Of a DNA stretch of 64,000 nucleotides, positions 1 through 64,000 are shown piece after piece. The notes under the pieces were generated by a model. The model did no database searches. It was given only the letters and a program-made list of their open reading frames with translations, and was not told where the DNA came from. The DNA is taken from assembly GCA_029975475.1 (NCBI GenBank), contig JARKPB010000008.1:1302001-1366000 (forward strand). Direction: 5' to 3'. Numbering within the stretch: the first letter of the stretch is position 1; each line of letters starts with the position of its first letter. Source of the DNA: Anaerolineaceae bacterium. GTDB taxonomy: Bacteria > Chloroflexota > Anaerolineae > Anaerolineales > Anaerolineaceae. The position numbers and the translations under genes are program-made.

Positions 1-1066
1 CGGTGAAGATAAACGCGGTGGGGATCATGGTTGGCCAGGTCAACCTGAGAGGTATTGAGATAAGCAAAAGCATGATGGATAGTAACAATAATGTGGCCGG
101 GAAGAGCAGCCAGGTCGGTCTTTCCTTGCGAAAAAGGATCAAACCGACCACAATCGTGAGAAAAATCGTTAAGCCCGTGTTGGTATAGTTCTGAACCACA
201 GCGATCGTTTTGATATCCGAAGAGAGGAGCAGGGCAATCACCGCGGCCAGGGTATACAAAGACAGCCAGCGGCCGATGCGGATTTTCTGCCAGTACTGCA
301 GTTCAATTCCCCACAGCAGCCAAAGCGCTGCCAGGTATCCTGAAATAAGAAAAACCTTCTTCGCCCACAGGAATGTCGCCACCGTGCCCGTGGTCAGGCG
401 AAAAGGCAGATCCTGCAAGAAGACGATGCCGAAGATCAGAGCCAGACCGATAAACAATTCTGGACTTTTTCTCTTCTTGCGGATAATCGACATGGCGATT
501 AACACAAACCCGACTAGAACCCCTGCCCCGATGAGGGCGTTCGAGGTACCCGAATACATGGCATTTAACAACCCAACCCGGGCAGCGCAATCCTGATAGC
601 GGCACAGGTAAGGGACGCTGTTAAAACCGTACCCGTAATAACGGCTGGCAATACGGACTTCCAGAAGATTTTCCGCCTGCAAGGGTTCGGGAAGCTGGAT
701 TATCTGGATGTAATTCCAAAGATTGGCCGTCGGCTGGGAGAAATCACCGAGCCGGTAAATGAGACGATGATTCAAGCGAATTTCCAACGCGTTGCCCGAC
801 ATGCGCGGGATCACCAGGGTATCCGCATCCACGCGGTTGAAAACCGCGCGCATTTCAAGGTCCTGCCGGTCTGGTTGAAACATCTCCACCCAGGGCATTT
901 CGACCGATTTCCAGCTCGCGCCTTCTTTTACCTGCCATTGTTGTAGAGGTAAGCCAACTGGCTGGAGGGGGAAAACAAGGATAAGCAGTAAAATCAGGAA
1001 AAATAAGATTGCCAGTAAAACATAGGCAAAGCTCTTAACCGATACTTTGAAAGCGTTGCTCATCAT
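1..1066 (-). CDS. Multi-pass membrane protein, receptor-like (N-terminal part, runs off window)
   Basis: An open frame enters from the left edge on the minus strand. Its first ATG is at 1066, with a second at 1063, and about 355 residues are visible. After a short basic start comes a hydrophobic anchor (about residues 17-36). An extracytoplasmic domain of about 150 residues follows, rich in Trp and Tyr and ending in a Cys-x4-Cys pair (YLCRYQDC). From about residue 180 there are at least five to six hydrophobic helices separated by short charged loops. This resembles the 7TMR-DISM receptor layout (sensor domain followed by a helix bundle), but I see no signature that proves the family. The cytoplasmic output domain, if any, lies outside the window. 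No strong Shine-Dalgarno sequence is visible. It could equally be an unclassified membrane protein. Confidence 0.6.
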   Translation of the reverse strand, partial: MMSNAFKVSVKSFAYVLLAILFFLILLLILVFPLQPVGLPLQQWQVKEGASWKSVEMPWVEMFQPDRQDLEMRAVFNRVDADTLVIPRMSGNALEIRLNHRLIYRLGDFSQPTANLWNYIQIIQLPEPLQAENLLEVRIASRYYGYGFNSVPYLCRYQDCAARVGLLNAMYSGTSNALIGAGVLVGFVLIAMSIIRKKRKSPELFIGLALIFGIVFLQDLPFRLTTGTVATFLWAKKVFLISGYLAALWLLWGIELQYWQKIRIGRWLSLYTLAAVIALLLSSDIKTIAVVQNYTNTGLTIFLTIVVGLILFRKERPTWLLFPATLLLLSIMLLLISIPLRLTWPTMIPTAFIFT

Positions 1067-1330
1067 GGTTTCGATTTATTTCTTTTCAAGTGGTCAGACG
1101 CTGCTTCCCCAATCCCAAAATGGGTTGAAAAGCCGATACAGTATCGTTGGCCTTTACTGCCGCGCCGAGACGAGAGACAACGGTGAAGAAAATGGACGCC
1201 TGTTCCATAATCTTTATTATAGCCCAGCCGAGACGGGGCAAATTATGGAATGCACAAGAAATGGTGAAAGGTTTTACCAAATCAGAAGTATCTTAAAGAT
1301 TGAAGCGGGGGCGCGGTGATGAATTTCAAA
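1067..1330. other. Intergenic region, no gene recognised
   Basis: This spacer lies between the membrane protein and the tRNA-Glu terminator. On the minus strand there is a TATAAT (1221-1216) that could be the -10 of the membrane-protein gene, but its -35 is poor. A 90-codon plus-strand frame (1047-1319) covers part of the spacer. It starts inside the opposite gene, has no ribosome-binding site and has no recognisable composition. I see nothing else. Confidence 0.4.
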
Positions 1331-1368
1331 TAAAAAAAGATGGGTTGAGTCGGGCTCTACCCATCTTT
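1331..1368 (-). terminator. Intrinsic terminator of tRNA-Glu
   Basis: A 10-bp stem (AAAGATGGGT pairing with ACCCATCTTT) is followed on the minus strand by a run of seven T. It sits just downstream of the tRNA gene. Confidence 0.85.
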
Positions 1369-1375
1369 CTGCCAG

Positions 1376-1447
1376 TGCCCCCAAGGGGACTCGAACCCCT
1401 GTTATAGCCTTGAAAGGGCTGTGTCCTAACCGCTAGACCATGGGGGC
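1376..1447 (-). tRNA. tRNA-Glu (anticodon TTC)
   Basis: Read on the minus strand, the 72-nt sequence folds into a full cloverleaf. The acceptor stem GCCCCCA pairs with TGGGGGC, and the D arm contains TCTAGCGGTTAGGA. The anticodon stem carries the loop CTTTCAA with anticodon TTC (plus-strand 1412-1414). The T arm contains GGTTCGAGTCC, and the discriminator base is A. The 3' CCA is not encoded. It has its own promoter upstream (1460-1488) and an intrinsic terminator. Confidence 0.97.
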
Positions 1448-1459
1448 GGGGCGGTTTGT

Positions 1460-1488
1460 ATTTTAACACAGCAATAGAAGGGGGTCAA
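1460..1488 (-). promoter_or_regulatory. Sigma-70-type promoter of tRNA-Glu
   Basis: TTGACC (1488-1483), a 17-nt spacer and TAAAAT (1465-1460) lie directly upstream of the tRNA. The same TTGACC -35 recurs at other promoters in this window. Confidence 0.8.
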
Positions 1489-1507
1489 GAAATTGATGCG
1501 GCAATTT

Positions 1508-4500
1508 TCAGGTTTTTCGAAGCTGGCGCAGCGCCGATTCGACGCGCAGATATTCCGCTTCGACCCGCGGGAGGCGTTCCAGCGCAGCAGTCAGATCACC
1601 ATCCACGATCAATTTCTCCACCTCGCCGCACAGCTGGGCAAAATTGCGAGCGCCAAGATTACCGCTGGTTCCTTTTAGACTGTGAATTCCCTGGCGCATC
1701 ATGGCAGGGTCGCCAGCGCGCTGCCCTTCACGGATTTTTTCCATCAACCGTGGGGAATCCTGAAGATAGATATCAATCAATTCTGTTAAGAAGTCCGGTT
1801 CTCCTTCAAGCTGCAATTCGCGGATTCCGTTGATGAGGCTCTCATCCAGCACGGGATCAATGGACAGGCTGGCCTGGCGGTTATCATTCTCGCCTTCCTT
1901 TGTGTCTTTGCGCAGCCATTTTTCCAGCATGGTCTTTAACGCGTCTTTGGTTACCGGTTTGCTCAAATAATCATCCATACCGGCATCCACGCAGGCGTCC
2001 TTATCTCCCTGAAGCGCGTTCGCGGTCATCGCCACGATGGGGATGTGACCCCCATTCGCGCGTTCATAGGCGCGGATTTCGCGGGTGGCGCGGAATCCAT
2101 CCATCTGCGGCATCTGGCAATCCATCAAAATCAGGGCGTACTTCTCAGGGTAGGTCAACACCTTCTGAAGCGCCTGCAAGCCATCGGTGACCGTTTCAAC
2201 CTGATAACCCAGTTTGGTCAGTTGAGCAACCGCCAGACGTTGATTGGGAATATTATCTTCAGCCAGCAAGATTTTGACGTCGCCATGCGCCTGAATAAGG
2301 GACACTTCAGACCTGGCTTCGGGAACCACCCTGACCGCCGCCTGACCGCCCTGCTGCTGAGTCAGTGTATTCGCGATTGTGTCGAGCAGAAGCGATTGTT
2401 TGACCGGTTTGGTCAGATACGCGCTGAAGCCGGCCTGTATGGCGGCTTCGCCCTGCCCGCGGTGGTCAAACGCGGTGAGCAGGATCAACGGCATGCTGCG
2501 CATCGCTGGGTCTGCCTGGATGGCGCGGGCGAGCTGCATCCCGTCCATCTCCGGCATATGATAATCCAGCACCGCGAGCTGGAATGGATCGCCCGCCGAT
2601 AAGCCCTCACTGAGCGACTGAAGCGCATCCTTTGCGCTGCCAGCCGGCACCCCGCGCATGCCCCAGTTTTCCAGGTAACGGCAGATAATTTCGCGGTGGG
2701 TGGGGTGGTCATCCACGACCAAAACGCGCAGATTATTAAGACGCTCGCGCAGGGTTTGATTCTGAACATCACCATCCCAGACAGAGCGCTCAAACGGGAC
2801 CAGGAAGGAGAACGTTGAGCCTTTCCCAGGAGCGGTGGTAACCCCGATTTGCCCGCCCATTAACTCCACCAGCGATTTTGAGATCGCCAGCCCCAACCCG
2901 CTGCCGCCGTATTTACGGGTAGTGGAACCATCCGCCTGGGTAAAAGCCTGAAAGATGCGCTTCATCGCTGTTTCTGTCATGCCAATCCCGGTATCTGACA
3001 CCGTGAATTTGAGCAGAACTTTGTTATCCTGCTCGCCAGCCGGGTCCAGCCTGACCAGGACTTCGCCAGAATCGGTGAACTTGACCGCGTTGCTGATTAA
3101 GTTGATTAATACCTGGCGAAGGCGCAGCGGATCGCCCATAACGACTTTGGGCGCCTGGGGAGAGATGAACGACATCAGAGAAATATTCTTTTCCTGAGCG
3201 CGGGAGGTGAACATCATCACCGCGCTCTCGACAATGTCGCCCGGCTCAAACGCGATCGTTTCGAGGGTCACCTTCCCAGCCTCAATCCGCGAGAAATCCA
3301 GGATATCGTTGATCAAGGAGAGCAGCACGTTAGCGCTGTCTTTGACAATCTGGGTATAATCGCGCTGCTCAGAAGACAGAGGGGTATCGAGCAGTAATTC
3401 CGTCATTCCAATAATCGCATTCATGGGCGTGCGAATTTCATGGGACATGGTCGCCAGAAATTCGGATTTTAACCGCGAAAGTTCAACCGCCTGATCGCGG
3501 GCGCGGGAGAGCTCTTCATTCACCCCGGCGATTTGCTCAGTATATTTGCGTAACTGAAGGAGGTAATCCTCGCGTTCCAGGTCCGCGCCAACCCACATTG
3601 CCATCAGACGGACAAATTCTTTATCCGCGGGCGTGATCGGTTCTGTCCTTGCCTCGCGGCTGGAGAAGTTTAAGGTCCCATAGATGCGGCCGTTGACATA
3701 CACCGGTGTCCCCAGATACGCCTGGAGTCCGGTGGCTTGAAACGCGGGGTGAGTTGACCATTCACGGGTCACTGCCGCGTCGGTGAACGCGACGGGAGAA
3801 CGCTCGGCCAGGGCAGCCTGGCAGAAGGTATCACTCAAGCGCAGCACCTCTCCCCGGTGAGGGGCTGATGCGGTGGAGTAAACTTCCACGACGGTGTAGG
3901 TATCTTCCTCTACCCGCGATAATATTCCTGTCTGCATGCCAAAATGCTGGCAGCCCATGACCAGCATGGCCTGCATCTTCTGCGAAAAGGGGACATTTTG
4001 CAGGGTGGTGATGTTGTAAAGCGCGCGCAGCGATTCTTCATTTCTTCGCAGCATATTCTCGATGCGCTTGCGCTCGGTTAAATCGGTGACCACGCCAATA
4101 ATTCGCCGGGCATCCCCCTGATGGGGTAGCGGCACAAACGTGGTGATTGCGTAGATCATGCTGCCGTCTTCGCGAACCAGGCGCGCTTCGCAAACGCAGG
4201 TCTGGCTGCCGCCGCAGTCATCCATCGCCCTGGCAACCACCGGGCGGTCTTCTTCCGCCAGAAAATCGTTCAGGCTTCGACCGGCAAGGCTGTCAGCAGA
4301 CAGCCCCACCAGTTCCGCAAACGCCGGATTGGTAAAAACAAAGCTGCCGCAGGAATCAATCAATACCAGGCCCTGGCCCATGCTGTTCATCACCTGCATG
4401 GCAAAATCCCGCTCCTTAACCAGTTCGGTCTGAGCGGCCAGACGACTTTCCAGCTCGGACTGCAAATTATGGTAAAGGCGGGCAATTTCTACTGATTGAC

Positions 4501-6397
4501 TGACCGATGAAGCGACATTCTGCGCAAAACGAACTTCGTCTTCGCTGAATGTGCGCGGTTTAAGGGAATCGAGCCCGAGCGTCCCGATGACTTTTCCGCG
4601 AACAATTAACGGGACAATCAGCATGGAACGCACGCCGCGTTTCTTTAAGGTGGCAAGTAAAGCTGGATCGGTAACCGAGGCAAGCATATCCTCGACCACC
4701 AGCGGCTGCTGATGTTCAATTACCCAGTTTGTGGCAGGATTGCCTTCGATGGGGATGCGGTCCCCAAGCGCCGGCGGACGGTCTGGCAGGCGGTATTCCG
4801 CTTTGACATCAAGATACTTCCCGTCTTCGGAGATAAAGGCGAGCGCAGCCTGCGGCAGATTGAATTTTTGAGCCAGTTCGCGGCAGATTGTGATGGATAT
4901 TTCCTCCAGATTAATCGAGGAGGAAACCGCCGCCAGGACTCGATACAGCGTCAGGGATTCATCCAGCTTTTCTTTTAAGCGATCCTGAAGCGCCATTTCT
5001 TCACTGATATCGAAAAAGAAGAGGCAAAGATACTGATTGGGTCCGACGGTGAGCAGGTTGGAAGAGACGCGGTAAATCTTCTTATCGTGGTTTGACTCAA
5101 CCAGCAGAGAGAGTTTTTCCGGCTGGCGATTTTCAGCCAGAATTTTTTTCAAAGAAAGCGGGCCAGTTTTGCGTTTGAGGCGTTTAAAACTTGCCAGGAG
5201 ATCATCCACATCTTTGCCAATAAATTCGCCAGAATCCATACCGGTGATTTCGGCGAGGCGAGGATTGGCTTCAATAATGATTCCGTCCGAATTATTGAGG
5301 ATGGCGTAGCCTTCATTCGATTGTTCCACCAGCGCGGAGAAGAGATCGCGCCGCAGGGTATTCTCCCGCCGCGCCTGTTCCGCCTGAGCCACCGCTTGCT
5401 CGACCGGGACCAAAGCATCTTCCAGCCTGGGCAGGGCGGCGGCTTTGCCCGTTCCAGGAACGCCCCCTTCTAAAACCTGTCGGCGGCCTGCCAGGCGAGT
5501 GATCGGCTTCACCACCAGGGCTTCAAAAACCAGCATAAATACCGCCAGCAGGACCAGGCTGACAAAACCAACCGCCAGCATCAACAGGTTGAGCGACTCC
5601 AGGCCCTCCGCATAGGTTTCTCTGGGCAAATCCAGACGGAGGTAGGAGAAAACCTGACGCTCCAGATTGGTCAGCGGAACATACACCGAGATAGCCTTTT
5701 CTGACACCGGAAGGATTCTTAAACCTTGTGGATCGGCTGACTGGAGCGTCCCCTGAAGGTCACCGGTCAGATCGCCGTGGTTTACCAGAACAATACGCAT
5801 ACTTTCCGGCGGAAAGATTTCTTGCAGTAAACTCAAATCAAATAACCTGCCAAACACCAACCAGCCAACCGCCGGGCCCTGCCCGGTGGTCAGCAGGATC
5901 GGGTGGGCAGCGATCATGTAGGTTCCGCTTTCCAGTTCAAGAAAGCCGGTTACCGGTCGGGGATCGGCTTGAGCCGTTAATGTGCCGGCATCGGGAAGCA
6001 GCATATCCAGCTCCGCGGGGGGGATCGTTACCAGATCTCCGGCGTCGAACCTGACAGCATAAAGAATTCGATTGTTAAAATCGGTGATGACCAACAGGTC
6101 AATCCCCAGGTTGGTCATCCCATCCGGGTCTACTTCCATTTGCGGCCATTCTGGATTCTCACCGCTCACGAACGCGTAGGTCGCGTTCCATTCTGCCCAG
6201 TCCGCGGCGATCAAGGAAAGGCTTTCAAATTGACTTTTCAGAATCGCCTGTACGCGGTTTCCCTCCCGGCTGGCCTGCTGCTGTTCCAGGGCGACAAAAC
6301 GTTCCTGGATTATCCGGCGCGATGAAACAAAAAGCGCTGCCAGGAGCAGCAGGACCGTTGCCGTGATGATCAGGAATGTCTTCTGGCGAATGGACAT
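1508..6397 (-). CDS. Hybrid sensor histidine kinase with CHASE4, PAS, GAF, two receivers and HPt
   Basis: This 1629-residue membrane phosphorelay protein has an N-terminal helix (about 7-27) and a CHASE4-like extracytoplasmic sensor containing [11 protein letters not shown] (about 60-215). A second helix follows (about 270-293), then PAS (about 350-460), GAF (about 485-650), PAS (about 660-790) and GAF (about 790-940). The HisKA domain carries [13 protein letters not shown] with phospho-His 986. The HATPase has an N-box, DTGIGM and GSGLGLAIS. Two receivers follow with Asp 1278 and Asp 1426 and conserved Lys. A C-terminal HPt domain contains HSLKG with His 1572. All catalytic residues of a His-Asp-Asp-His relay are present, so it can autophosphorylate and relay internally. 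No partner DNA-binding regulator is adjacent. It is the last gene of the operon starting at 8782 and begins 13 nt after the preceding stop, without a clear Shine-Dalgarno sequence. Confidence 0.95.
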
Positions 6398-6410
6398 AAA
6401 TCGGTTCAGG

Positions 6411-6839
6411 CTAGGGAGTTAGCGTGCTTTGCAGTTGAATGGTGCCGACATCCACCTGACCGCCAGCGGGAACCAGAGCCGGCACTTCAACAGCCTGGCC
6501 CTGCCAGCCGATTACGAGGGTAACCTGACCTGCAGGCACATCGGAGAAGCGAAAGGAGCCGTCTGGTTGACAGCTATTTTTCAGATCGGTGCCAAGGATG
6601 ACCATCTCAGCCGGCACTGGCTGACGATCCGGTCCCTGGACCTGACCAACGATGTCTCCGCGCCCCAGGATGGCCGCTCCGGTGCTGGAGCGCACCAGGG
6701 AAAAAGCGCTCAACCCGGCGACCAGGACCAGCATGAGGATAATCACCACCCTTAATCGTTTTTTCTTGAGCGAGGGGTCCGGCAGAGACTGCGGAATGCC
6801 CTGCTGATAAGTATCGAGAGAAGGAGAATCTTCGGACAT
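6411..6839 (-). CDS. Membrane-anchored carboxypeptidase-regulatory-like (Ig-fold) protein
   Basis: The 142-residue protein has an acidic/polar N-terminus of about 25 residues, a KKKR stop-transfer cluster and one transmembrane helix (about 31-49). An outside domain follows whose pattern fits the carboxypeptidase regulatory-like beta-sandwich: [20 protein letters not shown], then [19 protein letters not shown]. Such folds are usually binding or structural modules rather than enzymes. It lies between the pilin-like gene (9 nt upstream) and the hybrid kinase (13 nt downstream) in one transcription unit. A role in envelope assembly or in presenting a ligand to the kinase is possible but is inference only. 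Confidence 0.65.
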
Positions 6840-6847
6840 GGCTGCTC

Positions 6848-7555
6848 CTATCGAGAGGGGACGATGCTGAAATTGTCAAAGCACGCCTGGGTTTTATCCC
6901 AGGTGCGGAAGCCGGCAGATCCGCCGGCGGGATAGGTGGAATCGGTAAAGGTAAGGACTTTTTGACCATCCACATAAGCCGTGGTCGTGTACCCGTCGAT
7001 GACCAGGCGGATATCGCGTTCCTGGTTTAACCAGGTGTAATTTTTAGGCACCACCCTGACCAGCGGCGGATTGACCTCCCAGCCGTTGACCCACTTGCGC
7101 ACCAAAAAGGCACCCCCCGCGCCCGGATCGTACTGAAAGGCGTACCCATTGGGTGGATTTGTGCTGTTCATACGGAAAAAGACGCCGTACCCATCTCCGG
7201 CGATCAGTTTTGCCAGGTCAACCTTGATTTCATACTTCTGGGGAAGCTTTTGTTTCGCAGCGCAGGATGAGAAAATCTGCTGCTCATAGGTCCCGGTATT
7301 GCACAGGCGGCCGTCAATGACCTTCCAGCCGGTGTTGTTGCGCAGGGTCCATTCAGAGAGACTGGCAAATCCATCCTGGCAGTAAGCCTGACAGATTGGA
7401 CCGCCCAATTTTCCGGTGATGGCGCAGTATAAATCGCGCAGGTTCACGCCGGAAATGGAGAGGATCAAAATCACCGCGGCTACAACCAGAACCAGCAATA
7501 CCGCGTACTCCAATAAGCCCTGACCTTTATGGATGTGAGCGGGTTTTTTATTCAT
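6848..7555 (-). CDS. Flp-type prepilin N-terminus fused to a LamG-like domain
   Basis: Of 235 residues, the first 45 look like a Flp/Tad prepilin. A basic leader ends in Gly11, followed by QGLLEYAVLLVLVVAAVI, so Glu and Tyr fall at +5 and +6 after cleavage at Gly11, as in Flp pilins. A hydrophobic helix follows. From about residue 60 to the end there is a beta-rich domain of LamG/3-keto-disaccharide-hydrolase type (SEWTLRNNTGWKVIDGRLC; GDGYGVFFRMN; FDNFSIVP). The lipoprotein at 40404-41045 carries a similar module. A short pilin normally has no large C-terminal domain, so this could be a minor or tip pilin-like protein presenting a carbohydrate-binding-type module. It sits directly downstream of the CpaE-like gene. 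Confidence 0.7.
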   Translation of the reverse strand: MNKKPAHIHKGQGLLEYAVLLVLVVAAVILILSISGVNLRDLYCAITGKLGGPICQAYCQDGFASLSEWTLRNNTGWKVIDGRLCNTGTYEQQIFSSCAAKQKLPQKYEIKVDLAKLIAGDGYGVFFRMNSTNPPNGYAFQYDPGAGGAFLVRKWVNGWEVNPPLVRVVPKNYTWLNQERDIRLVIDGYTTTAYVDGQKVLTFTDSTYPAGGSAGFRTWDKTQACFDNFSIVPSR

Positions 7556-7564
7556 CGCGCCTCC

Positions 7565-8782
7565 TTATTTTGACGGCTGCCGGCTGGCGATCCGCGCGGC
7601 GACGCGCTGATACGCGGCGCTGGGATTGGCCGGTCTCCGCTTGCGGTGGTCTGGAGATGAAAGGGCAAAAGCAAAATCTTCAAACAATGCGCCGAGCGGG
7701 CTTTCCGGTTCGGTCAGCACTGGCGGCGCGCCGAGGTTTAGAGCAGAGATGAAGATATCCGAGGCAAAAGGAAGAACCAGATACACCGGTTGTTTCAGCA
7801 CTTTTTCAATGTCCTTCCTCGCCAGCCCGCGCCGCTCAAAGGTCCAGTTCAGGATCAGTTTAACGTTTGAGCGGTCATATTTCAAGCCGTCAAAAAGGTC
7901 AAGAGTCATGGCGGCAGCGCGGACCGAGGCAATTTCCGGAGCCATGACAAGCAAAATTTCATCGCAGTAATCCAGACCGGTGATGGTGGTTTCAAAGATA
8001 TTATGGGGTAGATCCAGCACCAGATACGCATTGGTCGTCTTCAATAACTCAAGCGTGCGTAAAACCAGCGGGGTGGTAATCAATTCAGATTCTTCCGCTT
8101 TTCGGGGGGCGGCCAGAACGCTTAAGCCGCAATCATGCTTCAACAGAGCGGCATCGACCACATCGGCGTCGAGCTCTTCGACCGGCAGCCTGGCCAGATC
8201 CGTCCAGGTATTGCGCAGGGGAAGATTGAACATCACCGCGGATTGACCGCTGCAGAACGCCATGTCTACCAGGCAAACGGGTTTATTCCACAGGCTGATC
8301 AGGCCGGCCGCAAGGTTGGATGCCAGGGTAGAGACGCCCACACCCCCGCGCAGCGAGTACACACCGATGACCCGGGATTGATGATCCTGGTCAACCGCGG
8401 CGACCGCCGGCTTTCGCTTCAGCAGCACTTTGACGCGCGCCTGCAATTCGGCTGGCTGAAACGGTTTGGTCAGATAATCATCGGCACCGACTTCAAACCC
8501 TTTCACTTTTTCTTCCAGACTGTCATGGGCAGTTAACATCATAATCGGCAGCTGGGCCGTGCGGGGATTGGCGCGCAGGCGGCGGCAGACTTCGTAACCG
8601 TCCATCTCTGGCATGGAAATATCCAGCAGGACAACATCCGGCAGGCTTTTTTCAATCATCGCCAGGGCTTCAGGTCCGGACTGGGCGGTGATCACTTCGT
8701 AACCCGCGTGGATTAAAGCAGCCGAGACAACTTTAAGATTGACGGCGTTATCATCAACGGCAAGTATTTTTTCAGAAGCCAT
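7565..8782 (-). CDS. Response-regulator/MinD-like ATPase, CpaE/TadZ type
   Basis: The start is set at the ATG at 8782, preceded by AGGAAGG, which gives 405 residues; a longer frame to 8881 has no support. Residues 1-120 form a receiver (VDDN, phospho-acceptor Asp54 in LLDISMPEMDG, TKP). Residues about 140-400 form a MinD/ParA-like ATPase with a deviant Walker A, RGGVGVSTLASN. The usual Lys after GG is Arg, and the P-loop Lys position is Val. CpaE/TadZ proteins place type IV Flp-pilus machinery at the cell pole and are known to tolerate degenerate P-loops. The next gene encodes a Flp-type prepilin, which supports that role. No TadA ATPase, TadB/C, secretin or prepilin peptidase is in the window. 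Confidence 0.85.
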   Translation of the reverse strand: MASEKILAVDDNAVNLKVVSAALIHAGYEVITAQSGPEALAMIEKSLPDVVLLDISMPEMDGYEVCRRLRANPRTAQLPIMMLTAHDSLEEKVKGFEVGADDYLTKPFQPAELQARVKVLLKRKPAVAAVDQDHQSRVIGVYSLRGGVGVSTLASNLAAGLISLWNKPVCLVDMAFCSGQSAVMFNLPLRNTWTDLARLPVEELDADVVDAALLKHDCGLSVLAAPRKAEESELITTPLVLRTLELLKTTNAYLVLDLPHNIFETTITGLDYCDEILLVMAPEIASVRAAAMTLDLFDGLKYDRSNVKLILNWTFERRGLARKDIEKVLKQPVYLVLPFASDIFISALNLGAPPVLTEPESPLGALFEDFAFALSSPDHRKRRPANPSAAYQRVAARIASRQPSK

Positions 8783-8849
8783 ATTCACCTTCCTGTCCAG
8801 ATTGCTTAAAGAATAGCACAAAACAATCCAGCAAGGGCTAACGATTGTG

Positions 8850-9512
8850 TTAGGCTGGTTGAACGCACAACGGGGAATCAACCGCGGGATTGTTGACCAT
8901 GCTTCCCACCGGCACGGCGGTCATTTTTTCCGATGGGAATGGCTTAAGGAAGTCAAAGGGTGATTTCGCGCCTGGTTCACCGACCCAGGCCGGAGCCTGG
9001 TCACGGCTGAGCATGACGGGCATGCGCTCATGCACCCGGCTGACCAGGTCATTGGCCGCGCAGGTAATAATCGTGCAGCTTTCCAGGCGATTCCCGTCCG
9101 GGCTGTCCCAGATTTCCCAAAGCCCCGCGAATCCAAATGGTTCACCGGAAGCCAGTCGAAAGAGATACGGCCGGGATGTTTTCTGCTCCGGTATTTTTTG
9201 CCATTCATAGAAACCATCCGCGAGAATCACGCAGCGGCGGCGGGATAATGCCTGGCGAAATGACGGTTTTTCCGCCAGAGTTTCCGAGCGGGCATTAATC
9301 ATGCGGCTGCCAATGGCGGGATCTTTTGCCCAGTGAGGAACCAGCCCCCAGCGCATGAAGGTCAGTTTGGGCGGGGCAAAATCGCGCACCACGGCGACCG
9401 GCTGAGACGGGGCGATATTGTAACGCGGAACCCAGTCCGCAGGGACCTCTCCGAAACCCCAGGCGACCTGCAGATCACCAGGGTCAATCGTCAGGGTAAA
9501 CCTTCCGCACAA
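8850..9512 (-). CDS. SRAP/HMCES-family abasic-site DNA-protein crosslinker (YedK-like)
   Basis: The protein of 220 residues begins Met-Cys-Gly-Arg-Phe-Thr. In this family Cys2, exposed after Met removal, forms a thiazolidine crosslink with abasic sites in single-stranded DNA. Other family hallmarks are visible: NARSET (73-78), GFYEW (100-104) with its Glu, and the VHERMPVML segment near 160. The start codon is TTG (9512-9510), set by a strong AGGAGG 7 nt upstream and by the need for Cys at position 2. It is transcribed divergently from the FTCD gene from overlapping -10 elements. Confidence 0.93.
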   Translation of the reverse strand: MCGRFTLTIDPGDLQVAWGFGEVPADWVPRYNIAPSQPVAVVRDFAPPKLTFMRWGLVPHWAKDPAIGSRMINARSETLAEKPSFRQALSRRRCVILADGFYEWQKIPEQKTSRPYLFRLASGEPFGFAGLWEIWDSPDGNRLESCTIITCAANDLVSRVHERMPVMLSRDQAPAWVGEPGAKSPFDFLKPFPSEKMTAVPVGSMVNNPAVDSPLCVQPA

Positions 9513-9550
9513 GGAACACCTCCTCTATCTGCGAAGGGAACACGGATAAG

Positions 9551-9558
9551 ATTATAAT
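9551..9558. promoter_or_regulatory. Overlapping divergent -10 elements
   Basis: The 8-bp ATTATAAT contains TATAAT on the minus strand (9556-9551, toward SRAP) and TATAAT on the plus strand (9553-9558, toward FTCD). No good -35 is visible for either direction. Predicted leaders are about 20-30 nt. Confidence 0.55.
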
Positions 9559-9586
9559 AAGGCATATTCCCATTTTTGAGGTGATT

Positions 9587-11152
9587 ATGAGCCATCCGCT
9601 GGTTGAATGCATTCCCAATTTCTCGGATGCCCGCCGCCCGGAAGTGATTGAACAGATTGTCAGCGCGATTAAAGCGGTGCCTGGAACCACGGTGTTAGAC
9701 CGCCATTCCGATCTGGATCATAACCGCACCGTAGTTACCTTTGTCGGCGCGCCACAGGCAGTGGAAGAGGCCGCTTTTCAGGCGATCGCCGCTGCGGCGA
9801 AATTAATTGATTTAAATCAACATGAAGGCGCTCACCCGCGAATCGGCGCCACGGATGTGGTGCCGTTCGTGCCGATCCGCGATATCACGATGGTGGAATG
9901 TGTCGAGATGGCCCGCCGGCTGGGAAAACGAGTCGGCACAGAACTGGGGATACCGGTTTATTTATATGAAGAGGCTGCAACGCGGCCCGAGCGCGTAAAC
10001 CTGGAAAATATCCGCCGCGGGCAGTACGAAGGATTGAAAGAAGAAATTTTAACCAACCCGGACCGCCAGCCGGATTTTGGCCCGGCAGAACTGGGAAGCG
10101 CCGGAGCAACCGTCATCGGCGCGCGGCAGCCTTTGATCGCCTTCAATGTCTACCTGACCACGGATGATGTCAGCATCGCCCAGAAAATCGCCAAAGTGGT
10201 GCGCAACTCTTCAGGCGGGCTGCGATTCGTGAAAGGGATGGGCGTGCTGGTGGATGGACGCGCGCAGGTCTCGATGAATCTCACCAATTACCGCCAGACC
10301 TCGATCGCCCGGGTGGTGGAAATGGTGCGGCGGGAAGCGCAGCGCTACGGCGTCGCTATCCATCACAGCGAGCTGGTCGGCCTAATTCCGCAGGAAGCGC
10401 TGGTGGATGCAGCCGTGTGGTACACCCAGCTGGATCAGTTTGAGCCAGCGCAGATACTGGAACAAAAACTATTTGAAGCGATGGGCAAGGAAGAAAGCGC
10501 TTCGGGAGCCGGCGCGGACGAACCTGATTTTATTGATCAACTGGCGGCCGCCACCCCGACACCCGGAGGAGGTTCGGCTGCAGCGCACACCGGGGCCGCG
10601 GCTGCCGCGCTGGCGGCGATGGTGGCGCGCCTGACCATTGGCAAGAAAAAGTACGCCGCGGTGGAAGCGGATATGTGGAAAATTATTGAAGCGGCTGACG
10701 AACTGCGCGAACAGTTGAAAAATGGTGTTGAGGAAGACGCGCGCGCATTCGACGCGATTATGGAAGCCATGCGTTTACCGAAGGATACCGAAACCCAGCA
10801 GGCAGCCCGCGCGGCCGCGCTGGACCAGGCGACCCTGCACGCGTCCCAGATCCCGCTGGGCGCAGCGGAAAAATGCCTCAAAGTCATGGCACTGTCGTTA
10901 AAAGCCGCTGAACTCGGCAATCTGAATGCGATTTCAGACGCTGCCAGCGGTTTTACCCTGGCCAGAGCAGCTTTGGACTGCGCCGCTTACAACGTGCGGA
11001 TCAACCTTGCCTCCCTGGGCGATGCCAGCCCGGCCGGAGCGCTGCTTGAAAAATTGGACGAGCTGGAACACAACGCTGTTGAACTTGAAAAAAAGTTGCG
11101 GGAAGTGCTTTCAGAGCGCGCTCCCGGTATCCTGGCGAAATCATTGCTTTAA
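9587..11152 (+). CDS. Glutamate formimidoyltransferase-formimidoyl-THF cyclodeaminase
   Basis: The ATG at 9587 is preceded by TGAGG at a suitable distance; the upstream in-frame GTG at 9581 is part of that site. The product has 521 residues. Residues 1 to about 300 match the formiminotransferase domain (VECIPNFSDARRPEV; HEGAHPRIGATDVVPF, RQPLIAFNVYL). Residues about 330-520 are the cyclodeaminase helical domain (ATPTPGGGSAAAHTGAAAAA). It transfers the formimino group from formiminoglutamate to tetrahydrofolate and releases ammonia to give methenyl-THF, linking histidine breakdown to the folate pool. It is the first gene of an operon with a CapA-like lipoprotein 13 nt downstream and dcd. Confidence 0.93.
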   Translation: MSHPLVECIPNFSDARRPEVIEQIVSAIKAVPGTTVLDRHSDLDHNRTVVTFVGAPQAVEEAAFQAIAAAAKLIDLNQHEGAHPRIGATDVVPFVPIRDITMVECVEMARRLGKRVGTELGIPVYLYEEAATRPERVNLENIRRGQYEGLKEEILTNPDRQPDFGPAELGSAGATVIGARQPLIAFNVYLTTDDVSIAQKIAKVVRNSSGGLRFVKGMGVLVDGRAQVSMNLTNYRQTSIARVVEMVRREAQRYGVAIHHSELVGLIPQEALVDAAVWYTQLDQFEPAQILEQKLFEAMGKEESASGAGADEPDFIDQLAAATPTPGGGSAAAHTGAAAAALAAMVARLTIGKKKYAAVEADMWKIIEAADELREQLKNGVEEDARAFDAIMEAMRLPKDTETQQAARAAALDQATLHASQIPLGAAEKCLKVMALSLKAAELGNLNAISDAASGFTLARAALDCAAYNVRINLASLGDASPAGALLEKLDELEHNAVELEKKLREVLSERAPGILAKSLL

Positions 11153-11165
11153 CGGACGATTCTCC

Positions 11166-12785
11166 ATGCGACTTTCCCGATTGATTGTTGCGCTGTTGAT
11201 CCTCAACAGCCTGCTCGCCGGTTGTTCTGCAGCCGCGCCGCTGGAACCCCCAACCCCGACGGCCGCGCCCAGCCCGACAGCTGAGCCAGCCGTGTCTGTT
11301 TACCTTGATCCCAGCATCCCCCCCGACTGGCTGGACCAGGCAGGTCTGCCGGCAGATCTCGTCCCGGCCACTTCCGCCAGCCAGGCGGACATCCTGCTCG
11401 GTTTGAGCACCGATGCGCCTCAAGCCAGGATGGTGATCGCTCTGGCGGCTCCCTTCGCCACCCTCAGCGACGAAGTCAGCCTGACGACCCTGCGGAATGC
11501 CTGGCAAACCGGGGAATCCGCCGGCCTGCCGGCCTCCAGCCTGCTGACCGCGCCGCAAACCCGGGCATGGTTCACCGCGCTGTGGGGCGAGCCATCCGGT
11601 TACGTTAAGGAAGCTCCCGCTGAGGAGATACTCCAGCAGGCCTGGGACCAAAACGCCTGGGCTTTACTGCCTTTCGACCAGCTGGATCCGCGTTTGAAAG
11701 TCCTGCGGGTGGACGGCCAATCGCCAATCCATCCGGAGTTCGACCCGGCGAAATACGCGCTCAGCCTGAACTTTGGCCCGAGCGGGCAGACCGAACGCGG
11801 GAAAGCCTGGCTAACAACGCACGCGCAAGTGCGCTTTTTTACCACGAGCGGAAACTACGACCGGGAAAAGCTGACCCTGCTGGTCATGACCGGGGTGACC
11901 GCGCTGGTGCGCGGGACAGCGGCCATGATGGAAATCAAAGGTATGACGTACCCGGCGGCAGATATTGGCGAGATTTTACGCAGCGCTGATCTAACCCATA
12001 TCAGCAACGAGGTGCCGTTCGCTAAAAACTGTCCGCCGCCCAGCCCCAACACCGAACTGGTATTCTGCAGCAAGACCAAATACATTGAATTGCTGGAAGA
12101 CATCGGGACAGACATTGTGGAATTAACCGGTGATCATTTTGCCGACTGGGGCCCGGAAGCGATGATGTACACGCTCTCGTTATACAAAGAACGCGGATGG
12201 CTTTATTACGGCGGCGGTGAGAATCTCGAGGAAGCGCAGAAAGCGCTCTATATCGAACATAACGGCAACCGCCTGGCTTTTATCGGCTGCAACGCCAAAC
12301 CGCCCGGCTACGCCACCGCCGCCAAGAACAATCCGGGCGCGGCGCATTGCGACTGGGAGGTGATGACCCAAAGAATTCAGGAAGCTAAAGCCGCCGGGTA
12401 TAACCCGATCGTTACCTTTCAGCACCTTGAGTTTTACACCTATACACCCAAAGCCCAGCTGGTTGAGGACTTCCATAAGGCGGCTGACGCCGGAGCTGTG
12501 ATTGTGAACGGCAGCCAGGCGCATCAACCGCATGCAATCGAGTTCTATAACGGCGCTTTTTTACATTACGGGCTCGGGAATCTTTTCTTTGATCAGGTTG
12601 GAGAAGGCGAACCGCAGCGGCAGGCATTCATTGACCGCGATGTGTTTTACCAGAACCGCCACATCAGCACCGAGCTGATCCCGATCTATTTTATTGATCT
12701 CGCCCGCGCCCGGCCAATGACCGAAGCTGAAAGGATTAATGTTCTCACACTTGTCTTTCAGGCCAGCGGATGGTTAAATAAGTGA
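11166..12785 (+). CDS. CapA-family (poly-gamma-glutamate capsule type) lipoprotein
   Basis: The start is taken at the ATG at 11166, which opens a lipoprotein signal peptide with lipobox LLAGC (Cys20). The frame extends upstream to 10926 only inside FTCD. The mature protein (539 residues in total) has a Pro/Thr/Ala linker (about 25-45) and a substrate-binding-like segment to about 235. A C-terminal CapA/metallophosphatase-like domain follows, recognisable by [10 protein letters not shown], a middle [10 protein letters not shown] segment, [10 protein letters not shown] and [13 protein letters not shown] with GLGNLFFDQ. CapA-type proteins act outside the membrane in polyglutamate or other anionic-polymer handling, but enzymatic roles vary. 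No CapB/C is nearby, so polymer synthesis is not claimed. Confidence 0.8.
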
Positions 12786-12810
12786 ACTTGATCCGCGAGG
12801 AGGCATACCG

Positions 12811-13365
12811 ATGGGATTAAAACCTGACCACTGGATCCGAAAGATGGCGCGGGAATACCGGATGATCGAGCCTTTTGTTGAAGGGCAGGTGCGAAACGGC
12901 GTGATCTCTTACGGGGTATCCTCCTACGGCTACGACATCCGCGTGGCTGACGAATATAAAATCTTCACAAATGTCTTTTCAGCAGTGGTGGACCCGAAGA
13001 ATTTTGATCCCCGTTCGATGGTAGATATCAAAGGCGACGTCTGCGTCATTCCGCCGAATTCATTTGCCCTGGCCAGAACGGTGGAATACTTTCGCATTCC
13101 GCGGCGGGTATTAACCGTCTGCCTCGGCAAATCCACGTACGCCCGCTGCGGCATCATTGTCAACGTGACCCCGTTTGAACCGGAGTGGGAAGGGTTTGTG
13201 ACCCTGGAAATTTCCAACACCACCCCGCTGCCAGCAAGAATTTACTCGAATGAAGGCATCGCGCAGGTTTTGTTCTTCGAGGCTGATGAGGAATGCGAAA
13301 TCTCATACGCCGATAAAAAGGGAAAGTACCAGAAACAAACATCGATCGCTTTGCCAAAACTTTAA
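12811..13365 (+). CDS. dcd: dCTP deaminase
   Basis: The 184-residue protein has the standard family length and landmarks: [13 protein letters not shown] at the start, [18 protein letters not shown], the SxYARxGI substrate-site region ([19 protein letters not shown]) and [19 protein letters not shown]. It deaminates dCTP to dUTP for dTMP synthesis. GAGGAGGC lies just upstream of the ATG, and 25 nt separate it from the CapA-like gene, so it is probably the last gene of the FTCD operon. A strong intrinsic terminator follows. Confidence 0.95.
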
Positions 13366-13382
13366 GCTTTTTTACGGTTTAT

Positions 13383-13411
13383 CAGCGGAGCGGTCGCTCC
13401 GCTGTTTTTTT
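13383..13411 (+). terminator. Intrinsic terminator after dcd
   Basis: The stem CAGCGGAGC/GCTCCGCTG with a short loop is followed by seven T. Confidence 0.9.
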
Positions 13412-13517
13412 GTTTTGCGCTCTACGGAAATTTTCGGTGAAAAGAAAGGACTGAACCATTCAGGGTCCGCCCTGGAGGGGAAGGGCTGATTTATAATTAA
13501 CAGCGAGCGAGTTCCCG

Positions 13518-14603
13518 ATGAAAATCCCTCCGCTTGGCCCGAACCGCCGCGCGATCCGGCGTTCCAAATCCGACCGTTATCTTCTGATAACGGTGCTGTC
13601 CTTTGCCGCTTCGGTGGGACTCACCCGCGCGTTCCTGTACCTGACCGGTTTTCCAAAACTCGGCGGGGGTGAACTGCACATCGCCCACGTCCTGTGGGGC
13701 GGGTTGTTTCTCTTCGCTGCCTCGCTGCTCCCGTTGATCTTTGCCAACCGCTGGGCGCTGACCTGGTCCGCGCTGCTTTCTGGGATCGGTGTGGGCCTGT
13801 TTATTGATGAAGTTGGAAAGTTCATTACCGCGACCAATGACTATTTCACGCCCGCGGCCGCGCCTATTGTGTACGCGTTTTTCCTCATCACCCTGCTGGT
13901 CTATCTGCGCAACCGCCGGCCGGCGAAAAATGACGCCCGGGAAGCCCTGTACGCCGTCCTGGATCAGATGGAAGAAATCGTGGATCATGATCTCTCCGCA
14001 GACGAATTGAAGCAAATGCTGCGGCAGCTTTCGGCCGCTCAAGAAGAAGCGCCCAACGATTCGCTCAAGGAGCTCGCTGCTCACCTTCAAGAATACTTAA
14101 TCAAGACCAGCCCGGACACACATGCCAAGACGGACACGCTGCTCGACCGCTGGCAGGCAGCCTGGCGCGGCTGGGAGGAAAAATGGCTGCCGCGCGGACG
14201 GTTCCGCTGGCTGCTGACGGCGGGAATCGCCCTTTATGCCGCCTGGGCGATCTTCTCAACGGTTGGCATTTTTCTGCTGGCGCGCAACCCGGAGCAACTG
14301 CAGGAGCTGATGCTCTCGCTGGTGAATAACCGGCTGGTCAGGAATGAATCTGGCCTGAACTGGTTTGTCGCCCGAATCGGTCTGGAAGGTTCTGTGGGTT
14401 TCGCCCTGGCGCTGACCGCATCATTGAACGCGTTTGGATTGGAAAAGAAAGCCTTCCTTTACAGCGCTGTGATTTTGATCCTTTCTGTGTCCATCTTCAC
14501 GCCTCTCTTATTCTATTTCGACCAGTTTTCCGCCATTTTCAACACCCTGGCGCAATTTACCCTGCTGGTGTTTATAAACCGTTACAGACAGCGTTTTTTC
14601 TAA
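13518..14603 (+). CDS. Multi-pass membrane protein of unknown function
   Basis: Not recognised. The 361-residue protein has four N-terminal helices (about 22-125). The third or fourth contains acidic and basic residues in LFIDEVGKFITATN. A cytoplasmic helical region with amphipathic, coiled-coil-like character follows (about 138-225, rich in Glu and Leu). Three to four more helices lie at about 230-355. The ATG is preceded by GAGCGAG and a TATAAT (13492-13497) about 20 nt upstream. It stands between the dcd terminator and the tyrosine-phosphatase gene, which begins 25 nt downstream, so the two may be co-transcribed. Confidence 0.75.
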   Translation: MKIPPLGPNRRAIRRSKSDRYLLITVLSFAASVGLTRAFLYLTGFPKLGGGELHIAHVLWGGLFLFAASLLPLIFANRWALTWSALLSGIGVGLFIDEVGKFITATNDYFTPAAAPIVYAFFLITLLVYLRNRRPAKNDAREALYAVLDQMEEIVDHDLSADELKQMLRQLSAAQEEAPNDSLKELAAHLQEYLIKTSPDTHAKTDTLLDRWQAAWRGWEEKWLPRGRFRWLLTAGIALYAAWAIFSTVGIFLLARNPEQLQELMLSLVNNRLVRNESGLNWFVARIGLEGSVGFALALTASLNAFGLEKKAFLYSAVILILSVSIFTPLLFYFDQFSAIFNTLAQFTLLVFINRYRQRFF

Positions 14604-14628
14604 CCCCGCCGGGAGACAGGATGAAACG

Positions 14629-15144
14629 ATGAATGATCAGGCGCCGTTTGGCAGCACTTACTGGGTAAAAACGGATTCTTTTCTGGCCGGGTGTTACCCG
14701 CTGCTGGAGGGGACTGAGGACGGCCGCCAGCTGCGCGCCCTGCTCAAAGCGGGAATCAACGAGTTTATTGATCTGACCCGACCGGGCGAGCTGCCCGGTT
14801 ACGAAACCTACTTGCAGGAACTGGCTAACCAGATGGGAACGCGGGCAGGGTATCAGCGATTCGCGGTTATGGATTTTGGCGTTCCCAATCCGGACGCCAT
14901 GCGTAAGATTCTGGATGCGATTGATCTGCGGCTGGACCAGGGCAAGAAGGTGTATCTTCACTGCTGGGCAGGCATTGGCCGCACAGGCACTGTGGTTGGC
15001 TGCTGGCTGGTCAGAAAAGGATGGACGGGAACAAACGCGCTGGAGGAAATAAAACGCTTGAGGGCGAACCTGCCCGACTGGTACCGCACATCCCCTGAGA
15101 CTCCCGAACAGCGCGAGATGGTGCGCGCCTGGCGGGAACCTTAA
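14629..15144 (+). CDS. Dual-specificity/tyrosine protein phosphatase
   Basis: The 171-residue protein has the Cys-x5-Arg phosphatase loop HCWAGIGRTG (nucleophile Cys112, Arg118). Asp82 in FAVMDFGVPNP is a candidate general acid. The length and the TRPGELPGYE segment fit the compact bacterial DSP/PTP type. It removes phosphate from protein (or small-molecule) substrates; the substrate is unknown. Its TAA stop overlaps the stop of the convergent Mrr-like gene (TTAA, 15141-15144). Confidence 0.85.
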   Translation: MNDQAPFGSTYWVKTDSFLAGCYPLLEGTEDGRQLRALLKAGINEFIDLTRPGELPGYETYLQELANQMGTRAGYQRFAVMDFGVPNPDAMRKILDAIDLRLDQGKKVYLHCWAGIGRTGTVVGCWLVRKGWTGTNALEEIKRLRANLPDWYRTSPETPEQREMVRAWREP

Positions 15145-15821
15145 CTCTGCTGGCGAATACGTTCTACCAGTTCTTCGCCTTCAATTAGGTGAATGGGCTT
15201 GTCTTCCGCCCAGCGAAGTGCCTGGCGGGTGAACTTGCCGGTGGTCATCAAATACCCGCCGACCGCGCCTTCATGGATCATTGTGCCGTAGAGATCGCGG
15301 ACCAGCGGCTCGCCTACCGCGCCGCGGTACCGTTTGCATTGAACAATGGTTTTACCTTCCCTGGGTTTGTGCAGCACCAGGTCAATACCGTGGTCTCCCT
15401 GAGATCCCACTGACTGGACGTAAAAACCCTGGCGTCGAAAGTAAGCCGCCACCAGATCCTCAAACTCCTGCGGGGAAATCTGGTACAGCGCATCCAGATC
15501 TCTGGCGCGCTTCAGGCGGCGGAGGTCCCGAAAAAGCGGAAAAAGGCGGGACAGCAAGAGCCCACCCGAAGACAGCCCTCCCCACCCCCAGAAAAGCAGG
15601 GCGAACCAGCCGCGGTGGTGAATTTCAGGCGGCAGGTTCCCCCAGACAAGCAAGAGGAGCGCCATCCAGACCCAGGCCAGCCAGATGAGAAAGGCACCTG
15701 CGAAAAGCCCGGAGAGAGAACGGGAACCGCGGCGCCACCGCAGGCTGAAGATGAGCAGAAAAACGGCCATAACGGCCGGCCAGATTAGAAACAGGAAACG
15801 AAGAAAAGAGGAGAGGATCAT
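15141..15821 (-). CDS. Membrane-anchored Mrr-type restriction endonuclease-like protein
   Basis: The start is set at the ATG at 15821, giving 226 residues. The longer frame to 15974 would run through the promoter and into the opposite lipoprotein gene. Two or three hydrophobic helices occupy residues 5-100. The C-terminal half is an Mrr_cat domain of the PD-(D/E)xK fold: PQEFEDLVAAYFRRQGF, then GSQGDHGIDLVL with the catalytic Asp and IVQCKRY as the QxK motif, then GGYLMTTGKF. Mrr-type enzymes cleave modified or foreign DNA. Membrane-tethered versions are common but poorly understood. A TATAAT promoter lies immediately upstream. Confidence 0.85.
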   Translation of the reverse strand: MILSSFLRFLFLIWPAVMAVFLLIFSLRWRRGSRSLSGLFAGAFLIWLAWVWMALLLLVWGNLPPEIHHRGWFALLFWGWGGLSSGGLLLSRLFPLFRDLRRLKRARDLDALYQISPQEFEDLVAAYFRRQGFYVQSVGSQGDHGIDLVLHKPREGKTIVQCKRYRGAVGEPLVRDLYGTMIHEGAVGGYLMTTGKFTRQALRWAEDKPIHLIEGEELVERIRQQS

Positions 15822-15836
15822 AGATAGAACATATGT

Positions 15837-15866
15837 ATTATATCCGAATCCCGGACAAAGCAACAA
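15837..15866 (-). promoter_or_regulatory. Promoter of the Mrr-like gene
   Basis: TTGTTG (15866-15861), an 18-nt spacer and TATAAT (15842-15837). The expected start point lies only about 10 nt before the ATG at 15821, so there is little room for a ribosome-binding site, and none is seen. Confidence 0.7.
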
Positions 15867-15936
15867 GTCCATTAAACTTGACGCGAATTGTGGTACACTA
15901 CCCTTAAGCGACGAGTTGAAAATATATGGAGGACCC

Positions 15937-16599
15937 ATGCTAAAGTACAAAACTCTCCTCTTGTTGATCGCCATGACACTTGTGTTATCCGCCTGCGGTC
16001 AGGCAGCCCTGCCGACCATGATTCCCTCGATTGACCCCAATATTGTCCAGCAAACGGTGGACGCAGTCCTCACCCAAAACGCAGTCAAAGAGGGCGCGAC
16101 CAAAACAGCCGAGGCGATAACGACCGCCACGCTTGCCCCGACCTCCACTTTGCTGCCGACTTCAACCATGATCCCCACCTTCACGCCCATTCCGACCGCC
16201 ACCGCGGTCCCCACGGCGACCCGGGTGGTGGTGGTTCCGCCAGTATCTGTGAGCACCACGGAGCCAAAGGACTACTACTGCGACATCCTGTCTTATTCCC
16301 CGGCTGAAGCTCAGGTTTTTAAACCGTTTCAAGATTTTGACGGCAAATGGGAGATCAAGAACACCGGCACCAAAAGCTGGGAAGCCGATTCTGTGGATGT
16401 TGTCTGGTCTGGCGGTACCCGCATGAGCGAAAAGACGGTCTATGACCTGAAAGAAACGGTTAAATCCAAAGACACGACCACCATTATCGTTGACCTTAAA
16501 GCGCCCGGTTATGAAGGCGGTTTCTGGAATACCTGGAAGATCAAGCGCGGCGACACAACCGCCTGCGTGATGACCCTCTTTATCGTCGTTCGCAAGTAA
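15937..16599 (+). CDS. Lipoprotein with NBR1-type Ig-like domain
   Basis: The ATG at 15937 follows GGAGG (15928-15932), giving 220 residues. The signal peptide carries lipobox VLSAC (Cys20). A Thr/Pro/Ala-rich linker follows (about 50-105). The C-terminal domain (about 110-218) matches the NBR1 Ig-like fold: KWEIKNTGTKSWEADSVDVVW, SGGTRMS, then TTTIIVDLKAPGYEGGFWNT and a closing CVMTLFIVV. Such domains in surface lipoproteins probably bind other proteins or polymers. It is a single gene, divergent from the Mrr-like gene. Confidence 0.85.
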   Translation: MLKYKTLLLLIAMTLVLSACGQAALPTMIPSIDPNIVQQTVDAVLTQNAVKEGATKTAEAITTATLAPTSTLLPTSTMIPTFTPIPTATAVPTATRVVVVPPVSVSTTEPKDYYCDILSYSPAEAQVFKPFQDFDGKWEIKNTGTKSWEADSVDVVWSGGTRMSEKTVYDLKETVKSKDTTTIIVDLKAPGYEGGFWNTWKIKRGDTTACVMTLFIVVRK

Positions 16600-16644
16600 A
16601 ATCCCACTGGTTCGTGCTTCACAGCCAGCCCGAATTCAACGCGC

Positions 16645-16673
16645 TTGAAAATTAGGGCTGGCTGTGCTATTCT
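16645..16673 (+). promoter_or_regulatory. Promoter of the HD-GYP gene, predicts a leaderless transcript
   Basis: TTGAAA (16645-16650), 17 nt, TATTCT (16668-16673). The first ATG is at 16682, 8 nt past the -10, so transcription should begin at or next to the start codon. The -35/-10 region overlaps a GC-rich inverted repeat (ACAGCCAGCCC near 16621 and GGGCTGGCTGT near 16655), which may be the terminator of the preceding lipoprotein gene. Confidence 0.6.
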
Positions 16674-16681
16674 TACCTGGT

Positions 16682-19600
16682 ATGCATGCCAGGAATGTTT
16701 CCCCCCTGCTGCTGCCTTATACCATTTTTACGCTGCTGATCAGTATTTCCGCCATCCTCTCACCGGATCAATTCACCGGAGGGACTGGCTTCCTTTCGCC
16801 AGCGGTCGTACTGTCTGTGTGCGTGGCGGTTTATATTGGCAGCCTGGCGTTATTCTTAAGCGGGAGAAATGTCCTGCCGCACCCCTGGGCGCCGCAGGCA
16901 GGCATGGCGCTGGGCAGCGCTGCGTTGATGATTGTTTGCTCCGGCAAGCCGGATGGACCAGCGTTTCTCGGCGCAGCCGCTTTCACCACCAGCGCGGCGC
17001 TGGCGGGTTTGATGAAAAAACCGCAGCGTTCCCTGGATATTTTTGGCGCCGCGTTTCCGCTGCTCTGGTTGACCCAGGCTATCACCGGTTTTTCAACCAC
17101 CGGGCTGCGAGTTCCCAATTTTGGGATCATCCTTTCCCCAATCGGTTTGTTGTTCGCGCTTTCATTTGTCCTCAACCTGCTCACTTCCGTGCTGCCGCAC
17201 CGCGACGGGCCGATCTGGAAAGCTGGCTGGTACGGCATTTCTCTCGGGCTGGTGATTAACAGTCTATCCCTTTCCAGCCAGATAGAAGCCTTTCCCAGCA
17301 TGGGCATTCTGACATTTTTCGCCGTGCTGTTTTTCCTAAATGAACGCTCCGCCAACATCTCGCCTGATCTGTATGATTTTAATAGTGATGAGCGGCGTCT
17401 GACCTGGTTGATGGCCTGCACGCTGCTGCTGGTTACCTTTGGCCTGCGAATTTTCAATTTGCGCTTCCTGGTCGAGCTGCCCGGTCTGCCAGCCGCGGTT
17501 GAGACCAGCACCATCCCGGCCATGGCCTGGGTTGGAATTTGCGGCATCAGCCTGAGTGTAACCATCACCCTGTTAATGCACCAGCAGTCAAAACTGCAAG
17601 GGATTGTACGGGAATTGCAGACCGGCCACAGCGGGACGACACAACAGACGGACCTGCCGCTTGGTGAGCGCCTGGAAGCGACCATCGCCCTGGCAAACGG
17701 GGCACTAAGGCGAGCAAGTTCGCAAAACCAGACTTTAACCGCCCAGTTATCTGAAATCGCAGCCAGCGAGAAGCAGCTGCGCCAGAAATTCCTGAGCCTG
17801 ATCACCTTAACCCAGCAATTAAACGCCCAGCTTGATCCGCCGGTAACGGCTCAAATGACCGCCAACCTGCTGCAGCGCGCGATTGGCTGCGAACTGGCCG
17901 CCATCCTTCTTTATTCACCCGAAGACAACCGCTTCTTCCCAATCGCAACCGCCGGAACCAGTTCAGGAAGCCTGTCGGTCGGATTCAGAATCAAGTCAAG
18001 GGAAGGTTTGATTGAGCGGGCATTGAAAACGCAGCGGGCTACCCTGTTGAACGAACGCACAGCCAGCCAGGAAGCCCTGCGCATCGGCGATACCTTCTAT
18101 AAATCCATTCTGACCGCGCCAATGATCACCAACGGCTACCATGAAGGGGTCATCATCCTGGCCGACCAACGGGCTGGCTTTTTCAGCGCGGATGACATCA
18201 CCCTGACGGAAGCGGTAACCGACCGGCTGGTGTTTGCCTGGCAGCAAACCAGAGGCAATCAGGCTCTGGAGGCGTTGATCAAGGAGGGAATCACATTAAC
18301 CCATGTGAATGATGCCGGCACGATCCTGCGCCTTGTGGCAGAGATCAGCCGAAAGAGCATCAAAGCCCAGCTGGCGCTGGTTGTGCTTCAGTACCAGGGA
18401 AGAATTTTAAGCGCGAAATCGGGGCAGGCAGCAAAATGGACCGAAAAATTAATCCAGGAAAACAATCCTTACCTGGATGAGTTTCGGCAATTTCAACAGC
18501 CGCTGCGCGTTCGAGACAGCGCGAAAGATTCGCGCTTCCAGCGGTTAATCCCCTCCGCTGAACGGCCGCGCAGCCTGATGATTGTACCGCTGACCTCAAA
18601 AGGAGAAGGCACGGGGTTCCTGCTGCTGGCGGGGAAGAAAAATGGATTAATTTTTGAGGAACGGGATGCCTTCCTGGGCAGCATCCTGGCAAACCAGGCG
18701 TCCGCAGCGCTAGAGAATTGCTTATTAAATGAAGATATACTTGAAAATTTGCGCAGCACCCAGCTGCTGAATATCCTCAGTAACCGGATTGAAGCCTCCA
18801 CAAATCTTCAGGACGCTGCTCAGGCGATCACACAAACCGCGCTGCAGCTGACTCAGGGGAGCACCTGCGGATTAATCCTTTTCTCGCAGAATGAAGAGGT
18901 TGAGGCAAGCCTGATTTCTGGAAACGGCAGCCACAAACGGCGCCATCCTCAGGCGGTCATTCGACAGGTTTTACAGACGCGCCAGATCGTCTACCTGGAT
19001 AAAGGTGATCGTTCTTCCCTGGCCTGTTTTCCCTTGTTAACTGCGCGGCGGGTTTTTGGCGCGCTGTGGATTGAACTATTAGAAAACGAGGACACGCACC
19101 GAAACAGCCGAACGACCGAAAATCTGCGCATGCTGATTAATCAGGCCACAATGGCTCTGGAACGCAGCCTGCTGCTCAACGAAACGCGAAAGCAGGCAGA
19201 TGCGCTCTCAAGCGCGTACGCCGACCTGGAACAGATTTACGACCAGACCCTTGGCACGCTCATGTCAGCCCTGGATGCGCGCGATCACGAAACGGAAGGT
19301 CACTGCAACCGGGTGACCGAACTGGCCATTTCGCTGGGGCGGCAGCTTGGGTTACGGGATGAGGAATTGAAAGCGCTTGAACGGGGCGCTCTGCTGCACG
19401 ATATCGGTAAAATCGGCATCAGCGATACCATTCTGCATAAACCGGGTCCCTTAACCGAAGAGGAATGGGAGGAAATGCGGCAGCACCCGATCATCGGGGC
19501 AAAAATTCTGGAAGGCATCCCCTTCCTGCGAGATGCCATGCCGGTGGTCGCCGGCCATCAGGAACGCTATGACGGCAGCGGCTATCCGCTGGGTCTAAAG

Positions 19601-19825
19601 GGAGAGCAAATACCCGTTCTGGCGAGGATATTTGCTGTTGCGGATGTTTTTGACGCGCTGCTCTCCGAGCGGCCTTATCACGAAAAAAAGACCATCCTGG
19701 AGGCAAGGGACTACATGCGCAAAAACGCAGGCAGCGAATTTGACCCAAGGGTGGTTGACATCCTGTTGGAATTGACCGGCGATCCCAATTTTCTTAAATC
19801 CCTCGGGTACGAAAATGCCAGCTGA
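16682..19825 (+). CDS. Membrane GAF-HD-GYP cyclic-di-GMP phosphodiesterase
   Basis: The start is placed at the ATG at 16682 because the promoter -10 covers the upstream in-frame GTG, giving 1047 residues. About eight hydrophobic helices fill residues 10-290. A coiled coil follows near 310-360, then three GAF-like modules (about 370-515, 525-680 and 690-835). A second short coiled coil leads into the HD-GYP domain (about 865-1040), with HETEGH, ALLHDIGKIGI (His906-Asp907), the HP helix and HQERYDGSGYP (about 959-969). The motif set of an active c-di-GMP hydrolase is present. It overlaps by 11 nt with a diguanylate cyclase gene, so signal synthesis and breakdown are translationally coupled. Confidence 0.93.
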   Translation: MHARNVSPLLLPYTIFTLLISISAILSPDQFTGGTGFLSPAVVLSVCVAVYIGSLALFLSGRNVLPHPWAPQAGMALGSAALMIVCSGKPDGPAFLGAAAFTTSAALAGLMKKPQRSLDIFGAAFPLLWLTQAITGFSTTGLRVPNFGIILSPIGLLFALSFVLNLLTSVLPHRDGPIWKAGWYGISLGLVINSLSLSSQIEAFPSMGILTFFAVLFFLNERSANISPDLYDFNSDERRLTWLMACTLLLVTFGLRIFNLRFLVELPGLPAAVETSTIPAMAWVGICGISLSVTITLLMHQQSKLQGIVRELQTGHSGTTQQTDLPLGERLEATIALANGALRRASSQNQTLTAQLSEIAASEKQLRQKFLSLITLTQQLNAQLDPPVTAQMTANLLQRAIGCELAAILLYSPEDNRFFPIATAGTSSGSLSVGFRIKSREGLIERALKTQRATLLNERTASQEALRIGDTFYKSILTAPMITNGYHEGVIILADQRAGFFSADDITLTEAVTDRLVFAWQQTRGNQALEALIKEGITLTHVNDAGTILRLVAEISRKSIKAQLALVVLQYQGRILSAKSGQAAKWTEKLIQENNPYLDEFRQFQQPLRVRDSAKDSRFQRLIPSAERPRSLMIVPLTSKGEGTGFLLLAGKKNGLIFEERDAFLGSILANQASAALENCLLNEDILENLRSTQLLNILSNRIEASTNLQDAAQAITQTALQLTQGSTCGLILFSQNEEVEASLISGNGSHKRRHPQAVIRQVLQTRQIVYLDKGDRSSLACFPLLTARRVFGALWIELLENEDTHRNSRTTENLRMLINQATMALERSLLLNETRKQADALSSAYADLEQIYDQTLGTLMSALDARDHETEGHCNRVTELAISLGRQLGLRDEELKALERGALLHDIGKIGISDTILHKPGPLTEEEWEEMRQHPIIGAKILEGIPFLRDAMPVVAGHQERYDGSGYPLGLKGEQIPVLARIFAVADVFDALLSERPYHEKKTILEARDYMRKNAGSEFDPRVVDILLELTGDPNFLKSLGYENAS

Positions 19826-21359
19826 GTCTTTTCATTCTTTTCCCCTGACCACCGAGCAACGCCAGCGCATGGCGCTGCCCGCCCTGTTGATCAGCCTTGG
19901 CCTGCATCTGGCGCTGTTGATCAATGCCTTTCGGCCAGGCCTTTCCCCGCTGGAACGCCAGGCGAATTTGGGACAGGGGCTGCTGGGCATATCCTACACC
20001 GTTTTGATCTTTGTGTTTCTGCTGCCAATTCTCGACCGTTACCGGTTGTTTATCTGGGTAGCTTCGGTGTTAAATGGGCTGCTGGCCGGGGTGGTGTATT
20101 TTCTGGAACCCTTCACCCTGCCAGGGACGTATCTGATGATCGCCAGCGCCATCATTCTCACCACCGCTGTGCTGGTTGGCCGCTGGCCGACCTATCTCTT
20201 CAGCGCTCTGGCACTCGGCATCCAGGTCGGCCTGCCAGCAGTAATCGGAATCGCGGGTCCGCATCCAAGTCATGTGATCACGCTGCTGGTCATCTCCGTG
20301 GGGGCAACTGAAAGCATAGCCAATATGCAGGACGCGATCGGCCGCCACAACAAACGCCTGGAAGCCATCCGCATCGCCGCGCATAAACTGGCTTCCTCGC
20401 TGGAGATGGATGAAGTCCTGCTGCTGATCCAAAACGCGGTGCAAAATTCGCTGACTACCGACACGTACTACGTCGGGCTGGTTCAGGATCATGAAATTCG
20501 GCTGGCGCTGTTCTACGATGAAGGGGAATTTTTCAACCAGGTAAAAGTCCCGCTGGAAGGGAGCCTGGCCGGATGGGTGGTCACCAACCAACAATCCCTG
20601 CTGGCGAGAGATTTACAGCGCGATTCGATTCGAAAAAAGATCCCATTTAAAGTGGTCGGAAAAGCGAAAGCCAGCCGCTCCTGGATGGGGACACCGCTGC
20701 GCATCGGGAATGAAGTCGTGGGGATGCTGGCGGTGGCTTCTTACCGCCGCAACACATTCGACCGTCAGGATTTGGAAATGCTGGAAAATATCGCCCAGCT
20801 GGGTTCCATGGCGCTGGATAACGCCCGCCACCACCAGAAAGTCGAGCTGCAATCGCACCTTGATTCACTGACCGGAGCATTAAATCACGGCTATTTCCTG
20901 CAGCAGGCTCAAAGCCTGATGCAGCAGGCCAGCGAAGCCCGCCCGTTCAGTTTGATCATGCTGGATATAGACCACTTCAAGGCGTTCAATGACTCCTACG
21001 GCCACCTGGTTGGAGACCAAACCCTGGAAGCGATCACCGCCTGCATACGCGCCAGCATCCACGCGACGGACCTGGTTGGCCGCTGGGGCGGCGAGGAATT
21101 CGCTATCGCGCTGCCAAACTCTAACGCGGCTCAGAGCTGCGAGATCGCCAGGCGAATCCGATCCAATCTTGAACAGCTGGAGATCCTAAACCGCGGGAAT
21201 CGCAATATTGAACCGCCGACGGTCAGTCAGGGAATCGCGATATACCCCGGGGAGGCGAAAGATATTTACCGGTTGATCGACCTGGCTGACCAGCGCCTGT
21301 ACCAGGCTAAAGCTGCCGGGCGCAACCGGATCGGTTCGGCGCTGGAAGGATGTTCTTAA
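19815..21359 (+). CDS. Membrane GAF-GGDEF diguanylate cyclase
   Basis: The 514-residue protein has six hydrophobic helices (about 20-175), GAF (about 200-345) and GGDEF (about 355-510). The active site is intact: LDIDHFKAFNDSYGH and RWGGEEF (GGEEF 425-429). The inhibitory RxxD site five residues before GGEEF is absent: the position reads HATD. The enzyme should therefore lack classic product inhibition. The ATG lies inside the end of the HD-GYP gene. The TAA stop overlaps the stop of the convergent threonine aldolase gene by four bases. Confidence 0.95.
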   Translation: MPAESFHSFPLTTEQRQRMALPALLISLGLHLALLINAFRPGLSPLERQANLGQGLLGISYTVLIFVFLLPILDRYRLFIWVASVLNGLLAGVVYFLEPFTLPGTYLMIASAIILTTAVLVGRWPTYLFSALALGIQVGLPAVIGIAGPHPSHVITLLVISVGATESIANMQDAIGRHNKRLEAIRIAAHKLASSLEMDEVLLLIQNAVQNSLTTDTYYVGLVQDHEIRLALFYDEGEFFNQVKVPLEGSLAGWVVTNQQSLLARDLQRDSIRKKIPFKVVGKAKASRSWMGTPLRIGNEVVGMLAVASYRRNTFDRQDLEMLENIAQLGSMALDNARHHQKVELQSHLDSLTGALNHGYFLQQAQSLMQQASEARPFSLIMLDIDHFKAFNDSYGHLVGDQTLEAITACIRASIHATDLVGRWGGEEFAIALPNSNAAQSCEIARRIRSNLEQLEILNRGNRNIEPPTVSQGIAIYPGEAKDIYRLIDLADQRLYQAKAAGRNRIGSALEGCS

Positions 21360-22402
21360 CTGCGCGCGAGAACTTCGCGAAAAGCGGATATTACCGCAGC
21401 GACATCGGCATCGCTGATCCAGGCGTGAGTAACCAGGCGAAAACCGCGCTCAGAAACGCGGCCAATCAGGATGCCGCGCTCGGAAAGCGCTGTTTCTACC
21501 TGCCTCGCCGATAACGGCACTTCTGGACTTAACTCCGGGAAGACCATATTGCTGCGCGGCATGCCTTTGGGCAGAAAGATTCCGGGAATGGCAGCCAGAC
21601 CGCCGGCCAGTTCAGCCGCGCGGCGGTGATCTTCCACCAGACGAGGAGGCATGAGCTCGAGGGCGACGATTCCGGCAGCCGCCAGGATGCCGGCCTGGCG
21701 CATACCGCCGCCAAGCTGTTTGCGGATCCGCCGGGCACGGGCAATCGTCTCGCGGCTGCCGCACAAGACCGATCCCACCGGGGCGCAGAGGGCTTTGCTG
21801 AGGCAAAATGTGATCGTATCCGCCGGTTCAGCCAGTTCAGCAGGGCTGCACCCTTCCGCGGCCGCGGCATTAAAAATTCTCGCCCCGTCAATGTGAAATG
21901 CCAGACCGTGAGCATGGGCCAGTTCGCCCGCCTGGCGGGTATACTCGCGGCTGAGCGGCGCGCCGCCGCAGCGGTTATGCGTATTTTCGAGGATTAGCAG
22001 GCGGGTTTTGGGAAAATGCACATTCTCCGGACGTATAGCGGCGCGGATATCCTCCAGGCGCAAGGTTCCATCCGGCTGGTTGGGCAGGGTGTGGGGGAAA
22101 ACCCCGCCCAGCGCGGAAATGCCGCCAACTTCAAAAAGAAACGTGTGGCTCAGATCTCCGATGATGGCTTCTTCACCGCGCTGGCAATGCACCAGGGCAG
22201 CGATCAGGTTTCCCATCGTGCCGGAGGGGACAAACAACCCCGCCTCTTTTCCCATACGCCCGGCGGCAATTTCCTGAAGCCGGTTGACCGTTGGGTCTTC
22301 TTCAAAAACATCATCACCCACTTCTGCCCGGTACATGGCTTCGCGCATCTCTGGCAGCGGATGGGTTACCGTATCGGAACGAAGATCAATTCGTTGGTTC
22401 AT
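21356..22402 (-). CDS. ltaE: Low-specificity L-threonine aldolase
   Basis: The 348-residue, PLP-dependent fold-type-I enzyme cleaves threonine (allo or L) to glycine and acetaldehyde. It starts [12 protein letters not shown] as in the family. The aspartate contacting the PLP ring is in HIDGAR (Asp172), and the Schiff-base Lys203 is in [23 protein letters not shown] precedes the ATG. It lies 9 nt after rluD, as the third gene of an lspA-rluD-ltaE run. Confidence 0.93.
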
Positions 22403-22411
22403 GCCTTTTCC

Positions 22412-23326
22412 TTACCTTCCACGCAGTTGTGATAAGACCTCCTGAAGCTCCGGCGGCAGGGGAGCCTCGAAGGTTCGCTCCGTCTTTTCGCCCGGCAGAC
22501 AAATGGTCAACCGCCAGGCGTGTAAAAAGTGCCGCCGAACCGGGATGGAGGCGCGTTTTCTACCGTAGACCGTGTCGCCGGCAACCGGGCATTTGAGAAA
22601 CGCCAGATGCAGGCGGATTTGATGGGTGCGGCCTGTGAGCGGGTGAACCTGCAGCAGGGTATGGGCCGAAAAATTTTCAACCGTGAAAAAATCGCTCACC
22701 GCTTCCCGGCCCTTTTCAGGGGGGACAACCGCCATCTTCTGACGGTTTTTTGGATCGCGGCCGATCGGAGCCTCGATGCGCCCTTTGGGGGTGGGCGGTT
22801 TCCCGTCAACCAACGCCAGGTAGATCTTCTCCACCTGGCGCTGCTTAAATTGCGCCTGCAGCCAGCGGTGAGCGGCATCATTCTTCGCCAGCAGGATGAT
22901 GCCGGAAGTGTCTTTATCCAGACGGTGAACCACCCCCGGACGAATTTCTCCGCCAATACCTGTCAGATCCGGCGCGTGCGCCAGGGCGGCATTGACCAGC
23001 GTTCCGCTGGCATGGCCGGCGGAGGGATGCACCACCATACCGGCCGGTTTGTTCACCACGATGACATTTCCGTCTTCATAGAGAATGTCGAGGGGGTATT
23101 TTTCCGGCTGCAGACCGGCTGGAGCCGGCTCGGGCAGGTAAATCTGAACCACCTGACCATCTTCAACCAGCGTACCGCTCTTGGCAGCGGTCTGCCCGTT
23201 GATCTTTACCTGGCCGTCCCTGATCAGGGCTTGAAGCCGCGAGCGCGAAAGGTCTGGCAAGCAGGAAACCAGGAATTTATCCAGCCTTTGAGAGCCGCCC
23301 CGCAGGGTAAATTCAAGCGCTTCCAC
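22412..23326 (-). CDS. RluD-family 23S rRNA pseudouridine synthase
   Basis: The 304-residue protein has an N-terminal S4 RNA-binding domain (about 13-65) followed by the RluA/RluC/RluD catalytic domain. The catalytic Asp137 is in [13 protein letters not shown], and the [19 protein letters not shown] segment lies downstream. It isomerises specific uridines in 23S rRNA, by analogy those of helix 69, although the exact sites cannot be assigned from sequence. It begins two nucleotides after lspA. Confidence 0.93.
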
Positions 23327-23328
23327 CG

Positions 23329-23859
23329 TTAGCCTTTCCCCTCCTGTTGATCCTCAAGGGGAGGGTTCGCGGTCAATTTCTCGCGCCGTTCGCGCATCTC
23401 CTGTAAAATCACGCCCAGTACCAGGACAGCGACCCCGACTGTGATCGCCGAATCAGCGACGTTAAAAATATAGAAGTTGCCGACACTGATAAAGTCAATC
23501 ACATATCCAACGCGCAAACGGTCAATCAGGTTGCCCAGCGCGCCGCTAAACTGGAGAATCAGCGCCAGGCGCAGCGGCCAGTCGCGGGGAGAAATGCGCG
23601 GGAAATAATAGGCGATCGCGGCGGAGACCACCCAGGCTAAAGCCGCGAAGAAAAGATTGCTGTCCTGAAACATGCCAAAAGCCACACCGGTGTTCTTCCA
23701 GTGAATGAGCCGGAAAAAAGAAGCCAGCGCCGGAAAAGGAGCCCAGATTTCACCAACCTGCAAGGTCCTTTCAATCCAGAGTTTGCTGGCCTGATCCAGG
23801 AAAAGGATGATCCCAGCCGGGATGGATAGCATGAAGAAATCACGAGGTTTATATTTCAA
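23329..23859 (-). CDS. lspA: Lipoprotein signal peptidase II
   Basis: The 176-residue protein has four hydrophobic helices and all family motifs: DQASKLWI near the start, HWKNTGVAFGMF, then GNLIDRLRVGYVIDFI and FNVADSAITVGV, which contribute the two catalytic aspartates. It cleaves signal peptides of diacylglyceryl-prolipoproteins, matching the many lipobox proteins of this window. The frame opens with TTG (23859). AGGA lies about 9 nt upstream; an internal ATG at 23832 would cut the conserved start and lacks a site. A C-terminal polar tail extends about 15 residues beyond the usual end. Confidence 0.94.
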   Translation of the reverse strand: MKYKPRDFFMLSIPAGIILFLDQASKLWIERTLQVGEIWAPFPALASFFRLIHWKNTGVAFGMFQDSNLFFAALAWVVSAAIAYYFPRISPRDWPLRLALILQFSGALGNLIDRLRVGYVIDFISVGNFYIFNVADSAITVGVAVLVLGVILQEMRERREKLTANPPLEDQQEGKG

Positions 23860-23916
23860 GAGATGATCCTGGAGATGTGTGATGGGCTGATTCTACCCCA
23901 TAAATTGCCCGCCGGA

Positions 23917-23951
23917 GAAAAAGAGCGGGGCTGCCCTTCAAGCAGCCCCGC
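23917..23951 (-). terminator. Intrinsic terminator of ileS
   Basis: The stem GCGGGGCTGC/GCAGCCCCGC with loop TTGAAGG is followed on the minus strand by CTCTTTTTC. Confidence 0.9.
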
Positions 23952-23962
23952 CGATGATCCAT

Positions 23963-26900
23963 TTACGCCTTGATCAATCCGATGGTCACTTCTTCTCCAT
24001 CAAAGGTGTCGCTGGCTGCTGCCGCCTCATTTTGAGGCTCGCCAAAGGTCAGTTCGAGCGCCAGGGTTTCTGCCATTATGTAATCGCGGAAGGAACGGCA
24101 GGCTTTCTGGAGGCCGGGAGTGGCTTTAACGGTGACCTTGATGCGGTCCGCGATTTCCAAACCGGCGGTTTTCCGCAGGTCCTGGATGCGCCGGACCAGT
24201 TCACGGGCCAGGCCTTCTTCAACCAGCTCAGGCGTCAGCGTGGTTACCAGGGCAGCCAGATAGGGGCCGTCGGAAGCAACTGCGAAGCCCTCGCGAGCCT
24301 GGACTCGCACTTCAACTTCTTCAGGCAGGATCTCGAGCACGCCGCCGTCTACCTCAACGGAGATTGGCTTTCCGTCCAGCAATTCTCGGGCAGCAACATC
24401 GGCCGGAAATTCGAGGATGGCTTTGCGAACCGCCGGAAAGCGGGAGCCGTATTTCTGGCCCAACTGTTTGGGCAGCGGATTGAGCGAGTAAGCCGCCGCT
24501 TCGCCAGCGCCAGAAAGCGGGCGAATGTGCTTGACATTTAATTCATCTTCCAGCAAGTCCGCGTAAGCAGCCAGGATCGCGGCTTCTTCCGCGCTGCCGA
24601 GCGCGAAGGCGGCTTCCGCCAGCGGCTGGCGGACTTTGCGGTTGGCTTTGTTGCGAGCCGCGTGCCCGAGTGATGCCAGGCGCATGACCAGGCTCATTTC
24701 ACGGTTTAAGGAGTCATTGATGGCGGCTTGATCCGCCGCAGGCCAGTCGCAAAGGTGAACGGAAAGCGGGGCGGCGGGATCATGCGAGCGCACCAGGTTC
24801 TGATAAAGCTCTTCGGCAATGAACGGCATGGTGGGAGCCAGCAGCTTGCTCAAGGTGACCAGGGCTTCATAAAGGGTGGCGTAAGCCGCCTGCTTGTCAG
24901 CATCCGAGCCGCTCTTCCAGAAGCGGCGGCGCGACCGGCGCAGGTACCAGTTGGAAAGCTGATCCACAAAGGTTTCAATCGGGCGGGTCGCACCAAGGAC
25001 ATCGTAGTTTTCCAGAGCCGCGGAAACATCCCTCACCAGAGCGTGCAGCGAGGAGCGCAGCCAGAGATCAAGCGAATTGTAAGCCGGGACTTCATTCGAG
25101 ACCGGTTTCCAACCGTCCAGATTGGCGTAGGTAACAAAGAATGAGTAGGTATTCCAGAGCGTCAGGGTGAAATTGCGCACAACCTCTTCAACCAGGTCTG
25201 AAGAGAAGCGCCGTTCCTGGCCGGGCGGGCTGGCGGTGTAAAGATACCAGCGCATGGCGTCCGCCCCGTTGCGGTTGATAACCTCCCAGGGATCGACGAT
25301 GTTCTTCTTGGTTTTGCTCATCTTTTGCCCCTGTCCGTCGAGGATCAGACCCAGGCAGATGACATTCTTGAAGGAAATATCGTCGAACAGAAGCGTGCTG
25401 ATGGCGTGAAGGGTGTAGAACCAGCCGCGCGTCTGGTCAACCGCCTCGCAGATGTAATCGGCGGGGAATTGCTGTTTGAACTGGTCCAGGTTCTCAAAGG
25501 GATAATGCCACTGAGCTACCGGCATCGAGCCAGAATCGAACCAGACGTCAATCAATTCAGGTACGCGCTTCATCACGCCGCCGCATTCCTTACAGCGCAG
25601 TCTGACCTTGTCGACATGCGGGCGGTGGAGATCAAGATCGGAGAGGTCCCGGCCAGCGCGGGCGGAAAGCTCTTCCACTGAACCGATACAATCCTGGCTG
25701 CGGCAAGATTCACATTCCCAGACCGGCAAAGGGGTGCCCCAGTACCGCTCCCGGCCCAGCGCCCAGTCAATATTGTTGCTCAGCCAGTTGCCAAAACGGC
25801 CGGTCTTGATATGGCCCGGGTACCAGTTGATCTTGTTGTTTAATTCCACCAGGCGGTCGCGGAACTGGCTGGTGCGGATATACCAGGTGGGGCGGGCGTA
25901 ATAAAGCAGCGGGGTTGAGCAGCGCCAGCAGAAGGGGTAGGTATGGGTATAGGTGCCGGCGCGCAGCAGCAAACCGCGGTCTTCCAAATCGCGAATGATC
26001 AGCGGATCTGCCTGTTTGACGAATTTGCCAGCCCAGGGCCGAACTTCGGAGAGGAAGCTGCCGTCCGGCGCGACGGTCATCAAAATCGGCAGATCAAACT
26101 CGATGGCCACGTTCATATCATCCGCGCCGAAAGCCGGGGCGATGTGTACCAGACCCGATCCGTCTTCTGTGGTAACAAAATCACCCAGAACGACATAATG
26201 GGCCGGTTTTTCCAACGGTAAAAAGGTGAAGAGCGGCTGGTAGCGTTTGCCTTTCAACTGTTTGCCCTTCATGCGCTCGACAACGCGCGGATGGTGCTCG
26301 CCAAACACTTTTTCCAGCAAATTCTCCGCCAAAATCAGGTGTTCGCTGCCTCCTTCCGGGAGTTCGTGTTCAACCTTTACATAATCCACATCCGCTCCGG
26401 CCGCCACCGCGACATTGGCCGGCAGAGTCCAGGGAGTGGTGGTCCACACCAGCAGGGAGGTGCCGGGCTCATCTACCAGCGGCATCCGTACGAAAACAGA
26501 AGGGTCCTCGGCATCCCGGTAGCCCTGGGCGACCTCATGGTCGCTGAGCGGTGTGCCGCAGCGCGGGCAGTACGGCACAACTTTGAAGCCCTGATAAAGC
26601 AGCCCTTTTTCCCAGAAATTTTTTAAGATCCACCAAACGGTTTCGATGTATTCGTTTTTATAGGTGATATAGGCAGTATCCAGGTCAACCCAGAAGGCGA
26701 TCCGGTCGGTCAGCCGCTCCCACTCCTGAATATAGGTAAAAGCGGATTCGCGGCAAAGTTCATTAAACCGATCAATGCCGTATTCTTCAATCTGGCTTTT
26801 ATTGGTAAAGCCGAGCTTTTTTTCCACCTCGATTTCCACCGGCAGACCGTGGGTATCCCAGCCGCCGCGGCGGCTGACGTGGTAACCGCGCATGGTTTTG

Positions 26901-27112
26901 TAACGCGGGAAGATATCCTTAAAGGCGCGTGCCAGCACATGGTGAACACCCGGCTTGCCGTTTGCGGTCGGCGGGCCTTCGTAGAAAACGTATTCCGGGC
27001 CGCCTTTGCGCATTTCCATCGATTTGTGAAAGATATCGTGGCTCTTCCAGTAGCGTAAAACACCTTCTTCCATCAGGGTAACATTCAATTTCGGTGATAC
27101 AGGTTTAAACAT
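23963..27112 (-). CDS. ileS: Isoleucyl-tRNA synthetase, type 2 (eukaryotic-like)
   Basis: The 1049-residue class I synthetase has the HIGH-like motif in GPPTANGKPGVHHVLARAFKD (about 45-65), the editing CP1 insertion (about 180-400, with TTTPWTLPAN) and the KMSKS loop as GQKMSKTKKN (about 595-605). The C-terminal tail and the PGVHHVLAR form match the long type 2 enzymes shared with eukaryotes and archaea; in this family such enzymes are typically mupirocin-insensitive. GGAGG precedes the ATG. It is controlled by a T-box leader and ended by its own terminator. Confidence 0.96.
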   Translation of the reverse strand: MFKPVSPKLNVTLMEEGVLRYWKSHDIFHKSMEMRKGGPEYVFYEGPPTANGKPGVHHVLARAFKDIFPRYKTMRGYHVSRRGGWDTHGLPVEIEVEKKLGFTNKSQIEEYGIDRFNELCRESAFTYIQEWERLTDRIAFWVDLDTAYITYKNEYIETVWWILKNFWEKGLLYQGFKVVPYCPRCGTPLSDHEVAQGYRDAEDPSVFVRMPLVDEPGTSLLVWTTTPWTLPANVAVAAGADVDYVKVEHELPEGGSEHLILAENLLEKVFGEHHPRVVERMKGKQLKGKRYQPLFTFLPLEKPAHYVVLGDFVTTEDGSGLVHIAPAFGADDMNVAIEFDLPILMTVAPDGSFLSEVRPWAGKFVKQADPLIIRDLEDRGLLLRAGTYTHTYPFCWRCSTPLLYYARPTWYIRTSQFRDRLVELNNKINWYPGHIKTGRFGNWLSNNIDWALGRERYWGTPLPVWECESCRSQDCIGSVEELSARAGRDLSDLDLHRPHVDKVRLRCKECGGVMKRVPELIDVWFDSGSMPVAQWHYPFENLDQFKQQFPADYICEAVDQTRGWFYTLHAISTLLFDDISFKNVICLGLILDGQGQKMSKTKKNIVDPWEVINRNGADAMRWYLYTASPPGQERRFSSDLVEEVVRNFTLTLWNTYSFFVTYANLDGWKPVSNEVPAYNSLDLWLRSSLHALVRDVSAALENYDVLGATRPIETFVDQLSNWYLRRSRRRFWKSGSDADKQAAYATLYEALVTLSKLLAPTMPFIAEELYQNLVRSHDPAAPLSVHLCDWPAADQAAINDSLNREMSLVMRLASLGHAARNKANRKVRQPLAEAAFALGSAEEAAILAAYADLLEDELNVKHIRPLSGAGEAAAYSLNPLPKQLGQKYGSRFPAVRKAILEFPADVAARELLDGKPISVEVDGGVLEILPEEVEVRVQAREGFAVASDGPYLAALVTTLTPELVEEGLARELVRRIQDLRKTAGLEIADRIKVTVKATPGLQKACRSFRDYIMAETLALELTFGEPQNEAAAASDTFDGEEVTIGLIKA

Positions 27113-27129
27113 TCAGCCTCCGAAGCTTT

Positions 27130-27405
27130 GAAAATAAAAAATCCCTCATCCATTCAGGGACGAGGGGCATCTCGCGGTACCACCCTGCTTCCCGCCACGG
27201 CGGGCACTCGGTCAGGTGCATCCAGATGCGGATAAACCTGCGCCAGGGGTAACGGGCGGCGAACCCGGCTAGCTTAATGAGGAAAACTCCCGTTCAGCGC
27301 GCAGCTCCAGAAGGATTTTCCGTTTCTCAGACTGACCCGGCTCACACCAGTCCCGGGATCGCTGACAGCCTTCCCAACGTACTCGTTTCTATCGCAGCTT
27401 TTTTA
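27130..27405 (-). promoter_or_regulatory. T-box leader (riboswitch) of ileS
   Basis: On the minus strand the leader contains a Stem I with the AGTA motif (ACGAGTACGTTGGG), GGTGTGAGCC and a specifier region AAAATCCTTCTGGAGC. An ATC (Ile) codon lies at 27316-27314. The invariant T-box AGGGTGGTACCGCGAG is at 27186-27171. A terminator hairpin follows (CCCTCGTCC/GGATGAGGG, 27166-27143) ending in TTTTTT. Uncharged tRNA-Ile should pair with the specifier and T-box and stabilise the antiterminator. It regulates transcription, not translation. Confidence 0.95.
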
Positions 27406-27468
27406 ATTATGAACCCGCAAATTATGCCACGAAACCTTTGGTTTCGCAAGCTGGCCAGTTGGATGGAT

Positions 27469-29532
27469 TCAGGGTGCGATGTAGCGGTACAGTGAAAATC
27501 CCAGCACGCTGCCGACCAGTTCGGTGTGACCGGGAAATATGGAATAATACGGGGCGGTCATCATCAAGACGCCTTCCGCGCCCATCACGTAATCCAGGCC
27601 AATTTCCTTGAGGTAAGCGGGCACTTCCCAGCTTTTCAGCAGCTCAAAATATTGTTTGCTGTTGATCAACCCGTCCAGGTTGGTGATGGTGCGGTCATTA
27701 ATAAAATAAGCCGTCGCGCCGCCCCCTGGCATGCCGATCAGGCTGCCCGGAGGGGTCATCTTCTCAACAAATGCAGCTTCCTGGAGATAGGCGGCCTGAA
27801 TATTTTCCTGTTGATACGCGACAAGGGAGGGCCGTTGAGCAACCATGAGGCTGAACAGCAGCCATCCCGCCGCCAGACCGGCCGCCAGCCGCAGCCAGCG
27901 GTTTTCCCCCGGTTTCTTCAGCAGCAGCCCGATGAAACCATCCAGCGAGAGGGCGAATAGAAAGACCGCCAGAAGGCTTTCATTTGACCAGTACCAGGGT
28001 TTGTAGTTCACGTAAGAACTGCCCGTGTAGGAAAGAATCTGGAGCATGGAAGAAGACAGCAAGGCATAAGCCAGCACCGCATCCAGATCGCGCCGAAGAC
28101 TCGATTTGCGGAGTCCGAGTCCGAGGCCGAGCACCCCCAACCAGATCAGACCGGCGGGGCGCAGCCATTTTTCCATAAATTCATTTCCGCCGCCGCTGGC
28201 AGACGCGGCTGCCTTGACCGCCCGGAACACCGGTTCGTTTAGCAAACCCCAGGGGCTTTTATCCAGGCGGGGGAAGTACCCGAAAAGAGACGGAAGGTCA
28301 TCGATCGGTTTTCCATAGGGGGTCTCGCTGAGCGTGCCCCACCAGTGTTTTACCTGACCGCTGACCGGCATGGCGGTTCCAAAGGTGGTTTGGTTGAAGA
28401 TCAGATAAGCGCCCAGAGTGACAACGACCGGCAGGGAATACTGCAGCCCGTGAAGCAGCCAGCGTTTCCAGCTGGCGCGCAATTCTTCGAGGGGCGCGGG
28501 CGCTCCATCCGCCGGCGCTTCAACCAGTGCGTACCCCAGCAAGCGCAGCAAGAAGATTAACAACAGGCTGATGGCGGGTTCGAACAAAACTGCCAGGCGC
28601 GGAACGCTGTTCACCCAGCCGATTTGATATAAAAGGAGCAATCCGGCCGCGGTTGGAAGTGAAGATAAGCCAACCGTGAGAACCACACGCCTGATTTCTT
28701 CCGCCCATGCCCAGCGCGGCGGACGGGATAATACACTGAAAAAATAGCCCAGCAGAATTTTAAGCGGCAGAATGAGCGCCAGATATCCATAGACCGTCGG
28801 CAGGAAGGAAGCGTAAACCGGTTGAAAATCAAAGCGCAAAAGAAAAGCCAGGAAAACGGAAATCAGCGCGGCGATCAGCATCCCGGTCCAGTAGATATAG
28901 CGTCTGCCCTGCCGGAACAGCACCACAAGCCCGACGGCCAGAACCAGAAAGGCATTATCCAGGCGGCTTAAGAGCGCCAGGGCAGCCAGGCCGCCGAGCA
29001 GCAGGCGCTGTCCGGCGGTTTCATTTTCAACCGGACGGTTGATCAGGCGGGCTGTCTGGGCAACCAGCAGGGCGACCAGAAAGGCGTTGATTCCGATTTC
29101 CATGCCCTGCCGGGTGACCGTGTTGTGTAAGGGGGCATAGAAAGCCCAGAAAAATGCCGCCAGCATAGCCAGGGAGGGACGAACCACCGGTTTTAAGATC
29201 CGGTAAATCAATACTCCCGTTCCGGCGGTTAACAGAGTCGACAGAAGTATGATTAAACGCAGGGGTAGAATCAGGTCAACCTTCGCCAGGGTAAAAACGG
29301 GCAGCAAGACCAGCATCCAAAGGGGATGGTAACCATTGGTTAAGTTAAATCCGTCAAATGTTGAGCCGTTCCCGGCCAGGATGTTGCGCGCCACCTGATA
29401 GTAATAAAAAGCATCATCGGTTGTGAACCAGCGGTCAAGCACCCAGCTCACCGGCGCAAGCATGAAAACCAGGTGGCTCAAGATCACTACCAGGATGAAA
29501 ATCCATTCAAATTGTACTTTGCGCAACCCCAT
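27469..29532 (-). CDS. GT-C-fold membrane glycosyltransferase-like protein
   Basis: The start is taken at the ATG at 29532, preceded by GGGAGG, giving 687 residues; the frame is open to 29598. About twelve hydrophobic helices are seen. The first extracytoplasmic loop carries the acidic pair typical of GT-C (GT39/ArnT-like) enzymes, FTTDDAFYYYQVARNI, with NGYHPLWML after it. The C-terminal periplasmic-type part contains GMPGGGATAYFI and ITNLDGLINSKQYFELL, a pattern recurrent in large Chloroflexota membrane proteins of this group. It probably transfers a sugar from a polyprenyl-phosphate donor; the acceptor is unknown. It lies 80 nt downstream of the GTPase gene. Confidence 0.75.
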   Translation of the reverse strand: MGLRKVQFEWIFILVVILSHLVFMLAPVSWVLDRWFTTDDAFYYYQVARNILAGNGSTFDGFNLTNGYHPLWMLVLLPVFTLAKVDLILPLRLIILLSTLLTAGTGVLIYRILKPVVRPSLAMLAAFFWAFYAPLHNTVTRQGMEIGINAFLVALLVAQTARLINRPVENETAGQRLLLGGLAALALLSRLDNAFLVLAVGLVVLFRQGRRYIYWTGMLIAALISVFLAFLLRFDFQPVYASFLPTVYGYLALILPLKILLGYFFSVLSRPPRWAWAEEIRRVVLTVGLSSLPTAAGLLLLYQIGWVNSVPRLAVLFEPAISLLLIFLLRLLGYALVEAPADGAPAPLEELRASWKRWLLHGLQYSLPVVVTLGAYLIFNQTTFGTAMPVSGQVKHWWGTLSETPYGKPIDDLPSLFGYFPRLDKSPWGLLNEPVFRAVKAAASASGGGNEFMEKWLRPAGLIWLGVLGLGLGLRKSSLRRDLDAVLAYALLSSSMLQILSYTGSSYVNYKPWYWSNESLLAVFLFALSLDGFIGLLLKKPGENRWLRLAAGLAAGWLLFSLMVAQRPSLVAYQQENIQAAYLQEAAFVEKMTPPGSLIGMPGGGATAYFINDRTITNLDGLINSKQYFELLKSWEVPAYLKEIGLDYVMGAEGVLMMTAPYYSIFPGHTELVGSVLGFSLYRYIAP

Positions 29533-29612
29533 CCATTCCTCCCGGGTGGCTTGAGCGAACCGCATCCTGCGTTGAGAAGATTTTCCGCAATTCTGCAATT
29601 ATACCGGCTAAT

Positions 29613-30146
29613 TTATCCGCCCGCACGGTAGTGCCTATACGCAATTAAAGCCAGGCGGGTGAACATTTCTGCCACCCCAGCGCCGGTTAACGCGCTGGTT
29701 TTCACCGCGGGTTTGCCCCACTGCCCCGCAAACCGGGCACCGGCCTCGTTTTCCGTCCCCGGCAGGTCTTCTTTATTCCCCACCACCAGCCAGTCAATCG
29801 CCGGTTCGCGGCGCTGGATTTCTTCCAGCCAGCGGGGAAGATCAGCCGCGCTTTGCGGGTCGCTGAGATCATACACCAGCGCAGCCGCCAGCGCGCCGCG
29901 GTAGAAACCTTCCCGCACGGTCGCAAAACGATCCTGACCGGCGATATCCCAGATGGAAAGCTTGACCTCACCGCCGGGTAGCGCCACCCGCCGGGTTTGA
30001 AAATCCACTCCAATCGTCATGACCCGGGTGTGCTCGAAACGCTCTTCACACCAGCGGCGGATCAGGGAGGTCTTGCCGACTCCCCCATTCCCTACCAGCA
30101 AAACCTTCAGGACCGGTTCGTGAGGCGCGAATGGATCAGAAGTCAT
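29613..30146 (-). CDS. Ras/Rab-like small GTPase
   Basis: The 177-residue protein has a complete set of G motifs: G1 GNGGVGKTS (19-27), G2 Thr44 in MTIGVDF, G3 WDIAGQDRF with the Ras-type Gln71, G4 NKED (124-127) and G5 TSAL (150-153). The closeness to eukaryotic Rab proteins (IGVDFQTRRV, WDIAGQDRF) is striking. It lacks C-terminal cysteines for prenylation. Bacterial relatives such as MglA act in polarity, but this protein is closer to the Rab pattern. The ATG lies inside the end of the upstream gene (11-nt overlap), so the two proteins are made together. Confidence 0.92.
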   Translation of the reverse strand: MTSDPFAPHEPVLKVLLVGNGGVGKTSLIRRWCEERFEHTRVMTIGVDFQTRRVALPGGEVKLSIWDIAGQDRFATVREGFYRGALAAALVYDLSDPQSAADLPRWLEEIQRREPAIDWLVVGNKEDLPGTENEAGARFAGQWGKPAVKTSALTGAGVAEMFTRLALIAYRHYRAGG

Positions 30147-30873
30147 GGGTCAAATAATATTCATGCAGACAGACCAGCGCGGATGCGTCCACCGGGGCTT
30201 TCTCCAGCACCTGCGCATTGGCGTGCTCAAAGACCTGGTGCATCTGCTCCAATTTTTTTAGCTGTTCGCCCGAAGGTTCCAGAGAGAACAGCAGTATCGA
30301 AGTGGTCAAACGCCCCGCCAAAAAGCACAACCAGCGGCCGCCCTCGATTTCCATCGTCCGGACGCCAGCGCCAAAGATTTCCTGCGTGGCCGAACGATAG
30401 GATGAAAGCATCGGGACAAACAGAGCCGGGTCCAGGCTAAATTGTCCCCCATCGCGAACGGGCATGCCGGAATGGTTGTCATAGATCGCGTAGCCCAGCA
30501 AGCGCGCGGCGGACCGCCGGCGGATGAGAATGGATTGACCTTCCGTGACGGCGTCCTTCCAGGACTCACCAGACGGGCTCAGACGCAGCAGATTCTCAAC
30601 CTGCCGCATTTCGGTTTGATAATGGTCGTAAAGTTCTTCAAACTGGCGGCGGTTGATGCGGCCGGCAGCGAATTTCGCGGCCAGCGAGCCAATTTTTCCA
30701 CGCAGTTTTTCCAGGTACGCCTCGCCCTCGCGCTGGCTGCGCCAGTCGGGGCGGTCAGCCGTCAGAGGCGGCGCGGCTTCTTCAGGGGAGACCGGGACTT
30801 GCTCAAATGACTGCGGCTGGGGTTCTGGCGCCGAGCGGCCGAAAACGCGTTTGAACCAGGGTAATTTCTTCAT
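30136..30873 (-). CDS. GTPase-associated protein, possible longin/roadblock-like regulator
   Basis: Not recognised by strong motifs. The 245-residue protein begins with a basic, hydrophobic patch (MKKLPWFKRVFGR) and a Pro/Glu linker. A coiled-coil region follows (about 45-95). A C-terminal alpha/beta domain (about 120-235) reads LLGYAIYDNHSGMPV..., then WLCFLAGRLTTSILLFSLEP and a long closing helix. That alternation resembles longin/roadblock folds, which act as partners, exchange factors or GAPs of small GTPases. The overlap with the Ras-like gene supports a partnership. The assignment is inference; a profile search would decide. GAGGAGCC precedes the ATG. Confidence 0.55.
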   Translation of the reverse strand: MKKLPWFKRVFGRSAPEPQPQSFEQVPVSPEEAAPPLTADRPDWRSQREGEAYLEKLRGKIGSLAAKFAAGRINRRQFEELYDHYQTEMRQVENLLRLSPSGESWKDAVTEGQSILIRRRSAARLLGYAIYDNHSGMPVRDGGQFSLDPALFVPMLSSYRSATQEIFGAGVRTMEIEGGRWLCFLAGRLTTSILLFSLEPSGEQLKKLEQMHQVFEHANAQVLEKAPVDASALVCLHEYYLTHDF

Positions 30874-30943
30874 TGGCTCCTCGCAAATTTCCTTCCGTAA
30901 TTATTGTACATAGCCGGGCCAGATCTGCGCTTAACAAAGCTGT

Positions 30944-30973
30944 AAAAAAAGTCCCTGCCCCGCGGCAGGGACA
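30944..30973 (-). terminator. Intrinsic terminator after pyrimidine-nucleoside phosphorylase
   Basis: The stem GTCCCTGCC/GGCAGGGAC is followed on the minus strand by eight T. Confidence 0.92.
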
Positions 30974-30979
30974 GGAGGT

Positions 30980-32284
30980 TTATTCAATGACGCCGTAAAA
31001 CAGGGGCAGCTCTTCTACCGGGCCGGAGGAGATCTCTACCGCCGCGAGCAGACGCTGACGGGCATACGCCAGGCTTTCAGGACTGGCGGCATGAACGGTG
31101 AACAAAGCATCCCCGGCCCGGATGGTTTCGCCAACTTTGCGGTGCACGATGATCCCGACGCGGTGGTCAATGCTGTCTGTTTTGACCGCCCGACCAGCGC
31201 CCAGCTCTACCGAGGTCTCACCCACCGTGCGGGCGTGGATCATGCGGATCACCCCGCTTTGCGGAGCGGAAATCGTTTCAATCACGGGAGCCAGGGGGAA
31301 TTTTTCAGGCTGATCCACGTAACTGACATCCCCGCCCTGTATCTGAACCAGGCGCCGGAAAGCCTGCCAGGCGCTGCCGCTGGCCAGCGCTTTTTCGGCG
31401 ATTTCTCGTCCGGTCTGAATATCCGCAGCCCGGCCCCCCACCCGGAGGAGGTGACTGGCGACCACCAGACAATGTTCGCGAAAATCGTGCGGTCCGCCGT
31501 TCTGCAGGGTTTCAATGGCTTCTTTGACTTCCAGGGCGTTGCCAACCGCGAACCCGAGCGGCTGGTTCATATCGGAAAGCAATGCAACGGTGGTGCGGCC
31601 GGATAGTTTGCCAATCGCGACCATAAGCTGCGCCAGCCGGCGGCCTTCTTCCAGGCTGGTCATAAACGCGCCGTTGCCGATCTTGACATCCAGCACAATC
31701 GCTTGAGCTCCGGCAGCGATCTTTTTGGACATCACGGATGAAGCGATTAAGGGGATGGACTGAACCGTGCCGGTGACATCCCGCAGGGCATACAATTTGC
31801 CGTCGGCAGGTGCCAGGTCAGCGGACTGGCCGGCCAAAACCAGTCCTTCTTTTGCCAGTTGTTCCATGAACTGTTCGCGGGTCAGGTTAACCTGAAAGCC
31901 CGGAATGGATTCCATTTTATCCAGCGTTCCGCCGCTGAAACCCAGACCCCGCCCGGACATCTTTCCAACCGGCAGGCCGCAGGCAGCCACCAGCGGTTCG
32001 ACAACCAGCGTGGTTTTATCCCCGACTCCGCCGGTTGAGTGTTTATCCACCGCAATTTTTACCGCGGCGGAAAGATCCAGCATCTCGCCGGAATGCGCCA
32101 TTGCCAGAGTCAAATCGGTGGTTTCCTGATCGGTCATTCCGTTCAGCAAAACCGCCATCGCCCAGGCCGCCGCCTGATAATCAGGGATCTTGCCTGAGGT
32201 AAAGCCTTCAATAAAAAACTCGATTTCTTCGCGGGTTAAGGTTCCTTTATCGCGTTTCTTAATAATCACATCTACAGCGCGCAT
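30980..32284 (-). CDS. Pyrimidine-nucleoside (thymidine) phosphorylase
   Basis: The 434-residue protein has the conserved phosphate/ribose-binding signature KHSTGGVGDKTTL (81-93), then GKMSGRGLGFSGGTLDKME. C-terminal GRAVKTDSIDHRVGI and KVGETIRAGDALFTVHA belong to the small lipoyl-like domain. It splits thymidine/uridine into base and (deoxy)ribose 1-phosphate. Family members that use both uridine and thymidine (pdp) and those specific for thymidine (deoA) cannot be separated here. It has its own Shine-Dalgarno site (CAGGAG) and terminator and lies between the khpB operon and the GTPase genes. Confidence 0.93.
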   Translation of the reverse strand: MRAVDVIIKKRDKGTLTREEIEFFIEGFTSGKIPDYQAAAWAMAVLLNGMTDQETTDLTLAMAHSGEMLDLSAAVKIAVDKHSTGGVGDKTTLVVEPLVAACGLPVGKMSGRGLGFSGGTLDKMESIPGFQVNLTREQFMEQLAKEGLVLAGQSADLAPADGKLYALRDVTGTVQSIPLIASSVMSKKIAAGAQAIVLDVKIGNGAFMTSLEEGRRLAQLMVAIGKLSGRTTVALLSDMNQPLGFAVGNALEVKEAIETLQNGGPHDFREHCLVVASHLLRVGGRAADIQTGREIAEKALASGSAWQAFRRLVQIQGGDVSYVDQPEKFPLAPVIETISAPQSGVIRMIHARTVGETSVELGAGRAVKTDSIDHRVGIIVHRKVGETIRAGDALFTVHAASPESLAYARQRLLAAVEISSGPVEELPLFYGVIE

Positions 32285-32335
32285 GGTATCTACTCCTGTC
32301 TGACATCTGGGATAATTTTACCGCGAAGAGGATGG

Positions 32336-32370
32336 AAAACAAAGACTGGCTGCCCGAACAGCAGCCAGTC
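32336..32370 (-). terminator. Intrinsic terminator of the rpmH-khpB operon
   Basis: The stem GACTGGCTGC/GCAGCCAGTC with a 7-nt loop is followed on the minus strand by TTTGTTTTCC, 20 nt past the khpB stop. Confidence 0.85.
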
Positions 32371-32390
32371 GAACCGGTTGAGAAGGTTTT

Positions 32391-33143
32391 TCACTTTTTC
32401 AGCAAGATCGAAACTTTTCGATTGGGTTCTTCACCCACGCTCTCCGTGGTTACCTGGGGGTGGTTGCGCAGTTCCAGGTGGATCACGCGGCGCTCATTGG
32501 CAGGCATCGGCTCTAGGACCTGGCGTTTGCCGGTGGTGACCGCCTGTTCGGCCATGCGCAAAGCCAGCTGGCGCAGCTGTCGTTCGCGGCGCTGGCGGTA
32601 TCCCTGAACGTCTATCATTAATGGCACCCAGTGACCAACCTGCTTGCAAACGATCAGGCTGGAAATGTACTGGAGGGCATTTAATGTTTCTGAACGCCGG
32701 CCGATCAAGATGCTGAGGTCATCCCCCTGAACCTCGACCTGCACCATGCGCTCGTCTTTATCATCCACCGGCGCGACGTATTTGGCCGTAACCCGCGCGC
32801 GAACCTTCATCTTGTCAATCAAGGTGCGCACCACTTCGGCGGAGGTGGTGAGGATGAATTCCTCATCCGTGGGGATTTCGTTTTCTTTCCAGGCTGCCCG
32901 AGAAACAGGAGCGGCTTCGGACCCGGCAGAATCACCGGTTCCGGCGAGGTCCGCGTCCGCGCCTTTGATTTTAATTCGCACGCGCGCCTGACGGCTGCCC
33001 AGGCCAAAAAGACCTTTGCTGCCAATATCGAGGACATCCACGTCCACACGGTCGCGGGATAAACCCAGTTGATTTAAGCCTTCAGCAATCGCCTCTTCGA
33101 CACTTGGCGCGATTACTTCGAGAGTTGTATGTTCCTGACCCAT
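32391..33143 (-). CDS. khpB: KhpB/Jag RNA-binding protein
   Basis: The 250-residue protein has a Jag-N domain (1-58, TTLEVIAPSVEEAIAEGL and GLFGLGSRQARV), an acidic/Ala linker, a KH domain (about 110-175, with DDLSILIGRRSETLNALQ) and R3H (about 180-248, MPANERRVIHLELRNHP). It binds RNA and is tied to cell-envelope control through the conserved link with yidC, seen here: the gene begins 13 nt after yidC. Confidence 0.95.
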   Translation of the reverse strand: MGQEHTTLEVIAPSVEEAIAEGLNQLGLSRDRVDVDVLDIGSKGLFGLGSRQARVRIKIKGADADLAGTGDSAGSEAAPVSRAAWKENEIPTDEEFILTTSAEVVRTLIDKMKVRARVTAKYVAPVDDKDERMVQVEVQGDDLSILIGRRSETLNALQYISSLIVCKQVGHWVPLMIDVQGYRQRRERQLRQLALRMAEQAVTTGKRQVLEPMPANERRVIHLELRNHPQVTTESVGEEPNRKVSILLKK

Positions 33144-33156
33144 GCGACACCCCTTG

Positions 33157-33942
33157 TTATTTCTTCACCACGACTGCTTTTTTGCGGTTGGGAAAAATAT
33201 TTTCCCAGTACAGGCGGCCAATCAACCCGTATTGCAGGATACCGATCAGGTTCGAGGCAACAAAATAAAGCGCCAGACCGGATGCCAGGCTGAAGGAAAT
33301 CCACCCCATGAGCAAGGGCATGTAAATGCTCATCATGGAATTCACCCGGGCGGACTGGTCTTTGCTGTTGGCAGAGGGAGGCATGCTCAGCTTCGTTTGA
33401 AGGAAGGACGTGACGACCACAATGATGGTCAGCACGGGGATGCCGAATGAAAGACCGGGGATATACAGCCGTTCCGGCTGGGTGAGGTCCATCCAGAGAA
33501 ACTGGTTGTTCAACGGAATCAGGTTTGAGACATCCAGCAGCCAGGGATAAATGTGCTTGGTCAACTTCAACAGTTCCATCGGGGCATTTCCCGAAGCGGC
33601 GATGATCGCCTGGTAGAGACCAATGATGATTGGGAACTGGATTAACGTAGGGAGGCAGGATGAAAACGGGTTGACCCCCAGTTCCTGGATCAGTTTCGCC
33701 TGTTCCTGCTGCAGTTTTTCTTTATCATTCTTGTACTTGACCTGCAGGTCCTGCCAGCGTTTATCCTGCTGCAATTCCTGCATGGCCTGGCTGCCCTTGA
33801 TTTGTTTGACCATCAACGGATGGGTTACCAGGCGGATCAAGAGGGTAAAGAGGATTACCGCGATGCCAAAATTCTGGCCGAGGTACTGATAAATGAACAT
33901 CAAAATATTGATAAACGGTGTGATGATAATCGCGTCCCACAT
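33157..33942 (-). CDS. yidC: YidC/Oxa1-type membrane protein insertase
   Basis: The 261-residue protein is of the short Gram-positive-like form without the large periplasmic P1 domain. It has a first helix, then the hydrophilic-groove helix with Arg37 in LFTLLIRLVTHPLM, a cytoplasmic coiled hairpin rich in Lys/Gln (about 50-85), and the helices NPFSSCLPTLIQFPIIIGLY and ...GWISFSLASGLALYF. The tail KKAVVVKK is basic and short. It inserts membrane proteins with or without SecYEG. The gene order rpmH-rnpA-yidD-yidC-khpB is classical, except that a lipoprotein gene sits before yidC. Confidence 0.96.
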   Translation of the reverse strand: MWDAIIITPFINILMFIYQYLGQNFGIAVILFTLLIRLVTHPLMVKQIKGSQAMQELQQDKRWQDLQVKYKNDKEKLQQEQAKLIQELGVNPFSSCLPTLIQFPIIIGLYQAIIAASGNAPMELLKLTKHIYPWLLDVSNLIPLNNQFLWMDLTQPERLYIPGLSFGIPVLTIIVVVTSFLQTKLSMPPSANSKDQSARVNSMMSIYMPLLMGWISFSLASGLALYFVASNLIGILQYGLIGRLYWENIFPNRKKAVVVKK

Positions 33943-33953
33943 GGTTCCCTGCC

Positions 33954-35006
33954 TTATTTCGCCGGTGTAAAGGGCCGGACAACTTTACCGTCCGCATCCA
34001 GGACGACCAGCAAGAACTCGCCGTCCTTTACCGCAACAACCAAATTTTCACCATCGAATACCGGGGTGGTATACAGGCTGCCCTTTACCGTGGTATTCCA
34101 GGCGCTGGTTCCGTTGGGATTGAAAGCGGTGATCGTGCCGTTTTCGGTAACGAAAACAATGCGGTCTTTCACCGCCACGGGAGAGGCTACGATCGGTGAT
34201 TTCAGGTCGCCGAATTTTTCCATACGGCCGTCTTTGGCCGATACCGCATAAGCCGCTCCGGTCTGGTCGCCTACATATAGCCTGTCGCCAACCAGCAAGG
34301 GGGTGCCCCAGACGATCCCGTCCAGGCTGGTCTTCCACAGCGGGCTGCCAGTTTTGATATCCCAGGCTTCCAGGTCTTTCGCAAAGGTGCCGACATAGAG
34401 CGTGTCGTTTGCCAGCAGCGGTTCTGAGACGACCGCTCCTTCGACTGTAATGCGCCAGAGTTCCTTGCCGGATGTAAGGTCAATACCAAAGATGGTCTTA
34501 TTCAGTCCGGCAACGATAACGGTCTGATCCTTGACGATCGGGCGGGTCCAGAGTTGCTGCTGCAGGTTTAGACTCCAGAGCAATTTCCCATTCCGATCCA
34601 GCGAATAGAGGCTGCCGTCCGTGTTGGCAGCCAGGATGGAATCATTCAGGATCAAAGCCGGGGCAATCCAGCGGCGCTTTGCCTGATCAAACTGCCACTG
34701 TTCGACCCCATTTTGAGGGGAAATGCCAAACAGCCGGTTGGTGTAATCACCCACCACAATCAGATTAGAGGAGACGGCGGGCGCCGCATAAAAGAACTCG
34801 GTATTTTTCGGTTCAGCCGGAAAACGCCAGGTCTCGATGCCCTTTTGATAGTCTACCGCGTATACCATTGTGCCGTAGGAGATGTAAGCCGTGCTGCCGC
34901 TGACAGACAGGCCCGGCCAGGAAGTGGTCACCCCGGCGCCTGAACAGGCGCTCAGCAAAACCGCGGCGAACACCAGAACTAGAGCGAGAAAAAGAGTACG
35001 CTTCAT
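33954..35006 (-). CDS. PQQ-type beta-propeller lipoprotein (BamB-like fold)
   Basis: The 350-residue protein has a lipoprotein signal with lipobox LLSAC (Cys21). Repeated blades follow, each with an ALLWS- or ELWRI-type end (YQKGIETWRF, GVEQWQFD, GKLLWSLNL, SGKELWRIT, TGSPLWKTS, GTSAWNTT). This is a seven- or eight-bladed PQQ-like propeller. In diderms BamB belongs to the outer-membrane BAM complex, but no BAM gene is visible and this lineage is usually considered to lack a classic outer membrane. A scaffold role beside YidC is a guess. It is placed 11 nt before yidC and 27 nt after yidD. Confidence 0.85.
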   Translation of the reverse strand: MKRTLFLALVLVFAAVLLSACSGAGVTTSWPGLSVSGSTAYISYGTMVYAVDYQKGIETWRFPAEPKNTEFFYAAPAVSSNLIVVGDYTNRLFGISPQNGVEQWQFDQAKRRWIAPALILNDSILAANTDGSLYSLDRNGKLLWSLNLQQQLWTRPIVKDQTVIVAGLNKTIFGIDLTSGKELWRITVEGAVVSEPLLANDTLYVGTFAKDLEAWDIKTGSPLWKTSLDGIVWGTPLLVGDRLYVGDQTGAAYAVSAKDGRMEKFGDLKSPIVASPVAVKDRIVFVTENGTITAFNPNGTSAWNTTVKGSLYTTPVFDGENLVVAVKDGEFLLVVLDADGKVVRPFTPAK

Positions 35007-35033
35007 TGCATGTTTCCCTTGGTGGTTGGATAA

Positions 35034-35333
35034 TCAGGGGACCGGGTCGTAACCGCCCGGGTTGAACGGATTGCAGCGCAATACCCGCCAGATCGCCATG
35101 ATGGTGCCCTTTATGGCGCCGAATTTATAGATGGCTTGGTAACCGTAATGCGAACAGGAAGGATAGAAACGGCAGGTATTTTCGGGCAGGGTGGGAGACA
35201 CGAACATCTGATAGAGGCGGATCAGACCCAGCAGTGGGAAGCGCGGAAGATTCCAAATCGTAACCGGCAGGTCTTTCAACCTGGGTTCATTGGGATAATC
35301 GCCCTGATCTTCAATCTGGGTCGCGCTCATCAA
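35034..35333 (-). CDS. yidD: YidD membrane-insertion efficiency factor
   Basis: The protein has 99 residues. The core [31 protein letters not shown] and [18 protein letters not shown] is diagnostic. A family-atypical N-terminal extension of about 28 polar residues precedes it. The extension is supported because the gene overlaps rnpA by 23 nt and no better start is evident. YidD assists YidC-dependent insertion. Confidence 0.94.
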
Positions 35334-35667
35334 CGATCACCAATCCCGCGCGGGAAAGCAGCTGCTTAACAGCGGTTTGAAGCTCTGGATACGGCGCCTG
35401 CAACAAGGGTTTGCGTGCCAGGAAAATCAGATCAAAACCGGGAGCGGTTTGCCGGTAGAGGGGTTCGAGGGCAGCGCGCAGGCGCCTTTTGGCTCGATTC
35501 CGTTTGACAGCATTTCCAATGCTCCTGCCGGCGATGACTCCAAATCTGTTGACGGGCAAATCGTTTGGCGCGACCAATAACACAAGCAGCGGGTGTGCAT
35601 GGGTTCTTCCCAGCAGGCGCACCCGCTTAATATCCTTTGACCGGGTCAGGCGAAACGATTTTTTCAC
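35311..35667 (-). CDS. rnpA: Ribonuclease P protein component
   Basis: The 118-residue basic protein has the RNase P signature [18 protein letters not shown] and an N-terminal [12 protein letters not shown]. It binds the catalytic RNA for 5' maturation of tRNAs. Its end overlaps yidD, and it follows rpmH by 85 nt. Confidence 0.95.
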
Positions 35668-35752
35668 CCATTAACCTGTCTGATCTCACTTTCCTGACAG
35701 GCCAGCAAACATAAGGCATGATTCAGCTTCTAAACCGTTGATAAGGAAATCC

Positions 35753-35926
35753 TTATCCCCAGCGAACACGCTTGACGTGATTGTTCATGCTCACGGTCAG
35801 CTTGTGACGGCCGCGCAAACGACGGCGCTTGAGCACTTCGCGCCCATCAGCGGTCGCCATGCGCTCCCGAAACCCGTGGACACGAATGCGGCGGCGGATT
35901 TTCGGTTGGTAAGTCCTTTTGGTCAT
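35753..35926 (-). CDS. rpmH: 50S ribosomal protein L34
   Basis: A 57-codon gene read directly from the minus strand. It begins [19 protein letters not shown] and continues through [21 protein letters not shown], ending VKRVRWG. It has an unusual gap-free L34 pattern with a slightly longer tail ([17 protein letters not shown]) than the usual 44-47 residues. AAAGGAAG precedes the ATG. It is the first gene of the rpmH-rnpA-yidD-lipoprotein-yidC-khpB operon and is driven by a near-consensus promoter at 35971-35999. No dnaA gene lies upstream; TrkA genes are there instead. Confidence 0.96.
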
Positions 35927-35970
35927 GCTACTTCCTTTCTTTTCCTGATATTGATACCAGCAGAAATTTA

Positions 35971-35999
35971 ATTATACCCCAGGTTGAAGCCTCGGTCAA
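35971..35999 (-). promoter_or_regulatory. Promoter of the rpmH operon
   Basis: TTGACC (35999-35994), 17 nt, TATAAT (35976-35971). The -35 hexamer contains the TGA stop (35998-35996) of the upstream TrkA-type gene. Confidence 0.88.
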
Positions 36000-36691
36000 A
36001 CCGAAGCGCCGGGATGACGGGACGGGCGCGGTCCGGAGAATAATTCAGCCAGGGCGGCGGCGCCGTCCGGGTCGGTCACTGCCAGGACTTCATCGCCAGC
36101 CTGGAAAGTGGTGATCCCGCGGGGGATCATGACTTCTCCCTTGCGAATAATCGCGGCGATCACGCAATGATCCGGCAGCTGCAAGTCTTTAATCGAAGTG
36201 CCGATCGCGCGGGCGCCTTCCGGGATCTTTTCTTCAACCAGCGAATAATGGCCGCGGCGAAGCTTCAACAGGGTCACCATATCGCCCATGGACATTTCTT
36301 CTTCAATGAGGCGGGTCATGATCGCCGCCTGGTCCACCGCGACATCCACATGGAAGATATCATTGAATAACCAGGCATTGCGCGGATTGTTAACCCGGGC
36401 AATCGTGCGGCGAACGCCGTATTTCTCGCGAGCCAGATAACACACCGTGATATTTGCCGCGTCGTCCGTGCTGGTAGCCGCCAGAACATCGGCATCCATA
36501 ATACCGGCGGTTTCCAGCGCGGTCAGATCGGTGTAATTGCCTTCCACGATTGATTCGGTCGGCAGTTCGCGGTGAATGCGGTCGATGATCTCATCGCGGA
36601 ACTCAATGACGGTCACGTTATGCCCCTGCCCCATCAATTCGCGGGCGAGCTGCGAGCCTGTTCTGCCTGCACCGACAATGATAACCTTCAT
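35996..36691 (-). CDS. TrkA-type NAD-binding potassium-uptake regulator (second copy)
   Basis: The start is set at the ATG at 36691, overlapping the upstream stop as ATGA and preceded by GGAGGCGGC. The product has 231 residues. An RCK_N Rossmann domain (1 to about 130) begins MKVIIVGAGRTGSQLA, and an RCK_C domain (about 145-220) follows (IGTSIKDLQLPDHCVIAAII). It gates a K+ channel or transporter in response to nucleotide. The two TrkA-type genes may form a heteromeric regulator, as known for KtrA- and TrkA-like pairs in which subunits differ. No TrkH/KtrB is in view. Confidence 0.9.
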   Translation of the reverse strand: MKVIIVGAGRTGSQLARELMGQGHNVTVIEFRDEIIDRIHRELPTESIVEGNYTDLTALETAGIMDADVLAATSTDDAANITVCYLAREKYGVRRTIARVNNPRNAWLFNDIFHVDVAVDQAAIMTRLIEEEMSMGDMVTLLKLRRGHYSLVEEKIPEGARAIGTSIKDLQLPDHCVIAAIIRKGEVMIPRGITTFQAGDEVLAVTDPDGAAALAELFSGPRPSRHPGASV

Positions 36692-37356
36692 GCCGCCTCC
36701 TCGCCTTTGCTCGAAACCGTCAGGCACTTGCGCACCGCCTGAATCCCTTCAAGCGTGGCCGCCAGGTGGACAATATCCCCGTGGGTCAAGGTGGTATCGG
36801 CGGTGGGGATAAAAGCCTTGCCAGCCCGGGTCAGCGATACGGGTACGCTGCCTGGCAGGAGCATCTCGCCCAATTTACGGCCAGACCATTCTTCAGAAAC
36901 AGCCACTTCATAGACTTCCACCTCGCCGTTGCCGGCGGAAAAGACGGTGGTGAGTTCTGAGTGGTAGATCATTTCTTCCAGCCGCTGGGCGCCCCAGACA
37001 GAGGAACTGACCATCTGGAGGTCAAAGACTTCCAAGAGGGCCCGGTTGCGCGGGTCGTAATTGCGCACGACCACATTTTTGACTTTGTAAAAAGATCTGG
37101 CGATTTTGCCAACCACTGCGTTCAGGCTGTCGGACGTGGTAACCACAGCAACCGCATCCGCGTTTTCTATCCCTGCGCGGTGAAGGACATCCTGATCCAT
37201 TGCGTCGCCAACCACGGTGCGGCCGTGAAAGTCGGGCGGCAGGTTTTTGAACGCGTCTTTTAATGTGTCCAAGACAACCACTTCATGATTGCATTTACTT
37301 AACCGGCCGGCCAGGTCAGAGCCCAGTCTCCCGCATCCGATGACGATCACTTTCAT
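36688..37356 (-). CDS. TrkA-type NAD-binding potassium-uptake regulator (first copy)
   Basis: The 222-residue protein has an RCK_N domain (MKVIVIGCGRLGSDLAGRL, VGDAMDQDVLHRAGI) and an RCK_C domain (SGRKLGEMLLPGSVPVSL, GDIVHLAA). It is paralogous to the next gene in the operon, sharing the same architecture with diverged sequence. It has a clear Shine-Dalgarno site (AAGGAAGG) and its own promoter (37396-37424). Confidence 0.9.
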   Translation of the reverse strand: MKVIVIGCGRLGSDLAGRLSKCNHEVVVLDTLKDAFKNLPPDFHGRTVVGDAMDQDVLHRAGIENADAVAVVTTSDSLNAVVGKIARSFYKVKNVVVRNYDPRNRALLEVFDLQMVSSSVWGAQRLEEMIYHSELTTVFSAGNGEVEVYEVAVSEEWSGRKLGEMLLPGSVPVSLTRAGKAFIPTADTTLTHGDIVHLAATLEGIQAVRKCLTVSSKGEEAA

Positions 37357-37395
37357 AATTTTCCTTCCTTACAAAATCGCCGTAACAAGAGAACG

Positions 37396-37424
37396 ATTCT
37401 AAGCGCAAGCGGTAAAGCGGTCAA
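37396..37424 (-). promoter_or_regulatory. Promoter of the TrkA pair
   Basis: TTGACC (37424-37419), 17 nt, TAGAAT (37401-37396). As at rpmH, the -35 contains the TGA stop (37423-37421) of the upstream gene, here the GH13 enzyme. Confidence 0.82.
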
Positions 37425-39109
37425 GGAACTCTATCCCCTTTGGTTTGGATCACAACACCTTCATAAGGTAATAATTCTATGCTATCACAAATCCCGGGCT
37501 TTCTGGAATGGGTAGAAAATAGAATTTCTCCTGAATAATCAAACCTGACTGGATGAGCCGAGATATTGCTAACCGCCAGCAGCCGTTCTTCTCCGCTTTG
37601 GCGCAGGTTCCAGAAAAGATCCTGACCGCCCCCCAGGCGGGCGGTTTCCCCTTCGAATAATGCGGGTTGGGAACGGCGAAACGCCAGGATGCGCCGGTAA
37701 AAAGCCAGGATGCTTTCCGGGTCAGCGGTCTGATCAGCCACATTGACGCCTTCAGCGTAATCCGGGTTGACCGGCAGCCAGGGTTGAACACCCGGCGGAC
37801 AAAAGCCCGCATTGGGCTGGTTCGCCCACTGCATGGGGGTACGGCATTTGTCCCGCCCCTGCACAGCCGCGATCTGGACGGCCTGCTCAAGACTGGAGCC
37901 CATCAGGGTCTGTTCAAGCTGCAGGCTGCGCAGACTGAGAGGATCGCGGAAAGCGGCGGGATCATTGATTAAAAAATCGCGCATTCCAATTTCTTCGCCG
38001 TTATACAACACCGGGGTGCCCTGAAGAGTCAACAGGATAAAGAGGTTCAGGCGGGCGATCTCGCGGTCATGCACCCCATCCCCGAACTGAGATAGCATGC
38101 GGGGGGAATCGTGATTTCCAAGGGTATTGCAGGGCCAGGCGCCGGCTGGAAGGGCTGCCAGACGCTGCCGCTGGTTTTCCAACACATGGTCGGCTGTGAT
38201 GCGGTCGGTCCGCATCAAGGGAAAATTGAACACAAGGTGAAGTTCATTCCGCCCGTTTCCGTAAAACGCAATCTCATCCGTCTCGCCAATCAATACCCGG
38301 CCGGGATACTGGTCCACCAGGACGCGCAGATCGCGCATTAATGAATGCATTTCGGGGAGATCGTGCTGCCCGGCGAACAGCAGATCCCAGCGGCGGGCGA
38401 CGCGCTGGCGTTCTTCCGGGCTGGAGGCTTTTCGGTTTTCAATGTAGAGATCATCCAGATTAAAATCCAGGTGGTGGTCTGCCCAGGATGGATCTTCAAA
38501 GATCGTGCCAATCGCATCGAGGCGGAAACCATCCACACCCAGATCCAGCCAGAAGCGGACAACCTCCCACATGGCCCGCTTCACCTCCGGGTTGCACCAG
38601 TTCAGGTCGGGCTGCTCTTTGAAGAAAAAATGATAGTAATATTCACCGGTTTGAGGATCGACCTGCCAGGCTGATCCGCCAAAGGTGGAATGCCAGTCGT
38701 TGGGCGGGGCGCCATTTTTCCCGGGGCGCCAGATGTACCAGTCTCGTTTTGGATTTGACTTACTGGAACGCGATTCGAGAAACCAGGGGTGGCGGTCGGA
38801 GGTGTGGTTTAACACCAGATCCAGGACCAGATACATTCCGCGCCGATGAAGATCGTTCAAAAGGACACGGAAATCATCCAGGCTGCCGTATTCCTGAGCC
38901 ACAGCGCAGTAATCGCTGATATCATAGCCGCAGTCCGCCATTGGCGAAGGATAATGAGGGGAAAGCCAGATCGCGTCAATCCCCAGCGATTGCAGATAAT
39001 CCAATTTTTCGGTTATACCGCGCAAATCTCCGATGCCGTCTCCATTCGCATCGGCAAAGCTGCGCGGATAAACCTGATAAAAAACAGCCGTCTTCCACCA
39101 GTCGGTCAT
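37421..39109 (-). CDS. GH13 alpha-glucosidase (oligo-1,6-glucosidase/alpha-glucosidase type)
   Basis: The 562-residue protein has an intact GH13 machinery: VLDLVLNHTSD (region I), GVDGFRLDAI with nucleophile Asp198 (region II), VLIGETDEI with acid Glu276 (region III) and TLGNHDSPR with Asp334 (region IV). The start WWKTAVFYQVYPRSFADANGDG is typical of the oligo-1,6-glucosidase group. There is no signal peptide, so it is cytoplasmic and acts on imported oligosaccharides. It overlaps mtaB by four bases (ATGA). No maltose transporter is adjacent. Confidence 0.93.
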   Translation of the reverse strand: MTDWWKTAVFYQVYPRSFADANGDGIGDLRGITEKLDYLQSLGIDAIWLSPHYPSPMADCGYDISDYCAVAQEYGSLDDFRVLLNDLHRRGMYLVLDLVLNHTSDRHPWFLESRSSKSNPKRDWYIWRPGKNGAPPNDWHSTFGGSAWQVDPQTGEYYYHFFFKEQPDLNWCNPEVKRAMWEVVRFWLDLGVDGFRLDAIGTIFEDPSWADHHLDFNLDDLYIENRKASSPEERQRVARRWDLLFAGQHDLPEMHSLMRDLRVLVDQYPGRVLIGETDEIAFYGNGRNELHLVFNFPLMRTDRITADHVLENQRQRLAALPAGAWPCNTLGNHDSPRMLSQFGDGVHDREIARLNLFILLTLQGTPVLYNGEEIGMRDFLINDPAAFRDPLSLRSLQLEQTLMGSSLEQAVQIAAVQGRDKCRTPMQWANQPNAGFCPPGVQPWLPVNPDYAEGVNVADQTADPESILAFYRRILAFRRSQPALFEGETARLGGGQDLFWNLRQSGEERLLAVSNISAHPVRFDYSGEILFSTHSRKPGICDSIELLPYEGVVIQTKGDRVP

Positions 39110-40395
39110 CCTGTTTCCTCTGATTGCAAAATAATTTCGCCAGAAAATTCATCCCCGTCAAGCGACCGCAGGGCTACGCTGTCCAGTTGATTCCAGCGGT
39201 TTTGGTCAGTTTGGGCGCTGACGCGCAGATAATTATCCGTCAAGCCGTGCAGGCGCCATTTTCCGCCCGGGAGAGGCTCCGCGCTTTCCCAGAGAACCTG
39301 CTGGCGGGTATTCAGAAAATTTTGATGAAAGCGGCGGCTGCTCTCCGCCAGGACAGACCGCAAGGCGGCCGCCCGCTCGCGGCGCAGCGGGTGCGGAACC
39401 TGGCCACTCATCCGCGCCGCTGCCGTCCCCTGGCGGGCTGAATACGGGAAGACGTGGCCCCCGGCGAACTCCATGCGGCGGACAAATTCCAGCCCTTCTT
39501 CAAATTCCGCCTGGCTTTCGCCCGGAAAACCGGCGATCAGGTCGGTGGTAATCGCCATTCCCGGGCTGCGGAGGCGCAGCTGCTGCAGCAGGCTGGCGAA
39601 CTCATCCAGGCGGGTTTTGCGCAGCATGCGCTGTAAAACGCTCTGCGATCCTGATTGCAGCGGCAGATGCAGGTGCCGGCAAAGGCGAGGGTCGCCCCAC
39701 AGGTTGATCAATTCTGGATCCAGGTCCCAGGGCTCCAGCGAGGAAAGGCGCAGGCGCCGCATTCCGCCCCAATTGAGCAGGCCGGCGATCAAGGACGATA
39801 AACGGTCGGGGGGATTAAACTCGCCGCCCCAGGAACCAAGGTGAACGCCGGTAAGGACCAGCTCACGCGCGCCGCCGGCGACCGCCAGACGGGCATCTTC
39901 GATCACCGCGTCCAGAGGGACGCTGCGCCCGGCCCCCCGCGCCAGGCGGGTTACGCAATAGGAGCAGAGGTTATCGCATCCATCCTGAACTTTAAGAAAA
40001 GCGCGCGTGCGCTGGTGAATTCCGGGCAGGGGTTGGCGGGCAAGCGGCTCAAGGTCAAAAACTTCCAGCCCAAGAACCGCCTGCGCCAGGCGGTCTTTTT
40101 GCGCGTTGGGGATCAAACGGCTGACGCCGGGTAGAGCCGCGGCTGCCTCGGGCTCCAGCGTGGACCAGCAGCCGGTCAGTACAATCTGGCCAGCCCCGGC
40201 GCGGGCCGCCTGACGGATTTTCTGACGGGAATCGGAAGCAGCTTCAACCGTTACCGAGCAGGTGTTGATCACAACCAGATCCGCTTCTGCCGCCGTCGCC
40301 ACAACTTCATGACCGGCTGCGCGGAATTGACTGGCGAATTTTTCAATCTCGCTTTGATTCAAACGACAGCCGATCGAATCAAAATAAACTTTCAT
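39106..40395 (-). CDS. mtaB: tRNA t6A37 methylthiotransferase MtaB
   Basis: The 429-residue radical-SAM enzyme has UPF0004-domain cysteines Cys10, Cys46 and Cys76 for one 4Fe-4S cluster. The radical-SAM triad is CDNLCSYC (Cys140, Cys144, Cys147). A C-terminal TRAM-like domain follows (about 365-425). The opening VYFDSIGCRLNQSEIEKF and the GVHLGSWG segment point to MtaB rather than MiaB or RimO. It adds a methylthio group to t6A37 of tRNAs reading ANN codons. Confidence 0.92.
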   Translation of the reverse strand: MKVYFDSIGCRLNQSEIEKFASQFRAAGHEVVATAAEADLVVINTCSVTVEAASDSRQKIRQAARAGAGQIVLTGCWSTLEPEAAAALPGVSRLIPNAQKDRLAQAVLGLEVFDLEPLARQPLPGIHQRTRAFLKVQDGCDNLCSYCVTRLARGAGRSVPLDAVIEDARLAVAGGARELVLTGVHLGSWGGEFNPPDRLSSLIAGLLNWGGMRRLRLSSLEPWDLDPELINLWGDPRLCRHLHLPLQSGSQSVLQRMLRKTRLDEFASLLQQLRLRSPGMAITTDLIAGFPGESQAEFEEGLEFVRRMEFAGGHVFPYSARQGTAAARMSGQVPHPLRRERAAALRSVLAESSRRFHQNFLNTRQQVLWESAEPLPGGKWRLHGLTDNYLRVSAQTDQNRWNQLDSVALRSLDGDEFSGEIILQSEETG

Positions 40396-40403
40396 GGACG
40401 CGA

Positions 40404-41045
40404 TCAGGGTTGAATGACCGTGAAGGTGTCAAAGCGAACATCCACACCGGGCTGGTCATAGGTACCGACGAGGAGACCGACATCGCCGCGAGCGAAATCA
40501 GCATCCACAACCTGAGCCAGGAGGATGTCGTCCACATACAGACGCAATTCAATGCCGGCGCATTCCGCGCGCAGCCGGCGCTTGCCCAGTCCCTGACGCA
40601 GCTCAGGTTTAAATTCCATCCGGCCGCCGCCAGTCAGGGCGATTCGTTCCCCGTCTTTCATTTTATAAATTCCGTAATAGCCGTCCGCGCTGACGACAAA
40701 GGCGTAAAAATTTTCCTTATTTGTATACCGGCAAAGAATGCCGAAAGCATTGTTCAACGGACCGCCCAGCACGTCCGCTTCAACTTCAATCCGCGCATCT
40801 TTATACTGGCGGCCCGAAAGCGACCAGAGGTCGTACTGCGGGGCCGCAAGCAGAAAATGCAAACCGCTTTGATCGTACTGGATCGAACCGCCGTCTCCCT
40901 GCCAGGTGGCCCAGCCGGATTGATCATCATCGAAGGAATCGGCATACAGCACCGTTCCCGGCGCGGCCGGCAGCAACGCTGAACAGGCTGCCAGGACCGC
41001 GGCTGCCAGCAGGATAACCAGGGAAATTCGGGTAAGCCTTCGCAT
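40404..41045 (-). CDS. Lipoprotein with LamG-like beta-sandwich
   Basis: The 213-residue protein has lipobox VLAAC (Cys21), followed by one concanavalin-like/LamG-type domain (about 35-212): LYADSFDDDQSGWATW, FGILCRYTNKENFYAFVVS, then VDVRFDTFTVIQ. The pattern echoes the C-terminal domain of the pilin-like protein at 6848-7555. Such modules bind glycans or proteins at the surface. It is the second gene of the TPR lipoprotein-LamG-mtaB-GH13 operon, with 22 nt before and 8 nt after. Confidence 0.82.
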   Translation of the reverse strand: MRRLTRISLVILLAAAVLAACSALLPAAPGTVLYADSFDDDQSGWATWQGDGGSIQYDQSGLHFLLAAPQYDLWSLSGRQYKDARIEVEADVLGGPLNNAFGILCRYTNKENFYAFVVSADGYYGIYKMKDGERIALTGGGRMEFKPELRQGLGKRRLRAECAGIELRLYVDDILLAQVVDADFARGDVGLLVGTYDQPGVDVRFDTFTVIQP

Positions 41046-41067
41046 CAGGCTGATTTTACCTTACTTT

Positions 41068-42480
41068 CTACGGGCAAAAAGGACAGGCAGGGAAATAGCG
41101 CTGCAGCAGGCGGGCCGCAGTCTGGCCTGGGTTTTCTCCGGGGGCGAGGCGCAGCGCGTTCAGCAGGTATTTTCGAGCCTGATCCTGCCGTCCGGTGGTC
41201 AGGTACAGTTGACCAAGGCGCAGGTGAACCGTCGGGCTGAGCGGAGAGAAGGTAAGAGCGGAAATCAAATGCTGCTCCGCCAGATCGAATGAACCGCCCA
41301 GCCATTCCAGCCAGCCGTTAACTTCCAGAACCGCGGGGTCATCCGGAAGCAGCTCCAGGGCTCGCCAGGCAGCGGGCAGGCCAAGGGCGACGATTTCGAC
41401 TTCGTAGCGGGCTGAAAAACGGGCCGCCGCCAGGTTTACCCGGGGGTCATCGGGATGCAGCTCCATCGCCCGGCGCAGCAGGTTGACCGCCTGGGTCATA
41501 TCCCCTGCCTCCGCGGCGCTGGACGCCAGTTCGGTCAGGACATCCTGCCCTTCCGGGTCGGTTTCAGCAAGTTTGAGGAGGACCTCCACAGCGCGCAGGG
41601 GTTGACCGGTGCGGCGAAAATAAGCCGCCAGCGCCAGAAGAACCGTGCGGGAGCGCGGATCCAGCTCATAGGCGCGCTGCAAAACGGGCCAGGAAGGTTC
41701 GCCCAGTTGAGCCCTGGCTTCCGCCAGGCAGGCCCAGGCGTCCGCGTAGATCGGGTTAACCTGAAGGGCGCGTTCAAAAGCTGACGCGGCCAGCACCCAG
41801 CGTTCATCGGAGGACAATAATATCCCCAGCCGAACCCATTGGTAAGCATCGTCCCCAAAAGCCGGCTGTTCCTGAAGCGCGGCTTGCCAGGCGGTGAAAT
41901 TTCGCCGGCAGGGTTCGCCAGCGCCAGCCTGCTTCCATTCTTCCAGACTGGAACGGGGATCATCAAAAAGGGAAAGATAGCCAGCCAGACAGGCAGTTTT
42001 CCCGGGCGGAAAAACACCTTGAAGCAGGTGAAGCGTGCGCCGCGCGCCGGTCAGGTCTTGAACGCGCACCTGCCATTCGACCAGGGCTTCTGTTTGCTCA
42101 GGGGTGAGAGAATAGGGCGGGATTCTCATAAAAGCGGCCGCGGCCGCATCCAAACGCCCCTGCGACCAGAAAAACCGTCCAATCTTTAACCAGCCTTCGG
42201 ACGAAGGCTGACCCCGGGCAGCCAGGATAAAAGCGCCGGCAGCCTGAGGGTAGACCTGAGCCTCAGAAAAGTGAGCGCCAAGCTGAATCAGGAGGCTGCT
42301 CTGACGCGCGCGCACAGCTTTGCTTTCCCAGGCGCAAACCAAAGCTCCAGGCTGCAGACACAGCGGCTGCCCCGTGAGCCGAACACGGGCCGCGGCAGGC
42401 ATCACCGCAGGGGCAGCGCAAGCGCTGAGGAGCGCAGCCAGTAGAAACAGCGAAAATATTTTCCAACCGGGATTCTTCAT
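41068..42480 (-). CDS. TPR-repeat lipoprotein
   Basis: The start is taken at the ATG at 42480 with AAAGGTGG just upstream, giving 470 residues; the frame is open to 42756. The lipoprotein signal carries LLSAC (Cys21). The rest is alpha-helical with several TPR units, for example ALQVNPIYADAWACLAEARA, YELDPRSRTVLLALAAYF, LTFSPLSPTVHLRLGQLYL and AMELHPDDPRVNLAAARF. It is probably a scaffold on the outer face of the membrane. It heads the operon that includes mtaB and the GH13 enzyme. Confidence 0.85.
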   Translation of the reverse strand: MKNPGWKIFSLFLLAALLSACAAPAVMPAAARVRLTGQPLCLQPGALVCAWESKAVRARQSSLLIQLGAHFSEAQVYPQAAGAFILAARGQPSSEGWLKIGRFFWSQGRLDAAAAAFMRIPPYSLTPEQTEALVEWQVRVQDLTGARRTLHLLQGVFPPGKTACLAGYLSLFDDPRSSLEEWKQAGAGEPCRRNFTAWQAALQEQPAFGDDAYQWVRLGILLSSDERWVLAASAFERALQVNPIYADAWACLAEARAQLGEPSWPVLQRAYELDPRSRTVLLALAAYFRRTGQPLRAVEVLLKLAETDPEGQDVLTELASSAAEAGDMTQAVNLLRRAMELHPDDPRVNLAAARFSARYEVEIVALGLPAAWRALELLPDDPAVLEVNGWLEWLGGSFDLAEQHLISALTFSPLSPTVHLRLGQLYLTTGRQDQARKYLLNALRLAPGENPGQTAARLLQRYFPACPFCP

Positions 42481-42489
42481 TCCACCTTT

Positions 42490-42495
42490 ATTATA
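42490..42495 (-). promoter_or_regulatory. -10 element of the TPR lipoprotein operon
   Basis: TATAAT ends 9 nt before the ATG, so transcription is expected to start 0-3 nt before the start codon or within the AAAGGTGG tract. The -35 (TCTGGC at 17-nt spacing) is poor. Confidence 0.55.
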
Positions 42496-42556
42496 GCCAC
42501 GCTTTATAACAGGCCAGAGAGGGATAAATGAGATAGTTTTGGTATGATACCTTTCC

Positions 42557-42583
42557 TTGACATTCCACCTGAAAAGTGATAAT
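42557..42583 (+). promoter_or_regulatory. Promoter of the cold-shock gene
   Basis: TTGACA (42557-42562), 15 nt, GATAAT (42578-42583). This gives a leader of about 70 nt before the start codon at 42661, long as is usual for cold-shock genes. Confidence 0.65.
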
Positions 42584-42660
42584 CTTGCCTGCGTTGCGCT
42601 GCCAGGGCGCGCTGAACGTCCTAAGGCGTAAACTATTTCAAGAAAGAGGAAGATAATAGC

Positions 42661-42873
42661 ATGTCCGAACGTATTACTGGAACCGTCAAGTGGTTCAACC
42701 CCGCCAAGGGCTATGGTTTTATTGGCCGCGAAGATGGAGAAGATGTCTTCGTGCATTTCAGCGCCATCAGCATGGAAGGGTACCGCCTTCTTAAGGAAGG
42801 GCAGAAGGTAGAATTCTCGATTGAAAAAGGTGAGAAAGGCCTGCAGGCTGCCGAAGTCACCCCGATTAGCTAA
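42661..42873 (+). CDS. Cold-shock protein, CspA family
   Basis: The 70-residue OB-fold protein carries RNP1 (KGYGFIG) and RNP2 (VFVHFSAI). It begins [15 protein letters not shown]. It is a single-stranded nucleic-acid chaperone. AGAAAGAGGAAG precedes the ATG. The gene is monocistronic, with its own promoter and terminator. Confidence 0.97.
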
Positions 42874-42891
42874 TTTAAGCCGCGAAACATG

Positions 42892-42922
42892 ATGAGCCGC
42901 CTTTCAGGCGGCTCATTTCTTT
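42892..42922 (+). terminator. Intrinsic terminator of the cold-shock gene
   Basis: The stem ATGAGCCGCC/GGCGGCTCAT with loop TTTCA is followed by TTCTTT. Confidence 0.8.
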
Positions 42923-42932
42923 AAGTCCCAAA

Positions 42933-43541
42933 CTATGATATCCCGATCCAGTATGAGATCAGCTTCCCCCACTCCAGCAGAGTGATTTTCCAGCCTTCCA
43001 GACTGCGCCACCAGGTCGCAGGGGAGTACCAGGAATTACGAGAAGCGTAGACTGAACAGGACATATCGGTACCTTCAAAAGCTTTGGTAAAAATGAGCCG
43101 CGTGCGTCGGGAATGAAAAGGATCCGTTACCACAATGCAGCTTTTCTTACCCGCTTTTGACATCATCTTCTTGATCACCCGGGCTTCTTCGGCGGTGCTG
43201 TCCACGACCTTTTCTGTAATCACGATGGCTGTTGGGGGAACTCCGGCTTTGACGGCGTAAACTTTGGATTCAACGGTGAAGAGACCTTCGGAACCCGGGA
43301 CTTTTGCCCCGGTTTCAGTAATGACCAAAAATTCAGACCAACCTTCATTAAATAATCTTGCTGCCTCATCCAGGCGGCTGTAATCCTTTCCGCCGCTTAA
43401 AACGACCAGGTAATCGGACTTTTTTAATTCCTCGCGAACCACCAGGAAACGCCCTCCACCCCAAAGGAAGAGGACGGCGGCGAGAAAAGTGAATGCCAGG
43501 AGGATCCCCAGGCAGCCTGGGCTTTTGCGTGAAGCGGTCAT
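42933..43541 (-). CDS. YdcF-like DUF218 membrane-anchored protein
   Basis: The start is set at the ATG at 43541, which overlaps the preceding stop (ATGA), giving 202 residues; the longer frame lies inside the aminotransferase gene. One N-terminal helix (about 11-30) is followed by the DUF218 alpha/beta domain: DYLVVLSGGKDYSRLDEAARLF, STAEEARVIKKMM, CIVVTDPFHSRRTRLIF. DUF218 proteins are thought to act on envelope precursors, but the reaction is uncertain. Confidence 0.85.
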   Translation of the reverse strand: MTASRKSPGCLGILLAFTFLAAVLFLWGGGRFLVVREELKKSDYLVVLSGGKDYSRLDEAARLFNEGWSEFLVITETGAKVPGSEGLFTVESKVYAVKAGVPPTAIVITEKVVDSTAEEARVIKKMMSKAGKKSCIVVTDPFHSRRTRLIFTKAFEGTDMSCSVYASRNSWYSPATWWRSLEGWKITLLEWGKLISYWIGIS

Positions 43542-44701
43542 CGGGCGCGGTCCTCCAGTGAGCCGCGCATTCTTTCCAGCGCTTCCTGAAGCACGCTGCG
43601 CGGGCAGCCAAAATTCAAGCGCACAAAGCCTTCGCCGCCCTGTCCAAAGTCCTTTCCTTCGTTCAATGCCACACGGGCATTGCGTAGAAAGAATTCCCCG
43701 GGCAGGACGGGTAAATTCAGACGGCGGCAATCCAACCAGGCCAGATAGGTCGCTTCGGGCGGGGCAACCGCGATCTGGGGGAGATCGGTGCGGATAAATT
43801 CAACCAGGTAATCGCGATTGGCCTGTAAATAGTCGCCTAAATCAGTCAGCCACCCGTCGGCGTAGCGGTAGGCGGCCAGCGCGGCCGTGAAACCGAGAAT
43901 ATTCGGGCTTTTCACCAGCCCCAGGCGGGATTGGTTGAGCAATTTTCGGAGGTCTTCGTTTTGAACAACGGCGAACGAGCAGTCCAGTCCAGCAATATTA
44001 AATGTTTTACTGGGGGCCATTAACGTGATCACCTGCTGGCTGACTTCAGGAGCCAGGCTGGCAAGGGGCGTATGGCGGCTCTCGGAAAAGATCAGGTCGC
44101 AGTGGATCTCATCCGAGATCATCAAAATCTGATGCCGAAGGCAAATCTCCGCCAGGCGTTCCAGCTCCGCGCGGCTCCAGGATCGGCCAACCGGATTATG
44201 CGGATTGCAGAGGATAAACGCGCGCACACCGGCGCCGCTCACCCCGGCTTCAAAGGCGTCAAAATCAATTTCAGCCCGGCCGCCGGGGCCGTAGACCAGC
44301 GGCAGATCCAGCCGCTGCATGCCGGCATTCCGCGGAGCGCTGAGAAAGGGCGGATAGACCGGGGTTTGCACGGCGGCCGCAGCGCCGGGAGATTGCAGCG
44401 CCTGCAGCGCCCAGTTGAACCCGGTGATCACGCCGGGGACAAAGAGAATCTCTTCCGGGGTAACCTGCCAGTCGTACAGGCGCGCCAGACGCTCAACCAG
44501 CAAATCTTTCAGCTCCTGCGGCTCTTCTCCGTAACCAAAAACTCCGTGAGCGACCCTGCGGGTTAGTGCTTCAATCACCGGTTCGGGGGATCGAAAATCC
44601 ATATCGGCTACCCATAACGGCAGCACATCTTCATCAAAAAGCCGCCATTTGATGCTGTCAGAATCGCGGCGTTGGATTATCCTGTCAAACTGATTGGTCA
44701 T
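43538..44701 (-). CDS. MalY/PatB-type aminotransferase (cystathionine beta-lyase-like)
   Basis: The start is set at the ATG at 44701 with AGGAG 6 nt before it, giving 387 residues. It is a fold-type-I PLP enzyme with Schiff-base Lys232 in SKTFNIAGLD, ILCNPHNPVGRSW, and MISDEIHCDLIF containing the PLP-contacting Asp. The opening RRDSDSIKW and LPLWVADMDF are diagnostic of the PatB/MalY group. These enzymes cleave C-S bonds of cystathionine or cysteine. It overlaps the YdcF-like gene by four bases. Confidence 0.92.
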   Translation of the reverse strand: MTNQFDRIIQRRDSDSIKWRLFDEDVLPLWVADMDFRSPEPVIEALTRRVAHGVFGYGEEPQELKDLLVERLARLYDWQVTPEEILFVPGVITGFNWALQALQSPGAAAAVQTPVYPPFLSAPRNAGMQRLDLPLVYGPGGRAEIDFDAFEAGVSGAGVRAFILCNPHNPVGRSWSRAELERLAEICLRHQILMISDEIHCDLIFSESRHTPLASLAPEVSQQVITLMAPSKTFNIAGLDCSFAVVQNEDLRKLLNQSRLGLVKSPNILGFTAALAAYRYADGWLTDLGDYLQANRDYLVEFIRTDLPQIAVAPPEATYLAWLDCRRLNLPVLPGEFFLRNARVALNEGKDFGQGGEGFVRLNFGCPRSVLQEALERMRGSLEDRAR

Positions 44702-44803
44702 TGCAACTCCTGTGTGGTCGGGATTATACCTTGTTTCTATCTGTATCCTGGATCTGAGCCCGACGGCCATCTGGTACAATCATAGGGAACCCCAGGAGCA
44801 CGT

Positions 44804-45700
44804 ATGTCCAATCTTTCCCTTCCAACCCTTCAGTTGATTCCCCTGCCAGACTGGCCGGATTATGAGCTGCTGGACAGCGGCAACGGCCAAAAACTGGAGC
44901 GCTACGGGCCTTACCGTTTTCGGCGGCCAGAGCCTGAAGCCATCTGGCAGCCTGCGCTCGCCGAGAAGCACTGGCAGGACGTTCACGCTGTCTTTATCCC
45001 TTCACCTGAGGAGAACGGCGGCCACTGGGAAGGGCGGCGCAAATTCCCGGAGCGCTGGCAGATGACCTATAAAGATCTGAAATTCTGGGTGCAGACGACC
45101 GCGTCCCGTCATCTGGGCGTGTTTCCCGAACAGGCCGGTCAGTGGGACTGGATTAATCAGCAGGTTCGCCAGGCAGGAAGACCGCTCAAAGTCTTGAATT
45201 TATTCGGCTACACCGGTCTGGCCAGTCTGGCAGCCGCCCAGGCCGGGGCGCAGGTCACGCATGTGGACGCTTCGCGAAAAATGATCGTATGGGCAAAGGA
45301 AAACCAGGCGCTCTCCGGTCTGGCGGAGGCGCCAATCCGCTGGATCGTGGATGATGCGCTGAAATTCGTCCAGCGAGAAGCCAGGCGCGATGCGGCGTAT
45401 GACGGCGTGATCCTTGACCCGCCAAAATTTGGGCGCGGTCCTAAAGGGGAAGTCTGGGAATTCTACCGGCTGCTGCCGGATTTGCTGCAAGCCTGTCAGG
45501 CGATTTTAAGCCGGCAGCCCGCCTTCCTGGTATTGACCGCCTACGCGGTGAAAGCCTCCGCGGTAACGCTGTATTATGCCCTGCTGGAAAAAATGAGCCG
45601 TTACGGGGGCGCGGTCAGCGCGGGGGAAGTGTTATTGAGCGAAAAGAGCGCCGGAAGGCAGATCGCGATGGCCATCTTTGGGCGCTGGAGCGCGCAATGA
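44804..45700 (+). CDS. Class I SAM-dependent rRNA methyltransferase, RlmI/RlmK-like
   Basis: The 298-residue protein has an N-terminal part with aromatic beta segments (about 1-110), then the Rossmann fold with SAM motif LNLFGYTGLASLAAAQAGA and VTHVDASRKMIVWAKEN, motif IV ILDPPKFGRGPKG and a YALLEKM end. NPPF-type motifs of other RNA or DNA methylases are replaced by DPPKFG, typical of RlmI-like m5C rRNA enzymes. The PUA domain of RlmI is not evident. A TACAAT at 44775-44780 may be the -10. The gene overlaps its neighbour by ATGA. Confidence 0.8.
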   Translation: MSNLSLPTLQLIPLPDWPDYELLDSGNGQKLERYGPYRFRRPEPEAIWQPALAEKHWQDVHAVFIPSPEENGGHWEGRRKFPERWQMTYKDLKFWVQTTASRHLGVFPEQAGQWDWINQQVRQAGRPLKVLNLFGYTGLASLAAAQAGAQVTHVDASRKMIVWAKENQALSGLAEAPIRWIVDDALKFVQREARRDAAYDGVILDPPKFGRGPKGEVWEFYRLLPDLLQACQAILSRQPAFLVLTAYAVKASAVTLYYALLEKMSRYGGAVSAGEVLLSEKSAGRQIAMAIFGRWSAQ

Positions 45701-46845
45701 CTCACCGGAATACTCTGCCCGCGATCCGGGAGGTGCGCTCCAATCAAGAGCTCAACCAGTTTATCCGCTTTCCCTGGAGCATTTACCGTCAGGATCCCAA
45801 CTGGGTCCCGCCGCTAATATCTGAGAGGACAAAACTGCTTGACCGGCAGGCAAACCCCTTCTGGCAGTCGGCCGAACTGGCCTGCTGGATCGCCTGGCGC
45901 GGAGATGAAGCAGTGGGAACCATCGCCGCCATTCTTGACCGCCACCGCAACGAGGTTCTGGGGCAGAAGATGGGTTCCTTCGGATTTTTCGAGTGCGTGC
46001 GAGAACCGGAAACCGCCAGAGCGCTGATCGAAACCGCTGAAGCCTGGCTGCGCGCGAGAGGAATGAAGCGCATCGTCGGTCTGCACAACCCAACACATTC
46101 AGATGAGATGGGATTGCTGGTTGAAGGCTTTGACAGCCGTCCGGCCGTGCTGGAGACGCACACCGCGCCGTATTATCCGGCTTATTTTGAGCAAATGGGA
46201 TACCGGCCTTATCAGGAACTGGTCGCCAGGCGCCTGTTTATCCCCAGACACGCCAGGCCGGAAGATCTGCTGCCCGGGCGGATGATTGAAATCGCCCGGC
46301 GGGTCACCAGCCGCCGGGATGTGCGCGTGCGGCCGGTCAATATGCGCGCCTGGGAAGAGGATATCGCCAGCGCCTGCCGGATTTACAACGCTGCCCTCGC
46401 GCCGCTGCCGGGCTATGTTGATATTCCGGAAGAGGAATTTCAACGGGCGGCGCGCGGCTTTCGGCCCATTATCGACCCCGAGATGGCTTTAGTGGCAGAA
46501 GTGGACGGACAGCCCGCAGCATTTGCCCTGGCTTTGCCAGATGCCAATCAAGCGCTGCAAAAAATGAACGGCCGCAGCGATATCCTGGCAGTGATCAGGT
46601 ATCTGTGGCACAGCCGCAGGCTGGAACAGCTTTCTTTTAAAATCCTGATGGTGCTACCAGAATTCCAGGGACGCGGGCTGGAATCGTTATTAATTCTGCG
46701 AATCACCGAACGCGCGCTGCAGAAAAAGTACCGCGTGGTCGAGATGTCGCTGACCGGCGACGAGAACCTGAAGAGCAACCGCCTGCAGGAACGCCTTGGA
46801 CTGCAGGTATACCGCCGGTATGTCATCTATCAGAAGGATTTGTAA
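45697..46845 (+). CDS. GNAT-superfamily acetyltransferase-like protein
   Basis: The protein has 382 residues. The N-terminal half reads VRSNQELNQFIRFPWSIYR and VPPLISERTKLLD. The middle contains a first partial GNAT-like unit (GTIAAILDRHRNEV ... IVGLHNPTHSDEMGLLVEGF). The C-terminal unit ends VLPEFQGRGLESLLI, with the acetyl-CoA pyrophosphate loop (Q-x-x-G-x-G type), and KSNRLQERLGLQVYRRYVIY. Substrate unknown. It is the second gene of a run with the methyltransferase and DUF1028. Confidence 0.72.
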   Translation: MTHRNTLPAIREVRSNQELNQFIRFPWSIYRQDPNWVPPLISERTKLLDRQANPFWQSAELACWIAWRGDEAVGTIAAILDRHRNEVLGQKMGSFGFFECVREPETARALIETAEAWLRARGMKRIVGLHNPTHSDEMGLLVEGFDSRPAVLETHTAPYYPAYFEQMGYRPYQELVARRLFIPRHARPEDLLPGRMIEIARRVTSRRDVRVRPVNMRAWEEDIASACRIYNAALAPLPGYVDIPEEEFQRAARGFRPIIDPEMALVAEVDGQPAAFALALPDANQALQKMNGRSDILAVIRYLWHSRRLEQLSFKILMVLPEFQGRGLESLLILRITERALQKKYRVVEMSLTGDENLKSNRLQERLGLQVYRRYVIYQKDL

Positions 46846-46856
46846 GGAGGCGAAAA

Positions 46857-47798
46857 ATGAAAAGAGCGCGTCATTTACCTGATATCCCGCGGGCGCACAC
46901 TTTTTCCATCATCGCCATTGACCGGGAAGAAGGATTAATGGGTGTGGGCGTGCAGTCGCACTGGTTCTCGGTCGGGTCGCGGGTCGCCTGGGCTGAAGCG
47001 GGCGTCGGCGTGGTCGCGACCCAGGCCATGGTCGAAGTGGGCTACGGACCGCGCGGGCTTTCCGCCCTGCGGGCGGGGAAAACCCCGGCAGAAGCGCTGG
47101 CAGAATTGCTCGCGGAGGATGCGCAGCGCGAGGTGCGCCAGGTGGCCATGCTGTCGGTGAACGCGCCGGCGGCCGCGCATACCGGGGCACTGTGCATTGC
47201 CGATGCCGGACATATCTGCGAAGCAGATTTCTCGGTCCAGGCGAACATGATGGTCAACGGGCGCGTCTGGCCGGCGATGGCGAACGCGTACCGCAGCGAA
47301 CATGGAAATTTCACCCGGCGCATGCTGGCCGCCTTGCAGGCTGGACAGGAAGCCGGGGGAGATATTCGCGGGCAGCAATCAGCCGCGCTTGTCATTGTGC
47401 GCACGACAGCCTCCGACCGCCCCTGGGAAGACCGGGTGCTCGATTTACGCGTGGAAGACCACCCCGAACCGATCGCTGAATTAACCCGCCTGGTTCAGGT
47501 GGCTGAAGCCTATGACCTGATGGATCGGGGAGATCAGCACATCAGCCGCGGCGAAACGGAAGCAGCCATGCAAGCCTACGCGCAGGCGGCCGCGCTGGCG
47601 CCGCATATCGCCGAACTTCCCTACTGGGAAGCGGTTACCCTGGCTGACCTTGGCCATCTTGAAGAGGCGCTGCCCATTTTTCGGGATGTATTCCGCCGCG
47701 ACCCGAACCTGATCGCGTTAACCCGACGGCTGGTACCGGCCAATATCCTCCACGTCACAGCTGAAACGCTGGAAATCATTTGCGCTCAGGGAAACTGA
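46857..47798 (+). CDS. DUF1028 protein with C-terminal TPR
   Basis: The protein has 313 residues. Residues 12 to about 215 match DUF1028, an Ntn-hydrolase-like fold: AHTFSIIAIDREEGLMGVGV, VGSRVAWAEAGVGVVATQA, GYGPRGLSALRAGKTPAEAL, then QANMMVNGRVWPAM. The tail (about 225-300) is one or two TPR units. Enzyme activity has not been clearly established for the family. AAGGAGG lies just before the ATG, 11 nt after the GNAT gene. Confidence 0.85.
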   Translation: MKRARHLPDIPRAHTFSIIAIDREEGLMGVGVQSHWFSVGSRVAWAEAGVGVVATQAMVEVGYGPRGLSALRAGKTPAEALAELLAEDAQREVRQVAMLSVNAPAAAHTGALCIADAGHICEADFSVQANMMVNGRVWPAMANAYRSEHGNFTRRMLAALQAGQEAGGDIRGQQSAALVIVRTTASDRPWEDRVLDLRVEDHPEPIAELTRLVQVAEAYDLMDRGDQHISRGETEAAMQAYAQAAALAPHIAELPYWEAVTLADLGHLEEALPIFRDVFRRDPNLIALTRRLVPANILHVTAETLEIICAQGN

Positions 47799-47843
47799 GA
47801 CCCGGCAGGCTGCTGAAAATCCGACCGGATTTTGCGCTGATCG

Positions 47844-47849
47844 TATAAT
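47844..47849 (+). promoter_or_regulatory. -10 element upstream of the repeat protein gene
   Basis: TATAAT, with a weak -35 (CCGACC at 17 nt). Confidence 0.5.
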
Positions 47850-47883
47850 TAAGTAAACGCTACCTTCGAAGGAGGATGCATCC

Positions 47884-48600
47884 ATGAGCGGCAATCAACT
47901 CGATCTGGCCCAGATATTTCAACTGGTGGCTAACAACCTGGCGCAAAGCCAGAGCGCCCTGAATCAGGCGGACACAGCCAACCACGATCACGGCGACAAC
48001 ATTGTGCAGATTTTCAATACCATCACCAAAGCCGTGCAAAGCCAAAAAGGCGAGCCCGTGGCAGCCCAACTGGCTCACGCCGGGAAAACACTCAGCGCGA
48101 TGAAGAGCGGTTCAGCCCAGCTGTATTCCAAAGGGTTGATTCAGGCTTCAAAAGAGTTTAAAGGAAAGACCCTCAATCAAGACACGCTGCCCATTCTGCT
48201 GCAGGCGCTGCTGGGCGGGGGAACACCGACGCCCAAGAAGGCGGAAAACCCGGGAATGGAAATGCTCGGACAGCTCCTGGGCGGCACGTCTGGCGGAGGC
48301 GTTAACCTATCAGACGGGGTGGACCTGAATGATATCCTTTCGCTGGGCGGGTCGCTGCTTGCCGGGCAGCAAAGCGGCAAAGGTGTCGATTTAACTGACG
48401 GGGTAGACATGAACGATCTGCTGGCGCTGGGCGGTTCGCTGCTGGGCGGTCAACAGCAGCGCAGCGCCAGCCCGCTGGAAACCATCATCGGTTCGTTCTT
48501 GAATAACTCGGCGGTCGGGTCCGGCTATCGGGCGCAATCCGGGCAGATTATCATCCAGACCATCCTGCAAATCCTGGCGGGCATGGCGGCGAAACGGTAA
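47884..48600 (+). CDS. Unrecognised protein with HDHGDN motif and duplicated Gly/Asp-rich repeat
   Basis: Not recognised. The protein has 238 residues. An N-terminal helical region (1-90) carries ANHDHGDNIVQIFNTI, slightly reminiscent of the DhaL/DAK2 phosphate-ATP region (GDGDHG), though I do not claim kinase function. The central region has two near-identical units: VNLSDGVDLNDILSLGGSLL followed by AGQQ, and VDLTDGVDMNDLLALGGSLL followed by GGQQ. They are spaced 33 residues apart. The end is a hydrophobic helix (SGQIIIQTILQILAGMAAK). There is no signal peptide. GGAGG precedes the ATG, and a hairpin terminator follows. Confidence 0.6.
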   Translation: MSGNQLDLAQIFQLVANNLAQSQSALNQADTANHDHGDNIVQIFNTITKAVQSQKGEPVAAQLAHAGKTLSAMKSGSAQLYSKGLIQASKEFKGKTLNQDTLPILLQALLGGGTPTPKKAENPGMEMLGQLLGGTSGGGVNLSDGVDLNDILSLGGSLLAGQQSGKGVDLTDGVDMNDLLALGGSLLGGQQQRSASPLETIIGSFLNNSAVGSGYRAQSGQIIIQTILQILAGMAAKR

Positions 48601-48653
48601 ATTAGAGAGTCTGCTCTCCCGGGCTGGAAAAATAGCCAAACACCGTGGGAAAC

Positions 48654-48695
48654 AACCTGCTGCCGGTAGTACAGACTGGCAGCAGGTTATTATTT
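48654..48695 (+). terminator. Hairpin terminator between convergent genes
   Basis: The stem AACCTGCTGCC/GGCAGCAGGTT with a 13-nt loop is followed by ATTATTT. The T-run is imperfect, and it may serve both convergent genes. Confidence 0.65.
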
Positions 48696-48706
48696 AAGCG
48701 GCATTC

Positions 48707-49789
48707 TTACTCTACACCCAGAGCGTAGCATTCAGCAGGACTGAGATACTGTTTGAAATCTTCGATAAAAAACGCTTTCTGACTGTAGCGTCCCGGTTCA
48801 TCTGCCCAGCGCCTGATTTCAGCCTGATATTCAGCCGCATCTTCATTCAGAGGTACCCAGACAATCAACTGGTATCCGGGCGTGTTGGGAATCGCCGTGC
48901 TTACCTCCAGCATCCACAACAGGGTCCCGTCATCCCGGTAGAACGGGACGGGGATCCCGGTGGACTGAGCCAGGGTGTGCTCCGGCGGGCAGGCGGTTTT
49001 TTCCCACATTTCATAAAACCGCGGGGTTCGGGAGAGCAGCTCCATTAAAGCTTCATAGCGAGGGTCTTTTATCTGCCGGAAATGCTCGGTCGCGGCTTTG
49101 AACCGCTCCAACTGCTGACAGTTATAAACTTCGGCATAGGGTCCGCGCAGCGAATAGCGCTGGCTGTCAGATTGATATTTCGGCTTTCCTTTTCGGCTGG
49201 CGGTCAATCGGTTCCACCAGGACCAGTGGCGCATATCCTCTTCCGCGTATCCCACCAGCGCCATTTCATAACAGGTGGAAGCCCGCACACACCAGTAAGG
49301 GTCAAGCACAAAACAGAAAACAGGCCATTCGGCGAAGCGGTTTTTCCAGTCGGCCGCGAAGGAGAAATTCGCCTGCCGTTCTCCTGTTTGAATTTCAAGG
49401 TCGTGTAACAAACGGTGCAGCTGGAGGCGGTTCTTGACAGGAACATCCCGATACAGGCGGATGATTTCGCGCAGTTCTGATGTGGCCATGACCGGGCGAG
49501 AACGGTGGGTGTGTTCGCGCAAAAACCACCTCACCAGGGCGACCACCCGGTTACCGCGGACCTCAGGGGACACACCGCTGACGCGGCGGGCTGATTCGCC
49601 GTCGCTGGTCCATTGTTTAAATGATTTATCGCCAATTTCGCCGATGCCTTCGCCCAGCGCGGGCAGCTCTTCCAGAATGGTGCGCGATTCAACCCCGGAA
49701 CGCCGCAACCAGAGGGAGAAGATCCGCCCGCTCTCCTGATCAGCGGTCTGGAAATCGTCTGTTCCAAAATTAGAAATCTCTTGAGCCAT
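48707..49789 (-). CDS. Putative HTH regulator with MmyB-like ligand domain
   Basis: The 360-residue protein has an N-terminal region (about 20-90) compatible with an XRE-like helix-turn-helix: SLWLRRSGVESRTILEELP and SFKQWTSDGESARRVSG. A second helical segment (about 95-140) follows. A central domain is rich in Trp and Tyr (VFCFVLDPYWCVRASTCYEM; RHWSWWNRL). It ends with SRTPRFYEMWEKT, which recalls the FxxxWxxH end of MmyB-type ligand-binding domains. The last 80 residues are mixed alpha/beta. Evidence is weak and a profile search is needed. It is divergent from the EIIC-like gene. Confidence 0.45.
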   Translation of the reverse strand: MAQEISNFGTDDFQTADQESGRIFSLWLRRSGVESRTILEELPALGEGIGEIGDKSFKQWTSDGESARRVSGVSPEVRGNRVVALVRWFLREHTHRSRPVMATSELREIIRLYRDVPVKNRLQLHRLLHDLEIQTGERQANFSFAADWKNRFAEWPVFCFVLDPYWCVRASTCYEMALVGYAEEDMRHWSWWNRLTASRKGKPKYQSDSQRYSLRGPYAEVYNCQQLERFKAATEHFRQIKDPRYEALMELLSRTPRFYEMWEKTACPPEHTLAQSTGIPVPFYRDDGTLLWMLEVSTAIPNTPGYQLIVWVPLNEDAAEYQAEIRRWADEPGRYSQKAFFIEDFKQYLSPAECYALGVE

Positions 49790-49820
49790 TTTTAGATTTA
49801 TTTGTCACCCAAATTTATGA

Positions 49821-49850
49821 TTGACCGATTACATTTCTAGCGGCTATAGT
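49821..49850 (+). promoter_or_regulatory. Promoter of the EIIC-like operon
   Basis: TTGACC (49821-49826), 18 nt, TATAGT (49845-49850). The predicted start is near 49857, giving a leader of about 107 nt. Confidence 0.7.
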
Positions 49851-49857
49851 TTGATTA

Positions 49858-49931
49858 TAGCGAGAATCGGAAAACTTGATCCAGGAAAAATCAGGGTAAA
49901 CCGGAACAGAGTGACGAAAGTGTTCTCGCTA
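49858..49931 (+). promoter_or_regulatory. Structured 5' leader, candidate RNA regulator
   Basis: Arms TAGCGAGAA (49858-49866) and TTCTCGCTA (49923-49931) are perfect 9-bp complements that enclose nested helices: CGG/CCG and CTTGAT/ATCAGG. A competing local hairpin, GAACA/TGTTC (the latter at 49921-49925), shares three bases with the right arm. The leader begins almost at the predicted transcription start, and the ribosome-binding GAGGAG lies about 20 nt further on. It does not match a riboswitch class I can name. Confidence 0.45.
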
Positions 49932-49963
49932 AACTTACCCACCCAATTTGAGGAGCGTGTGAG

Positions 49964-51526
49964 ATGAAAAAGATCGCAGTCATTGGCAGCAGCGGGGGAC
50001 ATCTATTCGTTCTGGGCGGAAAAGATCCCAAAGGATTGCTGGAAGAAATTGTCCGCCAATCGGAAGCGGCTGGTTTTCAAGTCAGCCATGTGGCGTTTGT
50101 CGCCGCTTCCACATCCATGGATCACGTGACCGAAAAAACCACCGCGGCGCTGTGGACTCAAACACCGCACGGGCTTGAAGCCGGAGACGCCCTATCACTG
50201 GAAGCAGCCAACGAAGCTGCAAAAGCCGAATCCGCCAAAATCGCCGAAGCCATTCGCAAGGGAGAAGTTGACGCGCTCATCATGGTCAGCGCTGATCCCA
50301 AAGGCATTAATAAAGAAGTCATCACTGCCGCGGCGGAAATGAAAATCCCGGTCGCCGGTACCGGCGGATCTTCCATGGCGGACGCAAGATCGCTGGGAGC
50401 GAATGTGATCGCCGCTTCTGGAACCACCGGGTCAACCAACCGCACCCGCGCGGTCGGGTATATCTCCGCCTTCGCCAGCGAATGGAAGACCAAATATACC
50501 CCCGTGATTGGCAAAGCCAGCGCAGTCGAAGCCGGGTCGGTCTGGCAGCGGATCAACTTCCGCAGCATCATGATGGGTTCTTTGCCTGGTTTCATCGCCA
50601 TGGCGTTGATCCTGGCTGTCGGGAAAATCCCGGCGTTATCTGAAAGCGTTGGGCCGCTGTTCGACACCCTGATCGCGGCGTTGCCGGTGATTGTGGCCGT
50701 CGTGGCAGCCAAACAGGTCTCGGGTCTTGAGGAAGTCGGGATCGTCGCCGGGGTTGTGGCCGGTGTGCTCTCCGTCAACGGCGGCATTCTGGGTGGCATC
50801 CTGGGCGGCATTCTGGCAGGGATTCTGGCAAACTATCTGCTGAACTGGTCCTTCCGAATGCGCTTTCCGACCACCACGGCCTCTCTGGTGGCCGGGGCGA
50901 TCAGCGGCCTGACTTCTGGTTTGATTATTTACTTTGTCCTGGCGCCAATCACCCTTTGGCTTGGCAACGGCGTGCGCTCGCTGATTGAATCCGCGCTGGC
51001 GTTTAGCCCGATTCTGGCCGGGGCGGTGGCCGGGTTATTGATCTGGCCGGCGATCATTGGCGGGGTTTACCACGCGGCGATCCTGCCGATTGTGCTGCTG
51101 GAAATGGAAACCACCGGCAACAGTTTTCTGGGCGCGATTGACATGACCGGCCTGGTGATGGTTTCCGCCGGCATTACCCTGGCAAACATTATTGCCCCGC
51201 GGGCGAAGAGCGAAGCCTCTGTGGCTGCTCCGGGCTTCCTGGTGAATGTGGGTTTCGGCACGTTCGTCGAAGCCGCGTATCCATTCATGTTCGCGGACAA
51301 GCGGATTTTCGGCACGGCGCTCTTTTCCGCGATGGTCTCAGGCGCGTTCTGCGGTTTCTTTAACGCGCGCGGCACCGCTTATGTCCCCTCCATTGTTGCG
51401 CCAACCCTGTCCAACAATCCGCTTGGGTTCCTGGTCTCGATGCTGGTGGCGATGGGCCTTGCCTGTATTTTGACCATCATCTTCAATAAAACCGCCAAGA
51501 AAAACGCCCCCGTGGAAGAGGCGTAA
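49964..51526 (+). CDS. PTS EIIC-like permease with Cys-free N-terminal domain
   Basis: The protein has 520 residues. Residues 1 to about 175 form a soluble alpha/beta domain (KKIAVIGSSGGHLFVLGGKDP; GEVDALIMVSADPKGINKEV; VAGTGGSSMADARSLGANV) with no cysteine, so it is not an ordinary phospho-Cys EIIB. From about 195, about nine hydrophobic helices follow the fructose-type EIIC pattern, with repeated GGILGGILGGILAG and PAIIGGVYHAAILPIVLLEME. No EI, HPr, EIIA or EIIB gene is visible. It may therefore transport without PTS phosphorylation or use partners elsewhere. GAGGAG precedes the ATG. It pairs with the TIM-barrel gene 21 nt downstream. Confidence 0.75.
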   Translation: MKKIAVIGSSGGHLFVLGGKDPKGLLEEIVRQSEAAGFQVSHVAFVAASTSMDHVTEKTTAALWTQTPHGLEAGDALSLEAANEAAKAESAKIAEAIRKGEVDALIMVSADPKGINKEVITAAAEMKIPVAGTGGSSMADARSLGANVIAASGTTGSTNRTRAVGYISAFASEWKTKYTPVIGKASAVEAGSVWQRINFRSIMMGSLPGFIAMALILAVGKIPALSESVGPLFDTLIAALPVIVAVVAAKQVSGLEEVGIVAGVVAGVLSVNGGILGGILGGILAGILANYLLNWSFRMRFPTTTASLVAGAISGLTSGLIIYFVLAPITLWLGNGVRSLIESALAFSPILAGAVAGLLIWPAIIGGVYHAAILPIVLLEMETTGNSFLGAIDMTGLVMVSAGITLANIIAPRAKSEASVAAPGFLVNVGFGTFVEAAYPFMFADKRIFGTALFSAMVSGAFCGFFNARGTAYVPSIVAPTLSNNPLGFLVSMLVAMGLACILTIIFNKTAKKNAPVEEA

Positions 51527-51547
51527 ACAAGATTACAGGAGGTTCCT

Positions 51548-52399
51548 ATGATTACTGGAGATATGCAGCGCAAGCGCGATTTCGGGATGAAGAAGGTGAA
51601 AGATGCCATCGCTGCCCACGGCGGGACGACCCTGCTGGCCACCGGGATCACCGGCGATGACGCCCGGTTTGCCCTGGCCGCCGTTCAGGCAGGCGCGAAG
51701 CTGCTGGAACCAAATCACCCGGCTGTGGCTCTGGCGCGCGGGCATAAAGGCGTCACGAGCATGCACGCGGCGGAAGAGGTCAGGCATGAAATCTTGATGG
51801 AAGAGATGGTCAAGGTCGTTGCCGGTGTGCGCGCGGTGGTCGGGCCGGAAATATTCATCACCGCGGGCGTGCCCGGATCATTCACCGAGACGATGCCGAC
51901 CCCGTTTACCGATGAACAGGCGTACGCCCTGGCGCGCGCCGGCGCGGACGGCATTCACACCCACAAATCCACCATCGAAGACCTGAAGGACGTGGTTGAC
52001 CTTTGCCATAAATACGGCATGCTGGTGGACGCTTACGTGGCGCACCCGGCAGACCGGCACCTGTTTGGCATCCCCGCTGAAACCCCCGAGCAGGTTGCCG
52101 ACACCGCCAAGCGCATGCAGGACATTGGCGTGGATTTGATCGGTTTGATGACCGGGATGAGCTACGAAGGCGTGGCTGCCGGGGAAATCGCGCCGCCGGT
52201 TCGCGCGCGTTTGGAAGCGATGCTAAAAGCCGTCAGCGTGCCCACCCTGGCAGAGGGCGGGATTAACAGCAAAAATTTCAAAGCCTTTATCGGCACCGGC
52301 GTGAACATCCTGGTGGTCGGAACGGCATTTGACGATGTCGCCCGTCAGGCCGTTCATGATTCCGTGCGGTCGTTTTTAGTCCGCCAGGATCGGGTTTAA
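51548..52399 (+). CDS. TIM-barrel sugar-phosphate enzyme-like protein
   Basis: The protein has 283 residues. Alternating beta-alpha units and a phosphate-gripper end (VPTLAEGGINSKNFKAFIGTG, then NILVVGTAFDD) match the HisA/HexA/NanE-like phosphate-binding barrel family. Additional landmarks are ADGIHTHKSTIEDLKDVVDL and MLVDAYVAHPADRHLF. I cannot assign a substrate. Its position 21 nt after the permease gene, with AGGAGG before the ATG, suggests that it works on the imported sugar phosphate or a derived metabolite. Confidence 0.7.
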   Translation: MITGDMQRKRDFGMKKVKDAIAAHGGTTLLATGITGDDARFALAAVQAGAKLLEPNHPAVALARGHKGVTSMHAAEEVRHEILMEEMVKVVAGVRAVVGPEIFITAGVPGSFTETMPTPFTDEQAYALARAGADGIHTHKSTIEDLKDVVDLCHKYGMLVDAYVAHPADRHLFGIPAETPEQVADTAKRMQDIGVDLIGLMTGMSYEGVAAGEIAPPVRARLEAMLKAVSVPTLAEGGINSKNFKAFIGTGVNILVVGTAFDDVARQAVHDSVRSFLVRQDRV

Positions 52400-52416
52400 C
52401 GGTATTGCCTCGGGAT

Positions 52417-52492
52417 GAGGAGCCATCCAGAAGTGGATGGCTCCTCAAATATTAACGGGCATCAGCGCAACCCGCAGCCTGTCTGCGGGTTG
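52417..52492 (+). terminator. Tandem hairpins after the TIM-barrel gene
   Basis: Hairpin one: GAGGAGCCATCC/GGATGGCTCCTC (52417-52446), with only a weak AT tail. Hairpin two: CAACCCGCAG/CTGCGGGTTG (52468-52492). These probably end or attenuate the upstream operon before pfaD. No clear promoter is seen for pfaD in the spacer. Confidence 0.55.
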
Positions 52493-52527
52493 TAGTCTGC
52501 ATAGTCACAACGAAACAGGTGAATCCC

Positions 52528-54120
52528 ATGAATTCAAACGAGAATCCTTTTAGCGGTCTCTTCTTCCAGCCCGACCCGGATCAACCGCCTGAAGCCGAGC
52601 GGTTGAAACGCCTGGACTTACCTGTATACGCCGTAAACACTTCATCGGGCTGCCAGTTTTATTGCAAGGGAAAGCTGAGCGAGCAGCCCACGGATTTTGA
52701 GGTACTGGGCGGCGCGGGGGCGGTCCTTCCCGAATCCTTGGGAGACCCCACTTTTCGCGCCGTTTACGGTAGACGCTATGCCCTCTACGCGGGAGCCATG
52801 GCAAACGCGATCGCCAGCGAAGATCTGGTCATCCAGATGGGCAGGGCCGGTATGATGGCGTCCTTTGGCGCCGGGGGGTGTTCTCCTGAGCGGATTGAAC
52901 AGGCGATCAAGACCATCCAGCAGGCGCTGCCCAACGGAGGATACGCTTTCAATTTACTGAACAGCCCCAACGAACCGGCGATCGAACAGCGGACGGTGGA
53001 TTTATATCTACACCACCGCATCCGGGTGGTCGAAGCCTCGGCGTATCTGGCGCTGACGCCCGCGCTGGTGCAATACCGCGCGGCCGGTCTGAGCCGCAGC
53101 CCCGACGGGAGCGTTCAAATTGACAACCGCGTGATCGCCAAAATCTCACGCAAAGAAACCGCCAGGCGTTTCCTGGAACCCGCCCCGCAGGATTTACTGG
53201 ATCAACTGGCGGCGGAAGGAAAGATCAGCCCAGAACAGGCTGAGCTGGCCCGGCTGGTGCCCGTGGCGGATGACATTACCGTGGAGGCGGATTCGGGCGG
53301 GCACACAGATAACCGCCCGCTGATCGGCGCGCTGCCGGCTATTCTCAACCTGAGGGATGAGATTCAGGCTGCGCGCGCTTACGCTCAAGAGGTGCGAATC
53401 GGGGCAGCCGGCGGAATCGCCACACCGGCTTCCGTTCTGGCAGCTTTTCAAATGGGCGCGGCTTATGTGGTCACCGGTTCTGTCAATCAATCCTGCCTGG
53501 AGGCCGGGGCTTCCGAACACACCCGCCGCCTGCTGGCGCAGGCTGAAAGCACGGACGTGGCAATGGCGCCCGCCGGGGATATGTTTGAAATGGGCGTGCG
53601 CGTTCAGGTCCTAAAACGGGGCACCATGTTTGCCATGCGCGCGCAGAAACTCTACGAACTGTATCAACGCTACGAATCGCTGGAAGCCATCCCGGCTGCG
53701 GAAAAGGAAAAGCTTGAAAGCACTGTTTTTAGAAAATCATTCGAGGAAGTCTGGCAGGAATGCGAACGCTTCTTTGGAGAACGCGACCCGCGGCAGATTG
53801 AACGCGCCAGGCAGAATCCGCATGACCGCATGGCGCTGGTGTTTCGCTGGTATCTGGGGCTTTCTTCTCGCTGGTCCAATCGTGGTGAAGCGGGGCGCGA
53901 AATGGACTATCAAATCTGGTGCGGCCCCGCGATGGGCGCTTTTAACGACTGGGCCCGCGGCAGCTATCTGGAAGACCCGGCCAACCGCCGCGCGGCGGAT
54001 ATCGGGCTGCAGCTGCTCACCGGAGCAGCCTATCTGGCGCGGGTGCGCATGCTGGAAACTCAGGGCATCCGGCTGAAAGCCAGCGAGCGCGTTTACCGCC
54101 CGGAAAAAGCGCTGATCTAA
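52528..54120 (+). CDS. pfaD: PfaD-type flavin enoyl reductase (nitronate-monooxygenase fold)
   Basis: The ATG at 52528 follows AGGTGA, giving 530 residues; an upstream GTG is weaker. This is the FMN-dependent TIM barrel of the PfaD family: ASEDLVIQMGRAGMMASFGAGG near 95-115, EADSGGHTDNRPL (a PfaD hallmark with His), RIGAAGGIATPASVLAAFQMGAAYVVTGSVNQ, and the C-terminal PfaD extension (QIWCGPAMGAFNDWARGSYL). In polyunsaturated-fatty-acid synthases PfaD performs enoyl reduction in trans. It is convergent with and overlaps the phosphopantetheinyl transferase by four bases at the stops. Confidence 0.93.
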   Translation: MNSNENPFSGLFFQPDPDQPPEAERLKRLDLPVYAVNTSSGCQFYCKGKLSEQPTDFEVLGGAGAVLPESLGDPTFRAVYGRRYALYAGAMANAIASEDLVIQMGRAGMMASFGAGGCSPERIEQAIKTIQQALPNGGYAFNLLNSPNEPAIEQRTVDLYLHHRIRVVEASAYLALTPALVQYRAAGLSRSPDGSVQIDNRVIAKISRKETARRFLEPAPQDLLDQLAAEGKISPEQAELARLVPVADDITVEADSGGHTDNRPLIGALPAILNLRDEIQAARAYAQEVRIGAAGGIATPASVLAAFQMGAAYVVTGSVNQSCLEAGASEHTRRLLAQAESTDVAMAPAGDMFEMGVRVQVLKRGTMFAMRAQKLYELYQRYESLEAIPAAEKEKLESTVFRKSFEEVWQECERFFGERDPRQIERARQNPHDRMALVFRWYLGLSSRWSNRGEAGREMDYQIWCGPAMGAFNDWARGSYLEDPANRRAADIGLQLLTGAAYLARVRMLETQGIRLKASERVYRPEKALI

Positions 54121-54878
54121 GCGGTTTCCTGCCAGTTAAATGGATGATCAGCCGGCTGCGCCAGGGTCATCACGTAACCCGAGCGCACCTGCCAGGCCAC
54201 CTGCCAGCGCTGACCGTTCGGACCGCCGGCGGACAGGAATTGCCAGCATTTTTCCGGCGCGGGTCGAAGATCGCTGAGGGCGATCTGAACCTGGCGGGTA
54301 TCTAGGCGCAAGCCGGCCCGCAAAGCCTTCAGCACGGCTTCTTTCGCGCTCCAGATCAGGTTGGCAGCCAGCGGTTGGCGCGGCAGCGGTTGATTCTTTA
54401 CCGCGCGCAGTTCCTCAGCGGTAAAAAAATCCCGCAGAAAATCCTCCTGGCGCGGCTCAATCCATTCCAAATCCATGCCAAAGGGATTTTCAGCCTGAAA
54501 TGACAGACCGCAAAACACGGCTCCGTGGGAGTGGCTGAGGGAAAAATTGCGGTACTCCGCTCCGCCCGTCAGCAGCCGCAGGAACGGCGCGCCGGCGGGA
54601 TCATGCTCAATTTCCAGGCGTGAAAAATCCATCCGATCGGGAATAACAGCGCAGGATAGGGCGAGCTGCTTTGCCGCCAGGCGGCTGAGGGCAAATTCTG
54701 CCGCGCGTTTTGGAACACTGAAACGGGAATACCGGGCATATTCAAGCGGAGTGAGCCAGGTTTCAGGCGGCAGCCCCTGAACAAGGCTTTCCGCCTGACC
54801 GGGTAAGTAGAACAACCAGGCGCCTCCGGCTGGCAGCAGCCCGCCGGAGGCGCTGGAGGCGCATTTATCCTTCATCAA
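54117..54878 (-). CDS. 4'-phosphopantetheinyl transferase, Sfp type
   Basis: The protein has 253 residues. The Mg-binding/CoA motif GMDLEW (Asp136, Glu138) and WSAKEAVLKAL (Trp176, Lys179, Glu180, Lys184) are intact, as is the NFSLSHSHGAVFCGL signature near 111-125. The two-lobed Sfp length fits activation of large synthases rather than FAS ACP only. The ATG overlaps the end of the megasynthase by 14 nt, so it is translationally coupled and almost certainly activates its carrier domains. Confidence 0.94.
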   Translation of the reverse strand: MMKDKCASSASGGLLPAGGAWLFYLPGQAESLVQGLPPETWLTPLEYARYSRFSVPKRAAEFALSRLAAKQLALSCAVIPDRMDFSRLEIEHDPAGAPFLRLLTGGAEYRNFSLSHSHGAVFCGLSFQAENPFGMDLEWIEPRQEDFLRDFFTAEELRAVKNQPLPRQPLAANLIWSAKEAVLKALRAGLRLDTRQVQIALSDLRPAPEKCWQFLSAGGPNGQRWQVAWQVRSGYVMTLAQPADHPFNWQETA

Positions 54879-57800
54879 CCAGCCGTTTGAAAGGGGCAGC
54901 CAGTTCGGCGTCCGCTGGATACGGTATCGGGGCGGTGCGGTAGGCGTTCATCTCCAGATACACGCTGCCGTCCTCATCCACAACCCGGCAGTCAAAATAC
55001 AGCCCGTCTTCTGCTTGCTGCGGCAGGACCTCGGCGTAAATTTGCTTACCATTTATCTCGCTGCGGTAGACGCGCAGGCTGCCAATACTGCGCGGCAGGG
55101 CCAGAACTCCGCTGGCGCCTACCTCCCAGATACCCGCGGTCTGGAAGCAGAGCTCGACCAGCATGGGCACGGAATACCGATCCGTTTTTCCGGTTTTCGC
55201 CCGGCCGGTCTCGCGGTTCATGCGCCCCAGGATAACTTTCCCGGAGCGCTGGGCAGCTTCCAGCACCTGAAAAGACGGGCCGTGAAAATACAGGCGGTAA
55301 ATCTCATCCGCGTTGACGGTGCTGCGTTTTCCCCAGCGGGGCACCGCGGAGCGGGGAGCCGCCGGCAGGGCATTGGTCAGGACCGCCCGGCCAGTGAAGT
55401 GCACCGTGTGTTCCACCCGCTGATCAAGCAGAGTCTGCTCGGATTCCAGACGAACATGCACCACCAGCCCCGCGCTCTCCTGCACCGCGTTGGCGCGCCA
55501 GAGGATGCTGCGCGGCTGGTTGCGGTAAAACTTAAAGGGAGCGTGGAAGTTCACCGCTTCAAGGCGATCAATTTCAAAGCGGCCGCTCTGAGCCGCCAGG
55601 GCGCTGGCGATGTGGCGGGCAGCCACCGCAAAACCCTCAATCCCGATCACGCCCGGCAGGATCGGCACACCGTTCAGCGAATGGTCTTTTAAGAAAGCCT
55701 GCTCGTTGGGATCCAGGATGGCTTCAAGCAGGATCTCGCCGCACGGATCCATCCCGGTCAGGTGGCTGAACATGGTGTGGCTGGGCGTTCCGGAGCGCAA
55801 AGCGGCATCCGCGCGGGCAACATCCAGGCCGTGGGCGGGATGGCGGGATGCTTCCAGCAGCCCCAGGGAACCGGCGAGCACGACTTCGCCGCCTTCTCCG
55901 TAAAGCAATTCATCCCGCAGCATTGCCGCGCCGACCGCGGGCGGGAGCATCTCAATCCCGGCGTAAGCCATCAGACGGGGGATGCTGCCGCGGCTGGCCA
56001 TTCCAACTTCAGCCCACGCGCCCCAGTCCACGGAGATGCAGCGCGCGCCGGGGAACCCAGCGGGCAACAGGAAAGCAAGCTTGCTGAGGAAATCGTTGGC
56101 GGCCGCATAATCGGTTTGACCCGAATTTCCAAATCGACCGGCGACCGAAGAGAACAGAACAACCGCCCTGGGCGTCAGCGCCTGTTCTTTCAGCGCGCTA
56201 ACCAGGTTGTGAATGCCTTCCGCTTTGACAGCCACAACCTGGCGGAATTCTTCCAGCGTTTTTCCATCCAGCTTGCGGCTTTTATCCACCCCGGCCGCGT
56301 GTATAAGCACATCCACCCGCCGGGCAGATTTTTTAACCTTTGCCAGAGCAGATTTCACCGCCGCGGGATCGTTAAGATCGCAGACCAGGTATTCAGCCTG
56401 CCCGCCTGCCTGGCGCACAGCCTCCATGGCTTCAAGCGCGCCGGCAGCGCGTTCAAAGGCGGCCAGTTTGCTCTCAATCTGCGCCGGGGTGGGTTTCTCG
56501 CCCTGCGCGCTGAGGCGTTCCATCCATTCCTGGCGCAAGGCGGCGCGGTCCTGGCGCAAAAGCGCCAGATCGGGATCATCAGAAGCCGGGAGGGGAGAAC
56601 GGCCAAGCAGGAAAAACCGGGCTTTGAGCGCGGCGCCAAGTTCTTTGATAATGGGAGCGGTGATACCGCCCGCTCCGCCGCTGATCACGACTACCGCGCC
56701 TTGGGCGATTTTTGCCTCGCGGGTGTCAAAATCGCGTTCCAGCAAGGTGGGCGAAAAGCGCAGATCATTCTTCCAGCCGACTTCTCGGACGGCGGGATCG
56801 GCAAGCGTTTCCGATACCAGGGATTGCGCAGCGCGGGCGGGGTCAATTTCCTTCTCAAAATCAACCACTTTCACAAAAGCCCCGCCGCGTTCCATTCCAA
56901 GCGCTTTGGTGAAACCGCCTACCGCACCCCCCACCGGGTTCGGCTCGGGGTACGCTTCCAAACCGTTCAAGCCACCGAGGCGGGTGGCGCTGACCAGAAA
57001 AGCGTTTTCCGGCAGCGCGCGCATGAGGTGGAAAAGCGGTTCCAGGCGTCCGGCAAGGAGCTCCCGCCAATCCTGCGGCGAAAGGGAAAAGAAATCTGGT
57101 TCAGAATCCAGAGCAGCCAGGTAAAAGACACCCTGCACGGCGCCCTGTTGATTCCAGGCCGCGGCTTTTTCTGCCGCCTCGCCCGGGTTAACCGCCAGCA
57201 CCTGACAGCCGCGCGATTTAAGCGCTTTAACCAGCGCCGGCGCAATCTTGCCGCTGTCTTTGACCACCACAACCCGGCTTTTTTCATCCAGCTCTATGCC
57301 GGTTGGCAGGCATAACTCGAGTTTCGGACGTAAAACTGGACGCACCACGCGGCGCTGCGGCTGAGGCTGCGCTTTCTGCGGCTGCTGTTCTGGCGCAGCC
57401 GCTTCCGACAGGGCTGGAGCGGCCGCCGATACCGCATCTTTCATAAACCCAATCACTTTGCGCAGGGTATTGTAATCCGCGAGGCGCAGATCTTCCCGGC
57501 GCGGAATGCCGTAATGGGTGCGGATCTGGGCAAATAATTCCGCCTGCTTGACAGTGTCAATTCCCAGATCGGCCTCCAGATCCAGATCAAGGTCGAGCAT
57601 CTCTGGCGGGTAACCGGTCTTTTCGCTGACCGCGTTGAGGACGTACGGACCAATCTCATCCGCATCCGCAGGCTGAAGAGCCGGTGCGCGCGGCGGGGTT
57701 ACCGCTGGCTGCTCCGGGGCTGGTTTCTGCGCCGGAGGGCTGGCAGGCAGGGAAGCAGCCGGCAGTTCTACCAGACGGGGGGCGTCCGCCCAGGCGCGCG

Positions 57801-60800
57801 GACCCTGACCGTATTCCCAGCTAGAGGCCAGGGGCTGAAGCGTCGGGGCGCCCTGATCTTTGACGCGCAGGGTGCGCTGCACCACTTCCAGTTCAGCCTG
57901 CGGATAACCGGCGGCGACAGCCAGCCAGCGCCGGTAAGTCGGCTGGTCAATCCGCTGTCCCTCACCGGGAACGCGGCGCAGCAGGGTCATCGCGATTTGC
58001 GAGCCAAAGCCCGCGCCAAGGCGCAAAGCGAACTGGATTTCCGCCGGACCGCCGCGCGACAGGTTTAGATCTCCCAGGTCGGGGTCAGGCTCAAAGCCGT
58101 CGTGGATAAACGCGATTGGCGGGACCCGGCCAAATTCCAGGGCTTTCACCGCCAGGACATCCTCCACCCCCACCCCCATGGTGTGGCCGGTAAACCCCTT
58201 GGTGTTGGCGATAATCACGCGGCTGGCAAAATCGCCAAAACAATCGCGCAGGGCGTGAATTTCCGCAGCGGCGCTGCCACCGCGGGCTGGAGTATAGGTT
58301 TCATGTGAGACAAATACAGTCTGGGCGGCGATTTGCGCCGGGCGCAGACCAAAGCGCGCTTCGGCGACTGCCAGCAAGCGCCGCATGACACTGCTGACGT
58401 GGGCCACATCCAGGCGGGTGCCGTGGTAGGCGCTGTTGGCAATCTGGCTGGAAAGCAGCTCGCAGATAGCGCGAACCCCGCGCTCTCGGGCCGCGTCTTC
58501 CGCTTCAACCACCAGGGCGGCCGCGCCCATTCCCATGATCATCCCGTTGCGGCGGCGGTCAAACGGCAGGGCGGCCATGCGCAAATTGGCTTCGGTGGTG
58601 GCTGCGCCGCTGGCAAACATGCTGGTGCCAATCCACTGAATCAGATTGGGGTTGGTGACGTCATCCCCGGCGACGATCACCACCCTCCGGCAGCGGCCGG
58701 CGCGGATCCAGTCCTCAGCGATGGCGACAGCGTGAGTGGTTGTCGCGCAGGCGGCATTGACATGCGTGTTCGGGCCGCGCGCTCCGATATACTCGGCGAA
58801 TTGAGAATGCCCCATTGCCAGGATGCGGAATACATAGCGGCGGTCAAATTGGTAATTCAGATCCTTCAGCGCTTTTTCCAGTTCCTTCGCCCGCCGGTCA
58901 AGAACGCTTTCCACCTGTTTTCGGCTGGCTGGATCCAGCCCGGAAAGCTCCTTGCGCAGACTGGCCAGTTCGCGCTGCTGTTTTTCCAGCGAACGGTGGG
59001 TGTAATACCGGTCGGCTTCATCGGACATGCGGTCAAGGCCGGGAAAAGCGGAACAGAAGATCACCCCGGTTTCATCCTGCAGGGCTGGCGGCAGCATCCA
59101 GCGGTTTGGCAGATAGGTGCCGCGGCTGGTTTGCCGGTAGTTCATCACCAAAGGAATACCCGCGTCGCGCAGGGCTTCGATTCCAGCCCCCATCGCCAGC
59201 TGGGTGGAGATATCCAGCGTTTCCACGCGTTCCTCCGGAACCCCAAAATCAGCCGCAAGGTCAAACGCCCCGCGCTGCCCGGCCAGACTGAGAACCTGAT
59301 CCAGCGAGTCAATGGGTTCCATCACCGCCCCGGCTTCGCTTTTAACCAGGCGGGTGACTTTCTTCTGCAGCATGCGTTTGCGCGCTTTTTCTGGCAGCGG
59401 TTCAATCATCATTTCGCCGTCGAGCAGGCGCTGAATGTTATAGTCCTCGAATACCGCATGGCGGCTGCCCGGGAGGCCCAAACCGGCGCCGGTGATGACC
59501 ACGGAACCGGATAGGCCGCCGGCAGAAAGCGGAGCAGCGGTTTCAGAAAGGACCTCAACCACCGGCTGCGCCGGCGGCACCGCGTCCGTCAGGATTACGG
59601 GATCTTGGCTGGCGGCGCCAACCCCGGCGGCGAACAAACCGCACAAGGCTTCGTTAATGCTCGCCCGTCCGCCCTTCCGCGGATGGTTGGAAGCCAGGAG
59701 AATCACGTCGGGTTTATCTTTCAGGTTATCCGTTGCCAGGGCGTTTAGAACCCGCTTGGGGCCAACTTCGATGAACACCCGGCCACCTTCTCGATACAGG
59801 GTCTGCATGCCCTTGACAAACTGCACCGGTGAAGCCACCTGCCGGGTGAGGATATCCAGGATTTCGGCGCGGGTTTGCGGGTAAAGTTCGCCGGTGACAT
59901 TGGCAACGATCGGGATGCGCGGCGGCTGAATATTCATGCGCTCGATCACCCTGCGCAGCGGCTCACTGGCCGGTGCCACGATTTTGGTGTGGAAAGCGTG
60001 GGAAACAGGGATTTTCACCGCCTGAAACCCGGCGGCGGGAAAAGCGGCGATGGCGGCATCCACTGACGGCGTGTCCCCGCCGATCACCGATTGCAGCGGG
60101 CTGTTGATATTGGCCAAAACAACGTACCCGCTCAAACCGGCCAGGATCTTTTCAACCTCGCCAAGCGGAGCCGATACGGCCGCCATACAGCCGTTGTCAG
60201 CCATTGAGACCTTTTTCATCTCCTGCCCGCGCGCGCTGACCACTTCCAGGGCTTCAGCGAAAGTTAAGACCCCGGCGGCGACCAGGGCGGCGTACTCGCC
60301 CAGGCTGTGGCCAATCACCAGGTCCGGTTTGAAGCCAAACTTATCCAGCACCCGCAGCAGAGCGACGTTGGCTGTCAGCATGGCGGGCTGGGTGATGGTA
60401 GTATCTTTGAGGTTTTTTTCCGCCTGTGCCAGTTCCTCTTCACCGCCTTCGACATAGATAAAACTGGTTAACGGCCGGCCAAGAATTGGCTCAAGTATGC
60501 GATCCGCCTCGTCAAACGTGTCCACTACCACCGGTTCATACTGGCGCAGGTCTTTAATCATATTCACGTACTGCGAACCCTGACCGGGAAAGAGGTAAAC
60601 CAGCTTTCCGGCCCGGCCCGATCCGCGGTAGACCCCGTGCGCCATCATGGCCTGCCAGCCAGCGGGCGTGTCGGTGTCAAAAGCGCTCAAGGCGCGTTCG
60701 GCGCGTTTGAGCAGCTCCGCGGAATCAGCATAATCAATCACCACGCGTTCTGGCAAAGCCAGGGCTTCCGGGGTGGGCAGCGCCGGAACGTGGACGCCGC

Positions 60801-63099
60801 CCGCGCGCAGCTCTTCCACTTTTTTCGCCAGCGCAGCCCGCAAGTCCGCCTTGCTCCCCGCCGACAAAAAAAGCAAGCCCTGATAGGGGACCAACGCTGA
60901 AGAGGACGCAGGGCTGGAGATAGGCGCAGCGGTGGCTGCGGCAGCAGGGGTTGAAGATGTCTGACCAGGCGCGCCCGCAGCCGCGGCGCCGAGCGCTTCT
61001 TCCATGAAGCCAACTACCTTGCTCAGGGTGTTGTAATCCGCCAGGCGCAGATCTTCGCGGCGGGGGATATTGTAGTGGGTGCGAATGGCAGCGAAGAGTT
61101 CCGCCTGCTTGACCGTGTCAATTCCCAGGTCAGCCTCCAGGTCGAGATCCATATCCAGCATTTCAACCGGGTAACCGGTCTTCTCGCTCACCGCCGCGAG
61201 GACGAAGGAAGTGACCGCCTCGCGGGATGGTCCGCCGGCCGGGGCTGCTGACTGAACGGCGGCCGGCGGTTGGTTTTCCGCGCCGGCCTGAGCCGGCGCA
61301 GACCCGGAAGGACCCAGCGCTTCCAGCATAAATCCAGCCACCTTGCGCAGGGTATTGTAATCTGCCAGCCGCAGGTCATCGCGGCGGGGGATGTTGTAAT
61401 GGGTGCGCACGGCCGCGAAGAGTTCAGCCTGCTTCACCGTGTCAATCCCCAGGTCAGCTTCCAGGTCAAGGTCCGGGTCAAGCATCTCAACCGGGTAACC
61501 GGTTTTTTCGCTGACCGCGGAAAGGATGAAGCCCATCACATCATTTTCACTGGCTGAAACGGCAGCAGCCGGAGCGGGAGCGGAAACCGCCGCGGGAGCA
61601 GGAGAAGGGGCCGGGGCAGCCGCCGCGGTCGGCGGTGTTGACCGCGCCGCCGTAAAGACCTGCTGCGGTTCCGCGGTCAGCTCACCGGGCCGGTATTCTT
61701 CGAGGACGATGTGGAAATTGGTCCCGCCAAAACCAAAAGAGCTGACCCCAGCGCGGCGGATTTGTCCCTGGTTTACCTCCCAGGGTGTGGCAGCGGTGTT
61801 CACATAGAAAGGGATCGAGCCAAAGGGAATGTTCGGATTGGGGCGGTCAAAATTGAGCGAAGGCGGGAGCATCTTGTGATGCAGCGCCAGAACCGCTTTT
61901 AACAACCCGGCCGCGCCGGCCGCGCTTTTTAGATGGCCGATATTGGATTTTACCGAACCCAGGGCAATACTGCCGGCGGGCAGACTGAACTCTTTGAAGA
62001 CCGCGTCCAGGCTGCTGACTTCTGCCACATCCCCGACGCGCGTTGAAGTGCCGTGTCCTTCAATCAGGCCCACGCTCTGGGGGGAGATACCGGCGTCCTG
62101 CCAGGCGCGGATGATAGCGCGCTGCTGACCGAGCGGGTTTGGCGCAGTGATGCCTTTGCCTTTTCCATCGCTGCTGCCGCCAATGCCGCGAATGACCGCG
62201 TAAACCCGATCGCCGTCCCGTTCGGCGTCAGCCAGCCGTTTGAGCAAGAAAACCGCCGCGCCTTCGCCCATCACAAAGCCGTTGGCCCCGTCGGCATACG
62301 GGCGCGAACCATCCGGCGAAAGCGCGCCAATTTTGGAAAACTTGACAAACCCTTCCGGGCCGTTGGAACGATCCACCCCGCCGGTCAGAACGGCGTCAAA
62401 CTTATTATCCAGCAAACCTTCAACGGCCGCCTGAACCGCCGCCAGAGAAGAGGCGCAGGCAGCGTCGGTAATAAAGTTGGGACCGCTGAAATTGAAAACA
62501 TTCGCCACCCGCCCGGCGATGACATTGGCCAGTTCCCCCGGCATGGTGTCCTCGGTAATGGCGGGAATACGCTCGCGCACACCCCTGCGGAATCCATCCA
62601 TTAACGCCGCCTGAACAGCCGGGGGCAGACCGGCAAATTCGGGCAGCTGCTGCAAGACAGACTCGTATTCCGGGAGTAAGATACGGATATTGGTGCGGAT
62701 GTTGTACTCCCCGCCCATGGCATTTCCGAAGATGACCGCGACGCGCTCGGGGTCAAGCGCGCGGGCTGGATACCCGTAATCATCCAGAACCTGCTTGACC
62801 GCGGCGATCGCCCATTTTTGGGCATCATCCATCACCGCCAGTACGCGCGGCGGGATGGGAAAACCAAGTTTCATCGGGTCAAATTGATACCCCTGGACAA
62901 AAGCGCCAATTTTTGAGTAGGTTTTATCCACCGCGGCCGGATCGGGGTCGTAGTACAGGGCTGGATTCCAGCGATCCGGGGGGACTTCCTGAATTGAATA
63001 TTTTTTCTGGATCAGATTGTCCCAGAAAGCCGGGACGGAAAATGCATCTGGAAGAATCGCCCCCACCCCGACGATTGCCACTGCCTGGCTTGCTTTCAT
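54865..63099 (-). CDS. Multidomain PUFA/polyketide-type synthase, KS-ACP-ACP-AT-KS-ACP-KR-DH
   Basis: The start is set at the ATG at 63099 after AAGGAGAAGG, giving 2744 residues. KS1 (about 5-440) has Cys215 in DAACASSLA, His349 in EGHGTST and His389 in NIGHLKS. ACP1 (about 520-590) and ACP2 (about 625-700) carry Thr554 and Thr662 in LGIDTVKQAELF. AT (about 810-1125) has FPGQGSQY and Ser932 in GHSLGEY. KS2 (about 1200-1700) has Cys1451 in NAACATTTHA, His1599 in VSHETYTPARGG and His1639 in FTGHTMG, with a charged coiled-coil insert near 1360-1410. ACP3 carries Thr1849. KR (about 1935-2420) has ISGGAGGIT (from about 2139) and Tyr2331 in GQTDYAAAN. The hot-dog DH (from about 2430) has His2473 in KDHSLNGVPILPG. 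Ala/Pro-rich linkers separate the domains. It is the core of an iterative reducing synthase with PfaD and a phosphopantetheinyl transferase. Order and domain set differ from canonical PfaA, and the product is unknown. Confidence 0.93.
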   Translation of the reverse strand: MKASQAVAIVGVGAILPDAFSVPAFWDNLIQKKYSIQEVPPDRWNPALYYDPDPAAVDKTYSKIGAFVQGYQFDPMKLGFPIPPRVLAVMDDAQKWAIAAVKQVLDDYGYPARALDPERVAVIFGNAMGGEYNIRTNIRILLPEYESVLQQLPEFAGLPPAVQAALMDGFRRGVRERIPAITEDTMPGELANVIAGRVANVFNFSGPNFITDAACASSLAAVQAAVEGLLDNKFDAVLTGGVDRSNGPEGFVKFSKIGALSPDGSRPYADGANGFVMGEGAAVFLLKRLADAERDGDRVYAVIRGIGGSSDGKGKGITAPNPLGQQRAIIRAWQDAGISPQSVGLIEGHGTSTRVGDVAEVSSLDAVFKEFSLPAGSIALGSVKSNIGHLKSAAGAAGLLKAVLALHHKMLPPSLNFDRPNPNIPFGSIPFYVNTAATPWEVNQGQIRRAGVSSFGFGGTNFHIVLEEYRPGELTAEPQQVFTAARSTPPTAAAAPAPSPAPAAVSAPAPAAAVSASENDVMGFILSAVSEKTGYPVEMLDPDLDLEADLGIDTVKQAELFAAVRTHYNIPRRDDLRLADYNTLRKVAGFMLEALGPSGSAPAQAGAENQPPAAVQSAAPAGGPSREAVTSFVLAAVSEKTGYPVEMLDMDLDLEADLGIDTVKQAELFAAIRTHYNIPRREDLRLADYNTLSKVVGFMEEALGAAAAGAPGQTSSTPAAAATAAPISSPASSSALVPYQGLLFLSAGSKADLRAALAKKVEELRAGGVHVPALPTPEALALPERVVIDYADSAELLKRAERALSAFDTDTPAGWQAMMAHGVYRGSGRAGKLVYLFPGQGSQYVNMIKDLRQYEPVVVDTFDEADRILEPILGRPLTSFIYVEGGEEELAQAEKNLKDTTITQPAMLTANVALLRVLDKFGFKPDLVIGHSLGEYAALVAAGVLTFAEALEVVSARGQEMKKVSMADNGCMAAVSAPLGEVEKILAGLSGYVVLANINSPLQSVIGGDTPSVDAAIAAFPAAGFQAVKIPVSHAFHTKIVAPASEPLRRVIERMNIQPPRIPIVANVTGELYPQTRAEILDILTRQVASPVQFVKGMQTLYREGGRVFIEVGPKRVLNALATDNLKDKPDVILLASNHPRKGGRASINEALCGLFAAGVGAASQDPVILTDAVPPAQPVVEVLSETAAPLSAGGLSGSVVITGAGLGLPGSRHAVFEDYNIQRLLDGEMMIEPLPEKARKRMLQKKVTRLVKSEAGAVMEPIDSLDQVLSLAGQRGAFDLAADFGVPEERVETLDISTQLAMGAGIEALRDAGIPLVMNYRQTSRGTYLPNRWMLPPALQDETGVIFCSAFPGLDRMSDEADRYYTHRSLEKQQRELASLRKELSGLDPASRKQVESVLDRRAKELEKALKDLNYQFDRRYVFRILAMGHSQFAEYIGARGPNTHVNAACATTTHAVAIAEDWIRAGRCRRVVIVAGDDVTNPNLIQWIGTSMFASGAATTEANLRMAALPFDRRRNGMIMGMGAAALVVEAEDAARERGVRAICELLSSQIANSAYHGTRLDVAHVSSVMRRLLAVAEARFGLRPAQIAAQTVFVSHETYTPARGGSAAAEIHALRDCFGDFASRVIIANTKGFTGHTMGVGVEDVLAVKALEFGRVPPIAFIHDGFEPDPDLGDLNLSRGGPAEIQFALRLGAGFGSQIAMTLLRRVPGEGQRIDQPTYRRWLAVAAGYPQAELEVVQRTLRVKDQGAPTLQPLASSWEYGQGPRAWADAPRLVELPAASLPASPPAQKPAPEQPAVTPPRAPALQPADADEIGPYVLNAVSEKTGYPPEMLDLDLDLEADLGIDTVKQAELFAQIRTHYGIPRREDLRLADYNTLRKVIGFMKDAVSAAAPALSEAAAPEQQPQKAQPQPQRRVVRPVLRPKLELCLPTGIELDEKSRVVVVKDSGKIAPALVKALKSRGCQVLAVNPGEAAEKAAAWNQQGAVQGVFYLAALDSEPDFFSLSPQDWRELLAGRLEPLFHLMRALPENAFLVSATRLGGLNGLEAYPEPNPVGGAVGGFTKALGMERGGAFVKVVDFEKEIDPARAAQSLVSETLADPAVREVGWKNDLRFSPTLLERDFDTREAKIAQGAVVVISGGAGGITAPIIKELGAALKARFFLLGRSPLPASDDPDLALLRQDRAALRQEWMERLSAQGEKPTPAQIESKLAAFERAAGALEAMEAVRQAGGQAEYLVCDLNDPAAVKSALAKVKKSARRVDVLIHAAGVDKSRKLDGKTLEEFRQVVAVKAEGIHNLVSALKEQALTPRAVVLFSSVAGRFGNSGQTDYAAANDFLSKLAFLLPAGFPGARCISVDWGAWAEVGMASRGSIPRLMAYAGIEMLPPAVGAAMLRDELLYGEGGEVVLAGSLGLLEASRHPAHGLDVARADAALRSGTPSHTMFSHLTGMDPCGEILLEAILDPNEQAFLKDHSLNGVPILPGVIGIEGFAVAARHIASALAAQSGRFEIDRLEAVNFHAPFKFYRNQPRSILWRANAVQESAGLVVHVRLESEQTLLDQRVEHTVHFTGRAVLTNALPAAPRSAVPRWGKRSTVNADEIYRLYFHGPSFQVLEAAQRSGKVILGRMNRETGRAKTGKTDRYSVPMLVELCFQTAGIWEVGASGVLALPRSIGSLRVYRSEINGKQIYAEVLPQQAEDGLYFDCRVVDEDGSVYLEMNAYRTAPIPYPADAELAAPFKRLVDEG

Positions 63100-63129
63100 A
63101 GAAACCTTCTCCTTCGTTTGTTGGTGTGA

Positions 63130-63178
63130 GCCGGACTGTCCGAGAAAAAGGAACAATAAAACACACCTGCAGTCCGGC
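63130..63178 (-). promoter_or_regulatory. Inverted repeat in the megasynthase leader
   Basis: The arms GCCGGACTG (63130-63138) and CAGTCCGGC (63170-63178) are perfect 9-bp complements with a 31-nt loop. They lie 30-80 nt before the start codon, so they could form an mRNA hairpin or an operator. A TTGACC (63208-63203) lies upstream, but its -10 is poor. Confidence 0.45.
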
Positions 63179-63265
63179 AGGCGTTAGAGAGATATTGAGC
63201 TGGGTCAAAATGATTTACAACAAACCGTTAAACATTGCCCTTACAGGCAACTGCCGGCCCCAAAG

Positions 63266-63297
63266 CGTAAGCATCTGGTAAGCATAACCGGCTTACG
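63266..63297. repeat. GTAAGCAT tandem repeat plus inverted half-site
   Basis: GTAAGCAT occurs at 63267-63274 and 63278-63285, 11 bp start to start (one helical turn). A GCTTACG on the same strand at 63291-63297 is the inverse of CGTAAGC (63266-63272). The arrangement resembles an operator for a dimeric regulator. Confidence 0.5.
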
Positions 63298-63382
63298 TAC
63301 TATAACCCGCTTGAGATGAAGGAGTTTCGCAGGTAAAGATACTGATGACGGTATCTGCACCGCGATCCAACCCTGCAGGCGG

Positions 63383-63411
63383 TTGACCGGATGGGCAGGC
63401 TCTACTACACT
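63383..63411 (+). promoter_or_regulatory. Promoter of comM, predicts a leaderless mRNA
   Basis: TTGACC (63383-63388), 17 nt, TACACT (63406-63411). The ATG at 63418 lies exactly where transcription should start. No Shine-Dalgarno sequence is present. Confidence 0.72.
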
Positions 63412-63417
63412 TATCCT

Positions 63418-64000
63418 ATGCTCGCGCGAATATTTTCCTGCGCCGTGATCGGCCTGGACGGGGTGGTGGTTGAGGTTGAAGTGGATACCGGCCAGGGGCT
63501 GCCAGGCATTGATATTGTCGGGCTGCCGGACGCAGCGGTCGTAGAAAGCCGCCAGCGGGTGCAGACAGCGGTTCGCAACGCCGGGCTGCCCTTTCCGCGC
63601 AAGCGGCTGGTGGTCAACCTGGCGCCGGCTTCGGTGCGTAAAGAAGGACCCGCCTATGATCTGCCGATCGCGCTGGGGGTTTTGGTGATGCAGGAACTGC
63701 TCCCACCCGAAGCAGTGGCCGCGACCATGGTGGTGGGCGAACTATCCCTGGACGGATCGGTCCGCCATGCCCGCGGTGTGCTGTCCGTGGCGGCCGCGGC
63801 GCGCACGAACGGCTTTAAGCGCCTGGTGGTGCCGCGGGTGGACGCTCCGGAAGCGTCGCTGGTGCCGGATATCGAGATCATCCCGGTCGAAAGCCTTTCC
63901 GAACTGGTTCAATACCTGAGCGGAGCGGCGAGAATCCCGGCGCCGAGCGTCCCGGAACCCGGGGATGACCCGGCGCCGGTTCAAACCGATTTTCAGGAGA
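63418..64000 (+). CDS. ComM/YifB-family Mg-chelatase-like ATPase (N-terminal part)
   Basis: The open frame runs off the right edge after 194 codons. It begins MLARIFSCAVIGLDGVVVEV, then VDTGQGLPGIDIVGLPDAAV and VRNAGLPFPRKRLVVNLAPA. This is the Lon-protease-like N-terminal domain of YifB/ComM, a hexameric helicase that aids branch migration in natural transformation. The AAA+ and C-terminal domains lie beyond the window; only the N-terminal domain and the start of the linker (PAPSVPEPGDDPAPV) are visible. Confidence 0.93.
   Translation, partial: MLARIFSCAVIGLDGVVVEVEVDTGQGLPGIDIVGLPDAAVVESRQRVQTAVRNAGLPFPRKRLVVNLAPASVRKEGPAYDLPIALGVLVMQELLPPEAVAATMVVGELSLDGSVRHARGVLSVAAAARTNGFKRLVVPRVDAPEASLVPDIEIIPVESLSELVQYLSGAARIPAPSVPEPGDDPAPVQTDFQE

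What the first reader, a model, noticed from the sequence alone, without database searches (positions are those of the whole stretch)
29613..30873. Rab-like GTPase translationally coupled to a possible regulator
A Ras/Rab-type GTPase with WDIAGQDRF overlaps by 11 nt a protein with a basic N-terminus, a coiled coil and a longin/roadblock-like C-terminal domain. In eukaryotes and in MglA/MglB such partners control GTPases. This may be a bacterial membrane-polarity or trafficking-type switch; the downstream GT-C enzyme gene is the next in line.
Basis: partly seen in the sequence, partly recalled or inferred. Interest (0 to 1): 0.6.

Follow-up and report, generated by a model that had tools for sequence, protein, structure and literature searches.

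The report
Bacterial Rab-like switch with longin partner
A bacterium related to the Chloroflexota carries a molecular switch of the kind that steers vesicles in our own cells, paired with a partner that is predicted to share the fold of the switch's eukaryotic regulators and that may hold it at the membrane.

Summary
At 29613-30146 (-) lies a Rab/Ras-type GTPase (G). It overlaps by 11 nt the 3' end of a 245-aa protein (P, 30136-30873). P has a short basic N-terminal helix, a Pro-rich linker, a helical hairpin and a confidently predicted C-terminal domain. No Pfam or NCBIfam profile recognises P. Its domain is closer to eukaryotic longin domains (Sec22b Z 11.7 over 117 residues) than to roadblock domains (best 9.6 over 95). 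The P-G pair is a real unit: G adjoins P in 25 of 29 named relatives, once fused in frame, and 15 of 16 sampled class genomes with a close G also encode P. No other gene family recurs in more than 5 of 30 loci; the GT-C gene is absent from a syntenic relative. G keeps the catalytic Gln, lacks a lipidation tail and is not MglA. Outside the class, a related longin part is attached to predicted membrane helices. Best reading: P is a membrane-bound longin platform that recruits and regulates G; whether as GEF, GAP or effector is unknown. This is a new variant of prokaryotic GTPase/roadblock-type switches. Binding, membrane attachment and nucleotide effects are inferred, not shown.

The parts
30136..30873 (-). 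P: 245-aa partner protein (basic helix, Pro-rich linker, helical hairpin, longin-fold domain)
   Evidence: ORF; homologues; AF2 model mean pLDDT 84.7
30832..30873 (-). P residues 1-14: basic amphipathic N-terminal helix, proposed membrane anchor
   Evidence: AF2 helix 6-11 at low confidence; motif in 20 of 30 P proteins, 3 of 238 neighbouring ORFs, 0.3% of shuffles, pattern chosen after seeing the data
30745..30831 (-). P residues 15-43: Pro-rich linker, low confidence in the model
   Evidence: mean pLDDT 53-63 in the blocks of residues 1-40; linker length varies among relatives
30580..30744 (-). P residues 44-98: helical hairpin with the conserved stretch FAxGxINRxQFxELYxHYQ
30139..30510 (-). 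P residues 122-245: longin-fold domain (predicted)
   Evidence: Foldseek and VIA-align best matches Sec22b; VIA-align then Fuzzy/CPLANE, Ykt6, TRAPP
29613..30146 (-). G: 177-aa Rab/Ras-type small GTPase
   Evidence: Pfam Ras 133 bits, Rab1B best PDB sequence match
30069..30092 (-). G P-loop GNGGVGKT (residues 19-26)
30000..30026 (-). G switch I region RVMTIGVDF (residues 41-49)
   Evidence: T44 in 26 of 26 rows
29925..29951 (-). G3 motif WDIAGQDRF (residues 66-74) with Gln71
   Evidence: D67 in 26 of 26, Q71 in 25 of 26 rows
29766..29777 (-). G4 motif NKED (residues 124-127)
   Evidence: K125 and D127 in 26 of 26, N124 in 23 of 26 rows
30136..30146 (-). 11-nt overlap of the P stop and the G start

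Best explanation
P and G form a two-protein membrane switch. G cycles between GTP and GDP with its own catalytic glutamine, like a Rab. G has no lipid tail. P attaches to the inner membrane through its N-terminal basic helix, and its hairpin plus longin domain, probably as a dimer, form the docking platform that holds G at the membrane and regulates its nucleotide state, most likely as an exchange factor or scaffold. Shown here: gene pairing, co-occurrence, one natural fusion, G motifs, no recognisable lipidation tail. Predicted: the longin fold. Inferred: binding, dimerisation, membrane attachment, GEF or scaffold action. Output unknown; links to two-component proteins in some relatives suggest signalling rather than vesicle traffic.
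For: G adjoins P in 25 of 29 named loci, including one with G upstream and one in-frame fusion. In 396 class genomes P occurs in 39 and close G (205 bits or more, E<=1.6e-60; cut-off set after seeing the list, above the receiver-fused forms) in 16, of which 15 have P (Fisher p 7e-16, not corrected for kinship). Only P and G recur widely: the next gene families are in 5 and 4 of 30 loci. Longin fold: Sec22b Z 11.7 over 117 residues, a chain of the CPLANE/Fuzzy complex 11.5, Ykt6 10.8. N-terminal basic motif in 20 of 30 P. In six genomes outside the class the longin part of the P profile (positions about 80-195) lies C-terminal to predicted transmembrane segments; 5 of these 6 hold a stand-alone Ras-type GTPase (E about 1e-31) elsewhere (no control genomes). 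Window G has no Cys in its last 12 residues; 1 of 26 rows has one, not at the end. Model of the natural fusion: pTM 0.74 over 373 residues, higher than I would expect if the two domains were placed independently (inference; no PAE available).
Against: No binding or activity data. With the looser cut-off (E<=1e-30, which takes in receiver-fused and other GTPases) only 20 of 108 G-bearing genomes have P, and 19 of the 39 P genomes have no such G. P homologues occur without G next door in 4 of 29 named loci (two of these genomes hold a close G elsewhere, the other two only weaker ones) and in the f21 family loci examined. One close G (G057) has no P at E<=1e-10. P is patchy: 5 of 37 genomes of the window's own family. 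The fusion rests on one metagenome assembly. The fold rests on a model; P matches no Pfam longin profile, and Foldseek alone mixes longin and roadblock entries from rank 5 on. The N-terminal motif was defined after looking, 10 of 30 P lack it as defined, and the hydrophobic moment beat shuffles at p<=0.05 in only 8 of 24 (window p 0.25). The GTPases of the transmembrane longin genomes are not linked to the longin genes.
Confidence: 0.6

Rival explanations
1. P is a GAP for G, working like MglB on MglA: a longin/roadblock-type dimer that orders the switches and speeds GTP hydrolysis.
For: Same fold superfamily as MglB (Z 9.5 over 97 residues) and gene pairing like mglBA; Arg118 is conserved in 29 of 30 P.
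Against: G has its own Gln and the ordinary Rab/Ras G3 motif, so it should not need the MglA-type rearrangement (inference); no profile similarity between P and the genome's Robl_LC7 protein. No test here separates GAP from GEF.
Confidence: 0.2
2. P is an effector or membrane adaptor: it binds G-GTP only and passes the signal on, without changing the nucleotide state.
For: Possible membrane-anchor architecture in P and the transmembrane longin proteins outside the class; P homologues without an adjacent GTPase.
Against: No downstream output gene is conserved.
Confidence: 0.15
3. The two genes are merely neighbours in an operon and the proteins do not interact.
For: P and G each occur without the other in some genomes.
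Against: Adjacency in 25 of 29 loci in changing surroundings, both gene orders, one fusion, 15 of 16 co-occurrence for close G.
Confidence: 0.05

Closest known systems
MglA/MglB of Myxococcus and Thermus (PMC4316618, passages read)
   Same: Bacterial Ras-superfamily GTPase encoded with a partner of the longin/roadblock fold superfamily.
   Different: G has the Rab/Ras G3 motif with Asp (MglA lacks it, per the paper). P is nearer longin than roadblock, matches no Robl_LC7 profile, and adds a helical hairpin and a basic N-terminal helix. The host genome has a separate Robl_LC7 protein.
Rup GTPases (Ras superfamily, unknown function in prokaryotes; PMC4316618, passages read)
   Same: Prokaryotic GTPases closest to the eukaryotic Rab/Ras/Rho/Ran group; listed there in Chloroflexi.
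   Different: In that paper 0 of 121 Rup are coupled to MglB, and Group 1 Rup lack the G3 Gln, which is present in 25 of 26 G here. Whether G falls among the unclassified Rup was not tested.
Eukaryotic longin-Rab pairs (Fuzzy-Inturned/Rab23, Mon1-Ccz1/Rab7, TRAPP/Rab1; roles partly recalled)
   Same: Longin-fold regulator plus Rab-type GTPase.
   Different: Eukaryotic Rabs are prenylated and their longin regulators form multi-subunit complexes; here no lipid tail and a single partner gene.
Asgard archaeal GTPases fused to longin or roadblock domains (PMC10933270, section 7 and passages read)
   Same: GTPase plus longin in one chain.
   Different: There Rag-like or Arf-like GTPases in archaea; here a Rab-like GTPase in bacteria, usually as two genes.

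Membership tests
Ras superfamily (Rab/Ras type) small GTPase | G1-G5 motifs in one domain of about 165 aa | tested here: met
   Pfam Ras 133 bits, profile positions 1-157 of 162; G19, G24, K25, T44, D67, G70, K125, D127, S151 the same in 26 of 26 rows
Eukaryotic Rab | C-terminal hypervariable tail with prenylated Cys | tested here: not met
   Cys in the last 12 residues in 1 of 26 rows, not at the end; none in the window's G
MglA family | G3 lacking the conserved Asp (as stated in PMC4316618) | tested here: not met
   Asp67 present in 26 of 26 rows
Rup family, Group 1 | Missing Gln in G3 (as stated in PMC4316618) | tested here: not met
   Gln71 in 25 of 26 rows
Rup family as a whole | Phylogenetic placement with Rup references | not tested
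   No Rup reference sequences were fetched
Roadblock/LC7 (MglB) | Robl_LC7 sequence profile | tested here: not met
   No Robl_LC7 match for P at E<=10 nor among the 22 families matched by members of the 30-row alignment at E<=1; hhalign to the genome's own Robl_LC7 protein E 0.42 over 14 columns
Roadblock/LC7 (MglB) | Roadblock fold | tested here: inconclusive
   Roadblock chains align with Z up to 9.6 over 95 residues, below the longins; the two folds share a core
Longin domain (fold) | b1-b2-a1-b3-b4-b5-a2-a3 fold of about 125 residues | tested here: met
   Predicted model; VIA-align Z 11.7, rmsd 2.9, 117 residues of the 128 of Sec22b; first Roadblock-labelled row at rank 21. Prediction, not experiment
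Longin domain (sequence family) | Match to a Pfam longin profile | tested here: not met
   No longin family (E<=10) or (E<=1)
Longin Rab-GEF | Catalyses nucleotide release from the Rab | not testable with these tools
   Needs biochemistry

The most novel reading that the evidence does not exclude
A bacterial Rab-longin module: a Rab-type GTPase without lipid anchor whose cognate longin-fold protein serves as both membrane anchor and exchange factor, i.e. the regulatory core of eukaryotic membrane-identity switches working in a bacterium. Two ways of anchoring the longin (amphipathic helix in the window's class, transmembrane segments in family f113) and a swap to a receiver domain on the GTPase (f40) would show how such switches reach membranes and signals without prenylation.
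Probability: 0.3. Interest if true: 0.85.

Novelty: new variant of a known kind. Interest (0 to 1): 0.62.

Why it matters
Longin domains are major GTPase platforms of eukaryotic membrane traffic, and in the papers seen here their pre-eukaryotic history is discussed mainly for archaea. A Rab-like GTPase tied to a longin-fold partner in bacteria would be a small, testable system for how such platforms bind and regulate Rab-type GTPases. It also bears on how GTPases without lipid tails could reach membranes, which PMC4917890 treats as a gap for Lokiarchaeum (passages read). PMC4316618 states that no Rup member had been characterised experimentally; this would add a candidate regulator for a Rab/Rup-like bacterial GTPase.

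Tried and rejected
Sequence-based identification of P failed: Pfam (one match, E 0.2; scattered matches in 1 to 5 of 30 members, the best E 7e-4 to NatA_aux_su in 2 members and 1.4e-3 to FliJ in 3, helical families that I take as chance), NCBIfam (none at E<=1) and a PDB sequence profile search (three hits at E 0.74 and worse). MglB membership was considered and dropped. The GT-C gene as part of the module was dropped because the IleRS ORF follows G in the syntenic relative L082. A conserved third gene was sought around 29 loci plus the window: the largest other clusters are ORFs that look like ABC transporters (5 of 30 loci) and like the GTPase HflX (4 of 30; names read from sequence, not run against a library); further clusters cover 3 or fewer loci. 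Around 16 loci, 14 of them without adjacent G, no other cluster exceeds 3 loci. Tree: P-linked G are not one clade; the receiver-fused and other long-N-terminus G of f40 and f12 form one clade (100/99) that joins the P-linked G of f45 and L106 (97/88); the labels need 10 changes. Some rows are long branches, so deep joins are unsure. A first mixed alignment (A3) put P rows on G and was replaced by A5. The search with the fused model against the PDB was filled by Ras, Rab and Rho chains and says nothing about the P-G interface. Coevolution analysis was not attempted: too few pairs. The profile search of 400 phylum genomes found P-like domains in 12, six of them the f113 longin parts. The named search used only two short peptide patterns, so more distant relatives in other phyla could be missed; other phyla were not searched by profile.

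On print: full-text searches listed no paper whose title or abstract start describes a bacterial longin protein paired with a Rab-like GTPase. Table 1 of PMC4917890 lists the combined entry 'Longin/Roadblock' as present in bacteria. Levine 2013 (PMC3747258) is not held, and most subscription papers are not in the library. Papers were seen as passages only (PMC4316618, PMC10933270, PMC4915359, PMC4917890), plus section 7 of PMC10933270; the rest as listings.

Full report
WHAT IS THERE. The window lies in a 3.15-Mb draft genome of 20 contigs (98.9% complete, 3.78% contamination). The 29 named relatives found with P are all labelled Chloroflexi, Chloroflexota, Anaerolineae, Anaerolineales, Ardenticatenales and the like, which I take as the phylum of the window. 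On the minus strand the order is pyrimidine-nucleoside phosphorylase (30980-32284), P (30136-30873), G (29613-30146), a membrane protein of GT-C type (27469-29598, Pfam PMT_2, 28 bits) and IleRS (23963-27112; named from its sequence, no profile run). P and G share 11 nt.

G IS A RAB/RAS-TYPE GTPASE. Pfam Ras 133 bits; best PDB sequences Rab1B, Rab35 and Sec4 (E 9e-35 to 5e-32 for the best of each); the modelled G domain of the fused relative matches Rab1B with Z 27.3 over 166 residues, tied with Ras and RhoA. In 26 G sequences the G3 Asp is invariant and the Gln present in 25, so G is neither of the MglA type nor of Rup Group 1 as described in PMC4316618. Of the five Ras-profile hits in this genome G is the only strong one; the next has 39.6 bits and a better match to ATP_bind_1.

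P HAS A PREDICTED LONGIN FOLD. No Pfam or NCBIfam family is recognised. AlphaFold2 on the window protein with 29 relatives gives mean pLDDT 84.7, above 90 in most blocks of the hairpin and longin core and 66 around residues 161-170. Foldseek's best match is Sec22b (E 4.7e-4), but its list mixes longin and roadblock entries. VIA-align puts Sec22b first (Z 11.7, rmsd 2.9, 117 residues). The next rows are entries labelled CPLANE/Fuzzy, Sec22b, Ykt6, Vamp7, TRAPP, SEDL, synbindin, a Lokiarchaeal longin, Lst4 and KICSTOR; that the CPLANE, TRAPP and KICSTOR chains are longins is recalled. The first Roadblock-labelled row is rank 21 (Z 9.6, 95 residues); MglB has 9.5 over 97. The longins align to the end of P, the roadblocks stop at residues 217-228. 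The two folds share a core, so the preference is moderate. The genome also has one ordinary Robl_LC7 protein with no profile similarity to P.

THE PAIR IS THE CONSERVED UNIT. Among 29 named loci G adjoins P in 25: downstream in 23, upstream in one (L103), and in one (L096) as a single 392-aa open frame without a linker. L100, L104, L107 and L108 have none in the DNA held; the genomes of L100 and L104 have a close G elsewhere, those of L107 and L108 only weaker GTPases. Some of these loci are the same genomes as the unnamed ones (the fusion L096 is L073), so the sets are not independent. Flanking genes differ between lineages; the largest other clusters cover 5 and 4 of 30 loci. In L082, which shares the window's surroundings, the IleRS ORF follows G and the GT-C gene is absent. 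In 396 class genomes P occurs in 39 at E<=1e-10. Close G (205 bits or more; cut-off set after seeing the list) occurs in 16, and 15 of these have P; G057 does not. At the looser E<=1e-30 there are 108 genomes with a G-like GTPase, 20 of them with P. From the coordinates, P and a G-type GTPase are neighbours on one strand in at least 16 of the 39: 12 with P first, and 4 with G first, in which the GTPase is more divergent. Of the other 23, 15 are of family f21, whose P-like proteins are more divergent and have no G next door in the six f21 loci examined. P is patchy: 5 of 37 genomes of the window's own family have it.

ANCHORS. 20 of 30 P proteins carry at the N-terminus a short basic-amphipathic motif (WLKRVF, KLRRLF and the like) against 3 of 238 neighbouring ORFs and 0.3% of shuffled N-termini. 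The pattern was chosen after looking; the hydrophobic moment beat shuffles at p<=0.05 in 8 of 24 sequences only, and not in the window (p 0.25), so motif and charge carry the argument, not the moment. In six genomes outside the class (family f113) the longin part of the P profile lies at the C-terminus of 393-494-aa open frames with predicted transmembrane segments (Kyte-Doolittle, window 19: four in the N-terminal half of five of the six, two in L128). Five of these six genomes have a stand-alone Ras-type GTPase, unlinked; no control genomes of that family were searched. G itself has no recognisable lipidation tail.

LINKS TO TWO-COMPONENT SIGNALLING. Some of the nearest G-like GTPases without P carry extra N-terminal domains: of five tested, four (all f40: L042, L045, L048, L050) have a Response_reg domain and L043 (f12) shows none at E<=0.001. 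In L103 the open frame after P encodes a GAF-HATPase_c protein. This favours a signalling output over vesicle traffic, but no output is shown.

MECHANISM. I propose that P is the membrane platform of G and regulates its nucleotide state, most likely as exchange factor or scaffold, by analogy with longin-Rab pairs; [quoted passage not shown] The AF2 model of the fused L096 protein has pTM 0.74 for 373 residues, which I read as a defined relative placement of the two domains. There is no PAE and there are no coordinates to inspect, the fusion has no linker, and 14 of its 39 alignment rows are stop-read-through neighbours. GEF, GAP and effector roles cannot be separated here.

NOVELTY. The components fall in known superfamilies. 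The combination of a Rab-type GTPase and a longin-fold, possibly membrane-anchored partner in bacteria was not found in the searches listed, within the limits of that library and of reading listings and passages. I rate it a new variant of the prokaryotic GTPase/roadblock-type switch.

Noticed in passing
L042, L045, L048, L050 (family f40 of the class): Relatives of G fused C-terminally to a response-regulator receiver domain, in one clade with other long-N-terminus G (f40, f12) in the tree; a possible two-component-controlled Rab-like GTPase.
   Followed up: partly
L128-L133 (family f113, outside the class): Longin-type domain of the P family at the C-terminus of predicted transmembrane proteins; the four tested reach no Pfam cut-off. 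5 of 6 genomes also have one unlinked Ras-type GTPase.
   Followed up: partly
L103:4131-6829: G, P and a GAF-HATPase_c protein in a row on one strand; the open frame of the last begins at the end of P, its start codon was not determined.
   Followed up: no
L076 and L077: 463- and 524-aa open frames with a P-like hairpin-longin unit preceded by a second partial hairpin match; no GTPase found in the short loci.
   Followed up: no
L002 (own genome, C11:41781-45278): Second small GTPase with ATP_bind_1 and weak Ras similarity, immediately downstream of a DUF4388 protein.
   Followed up: no
window 33157-35333: A lipoprotein-like protein (33954-35006) lies between a YidD-like ORF and a YidC-like gene; its order with the YidC- and Jag-like genes is shared with L082. 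Names are read from sequence; no profile library was run on them.
   Followed up: no
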